Source of the DNA: a virus
Reading direction: 5' to 3' (one strand)
Length of the DNA: 64,000 bases
IMG/VR virus record: IMGVR_UViG_3300025849_002481
Coordinates: 1-64,000 of that record
Of the stretch, positions 1 through 64,000 are shown in pieces. The notes below the pieces were generated by a model. It had not been told where the DNA came from and made no database searches. It worked only from the letters and a program-made list of their open reading frames with translations. The translations under genes and the position numbers were made by a program. The first letter of the stretch is position 1, and every line of letters begins with the position of its first letter.

Positions 1-1
1 C

Positions 2-2563
2 GGTAGTACATGGACTACTGGTGGTGCAATTGCAAATGCTAACTGGATTGACACAGCATTTGGTGGCGGAACAGGCGCAACAGCTAGAGCAATAGTTGGA
101 GGCCTTGGCGGAACAAAAGGTACACTTACAGCAGAGCTAGGAGAACTAAACAGTATCGGCTTGCCAGGACCAACACAGGTTAATAAAATTAATATTACTA
201 ATGGCGGACAAGGTTATACTTCACCACCAACAATTTCAATTACAGGCGGCGGCGGAAACGGCGCAACAGCAGTATGTACTGTATTAGACGGTGTAATAAC
301 AGAAATTATTGTAACTAGTACCGGAGCAGGTTATACTAGTGCTCCTACTGTTACAGTTGAAACTGATAAAGTAACTCAATTAATTGTTGATTCTTTTGGT
401 TCTGGATATTTAACAACACCAACAGTAACTATAACTGGCGGCGGTGCAAGTACACAAGCATCAGCAATAGCAACTATGAATAATAACGGTGTTGCTTCAT
501 TATCGTTTGCACTAGATGGCGACGATGATCCGATTACTGGCGCTGGTTATACAAGTAATCCAACAGTAACTATTACAGATGCTAATGCTAAACTTGTAGC
601 AATTGCCAACGGATCAACAGACAATGCTACGTTAGCAGCAACAGCGGCAGTAACGGATAATTGGTCTGCAGGTACAGCATTACCAAACAGTAACTTTACA
701 AGCGTAACTTACGGAAACGGTACTTATGTTGCTGTAGGCGGCGCAGGCGGATCAGGAAGTGCTGCAACATCAACAGATGGTGCATCATGGGTATCACGTA
801 CAACTCCAACACTTGGTGCAGGAACACTAACAAGCGTTGCATACGGAGCAGGAGTTTATGTTGCAATTAACGGCGGCGGCAACGAATCAATTACATCAGC
901 CAATGGTATTGTTTGGGCAGCAGGCGGCAACTTGCCAGCAACAACAGTATGGTCAAGTGTAGCTTACGGTAACGGACGTTTTGTTGCAGTAGCTAACGCA
1001 AGTGACGAAGTAGCAATTAGTAACGATAAAGGTGTTACTTGGGTTGCGGCACCAGCTGGATTACCAAGTAGTTCAAATTGGTCAACAGTAAAATACTCAC
1101 AGGGATTATTTGTTGCAGTAGCAGAAGGCGCAAATCATATAGCTATAAGTCAAGACGGATTAACATGGGAAAAACAAACTATTGATAGTCAGCCTTGGCA
1201 TGCAATAGCATTTGCAAGTATTGATAAAACACCAACTTGGATAGCATTAACAGATGATGCTACACCACACAGTGCGTTAATTAATACTGGTGCTAAAACA
1301 ATAGGTAGATTAACTGAAGCAGATGGTGCAATTAATCAAATAAGAATAATTGAACCAGGTTCAAACTATCCAAAAGGTAGTGTAACAAGTACTACAGCAG
1401 ATAATACAATTACAGTTGATTCAACAGTTAATATGATAGTCGGACAACAAATTAAATTTACTGGAGTTAGTACTTCTGGATTAGAAAATAATTCTTTATA
1501 TTACATTAACACAATACCAAATGGTACAACACTAACAGTAAGTTTAATTGCTAATAGTGGAACACCAGTAGTTATTGAAACAGCAACATTTACAGATGCT
1601 ACATTTAAGACAGGACCAATAGTAACAATTACAGATCCTAACTCAACAGTAGATGCACCAGTAGATGCAAGACAAGGCAATGGAGTATTGGCTAACCCAA
1701 GCTTCACTAACAGAGGAAGTGGTTATCAAACAGCTACTACTGAACTTAGTGGTGACGGCGCAGCTGACTTATTCCAAGCAAGTACATTTATTGCTGTTAA
1801 AGGATTGTTTGATTTACCAGAACCAGGATCAAACGTTGAATTTAGTGATCGAATTGGAACATTCTATAAGCTAGTTGCTATTAGTAATGTACTAGGAGAC
1901 AAAGGCGATTACAAAGCAACATTCCAATTAAGTCCTGGATTAACAACATTAGTTGCTCCGTTAGATGGCACAAAAATTACTATTACTAATAAGTATTCAC
2001 AAGTGCGACTAACAGGACACGACTTCTTGTATATTGGTACTGGTAACCAGGCTGATACTAACTATCCATTTGTGGATATTACAACAGCATTACAAGAAAG
2101 ACAACAATTAGCAAGTAACGGCGGTAGAGTGTTCTTTACAAGTACTGACCAAGATGGTAACTTTAACGTTGGCGGATTGTTTGGAGTACAGCAAAGTACT
2201 GGTACAGCGACATTGGATGCTGATGCATTTAACTTAGCTGGACTACAATCATTGCAACTTAACGGTATTGGACTTGGAATTGGTTCAGCTATTATTACAC
2301 AGTTTAGTACAGATCCATTCTTTACAGCTAACAGTGATAGTGTTGTTCCAACACAACGTGCAATTAAGAGTTACATTACAGCACAAATTGGTGGTGGTCA
2401 AAGTAGCTTGAACGTTAACACATTAACAGCTGGTACTGTGTTTATTGCTAATGATGAAATTACAACAACCAGTGGCGGACAGCTAAATATTACAGCAAAG
2501 ATGAACTTTACAGGCGGAATTGATGGTGCACCAGTAGCATTAGGATTCTTCTTAGCAAGATAA
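2..2563 (+). CDS. Tail-fibre/virion structural protein with BNR-like repeats (5' partial)
   Basis: The frame is open from the first bases of the window, so the gene begins outside; an internal TTG at 161 is not a convincing start. The N-terminal part carries repeats of the type GxGYTSxPTVxITGGG, common in marine phage fibre proteins. At roughly nt 660-1200 there are about four units of the pattern VAYGNGxFVAV...ISxDGxTW, which resembles BNR/sialidase-type beta-propeller blades. The C-terminal third includes FTSTDQDGNFNVGGLF and a run on ATLDADAFNLAGL, a tail-protein segment familiar from T4-like marine phages. It heads a run of plus-strand fibre genes. A role as an exposed, receptor-facing fibre is inferred; no catalytic sialidase signature is visible. 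Confidence 0.75.
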   Translation, partial: GSTWTTGGAIANANWIDTAFGGGTGATARAIVGGLGGTKGTLTAELGELNSIGLPGPTQVNKINITNGGQGYTSPPTISITGGGGNGATAVCTVLDGVITEIIVTSTGAGYTSAPTVTVETDKVTQLIVDSFGSGYLTTPTVTITGGGASTQASAIATMNNNGVASLSFALDGDDDPITGAGYTSNPTVTITDANAKLVAIANGSTDNATLAATAAVTDNWSAGTALPNSNFTSVTYGNGTYVAVGGAGGSGSAATSTDGASWVSRTTPTLGAGTLTSVAYGAGVYVAINGGGNESITSANGIVWAAGGNLPATTVWSSVAYGNGRFVAVANASDEVAISNDKGVTWVAAPAGLPSSSNWSTVKYSQGLFVAVAEGANHIAISQDGLTWEKQTIDSQPWHAIAFASIDKTPTWIALTDDATPHSALINTGAKTIGRLTEADGAINQIRIIEPGSNYPKGSVTSTTADNTITVDSTVNMIVGQQIKFTGVSTSGLENNSLYYINTIPNGTTLTVSLIANSGTPVVIETATFTDATFKTGPIVTITDPNSTVDAPVDARQGNGVLANPSFTNRGSGYQTATTELSGDGAADLFQASTFIAVKGLFDLPEPGSNVEFSDRIGTFYKLVAISNVLGDKGDYKATFQLSPGLTTLVAPLDGTKITITNKYSQVRLTGHDFLYIGTGNQADTNYPFVDITTALQERQQLASNGGRVFFTSTDQDGNFNVGGLFGVQQSTGTATLDADAFNLAGLQSLQLNGIGLGIGSAIITQFSTDPFFTANSDSVVPTQRAIKSYITAQIGGGQSSLNVNTLTAGTVFIANDEITTTSGGQLNITAKMNFTGGIDGAPVALGFFLAR

Positions 2564-2578
2564 CAACGGAGAAAAGAA

Positions 2579-2899
2579 ATGGCAACAGGAAGACTAGGAA
2601 ACGTAGATATTCCAGCAACAACGAATACAACAGCATATACATGTCCGGTAGGATCGTATGCTATTGCAAATATATCACTAACTAACAGGAACCCAACATC
2701 AATTAATTTGCGTGTGGCAATGGCAACAACAGCTACACCAGCAGATTCTGAATGGATCGAGTACGATACAGTGCTTATTCCAAATGGCGTGTTTGAAAGA
2801 ACTGGCTTAGTGTTACAAGGTGGACTAAATATAGTAGTATACACAAACTTAGCAAATGTTGGTTGTACAGTCTACGGTATAGAAACATCGACAACATAA
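2579..2899 (+). CDS. Small beta-rich virion protein (hypothetical)
   Basis: A 106-residue protein with ATG start and a purine-rich ribosome site (CGGAGAAAAG) just upstream, 15 bases after the preceding fibre gene. The sequence is rich in T, V, N and A with alternating hydrophobic residues, suggesting a small all-beta fold such as a fibre cap or Ig-like decoration. Only three cysteines or fewer are present and no signal peptide or membrane segment is seen. It lies between two large fibre genes in the same direction, so it is probably a virion component. I do not recognise a specific family. Confidence 0.6.
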   Translation: MATGRLGNVDIPATTNTTAYTCPVGSYAIANISLTNRNPTSINLRVAMATTATPADSEWIEYDTVLIPNGVFERTGLVLQGGLNIVVYTNLANVGCTVYGIETSTT

Positions 2900-2923
2900 A
2901 GAGATTAAAGGGAAAAATTAGAT

Positions 2924-5131
2924 ATGGCACGTTATAATACAGCACCCCAGACATTAGTCGTTACCGGAGAGCAAACATTTACCTACGCATTTACCGGAGG
3001 CATTATATCCTTAACTGGTACTACAGGGTACACTGTTACAATGGTAAGCCCAGTGTTCTTCCCCGGTAGTAGACAAACTTTTTATAATGCTACTGACGGT
3101 ATGGTTACATTAGCAACAGCAGCAGGACAAATTACTGGTAACGGTGTAACACTTGGAACATCAGTAATGATTCCAACAAACTCAACATACCAATTAACAT
3201 CAGATGGTACAAACTACGTACTAACAAGTGCGTTAGCTGGTACTACAATATTTGAATTACCGTTAACTACAAAAGACGTATTAAATGCAGACGGTAAAGT
3301 AGAACTTAATCCGTTAGACGAAAACGTAGAAATTAGTCCAACTGGTTCAGGACTAGTTATTATGAGTCCTCAAAGTTCAGTAGCAATTCAACCAGGAGCA
3401 ACAGCAACTATTCGACCTACAGGCGACTTAGTATTAGCTTCAGCATCGGGTTCAGTATCATTAGGCGAAGCAGGAAAACCAACAGCATTTCCAGGAAACT
3501 TAGACTTTACAGCAGCTAACCAAACTATTAACATGTCACCAACAGGAGCAGCATCAGCTGTTACTATTGACCCAGGTGGTGATGTTACTATTGGTTCAGG
3601 CGGAACGCTAACTGTTAGTTCTGATGTACTAGGTGGATTAGACAACGTTGCAGTTGGTCTAATAACACCAGCAGCAGGAAGATTTACAGCATTTACTAGT
3701 ACAGGAACAGGTAACTTTACAGCAGGTGGAACATCAACTAGTACTACATCAGGTAGTATTGTTGTAACAGGTGGAGCAGGTATTAGCGGAGCGTTATATG
3801 CAGGGTCACTTGAAGGACCAATAGGTGGTGCGGCACCAGCTGCAAGCGCATTTACTACACTAACAGCAAGCGGTGTTACTACAATTACAAACACTACAGC
3901 AGCAACAAATGTTAATTCAGGAGCGTTACAAGTAGACGGTGGTGTTGGTATTAACGGAGCATTGTTTGCAGGAAGTATACAAAATACAGCAATTGGTACA
4001 TCGACTAGAGCAACAGCGAGCTTTACAACATTAAATGCAAACTCAACAGTTGATATTACAGGAACAACTGAAGCAACTAACGCAACTGGTGATACTGGTA
4101 TTTTAAGAGTAGAAGGCGGCGCAAGTATTGCTAAACGTGTTTACGCTGGAGGAGGCTTTCAAGGAGCAATTGGTAATGTATCAAGAGGCTCAGGACAATT
4201 TACATCACTAGATGCTAACAGTACAGTTACACTTAGCCCAGGTGCAAACGTAACAATTAGTCCAAGCGGATCTGGATCAGTTACAATGTCACCGGCAGGC
4301 GGCGGATCAATTAATAATATGAGTATTGGTGCTACTACAAGAAGTACTGCACAATTTACAACACTAGATGTAAGTAGTAACTTAGATGTTGCACGTTATA
4401 TTAGACACACTGGCGATACAAACACATATATTGATTTTGAAACCGATACGCTTTCGTTCTACACAGGTGGTAGTCGTGAAATGACAATTAACGGCTCAGG
4501 TGTTAGACTTGGTGATACAGGTAACGGATATTTCCGTCCAGTAAGTGGTAACTACGGTTCTATTGAAATTGACGGTGGCGCACATGGTGGCTGGGAAGGT
4601 TACTCAGTTGGCGGACGTTTTGTAATGATGCACGATAATTCAAGTACAATGGGTCTTTACAATGATGTAGATAACCACTGGATTTTAGAACACATTCGTA
4701 ACGGCGAAACAAGACTATATTATGATGCTGGCGAAAAGATGAACACTTTTAGTAGTGGTATAGAAATTAACGGACAAGTAAGAGCTACTAACCAAGTTAT
4801 TGCTTACTACTCAGATGAACGCTTAAAGGACTTTGAAGGTAATATTGAAAGTGCATTAGATAAAGTAATGCAATTAAATGGTTACTACTATACAGGTAAC
4901 GAAAGAGCCAAAGAGCTAGGCTTTGAAGGCGATCATAGACAAGTTGGTGTTAGCGCACAAGAAGTAATGTCAGTTATGCCTGAAGTAGTTCAAGATGCAC
5001 CGATAAATAGTAAGTCAGAAGAAGAAAACTTAGATTATAAAACAGTACAATATGAACGACTTGTTCCTTTACTTATTGAAGCAATCAAAGAGTTGAAACA
5101 AGAAATAAATAGTTTAAAGGGAGATAATTAA
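2924..5131 (+). CDS. Tail fibre with C-terminal S74 intramolecular chaperone
   Basis: A 735-residue fibre. The body is made of repetitive short beta segments (SPTGSG, TLSPGANVTISPSGSG, and repeats of the form G(A/S)L.AGS...A...FTTL), as expected for a trimeric shaft. The last hundred or so residues match the endosialidase-type chaperone (Peptidase_S74): AYYSDERLKD with Ser630 and Lys635 in the self-cleavage motif, then GVSAQEV, PEVV and a terminal coiled coil LIEAIKELKQEI. In this family the chaperone drives trimerisation and then cuts itself off before the Ser. It starts at ATG 2924 and is followed 2 bases later by a Cys/Gly-rich adhesin-like gene. Confidence 0.85.
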   Translation: MARYNTAPQTLVVTGEQTFTYAFTGGIISLTGTTGYTVTMVSPVFFPGSRQTFYNATDGMVTLATAAGQITGNGVTLGTSVMIPTNSTYQLTSDGTNYVLTSALAGTTIFELPLTTKDVLNADGKVELNPLDENVEISPTGSGLVIMSPQSSVAIQPGATATIRPTGDLVLASASGSVSLGEAGKPTAFPGNLDFTAANQTINMSPTGAASAVTIDPGGDVTIGSGGTLTVSSDVLGGLDNVAVGLITPAAGRFTAFTSTGTGNFTAGGTSTSTTSGSIVVTGGAGISGALYAGSLEGPIGGAAPAASAFTTLTASGVTTITNTTAATNVNSGALQVDGGVGINGALFAGSIQNTAIGTSTRATASFTTLNANSTVDITGTTEATNATGDTGILRVEGGASIAKRVYAGGGFQGAIGNVSRGSGQFTSLDANSTVTLSPGANVTISPSGSGSVTMSPAGGGSINNMSIGATTRSTAQFTTLDVSSNLDVARYIRHTGDTNTYIDFETDTLSFYTGGSREMTINGSGVRLGDTGNGYFRPVSGNYGSIEIDGGAHGGWEGYSVGGRFVMMHDNSSTMGLYNDVDNHWILEHIRNGETRLYYDAGEKMNTFSSGIEINGQVRATNQVIAYYSDERLKDFEGNIESALDKVMQLNGYYYTGNERAKELGFEGDHRQVGVSAQEVMSVMPEVVQDAPINSKSEEENLDYKTVQYERLVPLLIEAIKELKQEINSLKGDN

Positions 5132-5133
5132 AA

Positions 5134-5964
5134 ATGGCAACCGAAATTAATAACTCAGGAGTCAAATTTCCGAACAACACAACAGCGGAAACACTTCAAC
5201 AGTATAACGAGATTTGGGTATACAGCGGTAGTCACTGGAGTGTAACAAACGGCGGACGTTGTTGCTACTGGACTATCCCAACTTATACTACTTCTGTTAA
5301 ATTTGAAATAGTATCCGGGGGAGGACCAGGCGGTGCTTCAGGCGGAGACTACGATGTTGGTGTAGGCGGCTCAGGCGGAAACTATACATCAAAAGTAATG
5401 AGAAAATCAGCAGGTTGTTTTAACAACGGATGCGGATATAGAATGTGTGCAGCTGGTACATCAAGTTGTAGTTGTTGTTGCAGATGCGGAGTTAACTGTA
5501 GACATGGATGTAAATCATATGTCCAAGGACGAGGATTAAGCAACTTCTGTGCGCAAGGCGGCATGGGCGGATCAACACCATATGATGTTATGAGTGGTTG
5601 TTATAACTGTTTTATCGGTAATACACAATGTAACAAAGGTCAATACAACGCAGGTTGGATGAACTGTTATTGTAACTCAGCTACATTCGGCGGAGATGTT
5701 GAATTTAGAGGCACGTCAGGATCAATGAAGAAAAGTGTTAGCTGTTGTCAACATACATACACTACTCCGGGTGTTCCTACAGGCCCACTTGGCGGCGGCC
5801 ATTATGGCTCAAGTGGTAAAGATCCGTGCGTAGGTAACATGGCATGTTGTAATACACATTCAAATTGGCCAGGCGGCGGCGGACAAGGCCACGTAACAGC
5901 ATCACGTAATGCTTGTTGGGGAAGCTGGGGCGCAGGCGGATTAGTTAAGTTAACATACACCTAA
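5134..5964 (+). CDS. Glycine- and cysteine-rich adhesin-like fibre protein
   Basis: A 276-residue protein. After a polar N-terminus (about 50 residues) comes a glycine-rich region with motifs such as SGGGPGGASGG, GGMGG and PGGGGQG, similar in style to glycine-rich tip adhesins of T4-like phages. I count 24 cysteines (nearly 9 percent), many adjacent (CC, CCC, CxC), which is exceptional for a phage structural protein. No signal peptide is present. It follows the S74 fibre by 2 bases and precedes a fibre-assembly-chaperone-like gene, so a receptor-binding tip is the best inference. The cysteines could bind metal or form disulfides after lysis; sequence alone does not decide. Confidence 0.65.
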   Translation: MATEINNSGVKFPNNTTAETLQQYNEIWVYSGSHWSVTNGGRCCYWTIPTYTTSVKFEIVSGGGPGGASGGDYDVGVGGSGGNYTSKVMRKSAGCFNNGCGYRMCAAGTSSCSCCCRCGVNCRHGCKSYVQGRGLSNFCAQGGMGGSTPYDVMSGCYNCFIGNTQCNKGQYNAGWMNCYCNSATFGGDVEFRGTSGSMKKSVSCCQHTYTTPGVPTGPLGGGHYGSSGKDPCVGNMACCNTHSNWPGGGGQGHVTASRNACWGSWGAGGLVKLTYT

Positions 5965-5981
5965 GAAAAGAGAGAGATATT

Positions 5982-6698
5982 ATGACAACACCAAGAATAC
6001 TTACATATCCGATACCAGATGAATTATATTCTGCTACTAGGACAATGGGTAAAACAAGTACACAAACTTATATTGGACCTGATAGTTTATTCCTCTATCT
6101 TAATGAAGACGGCAGAATTATAAACTCATTTGCACCAGATGAGTTGCCACCCCCTGAAAGTGTAGCTGTAGACGAAACAGTAGTTGAATTTGTCCCAGAG
6201 ACTGATGAAGATTATATTAAAATTATGATTTTGTATAGTCACTGGTTACCAAAAGAATACGAATGTTCAGTTGGTCCAGATGATGACCCTAATATTGTTG
6301 TTAGTGATCCAACTGATATTATTATGGTTTTTGACGAAGTATCAATTGTAGAGGATTATACTGCACCTCTTGAATTTTTAGTTTATACTAGACATAAAGT
6401 TAGAGACGATGCCTGGCTAAGACGTGTTAGAGATGGCATGCTATTAGAAAGTGACGGTCGTTTATCTTCTGATATGCCAGCTGCATTAAGAACTCAATGG
6501 GAAACATATAGACAAAAACTTCGTGATATTCCAGAAACTTATGCAGACGTACCTAATTGGTTAATTAGATTTCCTTTGTCACCAGATGAGCAAATAGATC
6601 GAGACTTTAACGATGACGATGTAGATATAATAATGATCGCAGATAGAACAGCTGAAGATCAAGCAGCTATTGATCAATTACCAAATGGATTAAGTTAA
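5982..6698 (+). CDS. Putative tail-fibre assembly/attachment protein
   Basis: A 238-residue acidic protein, ATG with upstream GAGAGA site. The segment near residues 145-205 (RRVRDGMLL, then LRTQWETYRQKLRDIPETY and WLIRFP) has the spacing of the phage tail assembly chaperone/fibre assembly C-terminal domain, where R..LL..SD..., W..YRQ.LRDIP and WP are conserved. The N-terminal part has no recognised domain. It is the last gene of the fibre run and is followed by a clear terminator, which fits an accessory to the adhesin just upstream. The match is by motif only, so the role is inferred. Confidence 0.6.
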   Translation: MTTPRILTYPIPDELYSATRTMGKTSTQTYIGPDSLFLYLNEDGRIINSFAPDELPPPESVAVDETVVEFVPETDEDYIKIMILYSHWLPKEYECSVGPDDDPNIVVSDPTDIIMVFDEVSIVEDYTAPLEFLVYTRHKVRDDAWLRRVRDGMLLESDGRLSSDMPAALRTQWETYRQKLRDIPETYADVPNWLIRFPLSPDEQIDRDFNDDDVDIIMIADRTAEDQAAIDQLPNGLS

Positions 6699-6720
6699 CC
6701 AAAAAATTAACAGAAAAATT

Positions 6721-6749
6721 AAAAAGGGCTTGGCAACAAGCCTTTTTTT
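6721..6749 (+). terminator. Rho-independent terminator after fibre cluster
   Basis: GGCTTG and CAAGCC form a perfect 6-bp stem around a GCAA tetraloop, extended by A/T pairs and followed by seven T. It ends the fibre transcript before the sugar island. Confidence 0.9.
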
Positions 6750-6794
6750 ACGACTTGATACAAGCCAGTTAATGCCTCATCAAAAAAACTTCAT

Positions 6795-6802
6795 TATAAA
6801 TA
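6795..6802 (+). promoter_or_regulatory. T4-type late promoter TATAAATA
   Basis: Exact T4 late promoter octamer in the short gap after a terminator, 31 bases before the ATG of the GT9-like gene, which also has a GAGGA ribosome site. It would start a late transcript covering the GT9-like, carbamoyltransferase and oxygenase genes. Confidence 0.75.
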
Positions 6803-6833
6803 TTATAAATTAGCAAAGAGGATTTATATTTTA

Positions 6834-7754
6834 ATGAAAAAAGCATTTTATATTAATGGCGGCGCCGGCAGGGTATTATGTGCTATCCCTGCATTAGAAC
6901 ATCATATTAAACATATCGATCCAACTGTAATAATTATTGTAGAAGGTTGGCTAGAAATATGTTTATTAAACAAAGCAATAATGCATAATGTATATCCACA
7001 TGATCATCCAGATTTAATAGAAAAATTAAGAGATAGAGAAGTTATTAGCCCTGAACCTTATAGACTAAATGCATACTTTAATCAAAAATGTAACCTTGTT
7101 CAAGCATTTGATATGTTGATTAATTATGATGTTCCACCAACAGATATTCCAGAAGTTAAAGAATATAATATGTTTATTAGTAAGGCTGATGCAATAGTAG
7201 CACAAAATTTAATTAGTGAAGTAAAAGCACATACAAAGAAAGAAAAATTTGTAGTATTCCAACCTTTCGGCTCAACAGCAAAGGCAGAAGGTCAATATAT
7301 AATAGATGAAAGTGGAAGATCATTTGAAACTGAAGATATTTTTCAAATAGTTGAAGAACTAAACAAAGACTATGGTGTTATTATTATGGGAGAAATTAAA
7401 ATTCCTAATTTGCCAAAAGGAGTTATTGTTCCAGAAGAAATATCATTATTACAGTGGACAGCAATTATACATGCATCAGATTATTTTATAGGTTGTGATA
7501 GTGTAGGTCAACATATTGCACACGCACTTGAAAAGCCCGGCACTGTTGTAATTGGTAGCACCTATCCAGAAAATACATCTTACACTAGCAATTCTACAAT
7601 AGAAATTATCGATAATGGCAAAGATAGGAAAATGTATTCTCCGATTCGAATGACATACGATATTAGAATTGAAAAAAATAACGAGTACCTAATGAAACTT
7701 GATGAAAATACCATTAAAGGTATTGTAAAAACTGTTAAGAAAAAATTATCTTAA
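6834..7754 (+). CDS. GT9-family (heptosyltransferase-like) glycosyltransferase
   Basis: A 306-residue protein. The C-terminal half has the GT9 signature of ADP-heptose:LPS heptosyltransferases: FQPFGS at about residue 144, then FIGCDSVGQHIAHALEKPG near residues 225-245 followed by VIGSTYPEN. This matches the family pattern (D-S/T-G..H.AAAL..P...LFG..P). The N-terminal GAGR segment fits the first GT-B Rossmann domain. It is predicted to transfer a heptose or related sugar in the cytoplasm. It starts at ATG 6834 behind a late promoter and sits beside a carbamoyltransferase, facing the minus-strand ADP-heptose operon that could supply its donor. Sugar specificity is inferred. Confidence 0.7.
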   Translation: MKKAFYINGGAGRVLCAIPALEHHIKHIDPTVIIIVEGWLEICLLNKAIMHNVYPHDHPDLIEKLRDREVISPEPYRLNAYFNQKCNLVQAFDMLINYDVPPTDIPEVKEYNMFISKADAIVAQNLISEVKAHTKKEKFVVFQPFGSTAKAEGQYIIDESGRSFETEDIFQIVEELNKDYGVIIMGEIKIPNLPKGVIVPEEISLLQWTAIIHASDYFIGCDSVGQHIAHALEKPGTVVIGSTYPENTSYTSNSTIEIIDNGKDRKMYSPIRMTYDIRIEKNNEYLMKLDENTIKGIVKTVKKKLS

Positions 7755-7763
7755 GGATTATAT

Positions 7764-9584
7764 ATGTCAAAAAAAACAGGATACATAGCAGGAATTGCAA
7801 GAGGTCATAATGCTGGAGTTTGTCTTCTCAAAGACGGTGAAATTGTTTTTAGTATTGAAGAAGAAAGACTTACTAGAGCAAAGTATGACGGGACACCATT
7901 TGCAAGTATAATTAAAATATTAGACTACACTGATAAAATAGATTATTTGGTTATATCTCATACACATGCAGACGAGAATGTTACAGACTATACAGCAGAA
8001 GATCCTTACACTTCTTTAGCTAGGAAAATAGGATTAATAGAAGGAGGACACCCTTCTAAAAATCATCCACAAGTAGTTGAGTATTGGGAGCAACATCACA
8101 GAAGTCATGCAGCTTGTTCATTTTATAGGAGCGGTTTTGAAACAGCAAATATTATAATTGTTGACGGAGCAGGTACATATGCCACACGGCACGATGGTCA
8201 AACAATGTGGGAAGTTGAAAGCATATATCACGCATCTTATCCAAATAACTTTAACGAAGTATATAAACACTTTGGAGGTAATGGACCTTGGCCAACTGAA
8301 CATTATAACGAAGGCGTCGAAGTTTTAGTTGACGACAAAGCTGGCATAGTTAAAGCATATGAAGCTGTAACGCAATTTTGTGGATGGCATTCAATCGAGG
8401 CTGGCAAAACTATGGGATTATTTCCGTATGGATCTCCTAACCAAGCACCAAAAATATATGACGAAGTTAGTGCAAATAGAAATGTTATAATGCCTACATA
8501 TCCAAATGGAGCAAAAGTTAATGATGCATTATACCCTGAACTACTTGACAGAGTACAAGATCCTAAAGAACTTTGGTCAAATTTAAATGAAGATAGCAGT
8601 GAAGAAGAAATAAACAAAGTTGAACAATTACTTGCATCTGAAGATTTAACGCTATTAAATTCAAGAAGAAATATGGCATACAATGTACAAACAGAATCTC
8701 AACAACTAGTACTTGATTTAATTTTAAAGTCAATTGAAAAGACTGGAAATAAAAACATTGTAGTAAGCGGCGGATATGGATTAAATTGTGTAGCAAACTA
8801 CTTTTACTTAAAGCACTTACCAGCAGATGTTAAATTATATGTTGAACCAATTTCAACTGATGCAGGCACAGCAATAGGATCTGCATTATATCATTATCAT
8901 AAAATTACACAAGATAATAAAGTTAGACCTAAAAATGAAAACCTATATCTTGGACCTATTCAGAACATCACTAAAGATGAAATTATAGAATGTGCAAATA
9001 GATATAATGGTATTGTAGAACATAATGTTGATTATAAGAGTGTTATTAACACTATACGTGAAAAAAATATTGTAGCATTATATCAAGAACGTTGTGAAAA
9101 CGGTCCTAGAGCATTAGGTAATAGAAGTTTAATGTTTGATGCTACTGTACCTGATGGTAAAGACTTTGTTAATTTAATTAAAAAACGAGAATATTTTAGA
9201 CCGTTTGCTGCATCAGTATTACAAGAAGATGTACATGATTGGTTTGATCTAAGAGGTATGGAAGACTCTCCTAGTATGATGTATGCTGTAAACTGTCAAC
9301 CAGGAGTTCAAGAAAAGATACCTGCAGTTATTCATGTTGACGGTACTTGTAGAATACAAACTGTTACTAAAGAACAGAATGAACATTGGTATAATTTAAT
9401 TAACGAATTTAAATCACAAACCGGAGTACCTGCATTATTTAATACCAGTTTTAATTTAGGAGGCGAACCGTTAGTTGAAACTATTGATGATGCAATGCGT
9501 ACACTATACAACTCAGGAATTAATTATATATATTTTCCTACAACACAAACATTAGTAAAGATAGAACATAATGCTAGAGCCTAA
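7764..9584 (+). CDS. Carbamoyltransferase, NodU/CmcH/TobZ family (copy 1)
   Basis: A 606-residue, full-length member of the family that transfers carbamoyl from carbamoyl phosphate, via carbamoyl-adenylate, to a hydroxyl, often on a sugar. Visible are the N-terminal IARGHNAGVCLL start of the ASKHA-like fold, HHRSHAACSF at residues 111-120 (metal-binding His pair), VVDGAG near 133, VSGGYGLNC near 334 and the C-terminal ENGPRALGNRS and REYFRPFAASV motifs of the carbamoyl phosphate binding domain. It follows the GT9-like gene by 9 bases and overlaps a 2OG oxygenase by 14. A second, shorter copy lies at 59007-60479. The acceptor is unknown. Confidence 0.9.
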   Translation: MSKKTGYIAGIARGHNAGVCLLKDGEIVFSIEEERLTRAKYDGTPFASIIKILDYTDKIDYLVISHTHADENVTDYTAEDPYTSLARKIGLIEGGHPSKNHPQVVEYWEQHHRSHAACSFYRSGFETANIIIVDGAGTYATRHDGQTMWEVESIYHASYPNNFNEVYKHFGGNGPWPTEHYNEGVEVLVDDKAGIVKAYEAVTQFCGWHSIEAGKTMGLFPYGSPNQAPKIYDEVSANRNVIMPTYPNGAKVNDALYPELLDRVQDPKELWSNLNEDSSEEEINKVEQLLASEDLTLLNSRRNMAYNVQTESQQLVLDLILKSIEKTGNKNIVVSGGYGLNCVANYFYLKHLPADVKLYVEPISTDAGTAIGSALYHYHKITQDNKVRPKNENLYLGPIQNITKDEIIECANRYNGIVEHNVDYKSVINTIREKNIVALYQERCENGPRALGNRSLMFDATVPDGKDFVNLIKKREYFRPFAASVLQEDVHDWFDLRGMEDSPSMMYAVNCQPGVQEKIPAVIHVDGTCRIQTVTKEQNEHWYNLINEFKSQTGVPALFNTSFNLGGEPLVETIDDAMRTLYNSGINYIYFPTTQTLVKIEHNARA

Positions 9585-10203
9585 ATTAGAAGGGCAAATA
9601 TTACCTTTATTTGCTACACCTTTATACACACATAAACTAGAACACACCGAATTAGAACATGCACAATACGATGTTCGAACTGTGGTTAAAAAATTATATG
9701 ACGAAGATAGATGGGGACAGAATCAACGATGGAGTTCAGGAACACATCAATTATCTAATAAAGGAAATTTTGAAGATTGCATAATAACTTCAGAAAAAAT
9801 GTCAAACATCAAACGTTCTATTATGCACCATGCTGGTAATTATATGTCACATATGAATGTTAGACCTGATTATAAAAGTGCAATTTCGTCGTCTTGGTTA
9901 ACATTAACTAATACCGGTCTACATGCACACATACACGATCACGGAACTTCTCATATTAGTGGAGTATATTGGTATAAAACAAACGGAAATGACGGCAATA
10001 TAGTTTTTCGAAATGCGTTAAAAGCATTAAAATGTAATCCAATTGGAGCATCATTTGCACATGAAAATGAATTTGTTCCTGAAGAAGGAAGAATAGTTAT
10101 GTGGCCTAGTTTCTTAGATCATTCTGTTAATGAAAACAAAACTGATAATGACCGTATTAGTTTATCGTTTAATATAATATTAGAAACAGGTATTACTACT
10201 TAG
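9571..10203 (+). CDS. 2-oxoglutarate/Fe(II) oxygenase-like protein
   Basis: A 210-residue protein fitting the phage 2OG-Fe(II) oxygenase group (Pfam 2OG-FeII_Oxy_5 type): LPLFATPLY at the start, a metal-site segment HAHIHDHGTSHISGVYW at about residues 118-134, and MWPSFLDHSVNENK with RISLSFN near the C-terminus (distal His and the Arg that binds 2-oxoglutarate). It would hydroxylate a protein or sugar substrate using O2. It overlaps the carbamoyltransferase gene and converges with gmhB by 8 bases. Two other 2OG-type genes occur at 50535 and 54711. The substrate is unknown. Confidence 0.75.
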   Translation: MLEPKLEGQILPLFATPLYTHKLEHTELEHAQYDVRTVVKKLYDEDRWGQNQRWSSGTHQLSNKGNFEDCIITSEKMSNIKRSIMHHAGNYMSHMNVRPDYKSAISSSWLTLTNTGLHAHIHDHGTSHISGVYWYKTNGNDGNIVFRNALKALKCNPIGASFAHENEFVPEEGRIVMWPSFLDHSVNENKTDNDRISLSFNIILETGITT

Positions 10204-10846
10204 ATTCGATCCAATTAGCAAAAGATAAAAGATCATCAAATATAATAGTCTTTTTCTTTATCTTTTGATTAGTAAATTTATTAAGTTCTTTAATAGTTTG
10301 TTCGCCGTAACCTGTGCGCACTAGTACAGGTCTTGCACCCATTTTAAATGCTGCTTTAAGATCAGATATTTTATCACCAACATAATATCCTTGTTTAAAT
10401 TTAATATGCTTAACTTCGTTCTCACATCTTTTAAACATACCAGTATTGGGCTTTGCATACATGTCGCTACGCATACTACTTTCACTATAAAATAATGCAT
10501 CAATACTAGGACATCCTGATTGAGCTAACAAATCAAACATATGGTTGTGTACAGCTTCGACATCTTGTGAAGTATATAAACCTTTTGAAATACCACCTTG
10601 ATTTGTAATTATAACAATCTTATGTCCTAAATAACGGAGTTTTGTAATAGCATGTAGACTACCTTCAATAGGTTCAAAGTCTTGTGGACGGTATGTATAA
10701 GTTCCGCGATCTACATTTATTACTCCGTCCCGATCTAAACCAATAACACATTTTGGTGCAATGTTAACATTGTCATACAACGGAACTGTTTTTGTTTCTT
10801 CTACAGGCTCGTGGCTATCAGTCCATTTAATTTTATAATCACTCAT
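10196..10846 (-). CDS. gmhB: D-glycero-D-manno-heptose-1,7-bisphosphate phosphatase-like HAD protein
   Basis: Read on the minus strand from ATG 10846, whose ATGAGTGA overlaps the stop of the cupin gene; a longer frame exists but lies within that gene. The HAD motifs are clear: GLDRDGVIN (nucleophile and acid Asp), VIITNQGGISKG, and YVGDKISDLKAA, in the HisB-N/GmhB arrangement. GmhB removes the 7-phosphate before HldE adds AMP to heptose-1-phosphate. The zinc-loop cysteines of the bacterial enzyme are not seen; the loop reads KPNTGMF without CxH or CxC. Location in an hldE-hldD operon supports the role. A related sugar-phosphate phosphatase is possible. Confidence 0.8.
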   Translation of the reverse strand: MSDYKIKWTDSHEPVEETKTVPLYDNVNIAPKCVIGLDRDGVINVDRGTYTYRPQDFEPIEGSLHAITKLRYLGHKIVIITNQGGISKGLYTSQDVEAVHNHMFDLLAQSGCPSIDALFYSESSMRSDMYAKPNTGMFKRCENEVKHIKFKQGYYVGDKISDLKAAFKMGARPVLVRTGYGEQTIKELNKFTNQKIKKKTIIFDDLLSFANWIESK

Positions 10847-11234
10847 TGGACGGTACTTGACTATCTCCAGGACCAATTCGATAATTGTCTTCAACACTAT
10901 CTGGAGTACTTACTTCAGTAATACTAGATTCATCAGTAGTAGCTACTAATTGATGTGGCATTAATGGAGGGTTGTGCCATACATCGCCTTCTTTAAGTTC
11001 TTTTTCATATAACATTGAGTCCTTAGTATCAATGTATCGAACTTTAAAGGTGCCACTATTGACAAACCATGTTTCGTCTTTTTCTTTGTGGAAGTGCATA
11101 CTTGTTTTATTTCCGGCTTTATTAAAAAACATAATTTTACCACAATAGTCATCTGTTGTGGCCCAAATGAGTTCGTATCCCCATCCTTTTTGTACCGCTC
11201 CACTTAGTCGAGTAGGTGTAGTTTTATCTTCCAT
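10839..11234 (-). CDS. Cupin-domain protein (sugar-phosphate isomerase-like)
   Basis: A 131-residue single cupin: GWGYELIW, MHFHKEKDETWFV and GDVWHNPPLMPHQL carry the two cupin metal motifs. It is closest in style to the C-terminal cupin of mannose-6-phosphate isomerase/GDP-mannose pyrophosphorylase and resembles the cupin fused to a nucleotidyltransferase at 40459. It lies between hldD (11-base overlap) and gmhB (8-base overlap). No GmhA is visible in the window, so a heptose-phosphate isomerisation or epimerisation role is tempting but only an inference. Confidence 0.7.
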   Translation of the reverse strand: MEDKTTPTRLSGAVQKGWGYELIWATTDDYCGKIMFFNKAGNKTSMHFHKEKDETWFVNSGTFKVRYIDTKDSMLYEKELKEGDVWHNPPLMPHQLVATTDESSITEVSTPDSVEDNYRIGPGDSQVPSNE

Positions 11235-12030
11235 TTATAAATTCCTCCGGGGTTGTAAAGTTAATGTTTAGTACACTACTTAATTTTTTTATGTCTGCAC
11301 AAGTGTATTCTTGATATTGATCTTTAAGTTCTTTAGGCATAGGTATATATTCAATTTTAGCTTTAAATCTTTTAGCTACTAGATCTGCAATAGTTTGAAA
11401 ACTAGTAGCAACACCTGTACCAATGTTAAATATTCCAGACTCTTTTGATGTTAGCATGTACCGATGTATATTACAACAGTCACCTACATATATAAAATCT
11501 CGTTTGTATAGTTCACTATTTTCAAATAACTTAATTGTACCAGACTTTGCTTGCTTAAAAAACTTAGTTATAGGACTTGCTTGGTCACCTTTATGATCTT
11601 CCATAGCGCCATAAACATTAAAGTATCTAAATCCTTGAACAATAATATTTTGTTTTTGTTGCATTACCCAACGATCAAATAAGTACTTACTTGTTGCATA
11701 ATAACTTTGCGGTTGTTTAGGTGCATCTTCATTAAAATCTAAATTGCAACCATACACACTAGCACTACTAGCATACTGTAAATTTACACCATTAGTATTA
11801 CATTGATTAAATAACCATTTTGAAAATTCATAATTTTGTAACATTACTTTATCTACATCACGTTCAGTAGTTGAACTAATTGCACCAAGATGTATTACCC
11901 AGTCGTATCCAGAAACATCTGGTAATGAATTAAGGTTCCATTCGTAACCAAATAACTCGTTGTCTTTGTCAAGAAACGGAGCTAAATTTTTACCAATAAA
12001 TCCTTCATGTCCTGTTATTAATATTTTCAT
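11224..12030 (-). CDS. hldD: ADP-L-glycero-D-manno-heptose 6-epimerase
   Basis: A 268-residue short-chain dehydrogenase-type epimerase (E. coli enzyme about 310). TGHEGFIGKN is the NAD(P)-binding GxxGxxG; YASSASVYG and YYATSK give the catalytic Ser and YxxxK. Further identity to HldD: SSTTE after the third strand, GFRYFNVYG with HKG..AS, LFE.SE..KRDFIYVGD, SGIFNIGTG, and IEYIPMP..LK..YQ. HldD converts ADP-D,D-heptose to ADP-L,D-heptose, the donor for LPS inner core. ATG 12030 lies inside the end of hldE (26-base overlap), indicating translational coupling. Confidence 0.9.
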   Translation of the reverse strand: MKILITGHEGFIGKNLAPFLDKDNELFGYEWNLNSLPDVSGYDWVIHLGAISSTTERDVDKVMLQNYEFSKWLFNQCNTNGVNLQYASSASVYGCNLDFNEDAPKQPQSYYATSKYLFDRWVMQQKQNIIVQGFRYFNVYGAMEDHKGDQASPITKFFKQAKSGTIKLFENSELYKRDFIYVGDCCNIHRYMLTSKESGIFNIGTGVATSFQTIADLVAKRFKAKIEYIPMPKELKDQYQEYTCADIKKLSSVLNINFTTPEEFINGR

Positions 12031-13168
12031 TATTCGCTTCTATAATATCAGTTGTGCTATGACCTTCAACTGTAGGTATAATATGTACTGGTGCTAAGTC
12101 GTGTCCTACAATTTCAGGTACAGTATAATCGCCACCTTTAACAATAAGATCAGGTTTTAATGACTGTATCAATTCATATGGAGTGTCTTCTTCAAAAATA
12201 ATAACTTCGTCAACATATGGTATAAGTTCTAATTGCTCTTGACGCACATTAACATCGTTAATGGGTCTAGTTTTACCTTTTAAGCGTGACACGCTGGCAT
12301 CGCTGTTAAGCCCTACAATAAGTCTATCACCTAGTGTACGGGCTTCTTTAAGCAACGTAAGGTGTCCTTTATGTAGTATATCAAAACATCCGTTAGTAAA
12401 GATTATTTTCTTATTTAGATCTCTTTCTGTAAGTAAGTACGTACCTGAATGCTTAACAGATTCAGTTGATCCTCTAACAGCAATTTCTAGACAACGCTGA
12501 TAATCATATCCTTTAGTAAGTGCATATACAAATCCTGCTATGAAACAATCACCTGCTCCTGTAACATCTGATACTTCTACAGTATCTACAGGAATATTAA
12601 ATTTTTGATTATCTATTACAGCAACTACATCATTGCCAGCATTAGTTGTAATAATATTACCAAGCCATCTATTAAAATTAAATTGACCAAACTCACTATT
12701 ATTAGGTTTTACTAACCACGCACCTTTAAAGTCGTCGGCTTGTCGTTTTGGATCTACTATAATCTTACATTTGGATGTATTGTTAATGTGATCAATTATT
12801 TGATTTGCTACATTCATCATACCTTTATTATAATCACTTAGTATAGCATAATCATACTGAGTGAAGTCGGTATCTTTTATTAAGCCAATTATGTCTTCGC
12901 CTTCTATAAACTTATCATCGTCAACTCTTGTAACATAATGACCGTCACACATAATACGAGTTTTTATACTTTTAGCATGAGGATATTCGAGTAGATCTAC
13001 TTTAACATTTAAATTAGCAAGGTTATTATAAACTAGTCCTGCGCCACCATATGTTTCTACAACGCTTTCTTGATTAACTACAGGCACTGGTGCTTCAGGA
13101 CTTAGTCGAGTTGAAGTCCCATATATGTATTTGTCAATTATTATGTCGCCTATAACTATAATTTTCAT
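12005..13168 (-). CDS. hldE: Bifunctional heptose-7-phosphate kinase / heptose-1-phosphate adenylyltransferase
   Basis: A 387-residue HldE. The N-terminal PfkB-type kinase has RLSPEAPVPVV, a glycine-rich GGAG and DVTGAGDCFIAGF (GAGD catalytic Asp). From about residue 250 comes the nucleotidyltransferase, FTNGCFDILHKGH (HxGH), GLNSDASVSRLKG, FEEDTP and LIVKGGDY. Both match E. coli HldE in order, with a shortened kinase domain (E. coli 477 residues). I chose ATG 13168: the upstream ATG at 13183 lies within the -10 box. A sigma-70 promoter at 13175-13203 puts the expected transcription start on this ATG. First gene of the minus-strand hldE-hldD-cupin-gmhB operon. Confidence 0.92.
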   Translation of the reverse strand: MKIIVIGDIIIDKYIYGTSTRLSPEAPVPVVNQESVVETYGGAGLVYNNLANLNVKVDLLEYPHAKSIKTRIMCDGHYVTRVDDDKFIEGEDIIGLIKDTDFTQYDYAILSDYNKGMMNVANQIIDHINNTSKCKIIVDPKRQADDFKGAWLVKPNNSEFGQFNFNRWLGNIITTNAGNDVVAVIDNQKFNIPVDTVEVSDVTGAGDCFIAGFVYALTKGYDYQRCLEIAVRGSTESVKHSGTYLLTERDLNKKIIFTNGCFDILHKGHLTLLKEARTLGDRLIVGLNSDASVSRLKGKTRPINDVNVRQEQLELIPYVDEVIIFEEDTPYELIQSLKPDLIVKGGDYTVPEIVGHDLAPVHIIPTVEGHSTTDIIEANNENINNRT

Positions 13169-13174
13169 ATTACT

Positions 13175-13203
13175 ATTATACACTAAAACTCTATATTAGT
13201 CAA
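13175..13203 (-). promoter_or_regulatory. Sigma-70 promoter for hldE operon
   Basis: On the minus strand TTGACT (13203-13198), 17-bp spacer, TATAAT (13180-13175), then six bases and the hldE ATG. The -35 lies in the last codons of the Nudix gene. The geometry predicts a leaderless hldE mRNA and early expression. Confidence 0.75.
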
Positions 13204-13630
13204 GCAAATTAATAACTTCAAATACAGTTTCTAGTTTTTTTAAATTAACTTTCTTGTTTAGTGTGTTTTGTAATCCGTAGTGTAAAGGCTTTGGCCATTT
13301 GCTAAAACTACACCATGCATAACCGTCATGTTCTTTGTTTAATTGCGGAAGGAATTCTTTATCTACTAAGCATAGATATGTATGGAATTTAAATTTTGTA
13401 TCATTAGATACAAATGTTTCTAATGGAATAGTTTTCTTTATGTTAACTTCACCAATCTCTTCGGATATTTCTCTACTAAGACCTTCCCAAGGAGTTTCAG
13501 CACCTTCATTTGTGCCACCAACAAGACCCCATACGGCATTACTACGTTTTCCGTTTGATCGATGTAAAAATAAAAATCTTTGGGTACTTAAACTATAGAA
13601 TAACGCACCACTGCACACAATATTGTTCAT
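13196..13630 (-). CDS. Nudix hydrolase
   Basis: A 144-residue protein with a complete Nudix box, GX5EX7REX2EEXGX, seen as GGTNEGAE...SREISEEIGE at residues about 46-68, which binds divalent metal to hydrolyse nucleoside diphosphates linked to another group. VWGLVGG just before the box is typical. Start ATG 13630 is preferred over the upstream in-frame ATG at 13687, which lies within the gp15 gene; 13630 has a late-promoter-like TGTAAATA five bases upstream. Substrate unknown; nucleotide sugars are plausible given the neighbouring ADP-heptose operon. Confidence 0.85.
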   Translation of the reverse strand: MNNIVCSGALFYSLSTQRFLFLHRSNGKRSNAVWGLVGGTNEGAETPWEGLSREISEEIGEVNIKKTIPLETFVSNDTKFKFHTYLCLVDKEFLPQLNKEHDGYAWCSFSKWPKPLHYGLQNTLNKKVNLKKLETVFEVINLLD

Positions 13631-13635
13631 ACTAA

Positions 13636-13643
13636 TATTTACA
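13636..13643 (-). promoter_or_regulatory. Late-promoter-like TGTAAATA before Nudix gene
   Basis: Minus-strand TGTAAATA, then five bases (TTAGT) and the ATG. One mismatch from the NATAAATA consensus. The same octamer occurs at 17220, and the same box-to-ATG spacing recurs elsewhere. Confidence 0.5.
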
Positions 13644-15278
13644 TTAGTATGCAAGTCTCCAAGTGCCATCTGGATATTCACCTTCAAACGAAAGTATCCA
13701 TTCTGTTCCGGTCCATTTATATTGTTTTCTAGTAGTTAAATTGGTAACAAAAATTTCAGCTTTTTGTTCATTTGCTTTAACTATTCTTGACCAGTTAGAC
13801 CCATCCCATTCAACAATATCATTAATACTAGCAGCAAAGTCTGATCCGTCTGCATTTTTCCAGGCATCAGGACCGTCTTCATCTAAATATAGTTCATATT
13901 CAACTACATCGGTTATATTTAAAAAATCATTAAATCGTATTTGATAAGTATCAGCTGTAGAATCAACAGTAAAGTGTGTAGCATTTACAGATATACCATT
14001 AACAAACACCTTTGCACTTTCTACATCAGCAAAAGAATAGCCAGTATCATATTGTAAAATTTTATTGTCTGTAGTAAATTTACCTCGATGTACATGACCA
14101 ACATTTCCTAGTAATAATATTCTAGGATTTGTATTAGGTAATAATTGAGGATTTCCTTTTACAGGATCTATGATAGCATCAATACCAGTACTACCATTAA
14201 TAACAGTGTCATCAGGTAATGTGTCTGCATCTATATTTACACTTAGTATTGTTTCATCAAGAGGATTAATTGACACTGTACCAACTATTTCATAACCATT
14301 TGATCGTTGTAGTCGTAACTCAGTAATATCAGGTTGGAATAGCTGTGGCATCGATCGTATATAACCAGTCCAGGTTTCGGCACCTGTTTGTCCCATGCCA
14401 AGTAACTGTGCATTGTAACCGCCATTGCCGTCGTTCATAAAAATAAGATCGTAATTATTATGACTAGTAGTAACTAAAGTTGTTTCGCTAGTTAATGCTT
14501 CACGCTTACCTGTAATTTTATTAGGTATAGCATCTTCCTCAGCATTTACTGGCGAATCTTTAACTAAACTTTGAGCATAAGCACTATCATCTATATTAAT
14601 TTCTAATCCAGTATCATTAAATATAGCTGTAATAATATTTTGGATGACTCCTAATTTTTTAACTTTAGCAGGAGGACTAATAAAGATTGGGCTTTTGAAA
14701 GTTAATGATGCAATATCAATTTCACTTTCAACTCCGGATGGTATAGATCTAGAACTCCAAGTTACGTTTTCTAAATTAACTACACTAAGACTAGTCCAGT
14801 CAATATAGTTATCTGTAGTTTGTATTTCTAAACTTGGATTAAACAGCATTAATATTTGTTCCATAATTTGTAATTTTTGATCAGTATTACTTGACCAAAT
14901 ATCTACATTAACAGTAAGATTATATGGAGTAGGCATTAAACGTTCTACAGTATAGTTTTTACCTTCAGTTTTTAAGTATTCAACACCGTCGGCATCTACA
15001 GCACGTTCTCTAATATTTAATTTACTTACATAGCTACTATCACTTAGTCTAGAAGTATCCATTTCTAATCCAGTAACATATACACTCATACGAGGAGCAC
15101 TTGGAAGTTTGTTTTCTGAATTATCACGTATAATATTAGCAACTTGTCTAGTTAAGTCACCGTAACTAATAGGTACCTTACGTAATGTACCAGGTCCATC
15201 GGAATATGTAAACCCACTAAACATGCGAACCATTTGTGTAAGATATCTTCTTATCTGTTTATCATAAAAATGTTGCAT
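13644..15278 (-). CDS. 15: Tail sheath stabiliser / connector protein, gp15-like
   Basis: A 544-residue protein, twice the length of T4 gp15 (about 270). The N-terminal half aligns in pattern with gp15: HFYDKQIRRYLTQM against FYNSSFRRYATLM, RKVPISYGD against RVPITYAS, and DIWSSNTDQKLQIMEQIL followed by NPSLE against the gp15 FQIVEQILPYFQP segment. In T4, gp15 caps the tail and joins it to the neck. The C-terminal 300 residues look like added beta domains (VDADTLPDD, YELYLDEDGPDAW) found in marine relatives. The start ATG overlaps the gp14 stop (TAATG). It is on the minus strand, opposite to gp13 and gp18. Confidence 0.75.
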   Translation of the reverse strand: MQHFYDKQIRRYLTQMVRMFSGFTYSDGPGTLRKVPISYGDLTRQVANIIRDNSENKLPSAPRMSVYVTGLEMDTSRLSDSSYVSKLNIRERAVDADGVEYLKTEGKNYTVERLMPTPYNLTVNVDIWSSNTDQKLQIMEQILMLFNPSLEIQTTDNYIDWTSLSVVNLENVTWSSRSIPSGVESEIDIASLTFKSPIFISPPAKVKKLGVIQNIITAIFNDTGLEINIDDSAYAQSLVKDSPVNAEEDAIPNKITGKREALTSETTLVTTSHNNYDLIFMNDGNGGYNAQLLGMGQTGAETWTGYIRSMPQLFQPDITELRLQRSNGYEIVGTVSINPLDETILSVNIDADTLPDDTVINGSTGIDAIIDPVKGNPQLLPNTNPRILLLGNVGHVHRGKFTTDNKILQYDTGYSFADVESAKVFVNGISVNATHFTVDSTADTYQIRFNDFLNITDVVEYELYLDEDGPDAWKNADGSDFAASINDIVEWDGSNWSRIVKANEQKAEIFVTNLTTRKQYKWTGTEWILSFEGEYPDGTWRLAY

Positions 15279-16381
15279 TAGTTATCTGCCTTCGGCTTAA
15301 GAGCCTGTGAAAGTCCTTGCTTCTCTTTGAATGTTTCTCCAGCTACAGTAGTAGTTGCATCGTCATTATTAATAAACGAACCTTTCTGGTTATTAGTAGT
15401 ATTACTACCGTATAGGTCTGCACGTTGTACATCTTGTACTTTATTCCAACGGCCGTTTACATATTTAAATAGTCTATTAGGCATAAAATCAGTTCTCAAA
15501 AAATAATCATCATTTTCTGCATTACTTGGAAAACTTATACCATGTCCAAATACTGTTTCACCGTTAGGTGGTAATGCTGTGCCAACTAAGTATCCGTCAT
15601 ATCCAGGACGATCCGGTGGCTTCATCTCACTTAAACCATCGGCATCCTTAGTACTACTTAATTCAGTTTCACCACTTTCACTTGTATTTAAAGTAAAGTA
15701 ACTAGTAGTATCATACCCGCTTTGTTGAACTTCTTCAGTTGCTTCTGCTACAACAGCATTATTAATTTGCATTTCCTTTTCATAGGTTGAAAGTAAATCA
15801 CGTAACGTGTTGTCACTACCTTCCTCTGCAGGAAGATCAAGTATATCTTTGTATTCTTGACCGTCATAAATTTGTTTTAATTTTACACGATATAAATGTG
15901 GATACCAAGTTTGGCTAAATCCTTCTGCTGAACGATTAACATCTTCTACAACATAGTATCTTTTAAGAGCTACATTAAAATCATTTTCAGCATATTCATC
16001 TTTTAAGTGCGGAAATTCAATAACATCGCCACTCATTATTTTTCTACCAAGAGTTTTTACTGAGCTGTTAATATGTATAGATAAAAATATTGTATCGTTA
16101 CTTAAGAACAGACCAAACTGGCTTAGATCAAAATCGATATCTTGTACATTATAGATACCTCTAATAGTATAGATGTCTTCATCATACTTTCTATCTCTGT
16201 TTTCTAAAAACATCATATCTTGTATTTGAGTATGATCTTTTACAGTCTTGCCATCGTCAGTACCTATATACTTGTGTATATGTAAATCGGTACCACCTAT
16301 GGTAAACATCTCAGATATCTGATTATCTAAAAATTTATAATCTTTGCTTTTAGTTGGTTTGTATAAACTTAATCTCGGCAT
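15278..16381 (-). CDS. 14: Neck protein gp14-like
   Basis: A 367-residue protein (T4 gp14 about 256). The gp14 pattern is visible: an initial DLHIHKYIG segment, IQDMMFLENRDRKYDEDIY, FGLFLSNDTIFLSI, the GDVIEFPHL segment matching gp14 GDLIYFP, and ALKRYYVVEDVNR. The C-terminal tail is poorly conserved. With gp13 it forms the neck on the filled head. Start ATG 16381 is chosen because a late promoter GATAAATA lies five bases upstream on this strand; the longer frame to 16423 runs through the promoter. It is divergent from gp13 and coupled to gp15. Confidence 0.75.
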   Translation of the reverse strand: MPRLSLYKPTKSKDYKFLDNQISEMFTIGGTDLHIHKYIGTDDGKTVKDHTQIQDMMFLENRDRKYDEDIYTIRGIYNVQDIDFDLSQFGLFLSNDTIFLSIHINSSVKTLGRKIMSGDVIEFPHLKDEYAENDFNVALKRYYVVEDVNRSAEGFSQTWYPHLYRVKLKQIYDGQEYKDILDLPAEEGSDNTLRDLLSTYEKEMQINNAVVAEATEEVQQSGYDTTSYFTLNTSESGETELSSTKDADGLSEMKPPDRPGYDGYLVGTALPPNGETVFGHGISFPSNAENDDYFLRTDFMPNRLFKYVNGRWNKVQDVQRADLYGSNTTNNQKGSFINNDDATTTVAGETFKEKQGLSQALKPKADN

Positions 16382-16386
16382 AACTA

Positions 16387-16394
16387 TATTTATC
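16387..16394 (-). promoter_or_regulatory. Late promoter GATAAATA for gp14-gp15
   Basis: Minus-strand GATAAATA with five bases (TAGTT) before the gp14 ATG. It is the left arm of the palindrome TATTTATCGATAAATA at 16387-16402. Confidence 0.8.
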
Positions 16395-16402
16395 GATAAA
16401 TA
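16395..16402 (+). promoter_or_regulatory. Late promoter GATAAATA for gp13
   Basis: Plus-strand GATAAATA, right arm of the same 16-bp palindrome, 22 bases before the gp13 ATG with a CGGAGA ribosome site between. Confidence 0.85.
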
Positions 16403-16424
16403 CAAGTACGGAGAATATAACATT

Positions 16425-17183
16425 ATGGCAGACTTAGCAACTAAAAAACAAAGTATTTTTGATTACGTTAGTGCAATGCTTGGCGGAGGTATGATCGATG
16501 TCGAACTTGATCCTATACATTACCAAACAGCATTAAGCAAATCACTATCTAAATTTAGACAACGTAGTGATAACGCTGTTGAAGAGTCATATTTGTTTAT
16601 GCCCACAGTTGAAGATCAAAATACATATACATTGCCAAATGAAGTAATGGAAGTTAGACAAATATTTAGAAGAAGTATTGGTAGTAGGTCTGGCGGTGGC
16701 GATGGTGGAACAAACTTTGAACCGTTTAACTTAGCGTACACTAATACCTATCTATTATCAAGTAGTAATATAGGTGGACTTGCAACGTATGATATGTTCA
16801 GTCAGTATCAAGAACTTGTAGGAAGAATGTTTGGTAGCTTTATTGAATTTAAATGGAATAATACTACAAAACAATTAACACTATTGCAAAGACCTAGAAC
16901 AGAAGAAACATTAATGCTATATGCATACAACTATCGTCCAGATGAAGAATTACTAAGTGATTACTTAGCACAACAATGGATTAAAGATTATACTCTTGCT
17001 ACATGTAAGTATATGCTAGGCGAAGCACGTTCAAAATTTGCTACTATTGCAGGACCACAAGGAGGATCAACTCTTAATGGTGACGCTCTTAAAAATGAAG
17101 CAATGCAGGAAATTGAAAAACTAGAAAATGATGTAGGACTTGCTGTTGCAGGTGGCACTGGCTACGGATTCACAATAGGTTAA
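16425..17183 (+). CDS. 13: Neck protein gp13-like
   Basis: A 252-residue protein. It carries the gp13 arrangement: MIDVELDPIHYQTALSKSL near residues 21-39 (T4 INVELTPDQIYDCI), LVGRMFGSFIEFKWN, RTEETLMLYAYNYRPDE, and the strongly conserved EARSKFATIAGPQGGSTLNG followed by NEAMQEIEKL. Gp13 and gp14 join DNA-filled heads to tails. I take ATG 16425 because it has a proper ribosome site and lies after the late promoter; the longer frame starting at 16344 would overlap gp14. It is transcribed divergently from gp14, unlike T4 where 13-14-15 are co-directional. Confidence 0.8.
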   Translation: MADLATKKQSIFDYVSAMLGGGMIDVELDPIHYQTALSKSLSKFRQRSDNAVEESYLFMPTVEDQNTYTLPNEVMEVRQIFRRSIGSRSGGGDGGTNFEPFNLAYTNTYLLSSSNIGGLATYDMFSQYQELVGRMFGSFIEFKWNNTTKQLTLLQRPRTEETLMLYAYNYRPDEELLSDYLAQQWIKDYTLATCKYMLGEARSKFATIAGPQGGSTLNGDALKNEAMQEIEKLENDVGLAVAGGTGYGFTIG

Positions 17184-17214
17184 AAACATCCTGAGTTAAC
17201 GCTAACGTTTTTGG

Positions 17215-17242
17215 TTCCTTGTAAATACAAAGTAACAAGGAG
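17215..17242 (+). promoter_or_regulatory. Hairpin sequestering a Shine-Dalgarno, overlapping a late promoter
   Basis: TTCCTTGT (17215-17222) can pair with ACAAGGAG (17235-17242), an 8-bp stem with one G-U pair and a 12-base loop; the 3' arm contains the AAGGAG ribosome site of the gene at 17251. The late-promoter-like TGTAAATA at 17220-17227 overlaps the 5' arm and loop, so a transcript starting about 17233 would lack the 5' arm. Confidence 0.5.
17220..17227 (+). promoter_or_regulatory. Late-promoter-like TGTAAATA
   Basis: TGTAAATA, one mismatch from NATAAATA, 23 bases before the ATG at 17251 in a 67-base gap. Same octamer as upstream of the Nudix gene. Confidence 0.5.
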
Positions 17243-17250
17243 GTTCCATA

Positions 17251-17469
17251 ATGTGTAGTCCATTTGTACGTAAAGAAGCTAACCGACTAAACTGGTTGAT
17301 CAAAGGTAAACTAATTGACAGATCCTGGAGTGATGAATCAGTTGAACAAATCTACGACTCATATTTTAAAAGACTTTGGGGTAATAACGAGAGAATGGAA
17401 TACGGCGCCATAGGGTTTGAAGCCGCATACAAAGCTCGTGAAGCTGAAATATTATCTGAAAAAGGTTGA
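17251..17469 (+). CDS. Small hypothetical protein
   Basis: A 72-residue polar protein with several W, R and K residues (LNWLIKGKLIDRSW, YFKRLWGN), ATG start and a strong AAGGAGG ribosome site 8 bases upstream. No recognised domain, membrane segment or signal peptide. Its ribosome site lies in a potential hairpin, and its stop overlaps the -35 box of the promoter for the next gene. It sits between gp13 and a nucleotide-kinase-like gene. Function unknown. Confidence 0.65.
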   Translation: MCSPFVRKEANRLNWLIKGKLIDRSWSDESVEQIYDSYFKRLWGNNERMEYGAIGFEAAYKAREAEILSEKG

Positions 17470-17494
17470 CAACACTTACAAACTAAGCTATAAT
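17466..17494 (+). promoter_or_regulatory. Consensus sigma-70 promoter
   Basis: TTGACA (17466-17471), 17-bp spacer, TATAAT (17489-17494): perfect consensus, 26 bases before the GTG of the P-loop kinase-like gene, which has an AAGAGGAG ribosome site. Confidence 0.85.
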
Positions 17495-17520
17495 ACAATT
17501 AAACCTAAGAGGAGTAATGT

Positions 17521-18081
17521 GTGTTACCAAAGCTACTAGTTGTAGGCCACGGCCGTCACGGCAAAGATACTGTTTGTGAAATGCTTGAACGATACGGATA
17601 TACGTTTCAATCAAGTTCTAAATTTTGTTCAAAACTTTTTATCTATAACGATTTAAAAGAACAGTATAGTTATGCTGATGAAGAAGAATGTTATGCTGAT
17701 AGACATAATCATCGAACTGAATGGTATAACATGATACATAATTACTGTAAAGATGACTTAGCAAAATTAGGACGCAACTTATTTTCAGAAAACAATATCT
17801 ATTGTGGATTACGCAATAAACGTGAATTTTTTGCAATGCAAAACGAAGAAATATTTGATTATGCTATTTGGGTAGATCGAACAGATCATTTACCTACAGA
17901 AGATCCTAGTTCGATGAGTATTGAACAATGGATGTGTGATTATACTATTGACAATAATGGTAATCTACAAAGACTAGAAAAGAATGTAGATATTCTTATT
18001 AATACCATATTTAAAAATCAGGGACTAGATCCCCTTGTTTCCACCGCACTCCTTCAACTTGAAGAATCCGTTGACAGTTAG
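17521..18081 (+). CDS. P-loop nucleoside monophosphate kinase-like protein
   Basis: A 186-residue protein with GTG start and an upstream AAGAGGAG site. The N-terminal LLVVGHGRHGKDTV gives a Walker A of the GxxxxGKDT type (residues 9-17), as in T4 gp1 and related deoxynucleoside monophosphate kinases; a middle Asp-rich segment (YAIWVDRTDHL) could be the Walker B/acceptor region. It would phosphorylate dNMPs for phage DNA synthesis. The perfect sigma-70 promoter upstream fits early expression. The last 71 bases converge with the HNH gene on the other strand. Substrate is inferred from the P-loop style only. Confidence 0.6.
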   Translation: MLPKLLVVGHGRHGKDTVCEMLERYGYTFQSSSKFCSKLFIYNDLKEQYSYADEEECYADRHNHRTEWYNMIHNYCKDDLAKLGRNLFSENNIYCGLRNKREFFAMQNEEIFDYAIWVDRTDHLPTEDPSSMSIEQWMCDYTIDNNGNLQRLEKNVDILINTIFKNQGLDPLVSTALLQLEESVDS

Positions 18082-18346
18082 CACATATAGTTTTTAGATT
18101 ACTAGGACGGCAGTTTTCCAAATTACCGTCTATATGGAAAACATTAAACTGTTCTGAGTGCTTACTTTTAAATCCACACTTTTCACAATTACGTTTCTTT
18201 TCATAGCCTCGTTGTTTCCACTTAGGTATTCCATTACCTTTACCATTACGCAAACAACTTTCACATAGCTTACGATAATACGTTTTATTACCTTTTTTGT
18301 AATTTATAGCTGCAGGCTTTTGTCCACATGTGCATAATGGTCTCAT
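18011..18346 (-). CDS. HNH-type homing endonuclease-like protein
   Basis: A 111-residue basic protein with paired zinc-ribbon cysteines: CTCG with LCESC in the first half, and CEKCG with CANCQR in the second. Between the latter is NVFHIDGN followed by N..NLKTIC, the pattern of an HNH nuclease (H-I-D-G-N...N...NL). Such small free-standing HNH genes are mobile in T4-like phages. It is on the minus strand, wedged between a kinase-like gene and gp18, and overlaps the former tail to tail by 71 bases, consistent with insertion. Nuclease activity is inferred. Confidence 0.7.
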   Translation of the reverse strand: MRPLCTCGQKPAAINYKKGNKTYYRKLCESCLRNGKGNGIPKWKQRGYEKKRNCEKCGFKSKHSEQFNVFHIDGNLENCRPSNLKTICANCQRILQVEGVRWKQGDLVPDF

Positions 18347-18350
18347 ATTG

Positions 18351-18358
18351 TATTTAGC
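18351..18358 (-). promoter_or_regulatory. Late-promoter-like GCTAAATA
   Basis: Minus-strand GCTAAATA with four bases before the HNH ATG. One mismatch from NATAAATA; position matches other close-set late boxes in the window. Confidence 0.4.
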
Positions 18359-18413
18359 TCACCTTTTTGGTCCCTTTTTCTATGGTATAACAGCATCCTT
18401 TTCGTCTACATAT

Positions 18414-18421
18414 GGTAAATA
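18414..18421 (+). promoter_or_regulatory. Late-promoter-like GGTAAATA for gp18
   Basis: GGTAAATA in the gap before the sheath gene, 38 bases before its ATG, with a TAGGAGA ribosome site in between. One mismatch from NATAAATA. Confidence 0.45.
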
Positions 18422-18459
18422 CATGTAATAGAATACCCAATCCAGATAGGAGAAACAGA

Positions 18460-21400
18460 ATGGCATTAGTATCACCAGGTGTACAGGTTAGCGTAGTAGA
18501 CGAAAGTTTTTACACACCCGCTGAACCAGGTACAGTACCAGTAATTTTTTGTGCAACGGCACAGGATAAAACAAATGCGTCAGGTTCAGGCACAGCACCA
18601 GGCACACTAGCACAGAGTGCAGGTAAGCCATATTTAATGACTTCGCAACGTGACCTAGCTGAAACATTTGGCGATCCAATTTTTCAAATTGACGCAAACA
18701 ATAACCCAATACATGGCAGTGAACTTAACGAATATGGTTTACAAGCTGCATACTCTTTCTTAGGAGTAAGTAACAGAGCCTGGGTAGTAAGAGCAGACAT
18801 TAATTTAGGTTCATTAGAACCACAAGCTGCAGCACCAACAGCAGATCCAGTAGACGGAACATATTGGTTAGACACATCAAGTTCATTGTTTGGTATTCAA
18901 GAATGGAATAATGCCGCTATAACAATTAACGGTGGTCAAACATTTACTAATAAAATTCCAAGAGTAATTACTAAAACAGCAGAAACAGAAGATGCAACAG
19001 ACGACAATTTTGTTGTAGTTAAGCGTCCTTTATCATCAATTGGCGAAATTGGCGATTATGCAGTAGTTGCTGTTACTACACTTAATACATTTTGGTATAG
19101 AAATACATCAGGAGATTGGGTACAAGTAGGTAGTGATGCTTGGAGAGATTCATGGCCAACAGTACAAGGTACTAAATCAGCAGCACCAGCAGCTGGTACG
19201 TTTTTAATTAACGGTTCTTCAGTTAGTTGGTCAGCAGCTTCAAATATGACTGACGTTGCTACAGGTATTAACAATTCTGTTCCTTTAGGATACAGAGCAG
19301 CCGTAGTTAACGGAAAACTAGCTATCTTTAGTGATGGTACAGTAAGTGGCTCTGACTCATCTTTAGCAGGACCAGTTGTTATCAGTGAACAAGGCGGAAC
19401 TACTACAATTGATGCATTAGGAATTGATGCAGCTACATATTATCCACCAGCACTACAAATTTCTGCGCATACAAGTGTACCAGAATTTAAAGCAACTGAT
19501 ACTTACAACAGACCTACTGGTAGTATTTGGATTAAAACAACTACACCAAATGCAGGCGCACGTTGGAGAGTTAAGCAGTGGAACAATAACACAAGACTAT
19601 GGGCAGATATAGCAACACCAATATATGATACAGCACAAGAAGCACTAGTACAACTTGATAGAACTGGCGGCGGTGAAAACTTATCAATTGGTGATTTATT
19701 TGCTGACAGCAATGTTGCACAAGATGTACAACCATTAGGCACATTTAAAATTATGCGTAGAATGGCAGTTGGTTCAACTAGTATAAGAACTAATGCAACA
19801 GTAGATTCAGATTTTGTAGACCAAGCTGTTCACAACTTCCAAATAGAAGCAACAGCACCGGGTGATGCTGCATTTAGCGCACCAACAACAATAGCGTTTA
19901 CAGCAAATGATACTGGAGCTAAAACAGCAATAGCTATTGCTAGTGCAATTACAAATGCAGGTATTTCATATGTAAGTGCCGAAGTTGATAGCGAAAATAG
20001 AGTAATTATTAAACACGCTAAAGGCGGCGAGATGCGTTTAACAGACGGTCAAGGCGCATTTGCATGTTTTACAGCATTAGGCTTTACAGCATATGTTAGT
20101 ACAGATTCAACTACTACACGTTTCTTAATGGACGAGCCAGGAGTTGATAACTCTTCAGGTACGCTACAATTTAGAGCAAGTAACTGGGTACCACTAACAT
20201 ATACACCAAGTGCAAATGCGGTAACACAAGCATCATTAGATGGAACACTTTGGTACAGTTCAATTGTTGACGAAGTTGATATTATGATTAACAATGGAAC
20301 TAAATGGGTTGGATATCATAACTTTAGTTCAGACTATGCAGACTGTGATCCAAAAGGACCGATTGTAAGTGCTACACAGCCAACTAAACAAAGTGATAGC
20401 GATGAACTAGAAGAAGGCGATCTATGGCTTGACACAAGTGATTTAGAAAACTATCCAGTAATTTATCGTTACAGAAAACTTACTGATAAGTGGGTACTAA
20501 TCGACAACGGAGATCAAACAACTGAAAACGGCATACTATTTGGTGATGCACGTTGGGGAACATCAGGTGCTAATGGTAATACAAAAGCAACAATAGTTGA
20601 TCTACTAACAGCTGACTACGTTGATTTTGATTGTCCAGATCCAGCGTTATATCCAAAAGGAATGATGTTGTTTAACACACGTAGAAGTGGATTCAATGTT
20701 AAGAAATATTACACTGATTATGTAGACAGTGGCGCACAAAATGCTAGAATGAGTAACGAAGAGCAAAGTGCATACGGTTTAGCAGCTAACGGTGTATTCA
20801 ATCGTTGGGTAACTGAATCAGCTAACCAAGTTGATGGTTCAGGTAGCTTTGGACGTAAAGCACAGCGTAAAGTTATTTTACAAGCAATGCAGTCAGTTAT
20901 TAATGACAATGATGAAATTAGAGATGACGAGTCACGTATCTTTAACTTGATTAGTTCACCTGGATATCCTGAACTTATTGGTGAAATGGTTACATTAAAC
21001 TATGATAGAGGATTAACAGGATTTGTAGTTGGGGATAGTCCAGCAAGACTACTACCAAATGCAACATCACTTAACAATTGGGCAACTAACGCTAGACTAG
21101 CTGTTGAAGATAACGACGACGGACTTGTTACACGTGACGAGTACCTAGGACTATTTTATCCATGGGGATTCACAAGTGATAATGTAGGTAATAACGTTGT
21201 TGTTCCACCAAGTCACATGATGCTAAGAACTATTGCACTAAGTGATCAAGTTAGCTATCCATGGTTTGCACCAGCAGGTACAAGACGCGGCGGAGTTACA
21301 AATGCAAGTTCAACAGGTTACATTAGTAGCGAAGGAGAATTTGTAAGTGTAGCACTAAACGAAGGTCAAAGAGATACATTATATGCACAAGGCGTTAATC

Positions 21401-21792
21401 CAATTACGTTTATTACAGGTGCAGGTCTTGTTAACTTTGGACAAAAAACTCGTGCAAGAGGATCAAGTGCATTAGATAGAATTAACGTATCACGCTTGGT
21501 TATCTATTTACGTAGTCAGTTAAATCAACTTGCTAAACCTTACATTTTTGAGCCAAATGATAAAATCACACGTGATGAAATTAAAGGTCAGGTCGAGAGC
21601 TTACTACTAGAACTTGTAGGACAAAGAGCATTATATGACTTCCTAGTTGTATGTGATGAAACAAATAATACTCCAGCAAGAGTTGATAGAAACGAACTAT
21701 ATGTAGATGTTGCTATTGAACCTGTTAAGAGTATTGAGTTTATTTACATTCCGCTACGTTTGAAAAACACTGGCGAGATAGCAGGACTTTAA
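18460..21792 (+). CDS. 18: Tail sheath protein gp18
   Basis: An 1110-residue sheath protein, well above T4 gp18 (659). It begins MALVSPGVQVSVVDESFYTP, the gp18 N-terminal pattern, and ends with the conserved polymerisation core: INVSRLVIYLRSQL, ...AKPYIFEPND, VCDETNNTP and a final VKSIEFIYIPLRL. The middle carries an enlarged, acidic, T/S/A-rich protrusion region with tandem WLDTS- and LWYS-type segments, likely the outward domain. Contracting sheath subunits drive DNA injection. ATG 18460 is chosen for its TAGGAGA site; the earlier GTG in frame at 18412 overlaps the promoter. Confidence 0.95.
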   Translation: MALVSPGVQVSVVDESFYTPAEPGTVPVIFCATAQDKTNASGSGTAPGTLAQSAGKPYLMTSQRDLAETFGDPIFQIDANNNPIHGSELNEYGLQAAYSFLGVSNRAWVVRADINLGSLEPQAAAPTADPVDGTYWLDTSSSLFGIQEWNNAAITINGGQTFTNKIPRVITKTAETEDATDDNFVVVKRPLSSIGEIGDYAVVAVTTLNTFWYRNTSGDWVQVGSDAWRDSWPTVQGTKSAAPAAGTFLINGSSVSWSAASNMTDVATGINNSVPLGYRAAVVNGKLAIFSDGTVSGSDSSLAGPVVISEQGGTTTIDALGIDAATYYPPALQISAHTSVPEFKATDTYNRPTGSIWIKTTTPNAGARWRVKQWNNNTRLWADIATPIYDTAQEALVQLDRTGGGENLSIGDLFADSNVAQDVQPLGTFKIMRRMAVGSTSIRTNATVDSDFVDQAVHNFQIEATAPGDAAFSAPTTIAFTANDTGAKTAIAIASAITNAGISYVSAEVDSENRVIIKHAKGGEMRLTDGQGAFACFTALGFTAYVSTDSTTTRFLMDEPGVDNSSGTLQFRASNWVPLTYTPSANAVTQASLDGTLWYSSIVDEVDIMINNGTKWVGYHNFSSDYADCDPKGPIVSATQPTKQSDSDELEEGDLWLDTSDLENYPVIYRYRKLTDKWVLIDNGDQTTENGILFGDARWGTSGANGNTKATIVDLLTADYVDFDCPDPALYPKGMMLFNTRRSGFNVKKYYTDYVDSGAQNARMSNEEQSAYGLAANGVFNRWVTESANQVDGSGSFGRKAQRKVILQAMQSVINDNDEIRDDESRIFNLISSPGYPELIGEMVTLNYDRGLTGFVVGDSPARLLPNATSLNNWATNARLAVEDNDDGLVTRDEYLGLFYPWGFTSDNVGNNVVVPPSHMMLRTIALSDQVSYPWFAPAGTRRGGVTNASSTGYISSEGEFVSVALNEGQRDTLYAQGVNPITFITGAGLVNFGQKTRARGSSALDRINVSRLVIYLRSQLNQLAKPYIFEPNDKITRDEIKGQVESLLLELVGQRALYDFLVVCDETNNTPARVDRNELYVDVAIEPVKSIEFIYIPLRLKNTGEIAGL

Positions 21793-21795
21793 TAT

Positions 21796-21803
21796 GATAA
21801 ATA
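21796..21803 (+). promoter_or_regulatory. Late promoter GATAAATA for gp19
   Basis: GATAAATA immediately after the gp18 stop, 26 bases before the gp19 ATG with a TTAGGAG ribosome site. Confidence 0.85.
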
Positions 21804-21829
21804 CATATAACAATTTAGGAGCAAAGTAA

Positions 21830-22456
21830 ATGGCAATTTCAACACTATCAAAAATTACAGTACCGTTAGCTAGTGGAGATTCCGCTAGTAACCAGGGCTT
21901 GTTGATGCCAAAGCTACAGTATCGCTTTAGAGTGTCACTGGAAAACTTTGGTGTGTCAACACCGACAACAGAACTTACTAAACAAGTAATAGACATTACT
22001 CGTCCAACGGTTGCTTTTGAACCGATGGAAATACATGCATACAATTCAAAAGCATACTTAGCAGGTAAGCACACATGGTCACCGATAACACTTAACTTAC
22101 GTGAAGACGTAAATAATGCTGTACAAAAGCTAGTAGGCGAACAATTGCAGAAACAATTTGACTTCTACGAGCAATCAAGTGCAGCAAGTGGACAAGATTA
22201 CAAGTTTACAACAAGACTTGAAATCTTAGACGGTGGTAATGGAGTACATACACCAAACGTACTGGAAACATTTGAACTATACGGATGTTTTGTTACTAAC
22301 GCTAACTATAATACATTAGCATATAGTAACAACGAACCAGTAACTGTTACATTAGAGATTCAATACGACAACGCAATCCAAACACCTACAGATACAGGTA
22401 TTGGTACATCAGTTGGACGTACACTAGGATCGCTAATTACAGGCGGCGGCGCTTAA
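21830..22456 (+). CDS. 19: Tail tube protein gp19
   Basis: A 208-residue protein (T4 gp19 is 163). YRFRVSLENFG near residue 28, QVIDITRPTVAFEP, WSPITLNLRED and the C-terminal ELYGCFVTNANYN with VTVTLEIQYDNA follow the tail-tube fold used by T4 gp19. It polymerises into the inner tube through which DNA passes. It sits directly after the sheath gene, as in T4, has its own late promoter and ribosome site, and is closed by a terminator, so it can be expressed at high level by itself. Confidence 0.92.
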   Translation: MAISTLSKITVPLASGDSASNQGLLMPKLQYRFRVSLENFGVSTPTTELTKQVIDITRPTVAFEPMEIHAYNSKAYLAGKHTWSPITLNLREDVNNAVQKLVGEQLQKQFDFYEQSSAASGQDYKFTTRLEILDGGNGVHTPNVLETFELYGCFVTNANYNTLAYSNNEPVTVTLEIQYDNAIQTPTDTGIGTSVGRTLGSLITGGGA

Positions 22457-22479
22457 TACAATTTACTATACAATAGTTT

Positions 22480-22508
22480 AAAAAGGGGACTTTATGTTCC
22501 CTTTTTTA
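22480..22508 (+). terminator. Rho-independent terminator after gp19
   Basis: AAAAGGGGAC and GTTCCCTTTT form a stem (one G-T pair) around TTTAT, followed by a T run. It separates gp19 from the next late transcript. Confidence 0.85.
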
Positions 22509-22532
22509 TTATCTGCGTACATAATCTTTATT

Positions 22533-22540
22533 GATAAATA
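22533..22540 (+). promoter_or_regulatory. Late promoter GATAAATA, five bases from ATG
   Basis: TTGATAAATA followed by TTAGT and ATG 22546. No ribosome site exists between the box and the ATG; start expected at or next to the A of ATG. Confidence 0.8.
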
Positions 22541-22545
22541 TTAGT

Positions 22546-23856
22546 ATGGCACTTACTTCGAATGGATTTTTAGATAATTTAGTAAATGGGATATTAGGTC
22601 CCAAAGGCAACATGGCCGACTGGTCACATGCTAGTAGACTTTATGTTGACGGTAATTTAAAACTTGCTCCTAAGAGCAAATTTTTATATCATACATATTT
22701 TCAATTAGACAAAGTTGCAACATCTGTACTTCCTGAATTAGAAAATCATAAATTAGAAATAGGCATGCTCGTTAAAAATGCAGAGTTGCCAAAATATACA
22801 TCTGTTGTTGAAACACGTAACAAATATAACAGAAAGAAAAATGTACAAACAGGAATACAATACGAGCCTATTACAATTACATTCCATGATGATAATTATG
22901 GTGTAACTACAGCATTATTAGAAGCATATTATAGATATTATTTTGCTGACGGCGGTTATGGACGTTTACCTGGAGCTTTTAATAAAGCTGGCACAGGCGA
23001 TAACACATACAAAGGCTCAGGGCGTAACCAATTTAAATATGGTTTAGATAATAATATTACTGTACCGTTTTTTAAAAACATACAAATTAGTCAACTAGCT
23101 AAACGTACATACACTACATATACACTAGTAAATCCTATTATTACAAACTGGCAACACGATCAAGTTGATAATAGTGATGCTTCAACGCCTATGCAAAACA
23201 CAATAACTGTTGCATACGAAGCTGTACATTATTCAAGAGGCCCGAGTGATAATAACAATCCTGATCAACCAGGACCAGTAGGATTTGGATCAACTGAACA
23301 TTATGATAAACAGCCATCACCTATATCTTTATTAGGTGGCGGCACGTTAGGTCTAGACGGAGTATTTGGAGCCGGCACAGACTTATACGATTACATATCT
23401 AAAGGCACAGGATTTAAAAGTCCTTTAGAAGCAGGACTGGCAGCGTTCCAGTTAATAAGAGGACTTGAAAACTTAACATCAGACGGTGTAAGAGAAGAAG
23501 TAAATAATTTGTTAAACGACACATTGGGTGATATAGGAAATGTAAATGTTAGTGGAGTAGCTAACACAGTGATACCTAAGAATAACGGACAAGGTGGAAG
23601 TAATGATACAACACAAGCTTCAAGTATAACTACAATAGGGCCTTCAACAACAGCTAATCCAATTGGCTCAACTACAAAACAATTACTTCAAGATAATCCA
23701 CTTGCACTTGAAGATGCAGCAAAAAGTGTATATAAGAGTGATTACTTAACTTCCGGAGGCACTGGCGGTGTGAACGGAATTAATACATCTTGGGATTCAT
23801 TACCCGAAGGAACTAAAGAACTTTACAGAGAAAAGGCATTAGATATAACATTATGA
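22546..23856 (+). CDS. Tail-tube-fold baseplate/tail protein (gp48/gp54-like candidate)
   Basis: A 436-residue virion protein. The first 230 residues contain ASRLYVDGNLKL, MLVKNAELPKYTSV and YEPITITFHDDNYG followed by LLEAYYRYYF, which resembles a tail-tube-type beta fold (compare gp19 and the tube-like baseplate hub proteins gp48 and gp54). The rest is glycine/asparagine-rich and lower in complexity (GGGTLGLDGVFGAGTDLYDY). It follows gp19 and precedes other tail genes. ATG 22546 is chosen; an upstream in-frame TTG at 22531 would include the promoter octamer. No Shine-Dalgarno is seen, suggesting a leaderless message. Confidence 0.6.
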   Translation: MALTSNGFLDNLVNGILGPKGNMADWSHASRLYVDGNLKLAPKSKFLYHTYFQLDKVATSVLPELENHKLEIGMLVKNAELPKYTSVVETRNKYNRKKNVQTGIQYEPITITFHDDNYGVTTALLEAYYRYYFADGGYGRLPGAFNKAGTGDNTYKGSGRNQFKYGLDNNITVPFFKNIQISQLAKRTYTTYTLVNPIITNWQHDQVDNSDASTPMQNTITVAYEAVHYSRGPSDNNNPDQPGPVGFGSTEHYDKQPSPISLLGGGTLGLDGVFGAGTDLYDYISKGTGFKSPLEAGLAAFQLIRGLENLTSDGVREEVNNLLNDTLGDIGNVNVSGVANTVIPKNNGQGGSNDTTQASSITTIGPSTTANPIGSTTKQLLQDNPLALEDAAKSVYKSDYLTSGGTGGVNGINTSWDSLPEGTKELYREKALDITL

Positions 23857-24323
23857 ATAATGGATTACCAATAAAAAGTGTTTCAAAGAAAAGTGATGAA
23901 GATACACGACTATTTTTTGACAAATATCTTACTAGGACAATAAACTTTAATGATAATGATTTAAATTCAGTAGTTGGGTTTTTTGAGAAAAAAGGATTTG
24001 ATAAAGCTAGTGCAATATCTGTAGGACTTGTATTGTTACAACAAGCTAAATTAGATAATGTAAAAATTTTTAAATTACTTGATACATTATCAGGATATGA
24101 AGAATTGCAACTAAGTGCTATTGTAGCCGAAGTCCTTAACTACAATCGAAAGCGTACTAGTGCTATAGGTTTTAAAAAACAAAACGTAGATAATAGATTA
24201 GAAAAAAGAAATATAATTGAAGGTTCGCCAGCAAATATTATAATAAATAGCGAAGTTGAGAATAACTTTAGTGCAACTGGATTTACATTTGATTCTGAAA
24301 CAAGAACCTGGGATGGAGCATAA
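23853..24323 (+). CDS. Hypothetical tail-region protein
   Basis: A 156-residue protein whose ATG overlaps the previous stop (ATGA), so translation is coupled. The middle (FDKASAISVGLVLLQQAKLD, LLDTLSGYEELQLSAIVAEVLN) is predicted helical; the C-terminus is polar. No known domain. Its place between the tube-like protein and a fibre-type protein suggests a baseplate or tail component, but no family is recognised. Confidence 0.55.
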   Translation: MNNGLPIKSVSKKSDEDTRLFFDKYLTRTINFNDNDLNSVVGFFEKKGFDKASAISVGLVLLQQAKLDNVKIFKLLDTLSGYEELQLSAIVAEVLNYNRKRTSAIGFKKQNVDNRLEKRNIIEGSPANIIINSEVENNFSATGFTFDSETRTWDGA

Positions 24324-24326
24324 CAC

Positions 24327-25751
24327 ATGGCAAAACAAATAATTAATAGAGGATCTAATGCAAACGACGGCACCGGCGATAGTTTGCGTGACGGTGCTGA
24401 TAAACTTAACACTAACTTTTCAGAAATTTATAGTGTATTAGGTGACGGCAATAATCTACTTACTACTGATATAGACTTTGGAACTAATAAGCTATTACAT
24501 TCTAATATGGTATCAGGATTAAATGATTTAGTTGGAATTGATCCTACAAGGTATCATGGACTAGTTATGCATGTACATGAAACAGGTGGATTATATTATG
24601 CACATAGTGGAGCATGGAGAAAGCTGTTAACTGATGCTTCTAGTAGTGTAGCTAACTATACTGACTCGTTAGATACTGTTGCTTATTCAGGAAATTATAA
24701 TGATTTAAATAGCCGTCCAACAATACCTAGTGTATTAACAGATGTAGGAATTACAGATGGTAGTGCAGGACAAGTATTAAGTACAGATGGAACTGGAAAT
24801 TTTGTATTTAGAGATGTTGTAGCAACTAGTATTGCATTTTCTAATGTAACTGATAAACCAACAACACTTGCTGGTTACGGAATTACAGATTCCTTTACTG
24901 GGCGTTATCAAGATTTAACAAACTTACCAACATTGTTTGACGGAGTATATAGTAGCTTAACTAGCAGACCAACTATACCAACAGATATAGACGATTTAAC
25001 AGATAATGAAAATGCATTATTTGATGGAGAATATAATAGCTTAAATAATCGACCTATAATACCGGAAGATGTTAGCGATTTAACAGATACTACTAACTTA
25101 CTTTTTAGTAGAAGTTATGCTGACTTAACTAACAAACCTACATCATTTGCATTGCTGTCAACACTACAAATGGCACTTGGTATTGAAGTTGATGAATTTA
25201 GTAATGATTCTGGTTTAACAGATAATAGTGAAACAGCATTAGTTACTGAAAGAGCTGTTAAAACCTATGTTGATACAAATGCACCTAGCACTTTAACAGA
25301 TATAGGGATTACAGACGGTAGTGCAGGACAAGTGTTAACTACAAACGGCGCTGGTGTATTTACATTCCAAGCTGCAGGCGATACTATTGGTAACTTTACA
25401 CTTTCAAATAGTATTATTGATACAGATGATTCTAGTCCAATTAGTATTACTCCGTCAGTGTATGCTAGAAGTGATCTTTTTGTTGAAAACGACTTAGAGG
25501 TGTCAAACAACTTAGTTGTAAACGGAGATATTGTTACTGCATCAGCAGGTACTCCAGAACTAGTTAGCGACTCGAGTATTTCCTTAACTGCAACCGACAG
25601 GGTAGAAATAACACAGAGTCCGTTGAAGATGGCAAGTTTTACAACTACAGAGAGAAACTTGCTTAGTGCAGAAAACGGCGATATAATTTACAATACAACA
25701 GACAATAAATTCCAAGGTTACGAAAACGGTTCTTGGGCAAACTTAATTTAA
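24327..25751 (+). CDS. Fibre-type structural protein with YxDLxxRPTIP repeats
   Basis: A 474-residue protein. The N-terminus has NRGSNANDGTGDSLRDGADK followed by LNTNFSEIY, a widespread head module of phage fibre/baseplate proteins. The central region has at least five degenerate repeats of the type Y.(D/S)L.(S/N)RPTIP...(I/V).DLTD (for instance YNDLNSRPTIP, YQDLTNLPT, YSSLTSRPTIP, YNSLNNRPIIP, YADLTNKPT), typical of tail-fibre shafts. The segment MHVHETGGLYYAHSGAW recurs in the partial gene at 62180 as AHVHGTGRAYYAHAGLW, so the two are related. Start ATG 24327, three bases after the previous stop. Confidence 0.7.
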   Translation: MAKQIINRGSNANDGTGDSLRDGADKLNTNFSEIYSVLGDGNNLLTTDIDFGTNKLLHSNMVSGLNDLVGIDPTRYHGLVMHVHETGGLYYAHSGAWRKLLTDASSSVANYTDSLDTVAYSGNYNDLNSRPTIPSVLTDVGITDGSAGQVLSTDGTGNFVFRDVVATSIAFSNVTDKPTTLAGYGITDSFTGRYQDLTNLPTLFDGVYSSLTSRPTIPTDIDDLTDNENALFDGEYNSLNNRPIIPEDVSDLTDTTNLLFSRSYADLTNKPTSFALLSTLQMALGIEVDEFSNDSGLTDNSETALVTERAVKTYVDTNAPSTLTDIGITDGSAGQVLTTNGAGVFTFQAAGDTIGNFTLSNSIIDTDDSSPISITPSVYARSDLFVENDLEVSNNLVVNGDIVTASAGTPELVSDSSISLTATDRVEITQSPLKMASFTTTERNLLSAENGDIIYNTTDNKFQGYENGSWANLI

Positions 25752-25760
25752 GGATAGATT

Positions 25761-27797
25761 ATGGCTGAAAAGTATTATCAACTAGGTACACATACTGCAG
25801 AACAATGGCACGAAGTACACAACGAACTAGCAGTAGAAACAAGCGGATTATCAACAGTACCTGACAGATGTGTGCAATGCCATGACGAAAAACTACACAG
25901 TCCTACACGCGGCACTTTTTTACTTACAGATGAAGAGGCAGACACTCTTCGCGCAGATCCAAGAATAAAATTCCTCAATATTGATTATATGAGCTATCCT
26001 GAAACATATAAGGCTCCGCCAGATGAAATTCAAGCAACTCCAGCAAAGTTGTTTAATCGATGGAATGATACTGTAAAAGTCTATAGGGAATTTGAAGTAA
26101 GCAATACCCTACCGGGTGTGCCAGGTGCAACAGACATTAATCGTACTGGGTATCAATTGTTACGCCCTATGCAAAAATTAGATCCTTGGGTAGACAACGG
26201 TTATACAGATAATTTTGTAGTAGAAAACGATATACAACAGTACGGTAACGGTAAGGATGTTGACGTAATTGTAGCAGACGACGGCGCTGGCTGGATAGGT
26301 CATCCTGAATTTCAAAACAACTGTTCAGGTGCTAAACCTACTGGATACACAGGCGGCAACAAACTGCCAGGCAACGGCACATGCGATGTGTTAGACCTTG
26401 TGTTAGATGCACCTTATTATCTAGATCCAGAATATTTTGATGCTGATGCAGCAAACAGACTCACAACAAGATGGGACGGTACAACGGTACCAGTCGAAAG
26501 TTTCGCAAGAGGTTGGTGGACAAGCACTAGCAACAGAAGTAGTACTTTTAATGTTGCAAATCCTAGTGCTGGTGCTGTATCGTCTATTACAAGCTCTTAC
26601 ACGCGAGCTAACTGTAACGGCAGTAACACAGCACAAAGTGCTGTAGGACAGCACTGTACGCCCTGTATGGCGCTTACATACGGTAGAACACAGGGCTGGG
26701 CATACAACGCTAACAAATGGGCACTTAACTTATATGGCACATACGGCAGTGATATTGAAAGAGGCTTTGATATACAAAAGATTTTCCATCAAACCAAACC
26801 TGTTAATATTACATACGGCACACAGGATCCTACAGTAAGTTCAAACAGTTGGGGCTATCGTGCAAGTAAAGGTGCTTTTAACGATTACTATCATTTCCGT
26901 GAAGATGCTGCTGTTCAATATAGCGGCACTGGTTCAGAACCTGAATTTATTCGTCATATGGGCCTCACAGGCGATGCTGGCCGTTGGAAAAGCGAAATGA
27001 AAACCAACTCACTTACTACAGCACTTGACGAACTTATTGATAGTGGCGTTATATTTGTATGCGCTGCTGGCAACAGTAATCAAAAACAAGTAAATTGGGG
27101 ACATCAAGACTTTGACAATTATATTAGTAATGGTGAAGCTACTACTTTAGAAAATAGTAATTATTTTGAATTTGGTGTTGCAACTACAGGTACAACAAAT
27201 AGACGTGGATTTCCACAACAAGGTGGCAAAACTGTAGACGGCATTACAGGCGAAGTTACATATAAAACTATAAACATCGGTGCATTAGACGACGACTATG
27301 CAGTTGGAAACTTGGAAAGAAAAGTAACCTACAGCGACAGAGGAGAAGGTATAGATTTTTATATGCCTGCAGACGGCACACTAGCAGCAAATAGAAGTTA
27401 TGCTTCAGAAGGTAGATATCCTGATACATATCCAGGATTTACTGCTAATAGCGGCAGTGGTGCAGGTGTTCCAGAAGATTGTGCGTTTGGAGGTACAAGT
27501 GCAGCGTGTCCTGTTGCTGCTGGTTTTATTTCTACCTTGATAGGATTAAATCGAAACTGGACCTACCAAAATGTATATGAATATCTTAATACATTAGATG
27601 TACAAGATCAATCAAACTTTTATTACGGAACTGAATCAGTAAGTGCTACTGATACTAACTGGTTTGATTATAATAGCCTAGAAGGCGGAGCAGCAAGAGT
27701 AGGCTATCAGTTTATTAGTCCTGTGGTTCTTAGAGCTAGAGTAAAAGGTAACTTTGTGTTTAAAAACGGGTTGAAATTACGATTTAAGAGCGAATAA
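25761..27797 (+). CDS. Subtilisin-like (S8) serine protease, virion-associated candidate
   Basis: A 678-residue S8 protease. The triad is visible: Asp173 in DVIVADDGAGW.GHPEF, His298 in AVGQHCTPCMA, Ser580 in FGGTSAACPVAAG; the oxyanion Asn lies in FVCAAGNSN (Asn438) and SSNSWGY is typical. Between the Asp and His there is an unusual insert of about 120 residues with many W, C and N residues. No signal peptide is seen. It lies between a fibre-type protein and gp4 in the late cluster. A role in virion maturation, or release or penetration of the host surface is inferred; similar proteins occur as structural proteins in marine T4-like phages. Confidence 0.85.
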   Translation: MAEKYYQLGTHTAEQWHEVHNELAVETSGLSTVPDRCVQCHDEKLHSPTRGTFLLTDEEADTLRADPRIKFLNIDYMSYPETYKAPPDEIQATPAKLFNRWNDTVKVYREFEVSNTLPGVPGATDINRTGYQLLRPMQKLDPWVDNGYTDNFVVENDIQQYGNGKDVDVIVADDGAGWIGHPEFQNNCSGAKPTGYTGGNKLPGNGTCDVLDLVLDAPYYLDPEYFDADAANRLTTRWDGTTVPVESFARGWWTSTSNRSSTFNVANPSAGAVSSITSSYTRANCNGSNTAQSAVGQHCTPCMALTYGRTQGWAYNANKWALNLYGTYGSDIERGFDIQKIFHQTKPVNITYGTQDPTVSSNSWGYRASKGAFNDYYHFREDAAVQYSGTGSEPEFIRHMGLTGDAGRWKSEMKTNSLTTALDELIDSGVIFVCAAGNSNQKQVNWGHQDFDNYISNGEATTLENSNYFEFGVATTGTTNRRGFPQQGGKTVDGITGEVTYKTINIGALDDDYAVGNLERKVTYSDRGEGIDFYMPADGTLAANRSYASEGRYPDTYPGFTANSGSGAGVPEDCAFGGTSAACPVAAGFISTLIGLNRNWTYQNVYEYLNTLDVQDQSNFYYGTESVSATDTNWFDYNSLEGGAARVGYQFISPVVLRARVKGNFVFKNGLKLRFKSE

Positions 27798-27805
27798 GAA
27801 ATAAC

Positions 27806-28243
27806 ATGGCTAGATTTGCACAAGGAAAGTTTGCAGTCAAAAACGCAGAAAAGTTTGTAGGCAATAAAACTCCTACCTATCGTAGTAGTTGGGAATTTGC
27901 ATTTATGAAATTCTGTGATGAAAATCCTAATGTAACGCAATGGGCCAGCGAAGCAATACGCATACCTTATCGAAATCCGCTAAGTGGAAAATATACAATA
28001 TATGTTCCTGATTTTTTTATTGCATATGCTGACAATTCAGGAAAACAAAAAGTTGAATTAATTGAAGTTAAACCAGCTAATCAAACAATTAAAGAAAAAT
28101 TAGGAAAAAGCAAAGCAAATCAATTACACTTTGTAGTTAATCAAGCTAAATGGCAAGCAGCTAGGGCATGGTGTAAACAAAAGGGCATTACGTTTAGAAT
28201 TATAAATGAGGGAGATATATTTCATCAAGGCCGCCGAAAATGA
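27806..28243 (+). CDS. 4: Head completion protein gp4 (PD-(D/E)XK nuclease fold)
   Basis: A 145-residue protein matching T4 gp4: SSWEFAFMKFCDENPNV, WASEAIRIPY and YVPDFFIAY followed by KVELIEVKP. Glu30, Asp69 and E87-V-K89 form the PD-(D/E)XK pattern shared with TnsA-like nucleases. Gp4 acts on heads after DNA packaging, before the neck is added. It starts at ATG 27806 and its stop overlaps the start of the sulfotransferase gene by four bases. Confidence 0.85.
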   Translation: MARFAQGKFAVKNAEKFVGNKTPTYRSSWEFAFMKFCDENPNVTQWASEAIRIPYRNPLSGKYTIYVPDFFIAYADNSGKQKVELIEVKPANQTIKEKLGKSKANQLHFVVNQAKWQAARAWCKQKGITFRIINEGDIFHQGRRK

Positions 28244-28869
28244 ATATAACATTTTACGACAAAGATAATAATCCCTGGACATTTTTACATGTTCCTAAAA
28301 CCGCAGGCAAAAGTATTAGTGCTTATATCATGCGCAATGATAATAGTAAGACATTACACCCGTCTAGCCATGCAACTGTAAAAGAAATGCAATCTTTAAA
28401 TGTTAATTTAGGTACAACTTTTGCAGTATTTAGAAACCCTTATGCTAGAGCTGTAAGTTTATACAAATATTTGTATGAAGACGATATAAAAAAAGTATTA
28501 GAATCATCAATACCTTACTTCCATCAAATACCAAATACTGACTGGCACAATACTGTTATGAAAGAGCATGGAAATAATTTAAGTTTTCTATCGTTTTGTA
28601 AAAAATTACCTTGGCTTCCATTAGGTATAGAACAGCATCATTATCTACCTGTAGACAAAAGACTAAAAATGGAAACATTAGACAAGGACTTTAAGTTTAT
28701 ACAAGATTTATTAGGCACTAAAGAGCCATTGTATAAATTTAATTGTACTAACAATAAGCCTTGGAGAAGTTATTACACATCTGCTTCAAAAAAAATTATA
28801 TATCAAACATATAAAAAAGACTTTAAATTATTAGGTTATTCAAAAGATATAAATAATAGTAGCATATAA
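28240..28869 (+). CDS. Sulfotransferase family protein
   Basis: A 209-residue protein. FLHVPKTAGKSISAYI near residue 16 is the 5'-phosphosulfate-binding loop of carbohydrate sulfotransferases (HxPKxAG(T/K)S), and FAVFRNPYARAVSLY at about residue 64 is the 3'-phosphate motif (RxPxxRxxS). It would move sulfate from PAPS to a glycan hydroxyl. It is coupled (ATGA) to gp4 and followed by gp16, so it is an addition to the late morphogenesis block. An APS-kinase-like gene at 53690 could supply PAPS. The acceptor is unknown; virion glycan or host surface are both possible. Confidence 0.8.
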   Translation: MNITFYDKDNNPWTFLHVPKTAGKSISAYIMRNDNSKTLHPSSHATVKEMQSLNVNLGTTFAVFRNPYARAVSLYKYLYEDDIKKVLESSIPYFHQIPNTDWHNTVMKEHGNNLSFLSFCKKLPWLPLGIEQHHYLPVDKRLKMETLDKDFKFIQDLLGTKEPLYKFNCTNNKPWRSYYTSASKKIIYQTYKKDFKLLGYSKDINNSSI

Positions 28870-28881
28870 TGGATCTAACTT

Positions 28882-29385
28882 ATGACTAAAAAACTTGAAG
28901 AATTACTGAATTTGCCTGACTCTAAAGAAATTTTGGATCAAGCAAAGGAAGAAGAAAAAAAGAAGAAAAAAGAATCGGCTGTTATTGAGCAAGAAGAAAG
29001 TTTGCGAGATATAGCAGAGTTTGATAAAATAGCTAGTGCATTGCCAGCTGTAAAAGGTTTAGGCGAAATGGCCGATAAAGAATTAAACGAAGTTGCTGAA
29101 AAAGCAATGTCAGCATATGAGGATTTAATGGATCTTGGTATGAATGTTGAAAGTCGTTATAGTGGGCGTGTATTTGAAGTTGCCGGCGGCATGCTTAAAA
29201 CTAGCCTAGATGCTAAAGTTGCTAAGTTAGATAAAAAGCTAAAAATGATTGATTTACAACTTAAAAAAGAAAAACAAGATAAAGATGGCGGCGGAGAGAC
29301 TGGAATGATTGAAGGACAGGGCTATGTTGTTACTGACCGCAATAGTCTACTAGAGAAGCTCAAAGGGTTAGATAAAGATAAATAA
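28882..29385 (+). CDS. 16: Terminase small subunit gp16-like
   Basis: A 167-residue, highly charged, helical protein. The core SLRDIAEFDKIASALPAVK and then YSGRVFEVAGGMLKTSLDAKV with a following coiled coil KLDKKLKMIDLQLKKEKQ mirrors T4 gp16 (FEVVAGLLKSIAEVN then DLHAKKQ). Gp16 regulates the large terminase during headful packaging. A run of K and E near residues 22-31 precedes the core. It is two genes before another structural pair and three before gp17, instead of directly next to it as in T4. Confidence 0.75.
   Translation: MTKKLEELLNLPDSKEILDQAKEEEKKKKKESAVIEQEESLRDIAEFDKIASALPAVKGLGEMADKELNEVAEKAMSAYEDLMDLGMNVESRYSGRVFEVAGGMLKTSLDAKVAKLDKKLKMIDLQLKKEKQDKDGGGETGMIEGQGYVVTDRNSLLEKLKGLDKDK
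29377..29384 (+). promoter_or_regulatory. Late promoter GATAAATA
   Basis: GATAAATA spanning the last codons and stop of gp16, 22 bases before ATG 29407, with TAGGACAG as ribosome site. Confidence 0.7.
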
Positions 29386-29406
29386 CATATAAGTAGGACA
29401 GTTAAT

Positions 29407-29904
29407 ATGAAAAAATTTAAAGACATTTTAGTAGAATCTAAAAAAACATACAAGTTCATTGTGCGCATTGCTGATGAGTTGCCTGAAGATTGTATGGAGC
29501 AAATGAAACAAGCACTTGGTAAATTTGATCTTGTAAGTTTAAGTAATGCAAAACGAACACCAATACAAGAACGTCCTTTAGATTTTCCAGAACTTCAAAA
29601 TATGCAAATACATACATTTGAAGCAGAAGTAAACTATCCAACTACTACACAAGTATTACATAATTACCTAGTAAATACTTGCAACGTTCCAGCAGGACAT
29701 ATGATTGTTAGAGCTGAAGGCGAACCATTAGAACTAACACAAGCACCAGTTAAAGAAGAGCCATACGAAGCAATACTTAACACTGAAGATATGGGCGGCG
29801 AAAGCGGCCAAGATAGCGTTGGTGAAAACAGGGTAATGGATCTACTTAAAGAACTAGAAACAGCTCGCAAAGAACGCGACTTTGCTGCAACGGAGACAAA
29901 ATAA
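29407..29904 (+). CDS. Conserved hypothetical virion protein
   Basis: A 165-residue protein. The N-terminal KKFKDILVESKKTYKF and the middle TPIQERPLDFPELQNMQ, EAEVNYPTTTQVLHNYL and NVPAGHMIVR look like a compact alpha/beta domain that I associate with T4-like marine phages near the terminase genes, without a known function. The last 50 residues are acidic and disordered. Its own late promoter and the TAATG overlap with the next gene suggest a late pair. Head assembly is a guess from position. Confidence 0.6.
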   Translation: MKKFKDILVESKKTYKFIVRIADELPEDCMEQMKQALGKFDLVSLSNAKRTPIQERPLDFPELQNMQIHTFEAEVNYPTTTQVLHNYLVNTCNVPAGHMIVRAEGEPLELTQAPVKEEPYEAILNTEDMGGESGQDSVGENRVMDLLKELETARKERDFAATETK

Positions 29905-30638
29905 TGGATATGAAAAAAATATTAGAAAATATGGATGCAGCAGCAGCAGGCAAAAAACCAGCAGGCGCAGCTGATGCAGGAAGTATGAAATCAATTTTAG
30001 AATCATTAAATAAAGTTACACAAGCACCAATTGAAGAATGCGGCGATAATATGATGGCATCACAAGAAATGCCAATGTCGTCAGAAGGTGGACACCCAGT
30101 AACAATAAGTGTTACAGCGTCAGGTAAAGAAAACGTAAATGATTTAATGGACTTAATTAAATTAGCAGGCGGCAATGCTGAACAGCATGTAGATATGCCA
30201 ATGGCACATGATGCGCATATTGATACTGATTCACATAATGTATCAGGACAAGAAATGGATATGGCAACTATGCGTTCTATTATGTCAGCTGGCGACGACC
30301 GTGAAGAAGCAGAAGCGGATGCTGAAGAAGAAGTTGAAGAATGGTCAAACTCTCCACTAGATTCAGAAGGTGAAGAAGAGTATAGAGATCACGAGTATAT
30401 GACAAGAGATCTAAGCGGCGGCATTAATAGAGAAAAACCAAAAGGTTCAGAGCGTGTCAAAGATCCAGCTACAGAATCGATTAAAGAAAAACTTTGGGCT
30501 GCACTAAGCGAAAAGAAAACTGTCGAGGGCAGAGGACGTGGTAAAAAGAAATTAAAAGCATCACGTGGCAATGAAGATATTAAGACAACTGAGGGCTCTA
30601 GAGGTAAAAAGAGTCGTGGCAAGAAGTCAAGAGGTTAA
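29904..30638 (+). CDS. Acidic low-complexity virion/scaffold-like protein with basic tail
   Basis: A 244-residue protein, coupled to the upstream gene by TAATG. Composition changes along its length: an A/M/D-rich N-terminus (KKILENMDAAAAGKK), an acidic middle (EEAEADAEEEVEE), then a strongly basic end made of (R)GKKSRG repeats. Such charge-segregated, unstructured proteins in this position can be scaffolding, internal head or DNA-condensing proteins; the basic tail would bind DNA. No domain is recognised. The next gene starts inside its last 23 bases. Confidence 0.6.
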   Translation: MDMKKILENMDAAAAGKKPAGAADAGSMKSILESLNKVTQAPIEECGDNMMASQEMPMSSEGGHPVTISVTASGKENVNDLMDLIKLAGGNAEQHVDMPMAHDAHIDTDSHNVSGQEMDMATMRSIMSAGDDREEAEADAEEEVEEWSNSPLDSEGEEEYRDHEYMTRDLSGGINREKPKGSERVKDPATESIKEKLWAALSEKKTVEGRGRGKKKLKASRGNEDIKTTEGSRGKKSRGKKSRG

Positions 30639-30966
30639 TTGGGAAGAATATTTCCAACATATTAAACCTGTATGTCCATGGAGCGGCGCAGCTCTTAAAA
30701 AAGGCGAATTAAAAATTACACAATGGTCTGGAGAAATTGAGCCACTAGGCAACAACCAGGCCATTGTTTATATCTGTCCAAACTACAATCGTAGAAGACT
30801 AAAAAAATTACATAAAAAAATTGACAATGGTGAATACGAATGGCTATGGAGTGAACCAACTAATGGCCCTAATGCATCACCTGTACCTGTACTAATACAA
30901 CAAGATAAACGTAAGCTGTTTGATTTAAGATTCGATACAGGCTACTATGACGATATTATAGGTTAA
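30616..30966 (+). CDS. Hypothetical protein upstream of terminase
   Basis: About 116 residues from GTG 30616, which I prefer to ATG 30565 because it limits overlap with the previous gene to 23 bases and leaves a GAGG site upstream. It starts VARSQEVNWEEYFQHI and contains CPWSGAALKKGELKI, VYICPNYNRRRLKKLHKKI and YEWLWSEP. Two cysteines and a basic stretch are present but no known motif. It directly precedes gp17, so a packaging-related role is possible. Confidence 0.5.
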   Translation: MARSQEVNWEEYFQHIKPVCPWSGAALKKGELKITQWSGEIEPLGNNQAIVYICPNYNRRRLKKLHKKIDNGEYEWLWSEPTNGPNASPVPVLIQQDKRKLFDLRFDTGYYDDIIG

Positions 30967-30969
30967 ATA
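30962..30969 (+). promoter_or_regulatory. Late-promoter-like GTTAAATA, four bases from gp17 ATG
   Basis: GTTAAATA overlaps the preceding stop; CAGT and then ATG 30974 follow. One mismatch from NATAAATA. No ribosome site lies between box and ATG. Confidence 0.45.
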
Positions 30970-30973
30970 CAGT

Positions 30974-32554
30974 ATGGCAGCATCATTAGACGGCGTCTTA
31001 ATTAAGAAGGCAAATAAACAAGAAACATTTACTGAAGAACAGATGCAAGATCTTATGTCTTGTATGGATCCTGACGAAGGGTACTTACACTTTGCACGAC
31101 ATTTTGCTTTCATTCAACATCCTGTACAAGGTAAACTTATGTTTGATCCTTATGAGTATCAACTACGTTTAATGCACAGTTATCACAACTATCGCTTTAA
31201 TATTAACATGATGCCTAGACAAACAGGCAAAACTACGTGTGCTAGTATCTATCTAGCATGGTATGCAATGTTTAATCCAGATCAAACTATCCTAGTAGCG
31301 GCGCACAAGTATACAGGCGCACAAGAAATTATGTCACGTATACGTTATGTATATGAAACTTGTCCTGATCATATTAGAGCAGGTGTTACATCATACAACA
31401 AACAATCAATTGAATTCGAAAATGGATCACGTATTGTTGCACAGACAACAACAGGCAATACAGGACGTGGTATGTCAATCTCGCTACTATACTGTGACGA
31501 GTTTGCATTTGTGCAACCTAACATCGCGGAAGAGTTTTGGACATCAATATCACCTACACTAGCAACTGGTGGTCGTGCTATTATTACAAGTACGCCAAAC
31601 AGTGATGAAGATACATTTGCTACTATTTGGAAACAAGCTGAAGAAAAGTTTGATGCGCATGGCAACGAACAAGAACTAGGTATAAACGGCTTCCATAGTT
31701 TTGTTGCACAATGGGACGAACATCCAGACAGAGATGAAGAATGGAAGACAGAAGAAATCGGACGCATCGGAGAAGAAAAGTTTAGACGTGAATATGGTTG
31801 TGAATTCTTAGTATTTGATGAAACATTAATTAATTCAATTAAACTTGCTGTTATGGAGGGCGGAAAACCTGCTCTTAATATGGGACAAACACGCTGGTAT
31901 AAAAAACCAACTAATCAATACACATATTGTGTAGCACTTGATCCTAGTATGGGTACAGGTGGAGATAATGCTGCTATACAAGTATTTGAATTACCTAGTT
32001 ACGAACAAGTAGCTGAATGGCAACACAACCAAACAGCAATACCTGGACAGGTAAGAGTACTTGCAGATATATGTAAATATCTTGAACAAGAAACTAAGAA
32101 CACAAACGGAATATATTGGAGTGTCGAAAACAACGGCATTGGCGAAGCAGCTTTGCTTGTTATTAATGACTTTGGTGAAGAAAATATACCCGGACTGTTT
32201 GTAAGTGAACCAATGCGTAAAGGACATGTTAGAAAATTCCGTAAAGGATTTAATACTACACACAGTACTAAAATTACAGCATGTAGTCGATTAAAAACTA
32301 TGATCGAAAATGATAAAATGGTAATACATAGCAAACCTTTAATATCAGAACTTAAAGGATTTGTTGCAACAGGATCAAGCTATCAAGCAAAAAGTGGTAT
32401 GGGTGACGACTTAGTAAGCGCAACATTACTTGCTATTAGAATGATGAGTGTTCTTAAAGATTGGGATCCTAGAGTTTATAGTACGTTTAATCAAGCAGAA
32501 GATTTAGAAGATTACGAGCCGCCCATGCCTATCTTTATTAGTAGTAACTATTGA
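30974..32554 (+). CDS. 17: Terminase large subunit gp17
   Basis: A 526-residue terminase motor. The ATPase has Walker A NMMPRQTGKTT (residues 79-88) and Walker B LLYCDEFAF (171-179), with a following SPTLATGGRAIITSTPN coupling motif. The C-terminal nuclease has YCVALDPSMGTGGDNAA near residue 320 and later acidic residues (ENNGIGEA, GDDLVSA), matching the RNase H-like domain. It packages DNA into preformed heads and cuts at headful. Shorter than T4 gp17 (610). The start ATG has no ribosome site; a late-like box ends four bases earlier. Confidence 0.95.
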   Translation: MAASLDGVLIKKANKQETFTEEQMQDLMSCMDPDEGYLHFARHFAFIQHPVQGKLMFDPYEYQLRLMHSYHNYRFNINMMPRQTGKTTCASIYLAWYAMFNPDQTILVAAHKYTGAQEIMSRIRYVYETCPDHIRAGVTSYNKQSIEFENGSRIVAQTTTGNTGRGMSISLLYCDEFAFVQPNIAEEFWTSISPTLATGGRAIITSTPNSDEDTFATIWKQAEEKFDAHGNEQELGINGFHSFVAQWDEHPDRDEEWKTEEIGRIGEEKFRREYGCEFLVFDETLINSIKLAVMEGGKPALNMGQTRWYKKPTNQYTYCVALDPSMGTGGDNAAIQVFELPSYEQVAEWQHNQTAIPGQVRVLADICKYLEQETKNTNGIYWSVENNGIGEAALLVINDFGEENIPGLFVSEPMRKGHVRKFRKGFNTTHSTKITACSRLKTMIENDKMVIHSKPLISELKGFVATGSSYQAKSGMGDDLVSATLLAIRMMSVLKDWDPRVYSTFNQAEDLEDYEPPMPIFISSNY

Positions 32555-32560
32555 TAAATA
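32553..32560 (+). promoter_or_regulatory. Late promoter GATAAATA, five bases from ATG
   Basis: TTGATAAATA lying across the gp17 stop, then CTAGC and ATG 32566. Same arrangement as at 22533. No ribosome site. Confidence 0.8.
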
Positions 32561-32565
32561 CTAGC

Positions 32566-34743
32566 ATGAAGAACTTAGAGAATATAGCAGAAGATCTATT
32601 CAATAAAATACGTGGACGTTTTCCTAGTGTTACTATTGGTAGTGACGAAGGAAAAGTTACTAATATACCTACTGAAGCACGGTATTATGATTTTGAATAT
32701 AAAGAAGGCGGACGCTCATTAGGTAAAGTAAGTGTTAGCCTAGATGAAAAGAGTATATCTGTTATGTATAGCAACGACTTTGTTGCAAACGAAGATCAAA
32801 TGACACAGGATAACTGGTACAATTTTTTAAAAGAACTAAGACAGTTTAGCAAAAAAAGATTGTTAAATTTTGATACAAGAAACATTACTAAGTCTAATTT
32901 AGATCGAAGAGATTACAAATTTTTAGCATTAACTCGTACCGGGGAAGATCAGATGACAGAATCAACAATGTATGGAACTAGCAGATCTAGTTTCCAAAAT
33001 ATAGGAAGTGCAAGAGTAAGCATTAAGCACAATGCTCCTGTAAATCAAGAAAATGCCGTAGATAGAACTAGACACATCAGTGCAATATATGTAGAAAATA
33101 ATGACGGTGAAAAATTTAAGTATCCATATAAACATCTAACTGGAGCAAGAGCAATGGCAAGACACGTTGCTGAAGGCGGAGCACCGTATGATGACTTTGG
33201 AACACACATTGTTAGTATGTCAGAAGAATTAAGTAAGTTACGTAAATTTAAAACTTACATGGGTCGTTCAAGTGTAATGGCCGAAGGATTAGATGGATAT
33301 GTTGAAGCTGTTTCAGAAAGAATGGCAACAATACGTAAATCATTAAAAAGTCTTCAACGTGAAAATTATTACAAAGAAACATTTGAAGCATTTGAAAAAC
33401 CAATGATGGAAGAAGTTCCTACTGACGTTGCTGAAAATTGGATTGATCAACTTACTATTCGTCAGTTTAACGAAGAACTAGCAGATGTATTTCCGTACAT
33501 ATACAAACTAGTAAGTGAAGTAAACAAAGCAAAAGAATTAGGACCAGAAGATTTATTAGGTGAAGACGAACAAGCAATGCCTGATCCATCTGATGATGAT
33601 ATGGATATTCGTCATAAAGGAAATATGGATAACGTTCGAGGTCCTGCAGGAACAGTTAAAATACGTGCAGGTATGACAATATTTGGTATTGCAAAAGCAT
33701 TGAATCATCAAAATAACATGGGCGGAGATGTACAAGCGTTTGTAAAAGATATCTTAGATTATAATAAAATAACAGATCCAACAGCAATACAAGTAGGTCA
33801 AGTTATAAAGATTCCATATTCAATGGGTACAGGACCAAGTGGTGCAAGCAGAGGAATGCCGCCAATGGGGTTCACAGCATATGAAGATGAAATTGAATCA
33901 GCATTTGAAGAACTGATGGGTCAATTCTCAGAAACTACATGTGAAGACTGTGGCAACCAAAGCTGGACTACACTAGGTATGACTGAAGAAGAAATTGAAG
34001 AAGGCGAACAACACGGTAACAGTAAAATTTACGACAAGTGTTGGAAAGGCTATTCAAGAGTTCCAGGCACAACAGCAGGTGAACCAGGTAGTTGTAAAAA
34101 GAACGAAGGCGATGAGATTAACAGACCAGACGGCGAAAAGATTAAATTAGAAAAAGATGAACAAAAGACTCCATTAGGAGAGTTTATTCTTAGTTACTTT
34201 GATTACACAACAGGACAGTTTCCAAAAGGTGAAACAGCAATCCTTACTATGGTAGAAAAGGATTATGGTGAACACTTTATTGAACCTGCAAAGCAATTCC
34301 TAGAAAAGATTAACAATCGTGTATCAGAAGTAATGGGTTACAGAGAAGAAGAAATGGAATCTACAGAAGCACCAGTTGAAGAAAGTTTAGATGATGAGTT
34401 TGCACCAGAAAGAGTAAAAGCATCAACAATACAAACTTTGGTTAAAATTAATGATCGTATGAAAGGTAATACAAAAAAAGGTTCACCTGATTATGAAAAA
34501 TTAACTTTTGATTTAGGGCAAAAAATTCATGATTTAGATATGGCAGGATATAGTTATGAAATAGAGCCTATCGAACAATTATTTAATGCAATGGATAATG
34601 GTGAAGATACAGTTACTATGGATATGTTAAAGAAAGCCTATAATACTGTAATAAATTTACCAGAAAAAACAAATGCTGAAGAAGAAGTAGACAATACACT
34701 TGACGTTAGCCAAACAGATTTATACAGATTAGCAGGGCTATAA
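32566..34743 (+). CDS. Large virion protein with a LysM-like domain
   Basis: A 725-residue protein, ATG 32566 (an in-frame TTG at 32551 would include the promoter). Most of it is helical and acidic without a known fold. Around residues 360-425 the segment GTVKIRAGMTIFGIAKALN... followed by ITDPTAIQVGQVIKIPY has the LysM pattern (repetitive G-x-T..IA...., N.I..P..I..GQ.I.IP), which binds peptidoglycan-like glycans. A CEDCGN motif and a Lys/Glu-rich tail follow. It sits between gp17 and the gp32 transcript and is probably a virion protein, but its place in the particle is unknown. Confidence 0.6.
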   Translation: MKNLENIAEDLFNKIRGRFPSVTIGSDEGKVTNIPTEARYYDFEYKEGGRSLGKVSVSLDEKSISVMYSNDFVANEDQMTQDNWYNFLKELRQFSKKRLLNFDTRNITKSNLDRRDYKFLALTRTGEDQMTESTMYGTSRSSFQNIGSARVSIKHNAPVNQENAVDRTRHISAIYVENNDGEKFKYPYKHLTGARAMARHVAEGGAPYDDFGTHIVSMSEELSKLRKFKTYMGRSSVMAEGLDGYVEAVSERMATIRKSLKSLQRENYYKETFEAFEKPMMEEVPTDVAENWIDQLTIRQFNEELADVFPYIYKLVSEVNKAKELGPEDLLGEDEQAMPDPSDDDMDIRHKGNMDNVRGPAGTVKIRAGMTIFGIAKALNHQNNMGGDVQAFVKDILDYNKITDPTAIQVGQVIKIPYSMGTGPSGASRGMPPMGFTAYEDEIESAFEELMGQFSETTCEDCGNQSWTTLGMTEEEIEEGEQHGNSKIYDKCWKGYSRVPGTTAGEPGSCKKNEGDEINRPDGEKIKLEKDEQKTPLGEFILSYFDYTTGQFPKGETAILTMVEKDYGEHFIEPAKQFLEKINNRVSEVMGYREEEMESTEAPVEESLDDEFAPERVKASTIQTLVKINDRMKGNTKKGSPDYEKLTFDLGQKIHDLDMAGYSYEIEPIEQLFNAMDNGEDTVTMDMLKKAYNTVINLPEKTNAEEEVDNTLDVSQTDLYRLAGL

Positions 34744-34785
34744 TAGTCCTACTATAAGTTTTTTAAGTTTTTCTTCCAAAAAGAC

Positions 34786-34814
34786 TTGACAAAGTTTGTA
34801 GAATAGCATATAAT
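34786..34814 (+). promoter_or_regulatory. Consensus sigma-70 promoter for gp32
   Basis: TTGACA (34786-34791), 17-bp spacer, TATAAT (34809-34814): perfect consensus. Expected start near 34821, giving a leader of about 75 bases before the gp32 ATG. Confidence 0.9.
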
Positions 34815-34821
34815 AAAAACT

Positions 34822-34860
34822 GTGCTACAAACAAAAAGGCACTGTAGCAATGTAGCTACA
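34822..34860 (+). promoter_or_regulatory. Structured 5' leader of gp32 mRNA (possible translational operator)
   Basis: At the predicted 5' end, TGCTACA (34823-34829) can pair with TGTAGCA (34843-34849). Alternatively GTGC (34822-34825) pairs with GCAC (34839-34842) while TACA pairs with TGTA, an H-type pseudoknot topology. A perfect palindrome TGTAGCTACA (34851-34860) follows. T4 gp32 represses its own translation through a 5' pseudoknot, so an analogous operator is plausible. Confidence 0.45.
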
Positions 34861-34894
34861 AAACAGACATAGGCATTTATAGGAGGCACAAACT

Positions 34895-35887
34895 ATGGCA
34901 TCATTAGCAGAAATCCGAGCGAAGCTCAAAGAGCAAGAAGCGAACAGCGGAGGTGGAAACCGCGGACCACAAGGTCCAAACCCAATTTACCCATTTTGGA
35001 ATATCAAGGAAGGCGAGTCGGCAACGATGCGTTTCTTACCTGATGGCGATCAAGACAGCACTTTCTTTTGGAAAGAACGTTTGATGATCAAACTTCCATT
35101 TGCAGGTATTAAGGGTCAAACTGACTCACGTCCAACACAAGTACAAATTCCATGTATGGAAATGTATGGTGAAACATGTAATATTCTTAACGAAGTACGT
35201 GGTTGGTTTAAAGATCCAAGTCTAGAAGACATGGGTCGTAAGTATTGGAAGAAGCGTTCATACATCTTCCAAGGATTTGTTACAGATAATCCATTAGCTG
35301 ATGATCAAGCACCTGAGAATCCAATTAGACGTTTTATTATTGGTCCACAGATTTTCCAAATTATTAAAGCGGCTCTTATGGATCCTGACATGGAAGAATT
35401 GCCAACTGATTATACAGCTGGTGTTGACTTCCGTCTTAACAAAACATCAAAAGGTGGTTATGCAGACTATGGCACAAGTAATTGGGCACGTAGAGAGCGT
35501 CCATTAAGTGATACTGAGATGCAAGCTGTTAATACACATGGCTTGTTTAATCTAAGTGACTTTTTACCTAAGAAGCCAGGCGAAGTTGAAATCAAAGTAA
35601 TGCAAGAAATGTTTGAGGCGTCAGTAGACGGTGAAGCATTTGATGCAGATCGTTGGGGTAGTTACTTCCGTCCTGCAGGTATGCAAGCACGTACAGGTGA
35701 TCCGACTAAAGCTGCAAGCCCACAAGCAACAGCAACTAGTCAAAGCGCACCGGTTACACAGCCAGAAGCAACTCCGGCTCCAGTAGCAGAAACAGCACCA
35801 GCACCGGCACCAGAAGCGGCACCAGCGGCTTCGAATGAAGGCAATGCAAGTGACATTCTAGCAATGATTAGAGCACGTCAAAGTTAA
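34895..35887 (+). CDS. 32: Single-stranded DNA-binding protein gp32
   Basis: A 330-residue gp32. The N-terminal LAEIRAKLKEQE is the basic LAST-type cooperative region, then the OB-fold core with PIYPFWNIKEGESATMRFLP, ...MYGETCNIL (zinc cysteines region, CMEMYGETC) and YWKKRSYIFQGFV. The C-terminal 60 residues are A/P/T-rich and end in an acidic-containing tail for partner proteins. It coats ssDNA in replication and recombination. A GGAGG site lies 8 bases before ATG 34895; promoter and structured leader are upstream and a terminator follows, so it is a single-gene unit. Confidence 0.93.
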   Translation: MASLAEIRAKLKEQEANSGGGNRGPQGPNPIYPFWNIKEGESATMRFLPDGDQDSTFFWKERLMIKLPFAGIKGQTDSRPTQVQIPCMEMYGETCNILNEVRGWFKDPSLEDMGRKYWKKRSYIFQGFVTDNPLADDQAPENPIRRFIIGPQIFQIIKAALMDPDMEELPTDYTAGVDFRLNKTSKGGYADYGTSNWARRERPLSDTEMQAVNTHGLFNLSDFLPKKPGEVEIKVMQEMFEASVDGEAFDADRWGSYFRPAGMQARTGDPTKAASPQATATSQSAPVTQPEATPAPVAETAPAPAPEAAPAASNEGNASDILAMIRARQS

Positions 35888-35899
35888 TAAAAGCATACT

Positions 35900-35934
35900 A
35901 AAAGGGTTGCTTTTACAAGATTGCAACCCTTTTT
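35900..35934 (+). terminator. Rho-independent terminator after gp32
   Basis: AAAAGGGTTGC and GCAACCCTTTT form an 11-bp stem with a 12-base loop and trailing T run, between gp32 and uvsX. Confidence 0.9.
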
Positions 35935-35965
35935 AGTTGCCCAACTTTTAAAACAGGAGAAAAAT

Positions 35966-37060
35966 ATGGCTAAATCGTTTGATGTTAGTAAGTTCCGTAA
36001 GGACTTGACTAAAAGTATCTCAGGCATGAGTAGTGGCTTTAACGATCCTACAGATTGGATCTCAACAGGCTCATATGCACTAAACTATCTTATTAGTGGT
36101 GACTTCCACAGAGGTGTTCCGCTAGGCAAAGTAACAGTGTTTGCAGGAGAATCTGGCGCAGGTAAAAGTTATTTCTGTGCAGGTAACATTGTAAAACACG
36201 CACAAGATCAAGGTATCTTTGTAGTATTAATTGACTCAGAGAATGCACTTGACGAGAGCTGGCTACAAGCTCTTGATGTTGACACAGGAGAAGACAAACT
36301 TCTCAAACTTAATATGTCAATGATCGATGATGTAGCAAAAACTATTAGTACATTTATGGCAGACTACAAAGCAATGGATGAAGAAGATCGTCCTAAAGTA
36401 TTGTTTGTAGTTGACAGTTTAGGTATGCTACTAACACCAACAGATGTTGATCAGTTTAACAAGGGTGATATGAAAGGTGACATGGGTCGTAAGCCTAAAG
36501 CACTAACTTCACTTGTACGTAATACTGTTAACATGATTGGTAGTTACAACGTAGGCTTAGTATGTACTAACCACACATATGCATCACAAGATATGTTTGA
36601 CCCAGATGACAAGATCAGTGGCGGACAAGGCTTTATCTATGCATCGAGTATTGTTGTTGCAATGAAAAAGATGAAACTAAAAGAAGATGAAGCTGGTAAT
36701 AAGATCAGCGAAGTACGTGGTATTAGAGCAGGTTGTAAAGTAATGAAAACTCGTTATGCAAAACCGTTCGAAGGCGTACAAGTAAAGATTCCATACGAAA
36801 CAGGTATGAATCCTTACAGCGGTCTTATTGAATTATTCGAGAAGAAAGACTTGTTGGTAAAACAAGGTAACAGACTCAAGTATATTGATCTAGCTGGTGA
36901 AGAACATCTCGATTATCGTAAGGCATGGATGGAACCGTCTAAGATGAATATGATTATGTCGGAATACAATGAGAAATTGGCACCTGTGGTAAATACCTCT
37001 GATGACGTTGTAGAGGATGACGTCGAACTTATAGATGAAAACTTAATAACAGAGGAATAG
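35966..37060 (+). CDS. uvsX: RecA-like recombinase UvsX
   Basis: A 364-residue recombinase. Walker A is GESGAGKS (residues 61-68); FVVDSLGMLL is the Walker B region; VCTNHTYAS and ISGGQGFIYASSIVV cover the RecA-type L1/L2 area. It forms filaments on ssDNA coated by gp32, with UvsY as loader. ATG 35966 is chosen because it follows CAGGAG at good spacing; an in-frame ATG at 35921 lies in the terminator. It begins the uvsX - small gene - uvsY run. Confidence 0.93.
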   Translation: MAKSFDVSKFRKDLTKSISGMSSGFNDPTDWISTGSYALNYLISGDFHRGVPLGKVTVFAGESGAGKSYFCAGNIVKHAQDQGIFVVLIDSENALDESWLQALDVDTGEDKLLKLNMSMIDDVAKTISTFMADYKAMDEEDRPKVLFVVDSLGMLLTPTDVDQFNKGDMKGDMGRKPKALTSLVRNTVNMIGSYNVGLVCTNHTYASQDMFDPDDKISGGQGFIYASSIVVAMKKMKLKEDEAGNKISEVRGIRAGCKVMKTRYAKPFEGVQVKIPYETGMNPYSGLIELFEKKDLLVKQGNRLKYIDLAGEEHLDYRKAWMEPSKMNMIMSEYNEKLAPVVNTSDDVVEDDVELIDENLITEE

Positions 37061-37065
37061 ATAGT

Positions 37066-37299
37066 ATGGATGACGAGCAAATTGTTGATATTTGGACATC
37101 TTTGAAAGAGTACTTAGATAAAAAACATGTTGAAATGGCTGCAGAAAAGTATGTCGACTTAATGGCAGACTATGGCGTTAATGACGAAACTTTTCAACAA
37201 TGCTTTGGGCATTGTTATACCTTAGATAATGCTATTAAATATTATTTAGATTTAGATAATGAAGATGATCTCGACGAAGAATCTGAATGGGATGAATAA
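37066..37299 (+). CDS. Small acidic protein between uvsX and uvsY
   Basis: A 77-residue, very acidic helical protein (C-terminal DNEDDLDEESEWDE). ATG six bases after uvsX, TAATG overlap with uvsY, so it is co-translated with the recombination genes. The middle (KYVDLMADYGVNDETFQQCF) is helical. It could be a DNA mimic or a partner of UvsX/UvsY but no family is recognised. Confidence 0.6.
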   Translation: MDDEQIVDIWTSLKEYLDKKHVEMAAEKYVDLMADYGVNDETFQQCFGHCYTLDNAIKYYLDLDNEDDLDEESEWDE

Positions 37300-37754
37300 T
37301 GGGTTGGTATAGCGAAGTATCTAGAGACGTTTCTAAAATACCTAGTGCTGTAGCTTTCTTTGAAAACGAGTTACTTGATGCTCGTCAAGAAGTAAAACTT
37401 AAAGGTAATGTTGAACGTGCCGCGGCAGAAATGCCCGGTATCGTTGAGCATCGTTTCAATCAGCTTCAAGAAATTGAAGCTATACTAAACTATCTAAATA
37501 TTGAGCTACGCAGATTGCGTAGTTCATACTTTAAGAAATATCTTGAAAATTATCAACGAGCTCTGTCAAGCCGTGACGTTGAAAAATACGTTGACGGTGA
37601 GGCAGACGTTGTTGACTATGAAAAGATTATCAACGAGTTTGCACTAATGCGTAACAAGTGGTTAGGCTTACTAAAAGGGCTTGACCAGAAGCAATGGCAA
37701 ATTACTAATGTTGTAAAACTTAGAGTAGCTGGTATGGAGGACGCAAGTCTTTGA
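37299..37754 (+). CDS. uvsY: Recombination mediator UvsY
   Basis: A 151-residue, helical, charged protein. Like T4 UvsY (137 residues) it has an N-terminal Lys/Glu helix (KGNVERAAAEMPGIVEHRF), a central basic segment LRRLRSSYFKKYLENYQR, and a C-terminal helix with QWQITNVVKLRVAG. It would displace gp32 and nucleate UvsX filaments. Its position after uvsX and a small gene supports the call. The start overlaps the previous stop (TAATG); its stop overlaps a TTG start of the next gene. Confidence 0.75.
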   Translation: MGWYSEVSRDVSKIPSAVAFFENELLDARQEVKLKGNVERAAAEMPGIVEHRFNQLQEIEAILNYLNIELRRLRSSYFKKYLENYQRALSSRDVEKYVDGEADVVDYEKIINEFALMRNKWLGLLKGLDQKQWQITNVVKLRVAGMEDASL

Positions 37755-38428
37755 TAAAAAGTTTTATCATACGACTAGAAGAAAATGAACATTCAAGTCA
37801 AATGGCAGAAGAGTGTTTATTACAGGCTGTTAAACACGGCCTTCGTCCATCATATTACAAAGCAATAAACGGCAACGACTTCCAACATCACTATAATACA
37901 ACAAAGATAAAAAAACAAGGAAAATTTAAAAAAGGTCGACTAGGTGTCATTGGTTGTTTCTTTAGTCATTATTATCTATGGCAGACTTGTGTACAATTAA
38001 ATGAACCTATTATTATTTTAGAACATGACGGCTATTTAATTAGACCAATCGACGATACAATATTAAATCAATTTGATGATGTATTAAAACTAGATAGACT
38101 AGATCCATATAGTAAAAATTACGAATTTGACTTAGAAGACGAAAAACATTTAGATATTACAGTCGAACCGTATACTAATGATCCTACAAAGGTATTAAAG
38201 CAAGGACTTAAAGATTATTTTAAAGGCGCATATTCTTATATAATAAAACCACATGCCGCTATAAAACTTATACGATATATTCAGGTTAATGGTCACAGAC
38301 CAGCTGATCAACAAATTAATGCAACTATAGTTAAACTTCAAACAACAGTGCCTACAGTTGCTAGATTGCATCCTTATTATGCCATCGGTAATAATATAGA
38401 TACAGCGAGCCTCACGAGAAACTTATGA
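37751..38428 (+). CDS. Glycosyltransferase family 25-like protein
   Basis: A 225-residue protein starting at TTG 37751 (TTGA overlap with uvsY stop, GGAGG site 10 bases upstream). GVIGCFFSHYYLWQ and IIILEHDGYLI match the GT25/LPS-beta-1,4-galactosyltransferase pattern (GC..SH...W, then ilEDD; here EHD), and FKGAYSYIIKPHAAIKLI is the typical C-terminal part. It is the first gene of the second glycan island and is coupled to the next by ATGA. Donor and acceptor are unknown. Confidence 0.75.
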   Translation: MIKSFIIRLEENEHSSQMAEECLLQAVKHGLRPSYYKAINGNDFQHHYNTTKIKKQGKFKKGRLGVIGCFFSHYYLWQTCVQLNEPIIILEHDGYLIRPIDDTILNQFDDVLKLDRLDPYSKNYEFDLEDEKHLDITVEPYTNDPTKVLKQGLKDYFKGAYSYIIKPHAAIKLIRYIQVNGHRPADQQINATIVKLQTTVPTVARLHPYYAIGNNIDTASLTRNL

Positions 38429-39351
38429 TAATAACCGGGTTTAAACAAATTGTAAAAAATAAAATAGAACAATTTGAATCCGGAGTTAGACGACATCGTG
38501 ATAGTTATTTCTCTACAAAATATAATCTAAATAAAAATTATAATACAGATTGTTTTGTACAGTTTAATATTTACAATCCTTATCTTACTTACAATAGACA
38601 AGATAAAGTTGATGCTTACAAATATGTATTAAGTACCAATCTTCCGTTTCTTGTATGCGAAGAAGGTGCTATGCGACAGCTACCAACTTATAAAAGATGG
38701 GGCTGGACTAGTTATAAAAATGGTATTGGTAAATTTAATAATACTAATGTAGACGATAGTCGTTGGTTAAAAATACAAAAAGAAAATAATCTTAACTTTA
38801 TTGATTGGCACAGTCCTGGTGATAACATTTTAATAATGGGACAATTAGAAGGCGATAGTGCATTAATAGAAATGTATGATGCTGGTTATAAATCTTTTGA
38901 CGATTATATTATAGAACAAATAAAACAAATACGCAAACATACTGAACGTCCTATAGTTGTTCGACTACATCCTCTTGGTAGTAAAGCATTATACGAAAAA
39001 GAAGAATATTTAAATAGTACATATAAAAATGTTAGTATGAGTAAAAATTATAATTCTACAACAACACTTAATGGCGGCCTAGGATTAAAAGAAGATTTTG
39101 ATAACGCATATTGCGTAGTCACATATAGTAGTAACAGTTGTGTAGAAGCCATTGAACAAGGTATACCTGTGTTTACATTAAGTAGCACTTCTTCAGCATA
39201 TGACATTGGTCATAAATGTTTTTCACAGATTGAAAATCTTGATTATAATATACAAATAAATACTTGGTGCAATAAGATTGCGTATACTATATGGAATAAT
39301 GAAGAAATCGCTAACGGCGACATGTGGGAACATTTAAGGATAACAAAATGA
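38425..39351 (+). CDS. GT-B-like glycan protein, paralog family A (member 1)
   Basis: A 308-residue protein sharing a C-terminal module with three neighbours (41219, 42910, 45249): IRKHTERPIVVRLHP around residue 170-185, then D.AYCVVTYSSNSCVEAIEQGIPVF, and SQIENL.....W near the end. The pattern RP(I/V)..R.HP plus S(N/S)....I..G.P.F is like capsule/teichoic-type GT-B transferases (KpsC/KpsS style). The N-terminus is distinct. It is ATGA-coupled on both sides. Function as a glycosyltransferase is inferred from fold pattern. Confidence 0.55.
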   Translation: MIITGFKQIVKNKIEQFESGVRRHRDSYFSTKYNLNKNYNTDCFVQFNIYNPYLTYNRQDKVDAYKYVLSTNLPFLVCEEGAMRQLPTYKRWGWTSYKNGIGKFNNTNVDDSRWLKIQKENNLNFIDWHSPGDNILIMGQLEGDSALIEMYDAGYKSFDDYIIEQIKQIRKHTERPIVVRLHPLGSKALYEKEEYLNSTYKNVSMSKNYNSTTTLNGGLGLKEDFDNAYCVVTYSSNSCVEAIEQGIPVFTLSSTSSAYDIGHKCFSQIENLDYNIQINTWCNKIAYTIWNNEEIANGDMWEHLRITK

Positions 39352-39890
39352 CATTACCAAATCACCTAGGCGGGCATATGGGCATCACACATGTTGATCG
39401 TGGCATATTACAATACTTCAAATCTAAAGGATGTCAAACTTATCTAGACATTGGATGCGGCCCAGGAGGTATGCTTGATGAAGCATATAATCTTGGTTAT
39501 TATATTCAAGGTATTGACGGCGACAACACTATTAAAAGAAATTTACCAAACAATGTTGTTATACATGACTTCACTACTGGTCCATACGAATTTCCTTTAA
39601 CATATGACTTAGTTTGGAGTTGCGAGTTTGTTGAACATGTAGAAGAAAAGTTTTTGGATAACTTTATGCGAGTATTCCAAAAAGGCAAAACAGTATGTAT
39701 GACATATGCTCCAGTAGGAAAAAAAGGACATCATCATGTTAATTGTAATACTAAAGAATATTGGATTGATACATTTACACAATATGGATTTGTTTTTAAT
39801 GAAAAACTTACACAGGAAGTAAAACGTCATAGTTCAATGGAGCGTGAGTTTTTTAGAGAATATGGATTAGTGTTTGAATGCGAGCGTTAA
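39348..39890 (+). CDS. SAM-dependent methyltransferase (class I)
   Basis: A 180-residue protein from ATG 39348 (ATGA overlap). TYLDIGCGPGGMLDEA near residue 32 is motif I for S-adenosylmethionine, IQGIDGD follows as the acidic strand 2, and YDLVWSCEFVEHVEE is motif IV of the Methyltransf_11/23 type. It probably methylates a sugar or related small molecule in the glycan island; DNA or protein targets are not excluded. It overlaps the next gene by 13 bases. Confidence 0.8.
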   Translation: MTLPNHLGGHMGITHVDRGILQYFKSKGCQTYLDIGCGPGGMLDEAYNLGYYIQGIDGDNTIKRNLPNNVVIHDFTTGPYEFPLTYDLVWSCEFVEHVEEKFLDNFMRVFQKGKTVCMTYAPVGKKGHHHVNCNTKEYWIDTFTQYGFVFNEKLTQEVKRHSSMEREFFREYGLVFECER

Positions 39891-40438
39891 TAATTAGTCA
39901 ACCAAAAGCTGGTACATATTTGTGTGCTAATTTGTTACAAGAATTTGGACTTAAATTTAAAGGTATTCATTTAAGTGAATATCAACAGCAACAATACGAT
40001 TTAAGTAACATATATAATTCGTTAATTAATAAAGATGAATACACCGCTACAGAGCATATTTCTACGACTGTTCGACGTATTAGTGATAATCATTTTGCTG
40101 TTACACATCTAAATTATACAGACGAATTTCATTCCTTATTTTTACCATTTAAAAAAATTATTATAACTAGATCAAAAGATGAAATATTACAATCATGGGA
40201 ACGTTTTAGATCAGTACGTAATGGTAAGGGAGAGATTGATATAACTTCTCTTAATCAATATCATTGGCTTGATTATCCTAATACATTTCATTTAACTTTT
40301 AATAATATGATTAATAAAGAGATACCAATTATAGATAACTTACAACAGTTCTTATTTGGTAATATACTACATAATTCTCGTACTTGCATACGTACAGCAT
40401 TAAGTACAAGTTCACTCACAAAGAGTAATATACGTTAA
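39878..40438 (+). CDS. Sulfotransferase-like protein
   Basis: A 186-residue protein. ISQPKAGTYLCANLL at residues 6-20 resembles the PAPS-binding loop of sulfotransferases (SxPKxGT.), and FKKIIITRSKDEILQSWERF resembles the 3'-phosphate motif (R....D...S). The rest is diverged and short. With the sulfotransferase at 28240 this would be a second sulfate-transfer gene, here inside the glycan island. The match is to the two short motifs only. Confidence 0.55.
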   Translation: MRALIISQPKAGTYLCANLLQEFGLKFKGIHLSEYQQQQYDLSNIYNSLINKDEYTATEHISTTVRRISDNHFAVTHLNYTDEFHSLFLPFKKIIITRSKDEILQSWERFRSVRNGKGEIDITSLNQYHWLDYPNTFHLTFNNMINKEIPIIDNLQQFLFGNILHNSRTCIRTALSTSSLTKSNIR

Positions 40439-40445
40439 TTTCCAA

Positions 40446-40453
40446 TATAAATA
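40446..40453 (+). promoter_or_regulatory. Late promoter TATAAATA, five bases from ATG
   Basis: Exact T4 late octamer in a 20-base gap, followed by TCTAC and ATG 40459. No ribosome site. Start expected on the ATG. Confidence 0.85.
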
Positions 40454-40458
40454 TCTAC

Positions 40459-41235
40459 ATGAAAGTCGTACTAGTAACTGGCGGATTTGATCCACTTCAC
40501 TCAGGTCACATTGAATATTTTAAAGAAGCAAAGAAGCTCGGCGACAAACTTATTGTTGCTGTAAACAGTGATGCTTGGCTAACACGCAAGAAAGGCAGAC
40601 CCTTTATGCCTTTCAAAGAGCGTATTAAAATTATTGAAGCACTTGATATTGTAGACCAAACAACTTATGTTATGAACGATGACAAGCACGATGACGCAGG
40701 CGGAGCAATCTTCCATACATTTGCAACAAACGGCAACATAGAAATTATTTTTGCTAACGGCGGCGACCGTACAAAAGGCCAAGTACCAGAAGAAGAACAA
40801 TGGGGCAAAGATCCTCGTGTAACTTTTGTATACGGAGTTGGCGGAACCAACAAGATGAATTCAAGTAGCTGGATACTAAACGAGTGGAAGGCACCAAAGA
40901 CTGAGCGTACATGGGGGTACTACAGAGTGTTACACGAATACGACAAACATACTAAAGTAAAAGAATTAGCTGTGCCGCCAGGCGGCAAACTATCGATGCA
41001 ACGGCACAAAGAACGTAGTGAGCATTGGTTTGTTGCAGAAGGTACAGCAACAGTATATACATTAGACAGCAGTACAGATGCTGAATTACACGGAGTGTTT
41101 GAACAACATAGAAGTTTACATATACCTGTAGGTATGTGGCATCAACTTACTAACGAACATGATGTTGACTTAAAATTAGTAGAAATACAATACGGAACAA
41201 ATTGCGTGGAGGAAGATATTGAGCGAACCCCTTAA
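40459..41235 (+). CDS. HldE-type nucleotidyltransferase fused to a cupin
   Basis: A 258-residue two-domain protein. Residues 1-145: GGFDPLHSGHIEYFKEAK with HSGH, VAVNSDAWLTRKKG and FANGGDR, as in the adenylyltransferase half of HldE and its relatives. Residues 150-258: RTWGYYRVL, SMQRHKERSEHWFV and VPVGMWHQL-type metal motifs of a mannose-6-phosphate isomerase cupin (here IPVGMWHQL). It could activate a heptose-1-phosphate-like sugar and bind or isomerise it. It has its own late promoter and is followed by a TTG-start glycosyltransferase overlapping by 17 bases. Confidence 0.8.
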   Translation: MKVVLVTGGFDPLHSGHIEYFKEAKKLGDKLIVAVNSDAWLTRKKGRPFMPFKERIKIIEALDIVDQTTYVMNDDKHDDAGGAIFHTFATNGNIEIIFANGGDRTKGQVPEEEQWGKDPRVTFVYGVGGTNKMNSSSWILNEWKAPKTERTWGYYRVLHEYDKHTKVKELAVPPGGKLSMQRHKERSEHWFVAEGTATVYTLDSSTDAELHGVFEQHRSLHIPVGMWHQLTNEHDVDLKLVEIQYGTNCVEEDIERTP

Positions 41236-42913
41236 AATATTTGTAGGTTGGGATAGTCGAGAAGATATTGCATTCCAAGCATGTAAACAAAGTATAATAG
41301 ACACAGCAAGTGTTGATGTAGAAATTATACCTTTAAAACAACGACTACTAAAACGAGAAGGATTATATTGGCGCAAGTCAGATAAATTAGCAAGTACAGA
41401 ATTTACATTTACTCGTTTCTTGCTTCCTGAACTTACAGAATTTACTGGATGGGCATTGTTTATCGACTGTGACTTTATTGCATTAGACGATGTTAAGAAG
41501 TTGTTTGATCAAGCAGACGACAACTATGCATTAATGTGCGCCCAGCACGATTATACTCCTAAAGAAGGTTTTAAAATGGACGGCCAAGCACAGCTTAACT
41601 ATCCACGTAAAAATTGGAGTAGTATGATGTTAGTTAATTGCGGACATTCTAGCAATGCAAAACTAACAAAAGATCTAGTTAATGACCCTGACATTGATGG
41701 TAAGTACCTGCATAGATTTAGTTGGCTAGATGACAGTGAAGTAGGTAAAATCAGTCACGAATGGAACTGGTTAGTTGGATGGTACAATGAACCAGAAGAT
41801 GGTGCACCTAAATTCCTTCACTACACAGAAGGTGGTCCTTGGTTTGAACAATACAAAGATTGCGAATATAATCTAGAATATTATAGAGCCGAGCGCAAGT
41901 ATTACGAAACAGCTATCAAAGGTGCAGAACAAAAAGTTCTAGCAACAAAACATAAAGGATCTAACTATAATGCTTTATCAATACCATCGGATATTAAAGA
42001 AGCAGTGCAAGCTATAATAAACGGACCTATTGATCCTACAGGAAAATATTATGGCAACACACAGGAGGAAGCAATGAAGATTATACAAAACAAATTTATG
42101 AAGGGTACTGTTCATAAAAATGCAGCTATTGAACCCGAAGAGGGAATTAGCAAATATAAAAATGATTTTCAATATGACGAATATTTACAATCTTTTGTTA
42201 TAGGTAGCAGAGGAAGACTTAGTGATTGGAAGACTGAAGCAACTACTACTACGCCATTGATCATTAGAGGTCTTGGAGGAGGTAGTCGTAAGGCTATTAA
42301 ACATTGTTGGGAAAACGGAAGAGAATTTTACGCTATTGATACTGGCTACTTTGGAAATGAAGGTAGCAAAGCAAAGATATGGCATCGTGTTACTAAAAAC
42401 GAATTACAAAATACACAGCCAATTATATCACGTCCTGATGACAGACTTTTAAATTGGAAATATAAAAAGTTTAGTCCAGGAAGAAAAATATTACTAGTGC
42501 CGCCAAGTGAAAAGGTAATGTTTCTTTGGAATCAACCTACTCCGGAAGAATGGGTACAACAAGTCAAGGAAGAACTTAAACAGTATACTGATAGGCCGGT
42601 TGAAATTAGATTAAAACCTGATCGTAGACATAGAATTACTAATCAGTCTTTAGAAGCAGCAATGGATCGTGATGTACATTGTATTATAACATATAACAGT
42701 ATTGCAGCATTAGAAGCCTTAAACTTTGGTAAACCTGCTATTGCACTAGGTCCTAATTGTGCTACAGCAGTGTGTAATACAAACTTATCAGACATTGAAA
42801 ATTTAAATAAACCTAGTGAAGATAAGATGTACGCTTTGATGTGTCACCTAAGTTATTGTCAGTTTAATCGAGAAGAGATGATGAACGGCTATGCTTGGGA
42901 CATAGTCAAATGA
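41219..42913 (+). CDS. Two-domain glycosyltransferase (GT-A N-terminus, family A C-terminus)
   Basis: A 564-residue protein from TTG 41219, with GGAGG five bases upstream. The N-terminal 230 residues look like a GT8-type nucleotide-diphospho-sugar transferase: IFVGWDSREDIAF, and WALFIDCDFIALDD with DCD (83-85) as the metal-binding DxD, then LVNCGH and SHEWNWLVGWY. The C-terminal 280 residues contain RPVEIRLKPDRRHRIT, HCIITYNSIAALEALNFGKPA and SDIENLNKP, the module shared with 38425, 42910 and 45249. The combination suggests two successive transfers by one protein. Confidence 0.7.
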   Translation: MSEPLKIFVGWDSREDIAFQACKQSIIDTASVDVEIIPLKQRLLKREGLYWRKSDKLASTEFTFTRFLLPELTEFTGWALFIDCDFIALDDVKKLFDQADDNYALMCAQHDYTPKEGFKMDGQAQLNYPRKNWSSMMLVNCGHSSNAKLTKDLVNDPDIDGKYLHRFSWLDDSEVGKISHEWNWLVGWYNEPEDGAPKFLHYTEGGPWFEQYKDCEYNLEYYRAERKYYETAIKGAEQKVLATKHKGSNYNALSIPSDIKEAVQAIINGPIDPTGKYYGNTQEEAMKIIQNKFMKGTVHKNAAIEPEEGISKYKNDFQYDEYLQSFVIGSRGRLSDWKTEATTTTPLIIRGLGGGSRKAIKHCWENGREFYAIDTGYFGNEGSKAKIWHRVTKNELQNTQPIISRPDDRLLNWKYKKFSPGRKILLVPPSEKVMFLWNQPTPEEWVQQVKEELKQYTDRPVEIRLKPDRRHRITNQSLEAAMDRDVHCIITYNSIAALEALNFGKPAIALGPNCATAVCNTNLSDIENLNKPSEDKMYALMCHLSYCQFNREEMMNGYAWDIVK

Positions 42914-43839
42914 AAGTAGTTAGTTACTATAACGTAGTTCCGGATAAAAATAAAAGTCAAGAAAAATTTGATATATTAACTAAATTTATTAAAGGAGTTA
43001 ATGCTGTTGGCGATCAAGGAATATTACATAGAGGCTACGATCTTGTTGATGCAGATGTTGGGATAATTCAAGGTTGGCAACACGAGGTAGGTAAAAATGC
43101 ACCGCATCTTAGACTACGAAAAGCAGTTATGGATTGTACAAAAAATAAACATGTATGCGCCGCTGATGCAAACTTATTTCTATATGCTAACAAAACAAAT
43201 GAACCTCATCACTATTTAAGATATAGTTTTGATGGTGTATTTCCTAATACTGGAAAATATTTTGATAACAATCCTGATCCTAAAAGATGGCAACAGATAT
43301 CTAAAGATACTGGCATACAATTAGAGTCAATGAAAAGAACTGGAAAGAATATTCTTATATGTGCCCAGCGAAATCAAGGTTGGAGTATGGGAAGTCTTAA
43401 TCTACAAAAATGGATACTTAAGACATGCGGTCTTATAAGAAAATATAGTGACCGTCCTATTGTAATAAGATTACATCCAAAAGATAATGCATCAAATAGA
43501 AAAGCACCAGAATTACAGCAGGCATTGTTTATGGTTCCAAATAGTTCATTAAGCCGCACTAACACTTTAGAACAAGATTTAAATGACTGTTGGGCTGTGG
43601 TAAATCATAATAGTAGTAGTGTAGTTGGTCCAATAATAAAAGGGTATTCTTCATTTATTACAGACCCTGCAACTAGTCAATGTGCCGAAGTATCTCACCA
43701 AGGATTTGCTGATATTGAATCTCCTAAAGAGTTTGATAGACAAAAATGGTTAGAACGTATTAGTATGTTTCATTGGAAGTTTACAGAGTTAGAAGACGGT
43801 ACAGCTTGGAGACATATGCGGCAATATGTTAATTCCTAA
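42910..43839 (+). CDS. GT-B-like glycan protein, paralog family A (member 3)
   Basis: A 309-residue protein from ATG 42910 (ATGA overlap with the previous stop). It has the family-A C-terminal module: YSDRPIVIRLHPKDNAS, DCWAVVNHNSSSVVGPIIKG and FADIESPKEFDRQKW...FTELEDGTAWRHM. The N-terminal 130 residues include a segment on HHYLRYSFDGVFPN. It converges with the minus-strand methyltransferase by 11 bases. Transferase activity is inferred from the shared GT-B-like pattern. Confidence 0.55.
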   Translation: MKVVSYYNVVPDKNKSQEKFDILTKFIKGVNAVGDQGILHRGYDLVDADVGIIQGWQHEVGKNAPHLRLRKAVMDCTKNKHVCAADANLFLYANKTNEPHHYLRYSFDGVFPNTGKYFDNNPDPKRWQQISKDTGIQLESMKRTGKNILICAQRNQGWSMGSLNLQKWILKTCGLIRKYSDRPIVIRLHPKDNASNRKAPELQQALFMVPNSSLSRTNTLEQDLNDCWAVVNHNSSSVVGPIIKGYSSFITDPATSQCAEVSHQGFADIESPKEFDRQKWLERISMFHWKFTELEDGTAWRHMRQYVNS

Positions 43840-44365
43840 TTACACCCCATATATGTTTAGAGTCGGTTGTAACAATTTCAACGTCAATATTATCTGCAAT
43901 TAGTTCTTTAACAAATTTGTTAACGCCTGTAATTTTTACATCATCAAATACAATAAGTTTACTATCTTTAACTTGTTCGTAATCGTGTTTTACAGTTTCG
44001 TAACTGTGCCCACCGTCGATATAAACAAAATCAAATACTGTAGACTTTAGTGTATCAGTAGTAAATCCCTTCATTAATTTATATTCTAAATTAGTATGCT
44101 TACGTTTCATTTTTCTAAAGTTTTGTTCTGCTACTGATATTAATGCAGGTGCTTTTCCGTTACGTTCTCTTTTATGAAAGGCTAAATCTGGAACATTGCC
44201 GTCAAATATATCGTAACCGTGATAGGTTAATTTTGGTACTCTTGGTGCAAATAAGTCAATAAACTGGTTTGCTGTTCCGCCTTTGTGTGTGCCAATTTCT
44301 CCGATAAATGAACACTTAGCATCACCAATAATATTTTCCATCGTTGTAAATAAAAATGGTTTCAT
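43829..44365 (-). CDS. Class I SAM-methyltransferase, Methyltransf_24/TylF-like
   Basis: A 178-residue protein read from ATG 44365, which overlaps the stop of the upstream gene (TAATG). FIGEIGTHKGGTANQF is motif I (E.G...GG), YHGYDIF is the strand-2 acidic region and FDFVYIDGGHSYETVKHDY is the IDG.HxYe..k.D motif of sugar O-methyltransferase/TylF-type enzymes that use a metal. It forms a minus-strand pair with a DxD glycosyltransferase inside the glycan island. Substrate unknown. Confidence 0.75.
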   Translation of the reverse strand: MKPFLFTTMENIIGDAKCSFIGEIGTHKGGTANQFIDLFAPRVPKLTYHGYDIFDGNVPDLAFHKRERNGKAPALISVAEQNFRKMKRKHTNLEYKLMKGFTTDTLKSTVFDFVYIDGGHSYETVKHDYEQVKDSKLIVFDDVKITGVNKFVKELIADNIDVEIVTTDSKHIWGVIRN

Positions 44366-45207
44366 TAACTTTTCCAATAACTTTCTGTACGATTAACCAT
44401 AATATCTTTAGCGTCAGACTTGCCTTTATCCTTACGGCCGCCTTTCATATGATCAATCCATGCACCTAGCTTAGTGTTAATTAGAGGATGTCCTCCTCCA
44501 CCTGTCTTAGCTTCTTTTAAATACATTTCTGCTGAGTAATCAAGCACATTAGGTGCAGTCTGTTTCATATTGTTAAGTATGTGTCCAAACACAAAACTAT
44601 CGTGCCATTCTTCTAATTTAAATATACCATTGTCAGCATCTTCATACATACGTTCAAACTCTGCTAAAAAGTCTTGACACCACGGGTCTTTTAGATTTAA
44701 TCCGTAGAAGCCACACTCAGGCCACGTCTGTGATCCTTTACCTCTACCTACATATGTGATCCAACTAGTGTTAGGCAATAGCTCTGCAAAGTCTTCATAT
44801 GCCCAATCACTATGTACAAATGTATCTGCATCCATCCACACACACCAGTCCTTAGAACGTGTACAAGCGTCATACACAGCATATGTCTTGTTAGCAAAGC
44901 GTACAGCGTCCCATTTAAACGCTTTATCCCAATCTTTACGTCTACGCTTAATGTCATCTGGCGGAATGCCGTTTGCTTTAGGGTCGTCTTTCCAGCGTTC
45001 TTTAAATGCATTTAATTTTGGTAACACTTGCTTTGCATCTAATATTTCTATTCTTGTAGGATCTGGATTAATAGGTTTACAATCTTCAGCGTATACTAAA
45101 AGTTTGATGCGTTTGTCTACCCTAGTAGAAAAGCTATCTAAAAATCGTTGTCCGTATTTTACCAATCCTGCTGGATGAAATGTTGTAACCACTGTTATTG
45201 CCGGCAT
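44365..45207 (-). CDS. GT-A-type glycosyltransferase-like protein
   Basis: A 280-residue protein. It begins ITVVTTFHPAGLVKYGQRF, has KWDAVRFANKTYAVYDA near residue 98 and DWCVWMDADTFVHSDW with DAD at 126-128 as the nucleotide-sugar metal motif, then GFYGLNL and EEWHDSFVFG. This is a pattern seen in phage GT-A proteins. ATG 45207 has an AAGGAGAG ribosome site, and a late-like box lies about 30 bases upstream. It is coupled to the methyltransferase gene downstream. Confidence 0.65.
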   Translation of the reverse strand: MPAITVVTTFHPAGLVKYGQRFLDSFSTRVDKRIKLLVYAEDCKPINPDPTRIEILDAKQVLPKLNAFKERWKDDPKANGIPPDDIKRRRKDWDKAFKWDAVRFANKTYAVYDACTRSKDWCVWMDADTFVHSDWAYEDFAELLPNTSWITYVGRGKGSQTWPECGFYGLNLKDPWCQDFLAEFERMYEDADNGIFKLEEWHDSFVFGHILNNMKQTAPNVLDYSAEMYLKEAKTGGGGHPLINTKLGAWIDHMKGGRKDKGKSDAKDIMVNRTESYWKS

Positions 45208-45238
45208 TGTCTCTCCTTGGCTATATACTGTATGAAAG

Positions 45239-45246
45239 TATTTAAC
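45239..45246 (-). promoter_or_regulatory. Late-promoter-like GTTAAATA
   Basis: Minus-strand GTTAAATA, 31 bases before ATG 45207. Same octamer as before gp17; one mismatch from NATAAATA. It overlaps the gap used by the divergent gene at 45249. Confidence 0.4.
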
Positions 45247-45248
45247 TT

Positions 45249-46082
45249 ATGAAGTTTAGTTTATGGACAGATTATGGCGCACTTAATAGTAGAGAAGTTT
45301 TTGATGCCTTTGCTAACAGCCTTGTGGTGGCTGGGCATACTGTTGTTTACAACGATCCTGTTTGTGATGTTGATGTTATTTGGAGCGTTCTTTGGAATGG
45401 TAGAATGGCTAGAAACGAAAGTATCTGGAATAACGATAGACCGACAATAGTATTAGAAGTAGGCGGGATCAAACGTGGAACAACATGGAAGGTAGGATTA
45501 AATGGAATTAACAGAGACGGTAATTTTGGCCGTACTAATAATAGCGATAGCCGTGTCCGTCTATTGGGACTCAAAGTAAAGCCTTGGCGTTATGACGGAG
45601 AATATATTCTTATCGCAGGACAACACGATAAAAGTTTACAATGGCAAGATATGCCATCAATGTCAAATTGGGTAAACAATACTATAACATTCATAAGAGC
45701 GCAAACAGAACGTCCTATCATATTTAGACCACATCCTAGGTGTCCGTTGCCTGCCATAGAACATGAATTTAAGAATGTTTATAGACAAACTCCAACACAC
45801 ATTAAAGGATCATATGATGACTTTGATATGAAGTTTGATAACATATGGGCAACTGTATGCTGGTCAAGTAACCCAGCAATACACAGTATAATAGAGGGTG
45901 TACCTGCATTCACTGGACCAAGTAGTTTAGCATTTGATGTAGCAGATCAAAACTTACGTAATATTGAGAATCCTCTATACTGTGACAGAACACAATGGCT
46001 AAATGACTATGCATACACTGAATGGACTGTAGAAGAAATTTCTCAAGGATTGCCACTTAAACGCTTGACATCGTTTATATAG
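45249..46082 (+). CDS. GT-B-like glycan protein, paralog family A (member 4)
   Basis: A 277-residue protein. It carries TERPIIFRPHPRCP near residue 155, then DNIWATVCWSSNPAIHSIIEGVPAF and LRNIENPLYCDRTQWL...YTEWTVEEISQG, the same C-terminal module as 38425, 41219 and 42910. FSLWTDYGALN at the start begins a separate N-terminal domain. The promoter of the next gene lies in its last codons. Glycosyltransferase function is inferred. Confidence 0.55.
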   Translation: MKFSLWTDYGALNSREVFDAFANSLVVAGHTVVYNDPVCDVDVIWSVLWNGRMARNESIWNNDRPTIVLEVGGIKRGTTWKVGLNGINRDGNFGRTNNSDSRVRLLGLKVKPWRYDGEYILIAGQHDKSLQWQDMPSMSNWVNNTITFIRAQTERPIIFRPHPRCPLPAIEHEFKNVYRQTPTHIKGSYDDFDMKFDNIWATVCWSSNPAIHSIIEGVPAFTGPSSLAFDVADQNLRNIENPLYCDRTQWLNDYAYTEWTVEEISQGLPLKRLTSFI

Positions 46083-46093
46083 TATAGTATACT
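46065..46093 (+). promoter_or_regulatory. Sigma-70 promoter, six bases from ATG
   Basis: TTGACA (46065-46070), 17-bp spacer, TATACT (46088-46093), GTAAAC, then ATG 46100. Predicts a leaderless message. Confidence 0.8.
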
Positions 46094-46099
46094 GTAAAC

Positions 46100-47329
46100 A
46101 TGGACAATATAAATTACACCATTGAAGATAGCCTTGAATATCTAGTCGGACTACGAAAAAATGTTTCGTTCCAACTTGACTCATCTGATGTGTCTTTTTT
46201 ACAGAGTATTGCTAGACAAACTTTTAAAGGAACTGCACTTACAGATAGACAATGCAATGTTGTTAAAGAAAAACTATTAAAATACAAAGATCAATTTCTT
46301 AAAGAAGATTATAATATCGATTATGCTTTAGATTATTTAAGAATGCCTCTTAGAGAAATTGATAGAAGTAAGTATGTTACAATTGCATATTATGCAGATG
46401 TACTGTGTATCAAAATTAGGTTTCCTTTTAGTAAAAATTTAATCTCCAAATTAGAATCAGTTACTAGACTAGTAAATCGAAATGATTACTTTCATGAAAA
46501 AGGAAGTCATGAACATTATTTTAGATTTAATGAAAGATCAATATTTGAAATAGTTTCTAAATTTCAATCTAATCAATTTGTTATTGATCAAGATATTATT
46601 GACATTTATGAAAAATTAGTAACAATGAATAATAATAAAAACGAGTATATACCAGGAGTTTACAATTTGAAATTAAAAAATTTAAGCGATATAGCAAAAA
46701 AATATATTTTTAGTAGTATCGGAGAACCTACTATTGAGAATCTAGCATTATACAAAGACAGACAACAACTATTTGGTCTACATCATTTTGATGAGAATGA
46801 TCTTAATGCTAGTCTAGACAATTTTACAACACTTTCTACAAATATTGTAAATCGTACTTCCTGTAATGTTTTTGTAAACAATACAAAATATACATTACAA
46901 AGTGTAGCAGAGTCGTTACTAGAATTAAATAGGTTTCCATTATTAGTTGTATTATCAGAAGATTCTTCACCACTTGACCAACTATACAGCGTATATCATT
47001 GTCTAAACGGATTTATTGAAAAAGGTGATTCAACAGTGCTGTTTAGACTCGACAATGATAAGAATTTTGAATTTAATAACTTTATTAAAAAATATAATTT
47101 AAATTCTCCACTTGACAAAAATACAAAAGTAGTGTATATTAGTATTAATAACATAACAAAACCATTGCTAAAATCAGAATGGAAGGCTAGTGCAACTTTA
47201 TTGATGTCTAGTCATAAGTTGATTTCAAAGGTTAAAACTTATGTTGATGAAAGTGATTTAATAATTCATTATGACGAGAACGTAAGTCAATATGCAAGAT
47301 TTAACGAGGATGGAATACAAGAAGTTTAA
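46100..47329 (+). CDS. Hypothetical protein upstream of uvsW
   Basis: A 409-residue protein, rich in N, K, I and D. The N-terminal 100 residues are helical; the C-terminal part (FPLLVVLSEDSSPLDQLYSVY, STVLFRLDN, TKVVYISINN, ASATLLMSSHKLISKVKTYV) looks like an alternating beta/alpha domain with helicase-like flavour but no Walker motif. It starts at ATG 46100 straight after a sigma-70 promoter and its stop overlaps the uvsW start (TAATG), which ties it to UvsW in expression. No family recognised. Confidence 0.6.
   Translation: MDNINYTIEDSLEYLVGLRKNVSFQLDSSDVSFLQSIARQTFKGTALTDRQCNVVKEKLLKYKDQFLKEDYNIDYALDYLRMPLREIDRSKYVTIAYYADVLCIKIRFPFSKNLISKLESVTRLVNRNDYFHEKGSHEHYFRFNERSIFEIVSKFQSNQFVIDQDIIDIYEKLVTMNNNKNEYIPGVYNLKLKNLSDIAKKYIFSSIGEPTIENLALYKDRQQLFGLHHFDENDLNASLDNFTTLSTNIVNRTSCNVFVNNTKYTLQSVAESLLELNRFPLLVVLSEDSSPLDQLYSVYHCLNGFIEKGDSTVLFRLDNDKNFEFNNFIKKYNLNSPLDKNTKVVYISINNITKPLLKSEWKASATLLMSSHKLISKVKTYVDESDLIIHYDENVSQYARFNEDGIQEV
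47112..47140 (+). promoter_or_regulatory. Possible internal sigma-70 promoter before uvsW
   Basis: TTGACA (47112-47117), 17-bp spacer, TATATT (47135-47140), about 190 bases before the uvsW ATG and inside the upstream gene. Confidence 0.4.
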
Positions 47330-48792
47330 TGGCAAGTTGTAAACTAATAATTGAAGATGAAGTAAATATTAAGATCGAAGGTCTTGAAGTAGACGTACGA
47401 AGAAAACTTGCAAATGCTCTTAAGTTTGAAGTTCCGTATGCTCGTTACATGCCACAGTATAAACTAGGTCGCTGGGATGGCAAGGTTGCTTTCTTTGGCA
47501 TAGGCGGCACTGGTTATGTTAATCACTTAGACACTGTACAACAAGTTCTTGCTAAAAATAATGTACAGATTATAGACATTGACGATAGACGTCATCCAAT
47601 TAAATTAGAATTTACACCAGTAACAGAAACATATTGGAAAGACCAAGGCGTAGTATGGCCAGAAGGTCATCCAGCAGAAGGCGAAGATATTATTCTACGT
47701 GACTATCAAGTAGAAGCAATTAATAACTTTTTAAACAATCCACAGAGCTTGCAACAAATTGCTACTGGTGCCGGTAAAACAATTACAACAGCAACGTTGT
47801 CACACCTAAGCGAGCCGTATGGTAGGTCTCTAGTAATTGTTCCTAACAAGTCGTTAGTAGAACAAACTGAAGAGGACTATATTAACTGCGGGCTCGACGT
47901 AGGGGTATACTTTGGAGACAGAAAACAACTAGGTAAGACTCACACTATATGCACTTGGCAATCCTTAAATATTTTGGACAAGAAGCACAAGGACGGCTCG
48001 GCAGTATTAAGCCTTGCAGAATTCCTTGAAGATGTGAGCACTATTATTGTCGATGAGGTACACCAAGCCAAAGCAGAAGTTCTTAAGAACTTGCTTACAC
48101 GCAACCTACGTAATGCTCCTATCCGTTGGGGACTAACTGGTACAGTGCCTAAAGAGAAGTTTGAGTTTGAAAGTATTCATGCATCACTAGGTCCTGTTAT
48201 TGGTCAGATCAGCGCAAAAGAATTACAAGACAAAGGTGTGTTAGCAAACTGTCATGTTAATATATGTCAACTAATTGACACAGTAGCACACAGTGGTTAT
48301 CAAGAAGAATTAAAATATCTTGTCAATAATAAAGATAGGGTAGAATATATAGGCAAATTATTAAACACAGTAAGTCAAGAAGGCAATACATTAATACTCG
48401 TAGATAGAATTAGTGCAGGCGAGATGTTAGCAGAGCTAATACCTAACAGTACATTTGTTAGTGGTTCAGTTAAAGTAAAAGATAGGAAAGAAACATATGA
48501 TACGATTCGTGAAGGAACTAACGAGGTTATTATCGCAACCTATGGAGTTGCTGCTGTGGGTCTTAACATTCCTCGTATCTTTAACTTGGTTCTACTCGAG
48601 CCTGGAAAAAGTTTTGTAAGAGTAATCCAATCTATCGGTAGAGGCGTAAGAAAGGCAAAGGACAAAGACTTTGTGCAAATTTGGGATATCACATCAACGT
48701 GCAAATTTGCTAAACGACATTTAACACAACGTAAAAAATTCTATAAAGAAGCACAGTATCCGTTTACTATAGAAAAAATAGATTGGAACTAA
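47329..48792 (+). CDS. uvsW: DNA/RNA helicase UvsW
   Basis: A 487-residue superfamily 2 helicase. The N-terminal domain has RYMPQYKLGRWDGKVAFF as in T4 UvsW. Motifs: LRDYQVEAINNFL (Q-like), IATGAGKTITTAT (Walker A, 145-151), IIVDEVHQAK (DEVH, 242-245), GLTGTVP, and VIQSIGRGVRKAK (motif VI). UvsW unwinds branched DNA and R-loops and helps switch from origin-dependent to recombination-dependent replication. ATG overlaps the previous stop. No separate ribosome site is obvious. Confidence 0.9.
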   Translation: MASCKLIIEDEVNIKIEGLEVDVRRKLANALKFEVPYARYMPQYKLGRWDGKVAFFGIGGTGYVNHLDTVQQVLAKNNVQIIDIDDRRHPIKLEFTPVTETYWKDQGVVWPEGHPAEGEDIILRDYQVEAINNFLNNPQSLQQIATGAGKTITTATLSHLSEPYGRSLVIVPNKSLVEQTEEDYINCGLDVGVYFGDRKQLGKTHTICTWQSLNILDKKHKDGSAVLSLAEFLEDVSTIIVDEVHQAKAEVLKNLLTRNLRNAPIRWGLTGTVPKEKFEFESIHASLGPVIGQISAKELQDKGVLANCHVNICQLIDTVAHSGYQEELKYLVNNKDRVEYIGKLLNTVSQEGNTLILVDRISAGEMLAELIPNSTFVSGSVKVKDRKETYDTIREGTNEVIIATYGVAAVGLNIPRIFNLVLLEPGKSFVRVIQSIGRGVRKAKDKDFVQIWDITSTCKFAKRHLTQRKKFYKEAQYPFTIEKIDWN

Positions 48793-48796
48793 CTAT

Positions 48797-49303
48797 ATGC
48801 AAATACTAACATTAGATAACGTTTGTTATAAATTATCAAACTTACCAGACCAAATTGACGACGAAATACATTTCAGTGTATTAGATAATAGCGATGCTAA
48901 AAATCCTGATTTCTTTTTTATACCTTTAATCTTTATTGAATCATTTAATAGCCCGGCTATTGTAATGCAAATTAACGGCAAAGAAATAATGATGCCAGTA
49001 GATTGGTGCATGGCTGTGGGAGATAGTACTAGTGGAAATGATTTAGAAATACTTCCATTAACATCAATTAACGATAGAGGGTTTGAGGCATTTCTCTTTA
49101 ATCCGTTATCAAGTTATAAATTTGATTTTGGCGATATACAAATTACAAATTTTTACAATGACGTAAAATGGTATTTCCCTAAAATGAAAAACGGACAATT
49201 ATTAAGTGTACCAATAGAGGACGGACCTAAACCTCTATGTGCATACTTTGTTAAAGATATTAGTAGACAGAGTGAAGTAATAGATTATACTAATTTGCTG
49301 TAA
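48797..49303 (+). CDS. Conserved hypothetical protein
   Basis: A 168-residue protein directly after uvsW. NPDFFFIPLIFIE, VMQINGKEIMMPVDWCMAVGD and LEILPLTSINDRGFEAFLFNP followed by FYNDVKWYFPKMKNGQLLSVP give the look of a compact beta protein. No catalytic motif or membrane span is visible. Position in the replication region suggests an early or middle gene. I do not recognise a function. Confidence 0.6.
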   Translation: MQILTLDNVCYKLSNLPDQIDDEIHFSVLDNSDAKNPDFFFIPLIFIESFNSPAIVMQINGKEIMMPVDWCMAVGDSTSGNDLEILPLTSINDRGFEAFLFNPLSSYKFDFGDIQITNFYNDVKWYFPKMKNGQLLSVPIEDGPKPLCAYFVKDISRQSEVIDYTNLL

Positions 49304-49314
49304 AGGAGAACAAC

Positions 49315-49674
49315 ATGGGAATTAAAGCAGGTAAAATTTGGGGGGCCACAGAGCTTATCCATGCGAACGGTGTATTAGAATTTCATCGTATCGAATATAA
49401 AGCAGGATACAAATGCTCAGAGCATGAGCATCAATTTAAATGGAACGGATTCTTTGTTGAATCAGGCAAGATGCTTGTCCGTGTTTGGCAAGATGATCAA
49501 GGATTAGTTGATGAAACTATCCTTGAAGCAGGGGACTTTACACAGGTAAAACCCGGAAAAATTCACCAGTTCGAAGGTTTAGAAGACGGTGTCGCTTTTG
49601 AATTATACTGGGCCGAATTTAATCATGACGACATTGTTCGTCGAACATCAGGCACCGCAACAGGAAAGAAGTAA
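49315..49674 (+). CDS. Single-domain cupin protein
   Basis: A 119-residue cupin with AAAGGAG ribosome site. FHRIEYKAGYKCSEHEHQFKW holds the first metal motif, WNGFFVESGKMLVRVW the second strand pair, and GDFTQVKPGKIHQFEG the second motif. Cupins here bind a metal and a sugar or small acid. It is the third cupin in the window and precedes the YhhQ-like transporter by three bases. Substrate unknown. Confidence 0.75.
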   Translation: MGIKAGKIWGATELIHANGVLEFHRIEYKAGYKCSEHEHQFKWNGFFVESGKMLVRVWQDDQGLVDETILEAGDFTQVKPGKIHQFEGLEDGVAFELYWAEFNHDDIVRRTSGTATGKK

Positions 49675-49677
49675 GAA

Positions 49678-50286
49678 ATGTTTAAAAACATCGATAAAAA
49701 GATGATGCTAAAACTTGCACTATTGCACGTTGTAGTAATCACAATCAGTAACGCACTAGTTGCGATTCCAGTAGAAATTGCTGGGTATAAGTTGACCTGG
49801 GCAGCGTTTACGTTCCCATTGGTTATTCTAGCAACTGACTTAACAGTTAGAATGTTAGGTAAGAATATTGCTCGAGCAACCATTGCCGCAGCATATCCAA
49901 TTGCAATTATTACAAGTATTGCAGTAGTACTAGCAGAAGGTGCACCAGAGAGTGTAGCAATGCGTATTGGATTTGCAAGTGCAACAGCATATGCTGTGGG
50001 TACGTTTATTGACGTATATGTGTTCCAAGCAATTAGAGAGCGTATGAATGTATGGTGGTTAGCACCTGCATTGTCAACAATCGTTGCAAACGTAATTGAC
50101 AGTTACACGTTCTTTGCAGTTGCATTCAACAACAGCGCCGATGAGTATATGGCCGCTAACTGGGTTGAAATTGCAGGTTCACAAGCCGTACTAAAAATTG
50201 TAGTAGGATTAATTATCTTCCTACCAGCATACGGGTTATTACTACGTTACATCAAAGGACGTACAAATGACACAGAAACGGGGTAA
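49678..50286 (+). CDS. yhhQ: Queuosine precursor transporter, YhhQ family
   Basis: A 202-residue inner-membrane protein with about six hydrophobic spans. It aligns well with E. coli YhhQ: VVITISNALVAIPVEI, LTWAAFTFPLVILATDLTVR followed by MLGKNIAR, WWLAPALSTIVANVIDSYTFF, and FLPAYGLLLRYIK. YhhQ imports the 7-deazaguanine precursors preQ0/preQ1 used for queuosine in tRNA and, in some phages, for 7-deazaguanine DNA modification. It is in a replication-gene region. No Tgt/DpdA-like or preQ0-synthesis gene is seen in the window. Confidence 0.88.
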   Translation: MFKNIDKKMMLKLALLHVVVITISNALVAIPVEIAGYKLTWAAFTFPLVILATDLTVRMLGKNIARATIAAAYPIAIITSIAVVLAEGAPESVAMRIGFASATAYAVGTFIDVYVFQAIRERMNVWWLAPALSTIVANVIDSYTFFAVAFNNSADEYMAANWVEIAGSQAVLKIVVGLIIFLPAYGLLLRYIKGRTNDTETG

Positions 50287-50551
50287 ATTACTACCCGGAG
50301 AAGCAATGATATATGAGCGTAGCGATGGAGTCGTCTACGCTCATTATCGAGACAAGCCTGAGATCGAACGCTGGATTGTAGGCGGCGACCCAGGAGGAGT
50401 AGCAAGAGCTAACGGAGACTTAATAAGCTATAGTGAATGGCGAGAGTTATGTGAGTTAAGTGAAAAGTATCCAACACTAAAAAAATTATTGGATACATTA
50501 GTAACAACTTATTATACAATCAAGGAGCATAAAAATGATAAGACAAATTGA
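50267..50551 (+). CDS. Conserved hypothetical protein (LPGEAMIYER type)
   Basis: A 94-residue protein overlapping yhhQ by 20 bases. It contains GKLLPGEAMIYERSDGVVYA, YRDKPEIERWIVGGD and LISYSEWRELCEL, a combination I associate with small proteins of T4-like marine phages. No assigned function. It also overlaps the next oxygenase-like gene by 17 bases, so the three are translated as a unit. Confidence 0.6.
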   Translation: MTQKRGKLLPGEAMIYERSDGVVYAHYRDKPEIERWIVGGDPGGVARANGDLISYSEWRELCELSEKYPTLKKLLDTLVTTYYTIKEHKNDKTN

Positions 50552-51152
50552 AGGCTATCCTGTAAGCATTAATAAATTACAAGAAGACGATTTAAAAAAA
50601 TTACAAGATCATTATTTGCCTTTGATATTAAACAATGAAGACGATAGCTGTGAAGGATCATCGTCTAGTATTTCTAAGAATGCATCACAAAGATGGGGAG
50701 ACGCAGAGTTTTTTAACTTGTTAAATGAAACTATTTTACCAGGACCTTATATACAATCTTACTTAGATGCTTACATGTTTAGCTTTCCATATGAAGTTTT
50801 TATAGACTCTTGGTACAATGTTCATTATAAACACGATCATCAGCAATTGCATAATCATATAACAACAAATGTTCCTGCTTTTTCATGTGTAGTTGTTTTA
50901 AAACAACCAAATCCTGATGCAGGGCAATTTGTATTTAGGACACCAAACTTATCAAATCATTTAAAATACCTAGAATTAGATCCAGTAGATCAATATCCAA
51001 ATGTATATAAACCTCATATGGAAGATGGTTTAATAATTATATTTCCTTCTTGTCTAGAACATTATGTATATTATAATAGGACCGATGAAGCAAGAGTTGT
51101 ATTTGCTTCAAACATTAGATTAGAAAGAGAGAGATCAAAATGCGAATTATAG
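50535..51152 (+). CDS. 2-oxoglutarate/Fe(II) oxygenase-like protein
   Basis: A 205-residue protein. DSWYNVHYKHDHQQLHNHI at about residues 92-110 gives the first metal-binding His cluster; AFSCVVVLKQPNPDAGQFVF is the core strand pair; IIIFPSCLEHYVYYN holds the distal His and DEARVVFASNI the Arg. This is the 2OG-FeII_Oxy_5-like layout also seen at 9571. It overlaps its neighbours on both sides and lies just upstream of kdsA. Substrate unknown. Confidence 0.7.
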   Translation: MIRQIEGYPVSINKLQEDDLKKLQDHYLPLILNNEDDSCEGSSSSISKNASQRWGDAEFFNLLNETILPGPYIQSYLDAYMFSFPYEVFIDSWYNVHYKHDHQQLHNHITTNVPAFSCVVVLKQPNPDAGQFVFRTPNLSNHLKYLELDPVDQYPNVYKPHMEDGLIIIFPSCLEHYVYYNRTDEARVVFASNIRLERERSKCEL

Positions 51153-51913
51153 CAGGACCATGTCAACACGAGTCATACAGCCAAAGTTTAGAAATTGCTA
51201 AAGAGTGCAAACGTGTATGTGACAAGTATGATATTGAATACGTATTTAAAGCAAGTTACGATAAAGCCAACCGTTCAAGTATGCAAGGCAAACGTGGCCT
51301 GGGCATGGAAGCTACACTCACAGACTTTTTAGCATTAAAAGTAGAACTAGGCGTAAAGACACTAACTGATGTACACGACTATGTACAGATTGCACGTATC
51401 GAAAGAGAGTTTAAGGATGCAGTTGACGTCTATCAGATTCCTGCATTTTTATGTAGACAGACTGACTTGATCCAAGCAGCTTGTGCTACAGACAAAATAG
51501 TAAATATAAAGAAGGGACAGTTTATGGCACCTTGGGATATGAAAGGTGTGCTAAGTAAATGTGAAGGCGCTAAAGACGTCTGGATAACTGAAAGGGGAAC
51601 AAGTTTTGGCTACAACACTCTTGTCGTTGACTATACTGGTCTTATGTATATGCTCGACAATTATGAACATGATATTGTTTTTGATTGTACACACTCTGCC
51701 CAAAAACCCGGCGGACAAGGTACTAGTTCAGGTGGTAATAGGGATTACGTGCCTGGGTTGGCTCGTAGTGGGTCTGCTCTTGGGATCCGGAACTTTTTCT
51801 TGGAAGTCCATCCTGACCCTGATGTAGCACCAAGTGATGGTCCTAACATGCTTAAACTAGAAGACTTTGAAAGGACTGTAGATGACATCCACCGCTATTC
51901 TTATACCAGCTAG
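51140..51913 (+). CDS. kdsA: 3-deoxy-D-manno-octulosonate-8-phosphate synthase
   Basis: A 257-residue KdsA (bacterial about 280). Clear family signatures: IIAGPCQHES, FKASYDKANRSSMQGKRGLG, TLTDVHDYVQ, QIPAFLCRQTDLIQAA, VNIKKGQFMAPWDM, ITERGTSFGYNTLVVDY, DCTHSAQKPGG and FLEVHPDPDVAPSDGPN. It condenses arabinose-5-phosphate with phosphoenolpyruvate to Kdo-8-phosphate, the first step to CMP-Kdo of the LPS inner core. The start overlaps the oxygenase gene by 13 bases, and it overlaps kdsB by 32. Confidence 0.93.
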   Translation: MRIIAGPCQHESYSQSLEIAKECKRVCDKYDIEYVFKASYDKANRSSMQGKRGLGMEATLTDFLALKVELGVKTLTDVHDYVQIARIEREFKDAVDVYQIPAFLCRQTDLIQAACATDKIVNIKKGQFMAPWDMKGVLSKCEGAKDVWITERGTSFGYNTLVVDYTGLMYMLDNYEHDIVFDCTHSAQKPGGQGTSSGGNRDYVPGLARSGSALGIRNFFLEVHPDPDVAPSDGPNMLKLEDFERTVDDIHRYSYTS

Positions 51914-52586
51914 ATATAACAGCACACGCTTCCCTGGAAAGCCGTTGGCTATGTTGGACAACGTTCCTATGATAAAACGTGTGTATGACGCTTGTATTGC
52001 GTTTAAACTACCAACATACGTGCTTACTGATGACATGCGTATCTTTAATTTGTTTGGTCCTAGAGCATGTTGGATTGATCAAGAGCAAGAATACAACAAC
52101 GGTACAGAACGATGTGCAGGCGCTGTTGCTAATGATATGTTTACAAAGTATTGCGGCCATTATGATCAGTTCATTAATGTACAAGGTGATATGCCCGATG
52201 TAACAATGGAGATGATCGAGAAATGTATTGAACAGTTATCATACAATTCATCAGTAAGTACAGTATACACAGATATGCCCAAAGAGATGCAAGACGATCC
52301 AAACTCTGTTAAAATGATAAGTGCATACCCAAGTAAAGCATTATGGTTTGGCAGAGGACTTACTGGCTATGGTGAATGGCACTTAGGTGTGTATGGATAC
52401 AAGCGTCACGCACTATTAGCCTACCCTAGTTTAAAAGTTACCCAAGAAGAAACTATTGAGCAACTCGAACAACTACGCTGGTTAAAAAGTGGTTGGCAAA
52501 TAGGATGTAGTAGTGTATACTATAATGGAGTAGAGATAAATTCACCCGAGGACGTAGATACATGGCACAACAAAAACTTCCAATAA
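51882..52586 (+). CDS. kdsB: CMP-Kdo synthetase
   Basis: A 234-residue cytidylyltransferase. It begins TAILIPARYNSTRFPGKPLA, the KdsB/NeuA nucleotide loop, then MIKRVYDAC, NGTERCA (compare SGTxR), DQFINVQGDMP with the metal-binding Asp, and HLGVYGYKRHALL. KdsB activates Kdo with CTP for transfer to lipid A. ATG 51882 lies in the end of kdsA with AAAGGA upstream. KdsC and KdsD are not seen, so the pathway would borrow host steps. It overlaps gp62 by 25 bases. Confidence 0.9.
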   Translation: MTSTAILIPARYNSTRFPGKPLAMLDNVPMIKRVYDACIAFKLPTYVLTDDMRIFNLFGPRACWIDQEQEYNNGTERCAGAVANDMFTKYCGHYDQFINVQGDMPDVTMEMIEKCIEQLSYNSSVSTVYTDMPKEMQDDPNSVKMISAYPSKALWFGRGLTGYGEWHLGVYGYKRHALLAYPSLKVTQEETIEQLEQLRWLKSGWQIGCSSVYYNGVEINSPEDVDTWHNKNFQ

Positions 52587-53014
52587 AAGACATACTTGCG
52601 GCTATTGATATGGGAGCAAGTAATGTATGGGACGAACTTAGTGACGAAGAACGTAAACAAGTTAGCTTTTGGTTACTTAATAGATATATCTCTAGTGTTA
52701 AAGGCAGTCGCGATAAACAAGAGCTTGCTATTTTTAAAACAAACGAATACTATAATAAAAACTGGAATGTATTAGCAACAAGACACCCTAAGCTACAATG
52801 GCAATTATTGTGCCAAGCAGGTAATACAGGAAAGATTGAATATCATCAATGGATTGGTTTAAAAAAGAAAACAGGTAACACTAAAGTATTATCCTTACTT
52901 GAAAAAATATATCCTAACATGAAACAAGATGAGGTTGAATTACTTGCTGAACTATCTACAAAAAAAGAACTCAAACAATTGGCTGAGGAACATAACATTG
53001 AAGTCAAGCTCTGA
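52562..53014 (+). CDS. 62: Clamp loader small subunit gp62-like (probable)
   Basis: A 150-residue protein. PIKDILAAIDMGASNVWDEL, DEERKQVSFWLLNRYISSVK, HPKLQWQLLCQA, EYHQWIGLKKK and LLEKIYPNMKQDEVELLAEL follow the layout of the gp62 proteins of T4-like cyanophages, which differ from T4 gp62. With gp44 it loads the sliding clamp gp45. Here gp44 is not adjacent; the upstream neighbour is kdsB with a 25-base overlap. The identification rests on family pattern recalled, without an alignment. Confidence 0.6.
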   Translation: MAQQKLPIKDILAAIDMGASNVWDELSDEERKQVSFWLLNRYISSVKGSRDKQELAIFKTNEYYNKNWNVLATRHPKLQWQLLCQAGNTGKIEYHQWIGLKKKTGNTKVLSLLEKIYPNMKQDEVELLAELSTKKELKQLAEEHNIEVKL

Positions 53015-53693
53015 TAAACCATATAAGTGTGAATACTGTGGAAGCGGTTATGTAAGAGAGAAAACTCTCTTTGCTCACATGTGTGAAAAGAAACGTAGAG
53101 CGTTACAAAAAGACGAGAAGCGTGTACGCTATGGGTTTTATGCATTTGGTCGTTTTTATAAATTAAGTGCAGGCAATAAGAAAGAGAAAACGTATGAGGA
53201 TTTTTGTTCTAGTCCCTATTATAATGCTTTTGTTAAGTTTGGGAGTTTTGTTAATAACGTCCAACCTTTATATCCTGAACGATATATTGATTACGTTGTT
53301 ACAAGTGGTGTCAAACTAGATCACTGGGCACGAGATGAAATGTATGAAAAATATGTGCTACAATTTATATTAAAAGAAGATGTAACAACAGCATTAGAAC
53401 GTAGTGTAAAAACTATGTTAGACTGGGCAAGTGAAAATGAGCCAGCACCGTGGAATCATTACTTTGACCATATTAGTTTAAACAGAGCTGTATGGAATAT
53501 TAAAGACGGTAAAATATCACCTTGGCTCTTATTAAACTGTACCAGTGGCAAAACTATGCTAAGTAAGTTTAATGATGAACAACTTGAAATGGTGTATCAT
53601 GTAATCAATCCACAACATTGGGCAATGAGATTTAAAAGGTTACCTAATGATGTACAACTTGTAAAAGATGTTGCGAGAGAAAGTAATTTATGA
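52998..53693 (+). CDS. C2H2 zinc-finger hypothetical protein
   Basis: About 231 residues from TTG 52998, which has GAGGAA eight bases upstream and overlaps gp62 by 17 bases; the alternative ATG at 52929 would overlap by 86. The N-terminus has YKCEYCGSGYVREKTLFAHM followed by C, a zinc-finger pattern (C-x2-C...H-x-C). The rest is helical and aromatic (YEDFCSSPYYNAFVKFGSF, DYVVTSGVKLDHW, EPAPWNHYFDHI). It lies between clamp-loader and kinase genes, so DNA binding in replication or transcription is plausible. No family name. Confidence 0.6.
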   Translation: MKSSSDKPYKCEYCGSGYVREKTLFAHMCEKKRRALQKDEKRVRYGFYAFGRFYKLSAGNKKEKTYEDFCSSPYYNAFVKFGSFVNNVQPLYPERYIDYVVTSGVKLDHWARDEMYEKYVLQFILKEDVTTALERSVKTMLDWASENEPAPWNHYFDHISLNRAVWNIKDGKISPWLLLNCTSGKTMLSKFNDEQLEMVYHVINPQHWAMRFKRLPNDVQLVKDVARESNL

Positions 53694-54115
53694 AAATATT
53701 AATATTTGGTTTACCAGGTAGTGGTAAGAGTACATTAGCAGAACCATTTGCTAAATTAATTGATGGCATATGGATTAACGCAGATGCAGTGCGTAAAAAA
53801 TATGATGATTGGGACTTTACTCCTGAAGGTCGTATGCGACAAGCCAATAGAATGAAACACCTAAGTGATGGTGTAGTTATGGCTGGCAAACATGCTGTTG
53901 CTGACTTTGTGTGCCCCACCGAAGAAGCACGTAAAGCATTTAATCCAGACTTTACTGTGTGGATGGATACTATTTCTCGAGGTCGCTTTGAAGATACAAA
54001 TGATATGTTTGAAACACCTCCTAAGTGTGACTATCATGTAGCGACATGGTTTGACGATACTCATGCGCAGTTGTTACAAGTGGTACAACGCTGGATGGAA
54101 CGAAATGGTAACTAA
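53690..54115 (+). CDS. Adenylylsulfate kinase-like protein (CysC-type)
   Basis: A 141-residue P-loop kinase. ILIFGLPGSGKSTLAEPFA is Walker A; IWINADAVRKKYDDWDFTPE, RQANRM and VADFVCPTEEARKAF follow the APS kinase layout (AD.VR, DFspEgR, ..A.FI.P....R), ending VWMDTI..GRFEDTN. APS kinase makes PAPS, the sulfate donor. Somewhat shorter than CysC (about 200). Two sulfotransferase-like genes in the window would need PAPS. ATGA-coupled to the zinc-finger gene and overlapped by a small membrane protein gene. Confidence 0.7.
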   Translation: MKILIFGLPGSGKSTLAEPFAKLIDGIWINADAVRKKYDDWDFTPEGRMRQANRMKHLSDGVVMAGKHAVADFVCPTEEARKAFNPDFTVWMDTISRGRFEDTNDMFETPPKCDYHVATWFDDTHAQLLQVVQRWMERNGN

Positions 54116-54314
54116 GGCTAGACACTTAGCTAAAGCAGTTACATGGCGTGTTATAGCAAGTATTATCACTGCACTTATTGCATGGTATTTTGGATTACCT
54201 CCGAAAGCAGTCGGGGCTGTTTTCGTGGCTGATCTAATTATTAAGTTCGTTTTATACTACGGACACGAAAGAATATGGTACAAGTATATTAAGTTTGGAG
54301 TTAAAGATGTTTGA
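54105..54314 (+). CDS. DUF2061-like small membrane protein
   Basis: About 69 residues from ATG 54105, which overlaps the upstream stop; the longer frame to 54051 would lie inside the kinase gene. RHLAKAVTWRVIASIITALI is the DUF2061 start, with two membrane segments (IITALIAWYF and VGAVFVADLIIKFVLYY) and the terminal YGHERIWYKY. Such proteins are of unknown function and are often near sulfate-assimilation genes, which fits the APS-kinase neighbour. Overlaps the next gene by 8 bases. Confidence 0.7.
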   Translation: MVTKARHLAKAVTWRVIASIITALIAWYFGLPPKAVGAVFVADLIIKFVLYYGHERIWYKYIKFGVKDV

Positions 54315-54711
54315 TCAATTTAAGCCTACAACACAGATGCTAGGTAGATGGCAACCATGGCATCCTGGGCATACAGAATTGTTTAAACGTGCCCTTGCAG
54401 AAACAGGACAAGTTTGTATTCAAATTAGAACTGTACCGCAAGACACAGATGCATCAGGCGGACGCACTATGATACAAGATGATAATCCTTTTGTGGTCAC
54501 AGACGTGCAAGAGAATATTAAAAAAGAACTTGCAAAAGAAGGCTATACATACAACGAAGAATATATTATAATGGTTGTTCCAAATATTGTAGATATTAGT
54601 TATGGTAGGGGTGTAGGATATACATTGACAGAACACGATTTAGGTGCTACAATACATAACATAAGTGCAACAAAAATTAGAAAACAAATGAGAGACGAAG
54701 GAAAACTATAG
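54307..54711 (+). CDS. HxGH nucleotidyltransferase-like protein
   Basis: A 134-residue protein from ATG 54307. MLGRWQPWHPGHTELFKRA is the HxGH nucleotide-binding loop of the cytidylyltransferase/NMN adenylyltransferase superfamily and ISATKIRKQMRDEG is the matching C-terminal (I/T)S.T.IR motif. It would transfer a nucleotide to a phosphate or acid. Coupling with an APS-kinase-like gene makes an ATP-sulfurylase-like role conceivable, but the loop looks more like NMNAT than sulfurylase. Substrate unknown. Its stop overlaps a GTG start (TAGTG). Confidence 0.65.
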   Translation: MFDQFKPTTQMLGRWQPWHPGHTELFKRALAETGQVCIQIRTVPQDTDASGGRTMIQDDNPFVVTDVQENIKKELAKEGYTYNEEYIIMVVPNIVDISYGRGVGYTLTEHDLGATIHNISATKIRKQMRDEGKL

Positions 54712-55214
54712 TGGAAGTAATACAAAACTTTTTATCTAAAGAAGCACATGACAAGATTAAAACTGTTATGTGCAATTATGATAAATTTGATCATGTAGAA
54801 TTTCCTTGGTACCTATCTCGAAATGTTGCTAGTACTGAGTCAAATAATGATAAAGAATTTTACATGTATCATCCGTTCTATTGGGATCATGCTCCAGCAA
54901 GTCAATGGTTTAACGAATTACTACTTCCGCTAATGCAAGAATTACAACCAAGAAGTTTGATGAGAGTTAAAGGAAACTTATATCCTGGAACAGAAACTAT
55001 ACTAGAACACGAACCCCATGTAGATGATACGTTTAGTCACAGAGGTGCTTTGTATTTTGTAAATACTAATGATGGTTATACAACACTTAATGATGGAACA
55101 AAAGTAAACTCAGTTGAGAATAGTGTATTACTATTTGATCCTAGTGAACCTCATTTTAGTTCAACGTGTACTAATGATAAGTTTCGTATAACAATTAATA
55201 TAAATTATTTTTAA
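54711..55214 (+). CDS. 2-oxoglutarate/Fe(II) oxygenase-like protein
   Basis: A 167-residue protein from GTG 54711, with GAAGGA upstream. RVKGNLYPGT, HEPHVDDTFSHRGALYFVN (His-x-Asp metal pair) and TTLNDGTKV followed by NSVLLFDPSEPHFS (distal His) and DKFRITININYF (Arg for 2-oxoglutarate) give the complete facial-triad layout of phage 2OG oxygenases. It could hydroxylate a nucleic acid, protein or sugar. It is coupled on both sides (TAGTG, TAATG), the latter to a 28-residue membrane peptide. Confidence 0.75.
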   Translation: MEVIQNFLSKEAHDKIKTVMCNYDKFDHVEFPWYLSRNVASTESNNDKEFYMYHPFYWDHAPASQWFNELLLPLMQELQPRSLMRVKGNLYPGTETILEHEPHVDDTFSHRGALYFVNTNDGYTTLNDGTKVNSVENSVLLFDPSEPHFSSTCTNDKFRITININYF

Positions 55215-55300
55215 TGATAGTTGCATTTTTATTTTTATGTGTATGTTATGCACTACCATTATTAATGTTATATATGATGAATAACGAAGAGCCAAAATAA
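55214..55300 (+). CDS. Tiny single-pass membrane peptide (28 aa)
   Basis: ATG 55214 overlaps the previous stop (TAATG), and its own stop overlaps the next start in the same way, so it is framed by two coupling junctions. The peptide has a hydrophobic stretch of about 20 residues (VAFLFLCVCYALPLLMLYMM) and a short polar tail NNEEPK. The exact fit between two genes is strong evidence that it is real. No family known for such a short sequence. Confidence 0.6.
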   Translation: MIVAFLFLCVCYALPLLMLYMMNNEEPK

Positions 55301-55869
55301 TGCCAGATATTGATATAGATTTTGCAGATAGAGATGTGATATTATCACAACTAAAACATCGTGTGGCAAAACTAAATACAGGAAAGAAACACAATACTGG
55401 TGTGTATACTACAGAAATACCACACAACCCAGTAGATAACTTATCTACAATCGAACACAAGACAGCAGAAGAACGCGGTTACTTTAAACTAGATTTTTTA
55501 AATGTGTCTATATACAAAGATGTAAGAGACGAGGCACATTTACAAGAACTTATGGAAAGGGAACCACTATGGGAACTACTGGAACACGAAGACTTCAGCG
55601 AAAAAGTCTTTCATCTAAACGGGCACAACGATCTATTGAAACGATTGAAGCCCACATCGGTCAAACAATTAGCAGCAACACTAGCAATTATACGGCCAGC
55701 GAAACGACATCTAGCGAACGAGAGTTGGGAAACAATACACAAACAAGTATGGACAAAGCCAACAGACGGAACATACTATTTTAAAAAAGCACATGCGTTT
55801 GCATATGCTTTATCGGTAGTAGTACATATAAATTTATTATGTGAAGAACTTAATTCTTTGGACGCTTAA
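55300..55869 (+). CDS. Miniature DnaE-like (C-family DNA polymerase) protein
   Basis: A 189-residue protein that reads like a condensed DNA polymerase III alpha subunit. MPDIDIDFADRD (Asp5, Asp7) corresponds to the palm motif PDxDxDF; YFKLDFLN (Asp65) to K(F/L)DFLGL; VFHLNGHNDLLKRLKP with QLAATLAIIRP to VFQLES.GMKDLIKRLQP..fedmiALvALfRPGP; FKKAHAFAYALS to FNKSHSAAYAL. The PHP, most of the palm, most of the fingers and the beta-binding parts are absent. Whether it polymerises DNA is open; interference with, or docking to, host replication is equally possible. It converges with the next gene by 20 bases. Confidence 0.65.
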   Translation: MPDIDIDFADRDVILSQLKHRVAKLNTGKKHNTGVYTTEIPHNPVDNLSTIEHKTAEERGYFKLDFLNVSIYKDVRDEAHLQELMEREPLWELLEHEDFSEKVFHLNGHNDLLKRLKPTSVKQLAATLAIIRPAKRHLANESWETIHKQVWTKPTDGTYYFKKAHAFAYALSVVVHINLLCEELNSLDA

Positions 55870-56221
55870 CTAACTGTACGTTTTTACGCTTTACTCTTTT
55901 AATTGTTAAATTATTTAAATTAACGCACGGTCCCATTGTAATTTTTACATCTTTGCTATTCATAGTTGTAATACAGTATTGAAAATGTAACATCTCTTTG
56001 CGCATAAAGATATTAATTGGAATCATTCTATTTGACTCCCACCACCATACTTCACCTAAGGATAAAAACGCTTTCTTTTCGTCAATAGTCTTTAAGTCGG
56101 TATAAACATACATTGATGTTATATACTGATCTTGATTTGCAATAATACCAACGTATTCATTACCGCCGTAAGTAACAACACTAATGAATGGGTAATTTTC
56201 TTGAATATCTTTAGTTAACAT
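55850..56221 (-). CDS. Hypothetical protein
   Basis: A 123-residue minus-strand protein, ATG with GAGGA site seven bases upstream. ISVVTYGGNEYVGIIANQDQ and LSLGEVWWWESNRMIPINIF suggest a small beta-barrel of the Sm/SH3-like kind; the C-terminus is basic (TIKRVKRKNVQLVKRPK). The sequence would suit RNA or protein binding. No family recognised. It is divergent from a late virion gene and converges with the DnaE-like gene. Confidence 0.6.
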   Translation of the reverse strand: MLTKDIQENYPFISVVTYGGNEYVGIIANQDQYITSMYVYTDLKTIDEKKAFLSLGEVWWWESNRMIPINIFMRKEMLHFQYCITTMNSKDVKITMGPCVNLNNLTIKRVKRKNVQLVKRPKN

Positions 56222-56233
56222 AGTCCTCGCAAC

Positions 56234-56241
56234 GATAAATA
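56234..56241 (+). promoter_or_regulatory. Late promoter GATAAATA, four bases from ATG
   Basis: GATAAATA, TAAT, then ATG 56246, in a 24-base divergent gap. No ribosome site on the plus strand. Confidence 0.75.
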
Positions 56242-56245
56242 TAAT

Positions 56246-57034
56246 ATGCAGTTAATACCTAGATATTTAGTCGATAACAGAACAACCCTTATTAGTAATG
56301 AGGCAGGATTTATAACGGAGTATAGAAAAGTGTACACAAGACAACTACAAGTATATAAAGGCATTGATAATGTCTTACAATTTAAACTTTTAAATGCAGA
56401 TCAAAAACCAGTTGATCTTGCAAACTATACTCCCAAGTTTCAAGCATTTGACGAAGCAAAACAAATGATAGTACAGCACGATGGTGTACAAGTTACTAGC
56501 GATGGCTCAACACCAATTAAAGGATTGTTTAAAGTTACAGTTACTTCAAATGATCTATTAAATGTAAAAGAGCAATTTTTAAGTTATAGTATACATTTAA
56601 TTGATGCTAATCAAGAAGCTGTAATTACATATGTAGATCCACACTTTGAAAACAACGGATCTATTAAAGTAAGTGCTGAAGCATTTCCTGGACCAACAGA
56701 TAGTTATAGTGTTTCTACATTTACAATGGTTACTGAAGATACACCGTATTGGATATCAGAAACTGTTACAGCACAACCTGGGATTAATGGCAACGAAGCA
56801 CTACATACAGCTTCAGTCTATACTGATAGCTATGTTGGCAATGTAGTAGTCCAAGCAACATTAGACAATCAAATTATGGGTGACACTATCTGGGCAGATA
56901 TTGATACACTAACATTAACAGGCAACGAAACAGAACCTAGTCCAATTAATTTTAATGGTGTGTTTAGTCACTTACGGTTTAAAGCAACAGCAGATCCTGC
57001 AAATAAAATATCCAAAGTACTAGTAAGAAACTGA
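56246..57034 (+). CDS. Virion structural protein (BppU-like beta domain)
   Basis: A 262-residue protein beginning MQLIPRYLVDNRTTLISNEA followed by YTRQLQVYKGIDNVLQFKLL and ADQKPVDL, which resembles the Ig-like N-terminal domain of phage baseplate/tail proteins (BppU type). The rest is beta-rich (VQVTSDGSTPIKGLFKVTV, TPYWISETVTAQPG). It has its own late promoter amid early replication genes, which supports a virion role. Exact location in the particle is unknown. Confidence 0.6.
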   Translation: MQLIPRYLVDNRTTLISNEAGFITEYRKVYTRQLQVYKGIDNVLQFKLLNADQKPVDLANYTPKFQAFDEAKQMIVQHDGVQVTSDGSTPIKGLFKVTVTSNDLLNVKEQFLSYSIHLIDANQEAVITYVDPHFENNGSIKVSAEAFPGPTDSYSVSTFTMVTEDTPYWISETVTAQPGINGNEALHTASVYTDSYVGNVVVQATLDNQIMGDTIWADIDTLTLTGNETEPSPINFNGVFSHLRFKATADPANKISKVLVRN

Positions 57035-57063
57035 TTGACTTTACTTAAAACCTCTGCTATAAT
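57035..57063 (+). promoter_or_regulatory. Sigma-70 promoter for gp61, six bases from ATG
   Basis: TTGACT (57035-57040), 17-bp spacer, TATAAT (57058-57063), AATAGT, then ATG 57070. Begins at the previous stop. Predicts a leaderless primase mRNA. Confidence 0.85.
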
Positions 57064-57069
57064 AATAGT

Positions 57070-58053
57070 ATGAGTGTAGTAAACGATATAGTTCTGACAT
57101 ACTTGCCTTCTAAAAGGAAAATGACTCCTAGCGGTTGGCTTAGTTTCAATGCTCCTTGTTGTCATCATAACGGCACAGGAGCAGACACTCGCGGTAGAGG
57201 AGGCTTAATAAGCAACTCTGATGGAGGCGTAAGTTATCATTGTTTTAATTGCGGCTTCAAAGCAAGCTGGCAACCGGGCAGGAACTTTAGTCACAAGTTA
57301 CGTAAACTTCTCCAATGGATGGGAGCACCTGACGATATAATCAACAAGGTGGCACTTGAGGTTATGAGAGAGAATGAAGGCGTCGAAGCTAAGACACTAA
57401 TAGCACAGTTGCCTACATTTAATACTGTCCCGTTGCCAGACGATGCTATTAAAATAACAGACATAACAGACTTTAACAAATATAGTATGGCTGTACTAGA
57501 ATATATGGCCAATCGTAATTTAAATACAGATGATACAAACTATTATTGGTCACCTAGTTTAGGTTACCGTGATAGATTGATTATACCGTTTTACTATGAA
57601 GGCCGAGTTGTAGGTTGGACCGGGCGTAGTGTACAAGCAGATAAGAAACCTAAGTATCTAACAGAAGTGCAACCTGGATTTGTATATGGATTAGATGAAC
57701 AAAGTTACAACAAGGCATTTGCTATAGTATGTGAAGGTCAGCTAGATGCTATTCACATAGAAGGATGCGCATTGGGCGGATCAGAAATAAACGAACAACA
57801 AGCAATGCTGTTAAATAAGTTACAGAAGCAAATTATTGTTGTTCCTGATAGAGATAGTGCAGGCAAGAAACTTGTTGAACAATCTATTGAATTAGGATTT
57901 AGTGTTAGTATGCCAGACTGGAGTACTGACGTTAATGACATTGGCGATGCTGTACAAAAATATGGAAGACTATATACACTACATAACATTTCAATTTGTG
58001 CAGAAGAATCACCGTTAAAAATTAGACTGAGAGCAAAAAAATGGTTTACATAA
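57070..58053 (+). CDS. 61: DNA primase gp61 (DnaG-like)
   Basis: A 327-residue primase. The N-terminal zinc finger is APCCHHNGTG (C30/C31, H32) with VSYHCFNCGFK (C58, C61). The TOPRIM core has RLIIPFYYEGRVVGWTGR, FAIVCEGQLDAIHIEG (Glu221) and IIVVPDRDSAGKKL (Asp259, Asp261). It lays RNA primers on the lagging strand together with the gp41 helicase, whose gene lies three genes downstream. The C-terminal helicase-binding region is short. ATG 57070 follows a -10 box by six bases with no ribosome site. Confidence 0.9.
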   Translation: MSVVNDIVLTYLPSKRKMTPSGWLSFNAPCCHHNGTGADTRGRGGLISNSDGGVSYHCFNCGFKASWQPGRNFSHKLRKLLQWMGAPDDIINKVALEVMRENEGVEAKTLIAQLPTFNTVPLPDDAIKITDITDFNKYSMAVLEYMANRNLNTDDTNYYWSPSLGYRDRLIIPFYYEGRVVGWTGRSVQADKKPKYLTEVQPGFVYGLDEQSYNKAFAIVCEGQLDAIHIEGCALGGSEINEQQAMLLNKLQKQIIVVPDRDSAGKKLVEQSIELGFSVSMPDWSTDVNDIGDAVQKYGRLYTLHNISICAEESPLKIRLRAKKWFT

Positions 58054-58151
58054 AAAGATTTTGGGAATGGTTAAAAACTCCATACTACAAATACAAACAA
58101 AAGAAACGTTTAGAAGAGTTACGAAAACGAGATCCGTTTATATATAAATGA
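58041..58151 (+). CDS. Tiny basic protein (36 aa)
   Basis: ATG 58041 overlaps the gp61 stop by 13 bases and the frame ends seven bases before the next gene, filling what would otherwise be a gap. The peptide has 12 K/R against 4 acidic residues and an aromatic start (YIKRFWEWLK, PYYKYKQKKRLEELRKRD). It is probably a real coupled gene; nucleic-acid or membrane binding is possible from charge alone. Confidence 0.5.
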   Translation: MVYIKRFWEWLKTPYYKYKQKKRLEELRKRDPFIYK

Positions 58152-58158
58152 GGTTAGC

Positions 58159-59010
58159 ATGACAACATTACATACGTTCGGTTGTAGTATTACACAAGGA
58201 CATGCACTTCCAGATGTAGTTAAACCTCCACTCACAGCAGAAGAAGAAGTTGCATTAGGTAGAGAGTCACATTGGGCAGATGAACATATACTTAAACCCA
58301 GTAACTATGCTTGGCCTAAATTACTAGGCGATAAACTTAATTTGCCTGTACAAAATTATGCAAAACGTGGAGCTTGCTTTCAACAAATTGCTCGACAATG
58401 TGCTGTGTCAGCTCAAAACATTAAACCTGATGACATTGTAATAGTAATGTGGACATACTTTAGTAGGCTTACTTTACAGTGGCCAGCTAGAACAGCCGTT
58501 CCGCTTACACATATACCAGCACCAGAAAACAATTTCCTAACACGTATATTGCCAGGCTTTAATAAATTCTTTGGTCTTAGTCAACTAAAAGAACCTGATC
58601 CTTTTGACGAAACTGAAGGGAAGATTTATAACTACATACAGTCGTCTATAAATTATACATTTGATCCGTTGGTTATGTATGATCGATTCCATAACAATTT
58701 AGTTTTACAAACAATGACAGACGGTCACCTTAGATCTACTGGTGCAAAGATTATACATTTAAGTGTAGAATATCAACCATATATAGATCAACTTGAAGGT
58801 GCAAGACAAGCTCTTGATACATCATTACAGTCACCATATGAAATACCAGATCCAAATGATTGGTATTCTTTATCAGTAGATCATGATAGCTGTCGAATAA
58901 TTCATGATCCTAGTATACCGTTAACAGGTGAAAACGGACATCCTAATGTTCAACATCATATTAACTATGCTAACCATATCTATGAAAAACATTTTGGAGG
59001 AGGAGTATGA
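58159..59010 (+). CDS. SGNH/GDSL hydrolase-like protein
   Basis: A 283-residue protein. HTFGCSITQGHALPD at residues 5-19 is the block I nucleophile motif (G.S.T.G), NYAKRGACFQQIA matches the block II Gly region, DIVIVMWTYFSRL resembles block III, and NGHPNVQHHINYANHI carries the terminal His. Such enzymes add or remove acyl groups on sugars. No signal peptide is seen, so it acts in the cytoplasm. It is ATGA-coupled to the second carbamoyltransferase, so both may act on the same glycan. Confidence 0.7.
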   Translation: MTTLHTFGCSITQGHALPDVVKPPLTAEEEVALGRESHWADEHILKPSNYAWPKLLGDKLNLPVQNYAKRGACFQQIARQCAVSAQNIKPDDIVIVMWTYFSRLTLQWPARTAVPLTHIPAPENNFLTRILPGFNKFFGLSQLKEPDPFDETEGKIYNYIQSSINYTFDPLVMYDRFHNNLVLQTMTDGHLRSTGAKIIHLSVEYQPYIDQLEGARQALDTSLQSPYEIPDPNDWYSLSVDHDSCRIIHDPSIPLTGENGHPNVQHHINYANHIYEKHFGGGV

Positions 59011-60479
59011 TCACCTGGGGGATTTCAGCTAACAGTCACGATGCTGCACTAGCAGTGTTTACAGACAACGGACTAGAGTTTGCTAGTCACGCTGAACGTT
59101 TTAGCGGAGTTAAGAATGACCCACATCTCAATAAAGAGATAATTAACTATGCACGTAAATGGGGAGAGCCAGATGAAGTTGTTTGGTACGAAAAGCCTTT
59201 TAGAAAAACTCTTAGACAGCTTCGAGCAGGACAAGGATTCAACTTTAGGGAAAACAATATTAATCGTTATCTTCGACAGTATGGGATATCTGCTCCTATT
59301 CGTACTGTTTCTCATCATCATTCCCATGCTGCTGCCGGTTATTATACTTCCCCTTTTACAGAAGCCACTGTTGTTTGTATTGACAGTATTGGAGAATTTG
59401 AAACTCTTACCATATGGGAAGGAGAAGGAACTAGACTTAAAAAAGTCTATTCACAAGGATACCCCAACTCTATCGGACTTTGGTATTCGGCTCTCACACA
59501 AAGAGTAGGACTAAAACCTAACGAAGATGAATATATACTAATGGGTATGGCCGCTTATGGAGACCCTCAACGTTTATGGAACGACATGTATGAAATGTTT
59601 GATTACATTGACGGACCTGACATTAGATTTAAAGAGAACTTACACCGAGGGTGCAAGCAATGGAAGCCAGAGCTTACTACAGAACAAGATATGTTTGACA
59701 TTGCAGCTGTAACCCAAAAGACATATGAGTTTACCCTAGAGCAAATATTGGCATGGGCCAAGAAGAACACAAAGAGCAATAACCTAGTTCTTATGGGAGG
59801 GTGTGCATTAAACTGTAGTGCTAACCATTTAGCCTATAAGTATTTTGATGACGTATGGATTATGCCAAACCCGGGCGATGCAGGATCAGCAATAGGGTCA
59901 GTATTAGCTCATAAGAAAGAACACATGCCCATGGATCATGCATACCTGGGTTACAACATTGAAGGAGACTACCCAGTTGAAGAAGCAATCAGCGAACTTA
60001 AGAAAACGGGAATCGTGGGCGTTGCGAATGGTCGGGCGGAGTTTGGCCCTAGGGCTTTTGGCAATCGTAGCCTACTTGCTGATCCCAGGGGAAGGGATAT
60101 CAAAAGCAAAGTCAATGACATTAAGAAAAGACAACAGTTCAGACCCTTTGCTCCCGTGGTGCTCGCAGAACACGCAAGCAAAAACTTCAAAGGACACTAT
60201 AATAACTATATGCAGTTTACCTCCAAGTGCAAACATCCATTCCTGTATCCTGCCATCACCCACGTGGACGGCACAAGTAGAGTACAAACTGTTGAAGCAG
60301 ATGGAAGCGGGATTAGAAGATTGTTAGAAGCATGGTATGAGGAAACAGGCTGTCCAATGTTGTTGAACACTTCGCTCAATATCAAGGGCAAGCCCATGGT
60401 AAATAACTTGACAGATGCACAAGAGTTTGCTATAATGTATAATGTAAAAGTATGTACAAAGGCTACAGATGACAACTAG
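59007..60479 (+). CDS. Carbamoyltransferase, NodU/CmcH family (copy 2)
   Basis: A 490-residue member, 116 shorter than copy 1. TWGISANSHDAALAVF begins the fold, SHHHSHAAAGYY (residues 102-113) gives the metal His set, MGGCALNCSAN and NPGDAGSAIG the central motif, and AEFGPRAFGNRSLLADPRG with QQFRPFAPVVL the C-terminal carbamoyl-phosphate domain. Both copies keep all main motifs but differ in length and context, suggesting different acceptors. ATGA-coupled to the SGNH gene. Its last codons contain the gp41 promoter. Confidence 0.9.
   Translation: MITWGISANSHDAALAVFTDNGLEFASHAERFSGVKNDPHLNKEIINYARKWGEPDEVVWYEKPFRKTLRQLRAGQGFNFRENNINRYLRQYGISAPIRTVSHHHSHAAAGYYTSPFTEATVVCIDSIGEFETLTIWEGEGTRLKKVYSQGYPNSIGLWYSALTQRVGLKPNEDEYILMGMAAYGDPQRLWNDMYEMFDYIDGPDIRFKENLHRGCKQWKPELTTEQDMFDIAAVTQKTYEFTLEQILAWAKKNTKSNNLVLMGGCALNCSANHLAYKYFDDVWIMPNPGDAGSAIGSVLAHKKEHMPMDHAYLGYNIEGDYPVEEAISELKKTGIVGVANGRAEFGPRAFGNRSLLADPRGRDIKSKVNDIKKRQQFRPFAPVVLAEHASKNFKGHYNNYMQFTSKCKHPFLYPAITHVDGTSRVQTVEADGSGIRRLLEAWYEETGCPMLLNTSLNIKGKPMVNNLTDAQEFAIMYNVKVCTKATDDN
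60409..60437 (+). promoter_or_regulatory. Consensus sigma-70 promoter for gp41
   Basis: TTGACA (60409-60414), 17-bp spacer, TATAAT (60432-60437): perfect consensus within the carbamoyltransferase gene, 31 bases before the gp41 ATG. Confidence 0.85.
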
Positions 60480-61887
60480 ACAAAATACAGATTATGGTTA
60501 TGATATACAGAAAGTATATCTAGAAATGTTTATGACAGATGCTGAAAGTTTTATACGCTGTCAAGGTGTATTTGATCCAAAGACATTTGATAGACGACTA
60601 CAGTTGCCAGCTGAATTTATTAAAACATATGTAGAAGAACATAATGCGTTACCTACATTTGATATAGTAAATGCAGCCGCAGATGTTAATTTAAAACACC
60701 CAGGTGATTTAGCAGAGAATCACTATGATTGGTTGTTACAAGACTTTGAAACATTCAGTAAACACAAAGCACTAGAGGCTGCTATTCTTAAGAGTGCAGA
60801 CTTACTTGAATCAGGTGAGTATGGTGCGTGTGAAGATTTAGTTAAACAGGCTGTGCAGATTGGATTGCAAAAAGACTTAGGCACAGACTATTGGGCTGAC
60901 CCTAGAGCAAGGTTGATGGCTATCAAAGATAAGAACGGACAGATATCTACAGGCTGGCCTACACTAGATAAGAAACTGTTTGGCGGATTCAACAGAGGCG
61001 AACTGAATATCTTTGCAGGAGGTTCAGGCTCTGGTAAGAGTTTGTTTATGGCAAACTTAGGTGTGAACTGGTGTATGCAAGGATTAAACGTAATGTACTT
61101 AACGTTTGAACTTTCAGAGAACTTAGTTAGTATGCGTCTTGATAGTATGACAACAGATATTCCAAGTAGAGATATTTTTAAAAGTATCGATGATGTTGAA
61201 ATGAAAGTCAAGATGATTGGTAAGAAGAATGGTGCATTCCAAGTTAAGTACATGCCTACAGGTAAAACAGCAAATGATGTACGTGCATACTTAAAAGAAT
61301 ATGAAATTAAAACAGGCAAGAAAGTAGATGTACTATTGATTGACTACTTAGATCTTATGCATCCAATTGGTCAAAAGATTAGTGCAGAGAACTTGTTTGT
61401 AAAAGACAAGTATGTATCAGAAGAACTACGTAACTTGGCAATGGAATTAAACACAATCTTTGTTACAGCATCACAGCTGAATAGAAGTAGTGTAGAAGAG
61501 ATTGAGTTTGATCATTCGCATATTAGTGGTGGTATATCTAAGATCAATACAGCAGATAATTTGATTGGTATCTTTACAAGTCGTGCTATGCGTGAGCGCG
61601 GACGCTATCAAATACAGTTAATGAAAACTAGAAGTAGTAGTGGCGTGGGTATGAAAGTTGATCTAGGGTTTGATGTAGATACATTGCGTATTGTAGACCT
61701 TGGCGAAGATGAACAAGATGGCGGCTCAGCTACACAGGGTAACGGAGCAAGCTCAATTGTTAATGCGTTAAAGCGTACTAACACTCCAAGTGAATCACCA
61801 GAAGAAGGTGTTCCGGCAGGTAAGATACGTGCTGAAACTGATAGCACAAAGCTAAGAGCGTTTCTTAATAATCTTGACGGCGAGTAG
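60469..61887 (+). CDS. 41: Replicative DNA helicase gp41 (DnaB-like)
   Basis: A 472-residue helicase. The N-terminal domain of about 140 residues is helical; the RecA-type motor has LNIFAGGSGSGKSLFMANL (Walker A, 184-191), VMYLTFELSE, KVDVLLIDYLDLMHP (Walker B), FVTASQLNRSS and HISGGISKINTADNLIGIF. It unwinds DNA ahead of the leading-strand polymerase and works with gp61. ATG 60469 overlaps the carbamoyltransferase by 11 bases, with its own promoter. The end is low-complexity (GSATQGNGASS). Confidence 0.93.
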   Translation: MTTRQNTDYGYDIQKVYLEMFMTDAESFIRCQGVFDPKTFDRRLQLPAEFIKTYVEEHNALPTFDIVNAAADVNLKHPGDLAENHYDWLLQDFETFSKHKALEAAILKSADLLESGEYGACEDLVKQAVQIGLQKDLGTDYWADPRARLMAIKDKNGQISTGWPTLDKKLFGGFNRGELNIFAGGSGSGKSLFMANLGVNWCMQGLNVMYLTFELSENLVSMRLDSMTTDIPSRDIFKSIDDVEMKVKMIGKKNGAFQVKYMPTGKTANDVRAYLKEYEIKTGKKVDVLLIDYLDLMHPIGQKISAENLFVKDKYVSEELRNLAMELNTIFVTASQLNRSSVEEIEFDHSHISGGISKINTADNLIGIFTSRAMRERGRYQIQLMKTRSSSGVGMKVDLGFDVDTLRIVDLGEDEQDGGSATQGNGASSIVNALKRTNTPSESPEEGVPAGKIRAETDSTKLRAFLNNLDGE

Positions 61888-62140
61888 AAGCTAATATTAT
61901 TTCAGGATCTAATAAATAATTTCCTGAATCGTTAACTAGACGAACACGGAATTCCCAATCTGAAGCACCGCCTAACTTAGATTCATTTAGGCTAGCAGCA
62001 AATTGCAAACTCCTTTGATAAGCATCTTTTAGATTACGACAGCGATCTGCTTCGGACATTTCAGTTTGTACATACTGTGTTTGCAATTTATTAGCTTTAT
62101 TGCTCCACGCTTGTATTAAATAGTAAGGTTTGATTTGCAT
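61865..62140 (-). CDS. Hypothetical protein
   Basis: About 91 residues from ATG 62140 on the minus strand; the further upstream start at 62158 would overlap a late-like box. Segments: PYYLIQAWSNKANKLQTQYV, a polar helical middle, and DWEFRVRLVNDSGNYLLDPE. It converges with gp41 by 23 bases and is divergent from a virion gene. No domain recognised. Confidence 0.5.
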   Translation of the reverse strand: MQIKPYYLIQAWSNKANKLQTQYVQTEMSEADRCRNLKDAYQRSLQFAASLNESKLGGASDWEFRVRLVNDSGNYLLDPEIILASTRRQDY

Positions 62141-62145
62141 ACTAT

Positions 62146-62153
62146 TACTTATA
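62146..62153 (-). promoter_or_regulatory. Weak late-promoter-like TATAAGTA
   Basis: Minus-strand TATAAGTA, five bases before ATG 62140. One mismatch from TATAAATA at a normally conserved position; supported mainly by the repeated spacing. Confidence 0.3.
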
Positions 62154-62155
62154 TA

Positions 62156-62163
62156 CATAAATA
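62156..62163 (+). promoter_or_regulatory. Late promoter CATAAATA
   Basis: CATAAATA, 16 bases before ATG 62180, with an AAAGGATT ribosome site between. Fits the NATAAATA consensus. Confidence 0.7.
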
Positions 62164-62179
62164 CTAAAAAGGATTAAGT

Positions 62180-64000
62180 ATGAGACCACAACGTTCGTTA
62201 AGACTTGAAAAAAGATCTGCAAGAAGTTTAGATACACTATCTGGCGCTAGTGGTGAAATTTTCTATGATGTCGCTAATGGTACACTAAGACTGTACACAG
62301 ACAATGCAGGTTCCGAAGTTAAAATGGCAACGCAACCTTGGGTAAGTTCTCAACTAGGCGTACAAGGTACCAGCATACAATATTCAAATCTAATAGGAGC
62401 TCCAACATCATTAAGTGCATTTACAAACGATGTTGGTTTTATTATAGGCGGCGACGAGGGCGAAGATGGAATTACTTCTGCTAATATAACTTGGGTAGTT
62501 TACGAACAACTAGCTGACTTACCTCCAGCTGCAGATAATCACGGTATGTTTGCACATGTACACGGTACAGGGAGAGCATACTATGCCCATGCAGGTCTTT
62601 GGGTACAACTTGCTAATCAAACAGATATAGATGACATTGACCTCACTGGACTAGGTATTACGTATACACTTACTGAACTTAATGGTCTAGTTACATTAAC
62701 TTCTTCAGAAGGTGATACAACATCAGTAAGCGTTCTTACAGCAAGTGGAGCCACACTTACAGGCAACCTAGCGTTCAACGACGATGTTGCAGCAACATTT
62801 GGTAGTGCAGGAGATTTATCTATTAGAAACGTTGGGGGCCAATTCGGAACAGGTCCAACTATTTCTAGTAGTAGTACACTTACTGTATCTCCAACTACTA
62901 GTTTATTATTATCATCAGCTGATGTTGCTCTAAGTGCAACTGGTGCTTTACTTTTAAATAGCCAACAATGGCCAAGTACTGGAGGAGGCAATGCTGGATA
63001 TGTATTAGCAACTAATGGTTCAAATACAACAACATGGACTAACCCAGCAAGCGCATTTAGTGTTACTACAGCAGCGGCTGGAACACAAAGTTTAACGTAT
63101 GATAATACAACAGGAATATTTACATTTACTCCTGAGGATCTATCATCGTTAGGATTTAGTGCAGGTGTTACAATTAATGAATTCTCTAGTGATAGTACAC
63201 TAGGCGGTGGCGGAGCAGCCAATAATAAAGTATCAACACAATTAGCTGTTAAGTCATATGTTGACACAGCCGTTACTAACGGTGCTGGTGCACAAGACGT
63301 TTACAAGAACGTAGTTAGCGATGATGGCACGGCTGTTGCTACAGGGTTAACTGATTCGTTAACTATACAAGGTGGAACAAACATAGCCACAGCTATACCT
63401 AGTAACAGTGACACAGTACAAATTAATATGTCAGCATTTAGTATTAACTTCTTAAGCGATGTGGATACAACTAGTAACACTCCATCTACAGGCGAAGTAC
63501 TAAAATGGGATGGAACAAAATGGGCACCTGGCACAGATGCAACAACAGGTGGTGCAGGCACAGACGCTGACACACTAGATGGCTTTGACGGCTCGTATTA
63601 TTTAAACTACAATAACTTTTCAAACACACCAACTGTACTTACACTAGCCAGCATAAGCGTAGGTAACGAACTTACAGCTTCAGGCGATGGTGCTATCAGC
63701 TATGATAACAGCACAGGTGTGTTCCGTTATACTCCGCCAGACCTAAGTAGTTACTTGACTACTTACACAGAATCAAATGATTTAACATCTGCAGTAACAT
63801 GGGCTAATGTTCCAGATGCAAATATTACACAAGGCAGTGTTACACAGCACCAAGCTTCATTAAGTATAACAGAATCGCAAATAAGTGATCTACAAACTTA
63901 TCTAACAAGCTACACTGTGCAAGCAAGTGACCTTAATACTATTAGCGTAGGCGCACTTAGTGATGTTGACATAGGAACTCCTCAAAATGGTCAAGTACTA
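62180..64000 (+). CDS. Fibre-type virion protein (3' partial)
   Basis: The frame from ATG 62180 stays open through the end of the window (607 codons so far). It starts RPQRSLRLEKRSARSLDTL, has GMFAHVHGTGRAYYAHAGLW (shared with 24327), QLAVKSYVDTAVTN as in other fibre genes here, FLSDVDTTSN, LKWDGTKWAPGTDA, and DTLDGFDGSYYLNYNNFSNT, a classic tail-fibre repeat phrase. Late promoter and ribosome site precede it. It is an exposed or shaft fibre protein by pattern; its C-terminal tip is beyond the window. Confidence 0.75.
   Translation, partial: MRPQRSLRLEKRSARSLDTLSGASGEIFYDVANGTLRLYTDNAGSEVKMATQPWVSSQLGVQGTSIQYSNLIGAPTSLSAFTNDVGFIIGGDEGEDGITSANITWVVYEQLADLPPAADNHGMFAHVHGTGRAYYAHAGLWVQLANQTDIDDIDLTGLGITYTLTELNGLVTLTSSEGDTTSVSVLTASGATLTGNLAFNDDVAATFGSAGDLSIRNVGGQFGTGPTISSSSTLTVSPTTSLLLSSADVALSATGALLLNSQQWPSTGGGNAGYVLATNGSNTTTWTNPASAFSVTTAAAGTQSLTYDNTTGIFTFTPEDLSSLGFSAGVTINEFSSDSTLGGGGAANNKVSTQLAVKSYVDTAVTNGAGAQDVYKNVVSDDGTAVATGLTDSLTIQGGTNIATAIPSNSDTVQINMSAFSINFLSDVDTTSNTPSTGEVLKWDGTKWAPGTDATTGGAGTDADTLDGFDGSYYLNYNNFSNTPTVLTLASISVGNELTASGDGAISYDNSTGVFRYTPPDLSSYLTTYTESNDLTSAVTWANVPDANITQGSVTQHQASLSITESQISDLQTYLTSYTVQASDLNTISVGALSDVDIGTPQNGQVL

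Follow-up and report, generated by a model that had tools for sequence, protein, structure and literature searches.

Organization of the heptose gene cluster

The window analyzed here, the whole stretch of 64,000 nt, corresponds to positions 1–64,000 of IMG/VR record IMGVR_UViG_3300025849_002481, a linear record of 75,720 bases that is probably a fragment of a larger genome. The closest tail-sheath relatives are those of jumbo myoviruses (Sinorhizobium phage Phosso, 469 kb; Agrobacterium phage Atu_ph07, 490 kb; and Pseudomonas phage PA5oct, 287 kb), and the source phage is therefore probably a large myovirus of the T4 superfamily. The source phage is called marine.

Directly behind two virion genes, the minus strand carries a series of five genes encoding a NUDIX hydrolase, HldE, HldD, a cupin and a GmhB-like phosphatase. 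The NUDIX hydrolase (13196–13630; PF00293, 4e-13) lies directly upstream of HldE (13168–12005; 387 aa from ATG), which matched PRK11316 (3e-81), TIGR02199 (6e-49) and TIGR02198 (2e-45). HldD, an ADP-glyceromanno-heptose 6-epimerase, follows at 12030–11224 (268 aa; TIGR02197, 5e-71), then the cupin, a proposed phosphoheptose isomerase, at 11234–10839 (131 aa; Cupin_2, 6e-9) and a HAD phosphatase resembling heptose-1,7-bisphosphate 7-phosphatase (GmhB) at 10846–10196 (216 aa from ATG; PRK08942, 2e-40). Successive heptose genes share 26, 11 and 8 nt, and these overlaps make translational coupling plausible. On the plus strand, a NodU/CmcH-type carbamoyltransferase gene (7764–9584; PF16861, 2e-55) and a 2OG-Fe(II) oxygenase gene (9571–10203; PF13759, 2e-17) approach the cluster, the latter convergent with GmhB.

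Scores of HldE, HldD and GmhB against NCBIfam models were all under the curated equivalog cut-offs, as would be expected of phage proteins that are short and diverged, and the enzyme assignments are therefore based on motifs and operon context. The phage proteins were aligned with E. coli HldE, HldD and GmhB, which served as yardsticks. HldE comprises a short heptose-7-phosphate kinase domain (residues ~1–247) and a heptose-1-phosphate adenylyltransferase domain (~248–387); it retains the active-site motifs DVTGAGD and FTNGCFDILHKGH, and its kinase is without two segments of ~26 and ~17 residues that are present in the E. coli enzyme. HldD retains the Y-x3-K motif and the HKGxxAS loop of its E. 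coli counterpart. Both elements have known roles in HldD, the Tyr and Lys being the catalytic residues. In GmhB, the DxD, TNQ, KP and GDK motifs are all present, and the zinc-binding Cys/His loop (CPHH...CDC in E. coli GmhB) is absent from the alignment, hence the name GmhB-like. The adenylyltransferase C-terminus reads GHSTT and differs from STTR5, which is described in PMC11573728 as the promiscuity motif. Given this ending, an ADP-linked sugar would be the default guess for the HldE product.

Conservation of the promoter and the cassette in phages

A sigma-70-type promoter, TTGACT-N17-TATAAT, lies on the minus strand at 13203–13175, matching 11 of 12 consensus positions, with 6 nt between TATAAT and the HldE ATG. 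Shuffled sequence yields about as many promoter-like sites as the region itself (64 expected, 59 found), so that a single match proves nothing alone and the evidence comes from conservation in relatives. To this end, the regions upstream of HldE at 80 related phage loci among the matches listed were compared, which gave 38 distinct sequences. The promoter was found in 34 of the 38, always with a 17-nt spacer (34/34); TATAAT was exact in 30 of these 34, and the −10 box was 5–7 nt from the HldE ATG. In the four upstream types that have no such promoter, an HldD-like gene reaches or enters the hldE start. Since the −35 box overlaps the final NUDIX codons, its conservation may stem in part from the coding sequence. 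With +1 predicted at about the HldE ATG, the heptose mRNA is probably leaderless, starting at or within a few nucleotides of that codon, and the promoter type suggests transcription by the host sigma-70 RNA polymerase. The original prediction of an overlapping hldE–hldD–cupin–gmhB operon behind a sigma-70 promoter thus agrees with the coordinates, the overlaps and the conservation seen here; it had called the promoter early, a label for which we prefer host sigma-70-type.

Scanning of viral contigs confirmed at least 587 relatives of HldE. Across the 80 loci among the matches listed, the common order was gp14, sheath stabilizer, NUDIX, HldE, HldD, cupin and GmhB, and relatives with HldE identity as low as 63% still kept the order of the genes, their reading frames and the spacing of the promoter. 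Gene content was scored at the 33 phage loci among the matches listed whose downstream flank reached 5.5 kb or more. HldD and the cupin were each encoded at all 33, the phosphatase at 25 and GT9 and carbamoyltransferase at 16; the cupin is therefore more constant than the phosphatase (33/33 versus 25/33). The NUDIX hydrolase is a conserved operon neighbor, being present at 33/33 phage loci with enough flank among the matches listed. Marine myoviruses commonly carry the cassette, and it is found in known cyanophages, with a split form in P-SSM2, S-CAM3, P-TIM68, S-T4 and S-SSM7. A search of phages recovered the cupin in 35 records.

GmhA, the SIS-family isomerase of the bacterial pathway, had been predicted to be the only enzyme missing. 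This held beyond the window: a SIS_2 profile search gave no match anywhere in the 75.7-kb record and none in 50 related records (0/50), five complete cyanophage genomes included, while the control search found SIS_2 proteins in many bacteria. As the record is probably a fragment, the rest of the phage genome may nevertheless encode a GmhA. A tblastn search of phages with E. coli GmhA matched 13 records, with no cyanophages among them. Two sets of candidates for the missing isomerase were set aside. Inserts between hldE and hldD in some relatives, read by eye, resemble 2OG-Fe(II) oxygenases, and the four cyanophage proteins labeled 'phosphoheptose isomerase' that were checked, of ~114 aa, match EcbF/BcbF HAD phosphatases instead of SIS proteins.

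Cupin and GmhA in cellular heptose operons

Relatives of the cupin were located at 77 cellular loci by a genome scan; several of these seem to be phage contigs that ended up in MAG bins, but others belong to cells. At four Woesearchaeota loci (L150, L152, L153 and L156), the cupin forms a fusion with an HldE-type kinase, and at a fifth (L154) it lies between HAD and nucleotidyltransferase domains in a single 504-aa protein; the fusion architecture was verified with Pfam for L153 and L154. One Parcubacteria genome encodes a GT9-like protein, the cupin, the kinase, a nucleotidyltransferase–HAD fusion and HldD consecutively, and has no SIS_2 gene.

Replacement of GmhA by the cupin was assessed in clusters that had to encode a kinase, a HAD protein and a nucleotidyltransferase; they were gathered through the RfaE nucleotidyltransferase and not through the isomerase. 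The 11 Patescibacteria clusters, drawn from 40 loci read by eye from hits, contained SIS in seven and the cupin in four, with none holding both or neither. The 27 DPANN clusters, counted by script, contained SIS in 17, the cupin in eight, both in none and neither in two. Taken together, 24 of the 38 clusters had only a GmhA-type SIS, 12 had only the cupin, none had both and two had neither (Fisher 3e-8, a value that overstates significance because clusters share ancestry). Against mere shared ancestry, isomerase type required nine changes when mapped on the kinase tree, at least four of them forced by well-supported branches, and was no more clustered than shuffled labels. The exchange is confined to one slot, as in SIS–HldD–kinase–[HAD–NT] versus cupin–HldD–kinase–[HAD–NT], and four operons of one type are like four of the other except for the isomerase. 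Kinase fusions of both sorts, kinase–SIS and kinase–cupin, exist.

A stand-alone GmhA-type SIS_2 gene is absent from most of the DPANN genomes with a full cupin cassette and from the four Patescibacteria ones; the exception is one cupin-cassette genome (G441) with a 200-aa SIS gene on a separate contig. Among 35 further cupin-bearing bacterial genomes, 34 encode a heptose nucleotidyltransferase. Most of the 35 gave only partial, GlmS-type SIS_2 matches and a few gave weak ones, and a strong full-length SIS_2 match was found in 4 of the 34 with both nucleotidyltransferase and cupin.

Fold and active site of the cupin

The window cupin matched only Cupin_2, Cupin_1 and Polysacc_synt_C in Pfam, and its AlphaFold model has a mean pLDDT of 93. 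The metal site HxH...E...H is present in the cupin fold, and K33, H47, H49, K52, E54, H94, E107 and D116 are invariant in 50 cupins. In profile and fold searches, oxalate decarboxylase and quercetinase outranked sugar isomerases, with D-lyxose isomerases clearly among the matches; Foldseek also returned CapF and RmlC-like proteins. Cysteine dioxygenase, the PHROG label of the cupin, is not supported by genome context, and a putative cysteine dioxygenase of B. subtilis was only a mid-rank fold match.

For D-lyxose isomerase, eight sugar- and metal-binding residues have been reported (PMC8378251), and all eight have aligned invariant counterparts in the cupin. The reference for this alignment was a homologue of lyxose isomerase that PF07385 (Lyx_isomer) picked out in one of the genomes. 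Against the cupin profile, all eight invariant residues paired up in a match that is distant (HHalign probability 30%). K33, K52, E107 and D116 align with the substrate-binding or catalytic Lys, Lys, Glu and Asp, in an alignment that is weak and in which the Asp spacing is off by two. The residue match is thus supporting evidence, not proof. The cupin shares with the cupin-type D-lyxose/D-mannose isomerases (7NZO–7NZQ, 2Y0O and 3KMH) the cupin barrel, the HxH/E/H metal site and the arrangement of the residues around it: a Lys stands two positions ahead of the metal Glu, a Glu follows the last His at a distance of 13 residues and is itself followed by an Asp, and another Lys lies upstream. It differs from them in its length (~130 aa versus 170–230 aa), in very low sequence identity and in the extra invariant residues S45, S109, T110 and R119, which could bind phosphate. 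PF07385 itself gave no match to the window cupin and matched one archaeal fusion at 1e-3, and the cupin is accordingly filed as working like D-lyxose isomerase, not as a member of that family.

Proposed pathway and alternative explanations

Most probably, the cupin is a phosphoheptose isomerase that is not homologous to GmhA, and the operon runs from sedoheptulose-7-phosphate to ADP-L,D-heptose. In the proposed scheme, the host-type sigma-70 promoter would drive the heptose genes, and their mRNA would probably be leaderless. The cupin would replace GmhA as a metal-dependent aldose–ketose isomerase converting sedoheptulose-7-phosphate to D-glycero-D-manno-heptose-7-phosphate, the C7 counterpart of fructose-6-phosphate/mannose-6-phosphate interconversion. 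HldE would next phosphorylate C1 of the heptose, GmhB would take off the 7-phosphate after this kinase step, HldE would then attach AMP and HldD would perform the final C6 epimerization. Gene order, gene families, promoter conservation, the fact that cupin and GmhA exclude each other and the matching active-site residues are observed, and from these we infer the isomerase reaction, the leaderless start and the final use of the product. It is also quite probable that a new, non-homologous isomerase family has taken the place of GmhA on repeated occasions in phages, DPANN and Patescibacteria, and probably in Binataceae and Deltaproteobacteria MAGs, in which case the phage pathway would be complete and need only sedoheptulose-7-phosphate from the host. 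The isomerase position of the cupin in phages, DPANN and Patescibacteria, in cassette phages that have no GmhA, gives good support to the earlier suspicion that it is of isomerase type; taken as a whole, the original prediction is partly supported.

Phages often lean on host steps, and GmhA is widespread in Gram-negative bacteria, in line with the SIS_2 proteins recovered in many bacteria by the control search. Host GmhA could then provide heptose-7-phosphate, leaving the phage cupin an accessory role in sensing, stabilizing or regulating. We consider this unlikely, as it leaves unexplained why the cupin replaces and never joins GmhA in cellular operons, why it is fused to the kinase and why its isomerase-like active site is invariant. 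The Foldseek matches to CapF and RmlC-like proteins, and the occurrence of such cupins in sugar-nucleotide clusters, would fit a cupin acting later, on an NDP-heptose or keto intermediate, as a 3,5-epimerase or ketoisomerase like RmlC or FdtA that yields a modified heptose. The phage cassette, however, has no 4,6-dehydratase or reductase, the cupin fills the isomerase slot and its residues resemble those of lyxose isomerase, which make a later role very improbable.

The shortened enzymes, with ~43 residues lost from the kinase and the zinc ligands lost from GmhB, could also indicate that the cassette is non-functional cargo retained as packaging filler, a possibility that PMC3037559 brings up for the LPS genes of cyanophages. 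This is the least credible of the explanations considered: relatives down to 63% HldE identity keep the organization of the operon and its promoter, and the catalytic motifs are retained.

Comparison with known heptose systems

Phage-borne ADP-heptose genes are already known, for example in P-SSM2. Relative to the bacterial GmhA–HldE–GmhB–HldD pathway, the phage HldE, GmhB and HldD are recognizable homologues with key motifs kept, whereas a cupin stands in the place of SIS-family GmhA and the kinase and GmhB are shortened. The cyanophage cassette (P-SSM2 PSSM2_309–313; T4-GC 304, 305, 307 and 308, the co-occurrence of which was noted in 2010 (PMC3037559)) likewise joins nucleotidyltransferase, kinase, HAD, cupin and HldD. 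As in the source phage, it lies near tail-fiber genes and near GT9-like and carbamoyltransferase genes, the carbamoyltransferase gene being adjacent in several cyanophages. The two differ in that the cyanophage nucleotidyltransferase and kinase are separate genes, whereas HldE of the source phage is fused, and in that the cyanophage HAD is a short EcbF-like protein labeled 'phosphoheptose isomerase', whereas that of the source phage is GmhB-like; the cyanophage cupin is labeled 'cysteine dioxygenase'. Recognizing the checked cyanophage proteins as HAD phosphatases corrects a propagated label.

According to PMC11461863 and PMC11573728, Tang et al. (Science 2024) found that heptose enzymes of viruses produce ADP-heptose in vitro. 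The functional viral heptose nucleotidyltransferases summarized there are of a gene type shared with the source phage, and neither summary mentions a cupin isomerase. PMC11461863 describes the phosphatase as absent in viruses, a statement that is updated by the GmhB-like genes found here at 25 of the 33 phage loci among the matches listed. In the open-licence literature, we found no paper linking a cupin to the phosphoheptose isomerase step, although a subscription paper may exist. If the proposed function is true, one small protein family, currently labeled 'cysteine dioxygenase' or plain 'cupin' in databases, would explain organisms and phages that have all other heptose enzymes and no GmhA. 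A GmhA-independent phosphoheptose isomerase would matter for efforts to target GmhA with antibacterial compounds (PMC11056994).

Possible use of the heptose

A GT9 (heptosyltransferase-fold) glycosyltransferase gene lies on the opposite, plus strand at 6834–7754 (PF01075, 3e-5). Its predicted structure (pLDDT 87) gave best Foldseek matches to GT9 3tov (8e-8), WaaC 2h1h (1.5e-7), WaaF 1psw (3e-7) and TibC 4rap (5e-7), and is thus closest to GT9 heptosyltransferases, including both the LPS enzymes WaaC and WaaF and the protein heptosyltransferase TibC. The T4-type late promoter box TATAAATA precedes the gene by 32 nt, at 6795–6802 on the plus strand; it is one of three copies in the window, versus 11 expected. 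A heptosyltransferase-like gene opposite the operon and under a late promoter, as foreseen from the sequence, is therefore borne out by coordinates, box and model. The GT9 enzyme, encoded behind the late-type box, is the likely consumer of ADP-heptose.

The window also encodes KdsA and KdsB, the enzymes for CMP-Kdo, and further glycosyltransferases, a gene content that points to a broader glycan or LPS program and not to signaling, a role of ADP-heptose for which we saw no support. As first suggested, the phage might provide or divert ADP-heptose once synthesis by the host declines. Because KdsA and KdsB lie in the same window, we lean toward use of the heptose in a host-envelope or LPS-like glycan. 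Glycosylation of the virion appears less probable and is kept as an option because the position of the cassette among tail-fiber and neck genes is conserved.

Cyanophage labels and heptose cassettes in other genomes

In the cyanophage loci that carry a split heptose cassette, proteins labelled 'phosphoheptose isomerase' (L081, 13113-13457; L083, 12221-12559; L084, 10933-11280; L085, 10097-10432) were found to match HAD phosphatases instead, and their identity as SIS isomerases was rejected. The cupin adjoining these HAD proteins is annotated as 'cysteine dioxygenase'. A GmhA-like SIS gene with 66% identity to E. coli GmhA is encoded by an uncultured 636-kb phage (LR756504.1, 430086-430643).

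The genome scan for cupin relatives recovered a phage-type heptose cassette on contigs assigned to bacterial or archaeal MAGs (L086, L087, L096, L098, L099, L102, L124 and L149). Because the cassette is of phage type, these are probably phage contigs binned into MAGs.

Other sugar and glycan genes in the window

On the plus strand, a KdsA (3-deoxy-8-phosphooctulonate synthase) gene (51140-51913; NCBIfam score above the cut-off) is followed by a gene for a KdsB-like CMP-Kdo synthetase (51882-52586). Relatives of this KdsA were confirmed to be encoded in 237 viral stretches. The same strand carries a GT25 glycosyltransferase of the LPS biosynthesis family (37802-38428), near which lies a methyltransferase-domain gene (39348-39890), and a second Nol-like carbamoyltransferase (59007-60479); the phage possibly also encodes a second isomerase-nucleotidyltransferase. 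Further plus-strand features are a phage-borne queuosine-precursor transporter-like (YhhQ) gene (49678-50286) and a perfect sigma-70 consensus (TTGACA-17-TATAAT, 12/12 positions) at 17466-17494.

What the first reader, a model, noticed from the sequence alone, without database searches (positions are those of the whole stretch)
55300..55869. A 189-residue miniature of DNA polymerase III alpha (DnaE)
All three catalytic Asp motifs (PDIDIDF, KLDFL) and the fingers motifs (VFHLNG...LLKRLKP...LAIIRP, FKKAHAFAYAL) occur in the right order, but in under 200 residues instead of about 1,100, with only 58 residues between Asp7 and Asp65. A T4-like phage uses a B-family polymerase, so a stripped C-family core is unexpected. 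It could be a decoy that binds the host clamp loader or template, a regulator, or a genuinely minimal polymerase.
Basis: partly seen in the sequence, partly recalled or inferred. Interest (0 to 1): 0.85.

Follow-up and report, generated by a model that had tools for sequence, protein, structure and literature searches.

The report
Half of a split mini DNA polymerase
This phage gene makes one half of a stripped-down bacterial-type DNA polymerase whose other half is encoded by a separate gene in related giant phages; the family is already in print, but what it does appears to be untested.

Summary
ORF 55300-55869 encodes a 189-aa protein with the DnaE palm and fingers motifs in order. It belongs to phrog_11778 (E 1.4e-61). 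AlphaFold2 models it at pLDDT 93.9, and the model superposes on E. coli Pol III alpha 400-781 (Z 8.8; best match Z 10.0).

It is not a self-contained polymerase. It starts at the catalytic strand and lacks the palm segment with GRGS. A second small phage protein (phrog_11127) covers that segment and ends at alpha residue 393. All 12 named phages tested encode both halves and a B-family polymerase, as does a 236-kb relative of this window. The window's 75.7-kb record holds only this half.

Active-site residues are near-invariant, purifying selection is strong, and the neighbours are replication genes. My reading: a non-covalently assembled, thumb-less C-family polymerase core that assists the B-family replicase. 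Assembly and activity are untested.

Iyer et al. 2021 (PMC7824862) already described this split minimal Pol III. New here: split point, conservation, models, neighbours. Some relatives also carry a single-chain 554-aa C-family polymerase.

The parts
55300..55869 (+). C-terminal half of a split minimal DNA polymerase III alpha (catalytic palm strands plus reduced fingers), 189 aa, phrog_11778
55303..55323 (+). PDIDIDF, residues 2-8; D3 and D5 align with E. coli alpha D401 and D403, D7 with D405
   Evidence: Asp in 216 of 217 aligned rows; in the other (L341) TDIDIDI lies in frame upstream of the start my script chose
55486..55500 (+). KLDFL: K63 aligns with K553 and D65 with D555 of E. coli alpha
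   Evidence: both residues in 217 of 217 sequences
55693..55698 (+). R132-P133 of the fingers, aligned with alpha R639-P640
   Evidence: 217 of 217 (IRP was part of a search pattern)
55780..55812 (+). FKKAHAFAYAL of the fingers; H165 aligns with alpha H760
   Evidence: H165 in 217 of 217
55850..56221 (-). convergent 123-aa gene, phrog_11637, unknown function, overlapping the end of the polymerase half by 20 bases; constant neighbour
   Evidence: (236 of 240 loci)
52929..53693 (+). conserved upstream neighbour phrog_11058, C2H2 zinc-finger-like (sub-threshold in Pfam)
   Evidence: 172 of 175 loci
57070..58053 (+). DNA primase (T4 gp61-like), conserved downstream neighbour
   Evidence: 176 of 181 loci
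60469..61887 (+). DnaB-like replicative helicase (T4 gp41-like)
   Evidence: 136 of 143 loci
47329..48792 (+). DNA helicase in the place where annotated relatives carry UvsW

Best explanation
The ORF encodes the C-terminal subunit of a two-protein, thumb-less C-family DNA polymerase core. The partner (phrog_11127, about 170 aa, encoded near the clamp-loader gene in relatives) supplies the first part of the palm with GRGSS, the NTP-binding part according to PMC7824862. This protein supplies the three metal-binding Asp, the Lys beside the third, and the Arg and His of the fingers. The active site forms only when the two proteins meet, without an intein. The two chains cover only the palm without thumb and reduced fingers, with nothing in place of the PHP and C-terminal parts of alpha (domain names recalled). 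The core should therefore be a short-range, recruited polymerase that serves the phage's B-family replicase in primer extension, gap filling or lesion repair. Shown here: homology, fold, complementarity of the halves, their co-occurrence in complete named genomes, residue conservation, purifying selection and replication-gene context. Inferred: that the window's own virus has the partner, physical assembly, DNA polymerase activity and biological role.
For: Family and fold: phrog_11778 at 1.4e-61. The AF2 model (pLDDT 93.9, pTM 0.83) has 14 polymerase rows first in VIA, Z 10.0 to 6.2, with 170-187 of 189 residues aligned; the next row is Z 3.3. Eleven of the 14 are Pol III alpha by title or by molecule name; three (9qrn, 9qpc, 9qrl) are titled only 'DNA polymerase' and I take them for PolC from their residue ranges, which match those of PolC 3f2b. 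Complementarity: the partner model's residues 74-174 align on E. coli alpha 278-393 (4jom, Z 11.5; hhalign 323-393), this protein on 400-781 (2hnh): five or six residues between, no overlap. Of 93 distinct partners, 92 end with a stop within two residues of the match end; the other (L191) runs off its locus, so no intein tail. 0 of 216 C-halves have more than 60 open codons upstream. Co-occurrence: 12 of 12 named phages have both halves and PolB; 58 of the 60 listed records with this half have the partner among the listed rows. Conservation: D3/D5/D7 Asp in 217 of 217, K63, D65, R132, H165 in 217 of 217; partner R154, G155, S156, S160 in 93 of 93 (set collected partly by a GRGS pattern). Ka/Ks 0.07-0.20 in 11 pairs with the window. 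Context: primase 176 of 181, helicase 136 of 143; partner followed by GroES in 85 of 85 and a gp44-like clamp loader in 61 of 66.
Against: No biochemical evidence for binding or activity. The partner is not in the window's own 75.7-kb record, which lacks PolB too and is probably a fragment. Of 18 further records, 3 (IMG/VR, 195-222 kb) carry this half without a detectable partner, and one of these has PolB. Of 16 IMG/VR contigs near the window only 1 has a full partner, and the longest (262 kb) has neither partner nor PolB. Of 24 contigs with the partner only the 3 longest have this half. Some relatives carry a complete single-chain C-family polymerase in the same block, so this half may serve another enzyme there. 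The complex could not be modelled with the tools. hhalign of the C-half with E. coli DnaE alone is weak (probability 14%, E 0.0019), and Foldseek gives the partner model no match under E 0.001 (best 0.011, Pol III alpha). How template DNA would be held is unclear.
Confidence: 0.66

Rival explanations
1. The two halves assemble into a nucleotidyltransferase that is no longer a templated DNA polymerase, for example adding nucleotides without template to DNA ends or to a protein.
For: The models align only on alpha 278-393 and 400-781, so the thumb and C-terminal parts are missing. The palm has the pol-beta nucleotidyltransferase fold (PMC7824862), which also serves non-polymerases (PMC11646218, passages).
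Against: The fingers positions R132 and H165 stay invariant with the Asp, and the genes sit with primase, helicase and clamp loader.
Confidence: 0.18
2. A catalytically idle decoy or regulator that binds the host clamp loader, replisome or template.
For: The protein is truncated relative to alpha, and relatives have their own B-family polymerase.
Against: Metal-binding and nucleotide-site residues are invariant in both halves. The parts of alpha that touch clamp and tau (recalled) are outside the aligned range 400-781.
Confidence: 0.06
3. The half is an accessory of another C-family polymerase, such as the single-chain 540-554-aa enzyme that some relatives encode after the helicase.
For: 59 IMG/VR loci carry that enzyme; 19 of 20 with a full 10 kb upstream also carry this half.
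Against: It is absent from the window's record and from 29 of 32 records with this half, the 8 named genomes included.
Confidence: 0.04
4. The 189-residue protein alone is a genuinely minimal, self-sufficient polymerase.
For: AF2 folds it confidently alone. African swine fever virus PolX is described as a minimal palm-plus-fingers polymerase of another family (PMC11646218, passage).
Against: The GRGS segment of the palm is missing and is encoded by a partner present in all 12 named phages tested.
Confidence: 0.05
5. A decaying fragment of a captured host dnaE with no function.
For: Only its reduced size.
Against: Ka/Ks 0.07-0.20, 216 distinct open relatives, near-full-length matches down to 34% identity, and a genome-wide scan that found only 5 metagenome-assembled contigs.
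Confidence: 0.01

Closest known systems
Split minimal DNA polymerase III alpha of group 2.2 jumbo phages (Iyer et al. 2021, PMC7824862; passages read)
   Different: Nothing in kind. This report adds an uncultivated clade (no megablast match of 24 kb of the window to the phage collection), the split point, conservation in 217 and 93 distinct sequences, models of both halves, constant neighbours, and relatives that also carry a single-chain C-family polymerase, whereas the paper's passage says such phages have no other Pol III domains.
Bacterial DnaE/PolC alpha subunit (E. coli DnaE, 1160 aa)
   Same: Palm and fingers fold and active-site residues in the same order.
   Different: Split between alpha residues 393 and 399; the halves total about 360 aa and align only on 278-393 and 400-781; 22 residues replace 407-510.
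phrog_11778 and phrog_11127 (PHROGs v4, both 'DNA polymerase')
   Same: The ORF matches phrog_11778 over residues 3-184; the partners of relatives match phrog_11127.
   Different: The labels say nothing of the split or of the pairing.
Cyanobacterial split DnaE joined by a trans-splicing intein (recalled, no call)
   Same: DnaE encoded by two separate genes.
   Different: There the pieces are spliced into a full-length enzyme. Here neither half carries an extension and the cut lies inside the palm.
African swine fever virus DNA polymerase X (PMC11646218, passage)
   Same: A viral polymerase with a nucleotidyltransferase-fold palm, described as only NT fold and fingers.
   Different: X family, single chain.

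Membership tests
C-family DNA polymerase (DnaE/PolC catalytic core) | C-family palm and fingers fold | tested here: met
   first 14 rows polymerases, Z 10.0-6.2, 170-187 of 189 residues aligned; for a partner (L181): first 14 rows, Z 12.5-8.1
C-family DNA polymerase (DnaE/PolC catalytic core) | Three metal-binding Asp (E. coli D401, D403, D555) | tested here: met
   D3, D5 and D65 in 217 of 217; numbering
C-family DNA polymerase (DnaE/PolC catalytic core) | Palm G-R-G-S motif in the same chain | tested here: not met
   absent from this ORF; present in the separate partner, 93 of 93 (pattern-selected) and 9 of 9 in A4
C-family DNA polymerase (DnaE/PolC catalytic core) | Thumb, PHP, clamp-binding and C-terminal parts in the chain | tested here: not met
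   189 residues that align on alpha 400-781 only, with 22 residues in place of 407-510. Whether other phage genes supply such parts was not tested
C-family DNA polymerase (DnaE/PolC catalytic core) | Templated 5'-3' DNA synthesis | not testable with these tools
   needs purified proteins
Split minimal Pol III of group 2.2 jumbo phages | Both halves encoded in one genome by separate, distant genes (family level) | tested here: met
   15 of 18 records, 12 of 12 named phages; window relative G002
Split minimal Pol III of group 2.2 jumbo phages | Both halves in the window's own genome | tested here: inconclusive
   no partner in the 75.7-kb record, which lacks PolB too and is probably a fragment
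Split minimal Pol III of group 2.2 jumbo phages | B-family replicase in the same genome (family level) | tested here: met
   16 of 18 records, 12 of 12 named phages; 6 of 15 records, relative G002 among them, not the window's
phrog_11778 | Full-length profile match | tested here: met
   E 1.4e-61, profile 8-195 of 197

The most novel reading that the evidence does not exclude
The two halves form the smallest known C-family polymerase, assembled in trans. It acts as a dedicated primer extender between the phage primase and its B-family replicase: a phage counterpart of the DnaE-to-PolC or Pol alpha-to-delta hand-off (both recalled), recruited through the primase-helicase encoded beside one half and the clamp loader encoded beside the other.
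Probability: 0.2. Interest if true: 0.82.

Novelty: new member of a known kind. Interest (0 to 1): 0.55.

Why it matters
If the pair is active, it shows how little of a bacterial replicase is needed for catalysis, and that a polymerase active site can be naturally cut in two within its catalytic palm and work without covalent joining. It would mean that a large group of phages runs two unrelated polymerase families in one replisome. It would also give a direct test of the suggestion in PMC7824862 that a simple split core models the ancestor of bacterial Pol III.

Tried and rejected
Considered and rejected: chance motif matches; pseudogene; self-sufficient mini polymerase (partner found); intein-joined halves (no extensions; a split intein is reported for PolB, not this gene, of phage MIJ3, PMC6892783, passages). 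I looked for a fused form of the two halves among the fetched relatives and found none. The genome-contig scan gave 5 loci, all in contigs of metagenome-assembled genomes, which I take for phage contigs without having tested it. Pfam-A gave nothing for the convergent gene.

One search shows a complete single-chain C-family polymerase there, followed up. I lowered the main confidence from 0.68 to 0.66 and the decoy rival from 0.07 to 0.06, and added a rival for it. Interest went from 0.52 to 0.55.

Limits of the counts: relatives were found through short patterns, some of which contain the Asp motif or IRP, so invariance of D3, D5, D7, R132 and P133 is partly built in. K63, D65 and H165 were in no pattern of the viral scans (the genome scan, 5 loci, used a pattern with K63 and D65). 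Six of 216 sequences carried residues read past their stop by my script. Neighbour counts are loci, not deduplicated (some contigs appear twice). In one search, 34 of the 236 convergent hits lie beyond my 700-base limit. The partner's GRGS invariance is biased by the pattern; A4, seven named phages plus two loci found with other patterns, also keeps it in 9 of 9.

Not in print: literature searches of the open-licence library listed no experimental study of this protein; I read passages of nine papers, none whole, and subscription journals are mostly not held. PMC5259590 (passages) reports the 172-aa partner of phage CBB as a truncated Pol III alpha. PMC6102473 (passages) reports a Pol III alpha gp316 of Atu_ph07, the number that the partner bears in NC_042013.

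Full report
Observation. The window ORF 55300-55869 (+, ATG, 189 aa) is as described. Its best profile is phrog_11778 'DNA polymerase' (E 1.4e-61, residues 3-184), with phrog_405 'DNA polymerase' (1190 positions) at 1e-5. Pfam and NCBIfam show only sub-threshold traces of DnaE, as does a single-sequence search of solved structures. In the phage collection tblastn finds 61 records, all covering at least 80% of the query, 34-54% identical in the 60 rows shown; most are genomes of 280-490 kb. In IMG/VR, 551 of 599 matched stretches encode a relative and the scan hit its limit. In one genome per prokaryote species only 5 loci were found, all in metagenome-assembled contigs. I infer that the family is phage-borne.

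Which residues. Against E. coli DnaE (positions): M1-F8 = M399-F406, so D3 = D401, D5 = D403, D7 = D405; H31 = H511; K63 = K553; D65 = D555; R132 = R639; K163 = K758; H165 = H760; Y169 = Y764. Between F8 and H31 there are 22 residues where alpha has 104; between R132 and H165 there are 32 where alpha has 120. In 217 distinct sequences (window plus 216), D3, D5 and D7 are Asp in 216 aligned rows; the remaining row, L341, has TDIDIDI in frame just upstream of the start that my script chose. H31, G34, K63, D65, W91, R132, P133 and H165 are identical in all 217. The pattern-based collection favours some of these, as told under Tried and rejected. Ka/Ks between the window and 11 relatives is 0.07-0.20, with synonymous sites near saturation in some pairs.

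Structure. AlphaFold2 with 104 sequences gives pLDDT 93.9 and pTM 0.83; strands 4-8 and 64-68 carry or border the Asp. Foldseek ranks Pol III alpha chains first (best E 4e-4, TM 0.44 on the query, rmsd 6.5; E. coli 2hnh only 0.042). VIA-align places 185 residues on 3e0d 461-841 at 3.5 A (Z 10.0) and 180 on E. coli 2hnh 400-781 at 3.9 A (Z 8.8). The first 14 rows are polymerases, Z 10.0-6.2, and the next row is Z 3.3.

The missing half. The protein starts at the catalytic strand, so the preceding palm with GRGS is absent. Iyer et al. 2021 (PMC7824862; passages read, not the whole text or figures) state that group 2.2 jumbo phages carry a minimal Pol III alpha split into two proteins from distant genes. 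Phage CBB_328 (172 aa, noted as a truncated Pol III alpha in PMC5259590) ends in GRGSSVSSYCLYLIGLHLVDSIKYELDVNEFLKW. It belongs to phrog_11127 and matches Pfam DNA_pol3_alpha above the cut-off. hhalign puts the partner family on alpha 323-393. The AF2 model of one partner (L181, pLDDT 90.3, pTM 0.70) aligns residues 74-174 on E. coli alpha 278-393 (4jom, Z 11.5) and 69-174 on 5lew 303-413 (Z 12.5); its first 67 residues are covered by no row. Foldseek gives this model nothing under E 0.001. The two proteins cover alpha 278-393 and 400-781 with no overlap. Of 93 distinct partners, 92 stop within two residues of the match end and one runs off its locus. None of 216 C-halves has more than 60 open codons upstream. 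No intein or fused form of the two halves was seen.

Co-occurrence. In 18 records searched with profiles, 18 have the C-half, 15 the partner and 16 a B-family polymerase. The 12 named phage genomes have all three; the three without a partner are IMG/VR records of 195-222 kb, one of them with PolB. By tblastn, 58 of the 60 listed records with the C-half also appear among the listed partner rows. Of the other two, RAS14 (OP752703) has the partner by profile and PP728206 is a 109-kb record. Among 16 IMG/VR contigs near the window, one full partner was found, in G002 (236,751 bases; C-half 75% identical to the window), which also has PolB; the largest (261,806 bases) has neither. From the other side, of 24 contigs with the partner the three longest (259-462 kb) have the C-half and the 21 shorter ones do not. 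The window's own record (75,720 bases) has neither partner nor PolB.

Neighbours. C-half loci with enough flank: convergent phrog_11637 gene 236 of 240, primase 176 of 181, DnaB-like helicase 136 of 143, C2H2-like protein 172 of 175. Annotated maps of named phages show much the same order, with UvsW or a helicase annotated upstream in several; RAS14 departs from it downstream. The convergent gene occurs in 58 phage records, all of which carry the C-half. Partner loci: GroES downstream in 85 of 85, gp44-like clamp loader in 61 of 66.

A third polymerase in some relatives. Three contigs near the window (G007, G008, G012) hold a frame of 420-554 aa, cut by the contig end in two, with GRGS-like, DVDIDF, KVDIL and IRP motifs in one chain. 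It matches DNA_pol3_alpha (2.1e-41) and DNA_pol3_finger (1.8e-15) above their cut-offs and phrog_405 at 5e-65; no PHP model was matched. Its best phage record is an uncultured 484-kb phage, 37% identical over 95% of it. IMG/VR holds 59 such loci. In 20 loci with a full 10 kb upstream, 20 have the helicase and 19 the C-half, and none of the 59 loci shows the phrog_11127 partner. In 8 such contigs of up to 108 kb a partner profile finds only the GRGS region of this enzyme; these are fragments, so absence of a partner is undecided. The enzyme is absent from the window's record and from 29 of 32 records searched.

Reading. The split, thumb-less C-family core is supported by sequence, structure, co-occurrence and context. 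Assembly, catalysis and role are inferred. A short-range auxiliary polymerase fits the small size. Genes beside primase-helicase on one side and clamp loader on the other suggest primer extension or gap filling, but neighbourhood alone cannot separate these from repair, from untemplated nucleotidyl transfer, or from service to another polymerase. The kind was published in 2021, and my literature searches listed no experiment on it. A survey of phage DNA polymerases by BLASTP with reference sequences does not mention it in the passages read (PMC11188092).

Noticed in passing
L115:136-1797 (-); also L113, L114, L372-L430: Relatives of the window encode, after the helicase, a single-chain C-family polymerase of about 540-554 aa without a PHP match, beside the split half: 59 IMG/VR loci, 19 of 20 with enough flank carrying the C-half too. 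Not in the window's record.
   Followed up: partly
window 55850-56221 (-): Convergent gene phrog_11637, with a GExWWWxSNRxxPINI-like stretch and a basic C-terminus, no Pfam match; its 58 phage records all carry the C-half.
   Followed up: partly
window 58159-60479 (+): Two genes, one without a Pfam match and one carbamoyltransferase (a second one is at 7764-9584), sit between primase and helicase, which are next to each other in the annotated maps of several named relatives.
   Followed up: partly
window 55214-55300 (+): A 28-aa hydrophobic peptide ORF whose start overlaps the preceding gene's stop and whose stop (TAATG) overlaps the start of the polymerase half; among loci L001-L059 similar peptides were seen in L002 and L058 only.
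   Followed up: partly
window 54711-55214 (+): PHROG labels this protein 'DNA endonuclease V' (phrog_274), but its second match is a 2OG-Fe(II) oxygenase family, so the label looks doubtful.
   Followed up: no
window 53690-54711 (+): Neighbouring small genes match an adenylylsulphate-kinase-like P-loop family, DUF2061 and, below threshold, a cytidylyltransferase-like family.
   Followed up: no
L181:5902-6423 (+), residues 1-67: The first 67 residues of the partner model are covered by no row of the structure table; they could be an added recruitment domain, untested.
   Followed up: no
PHROGs phrog_13169 (463 positions), phrog_11165 (782) and phrog_12219 (823): Other phage polymerase families of odd length match the partner or, weakly, the C-half; other phages may carry differently trimmed or split Pol III.
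   Followed up: no
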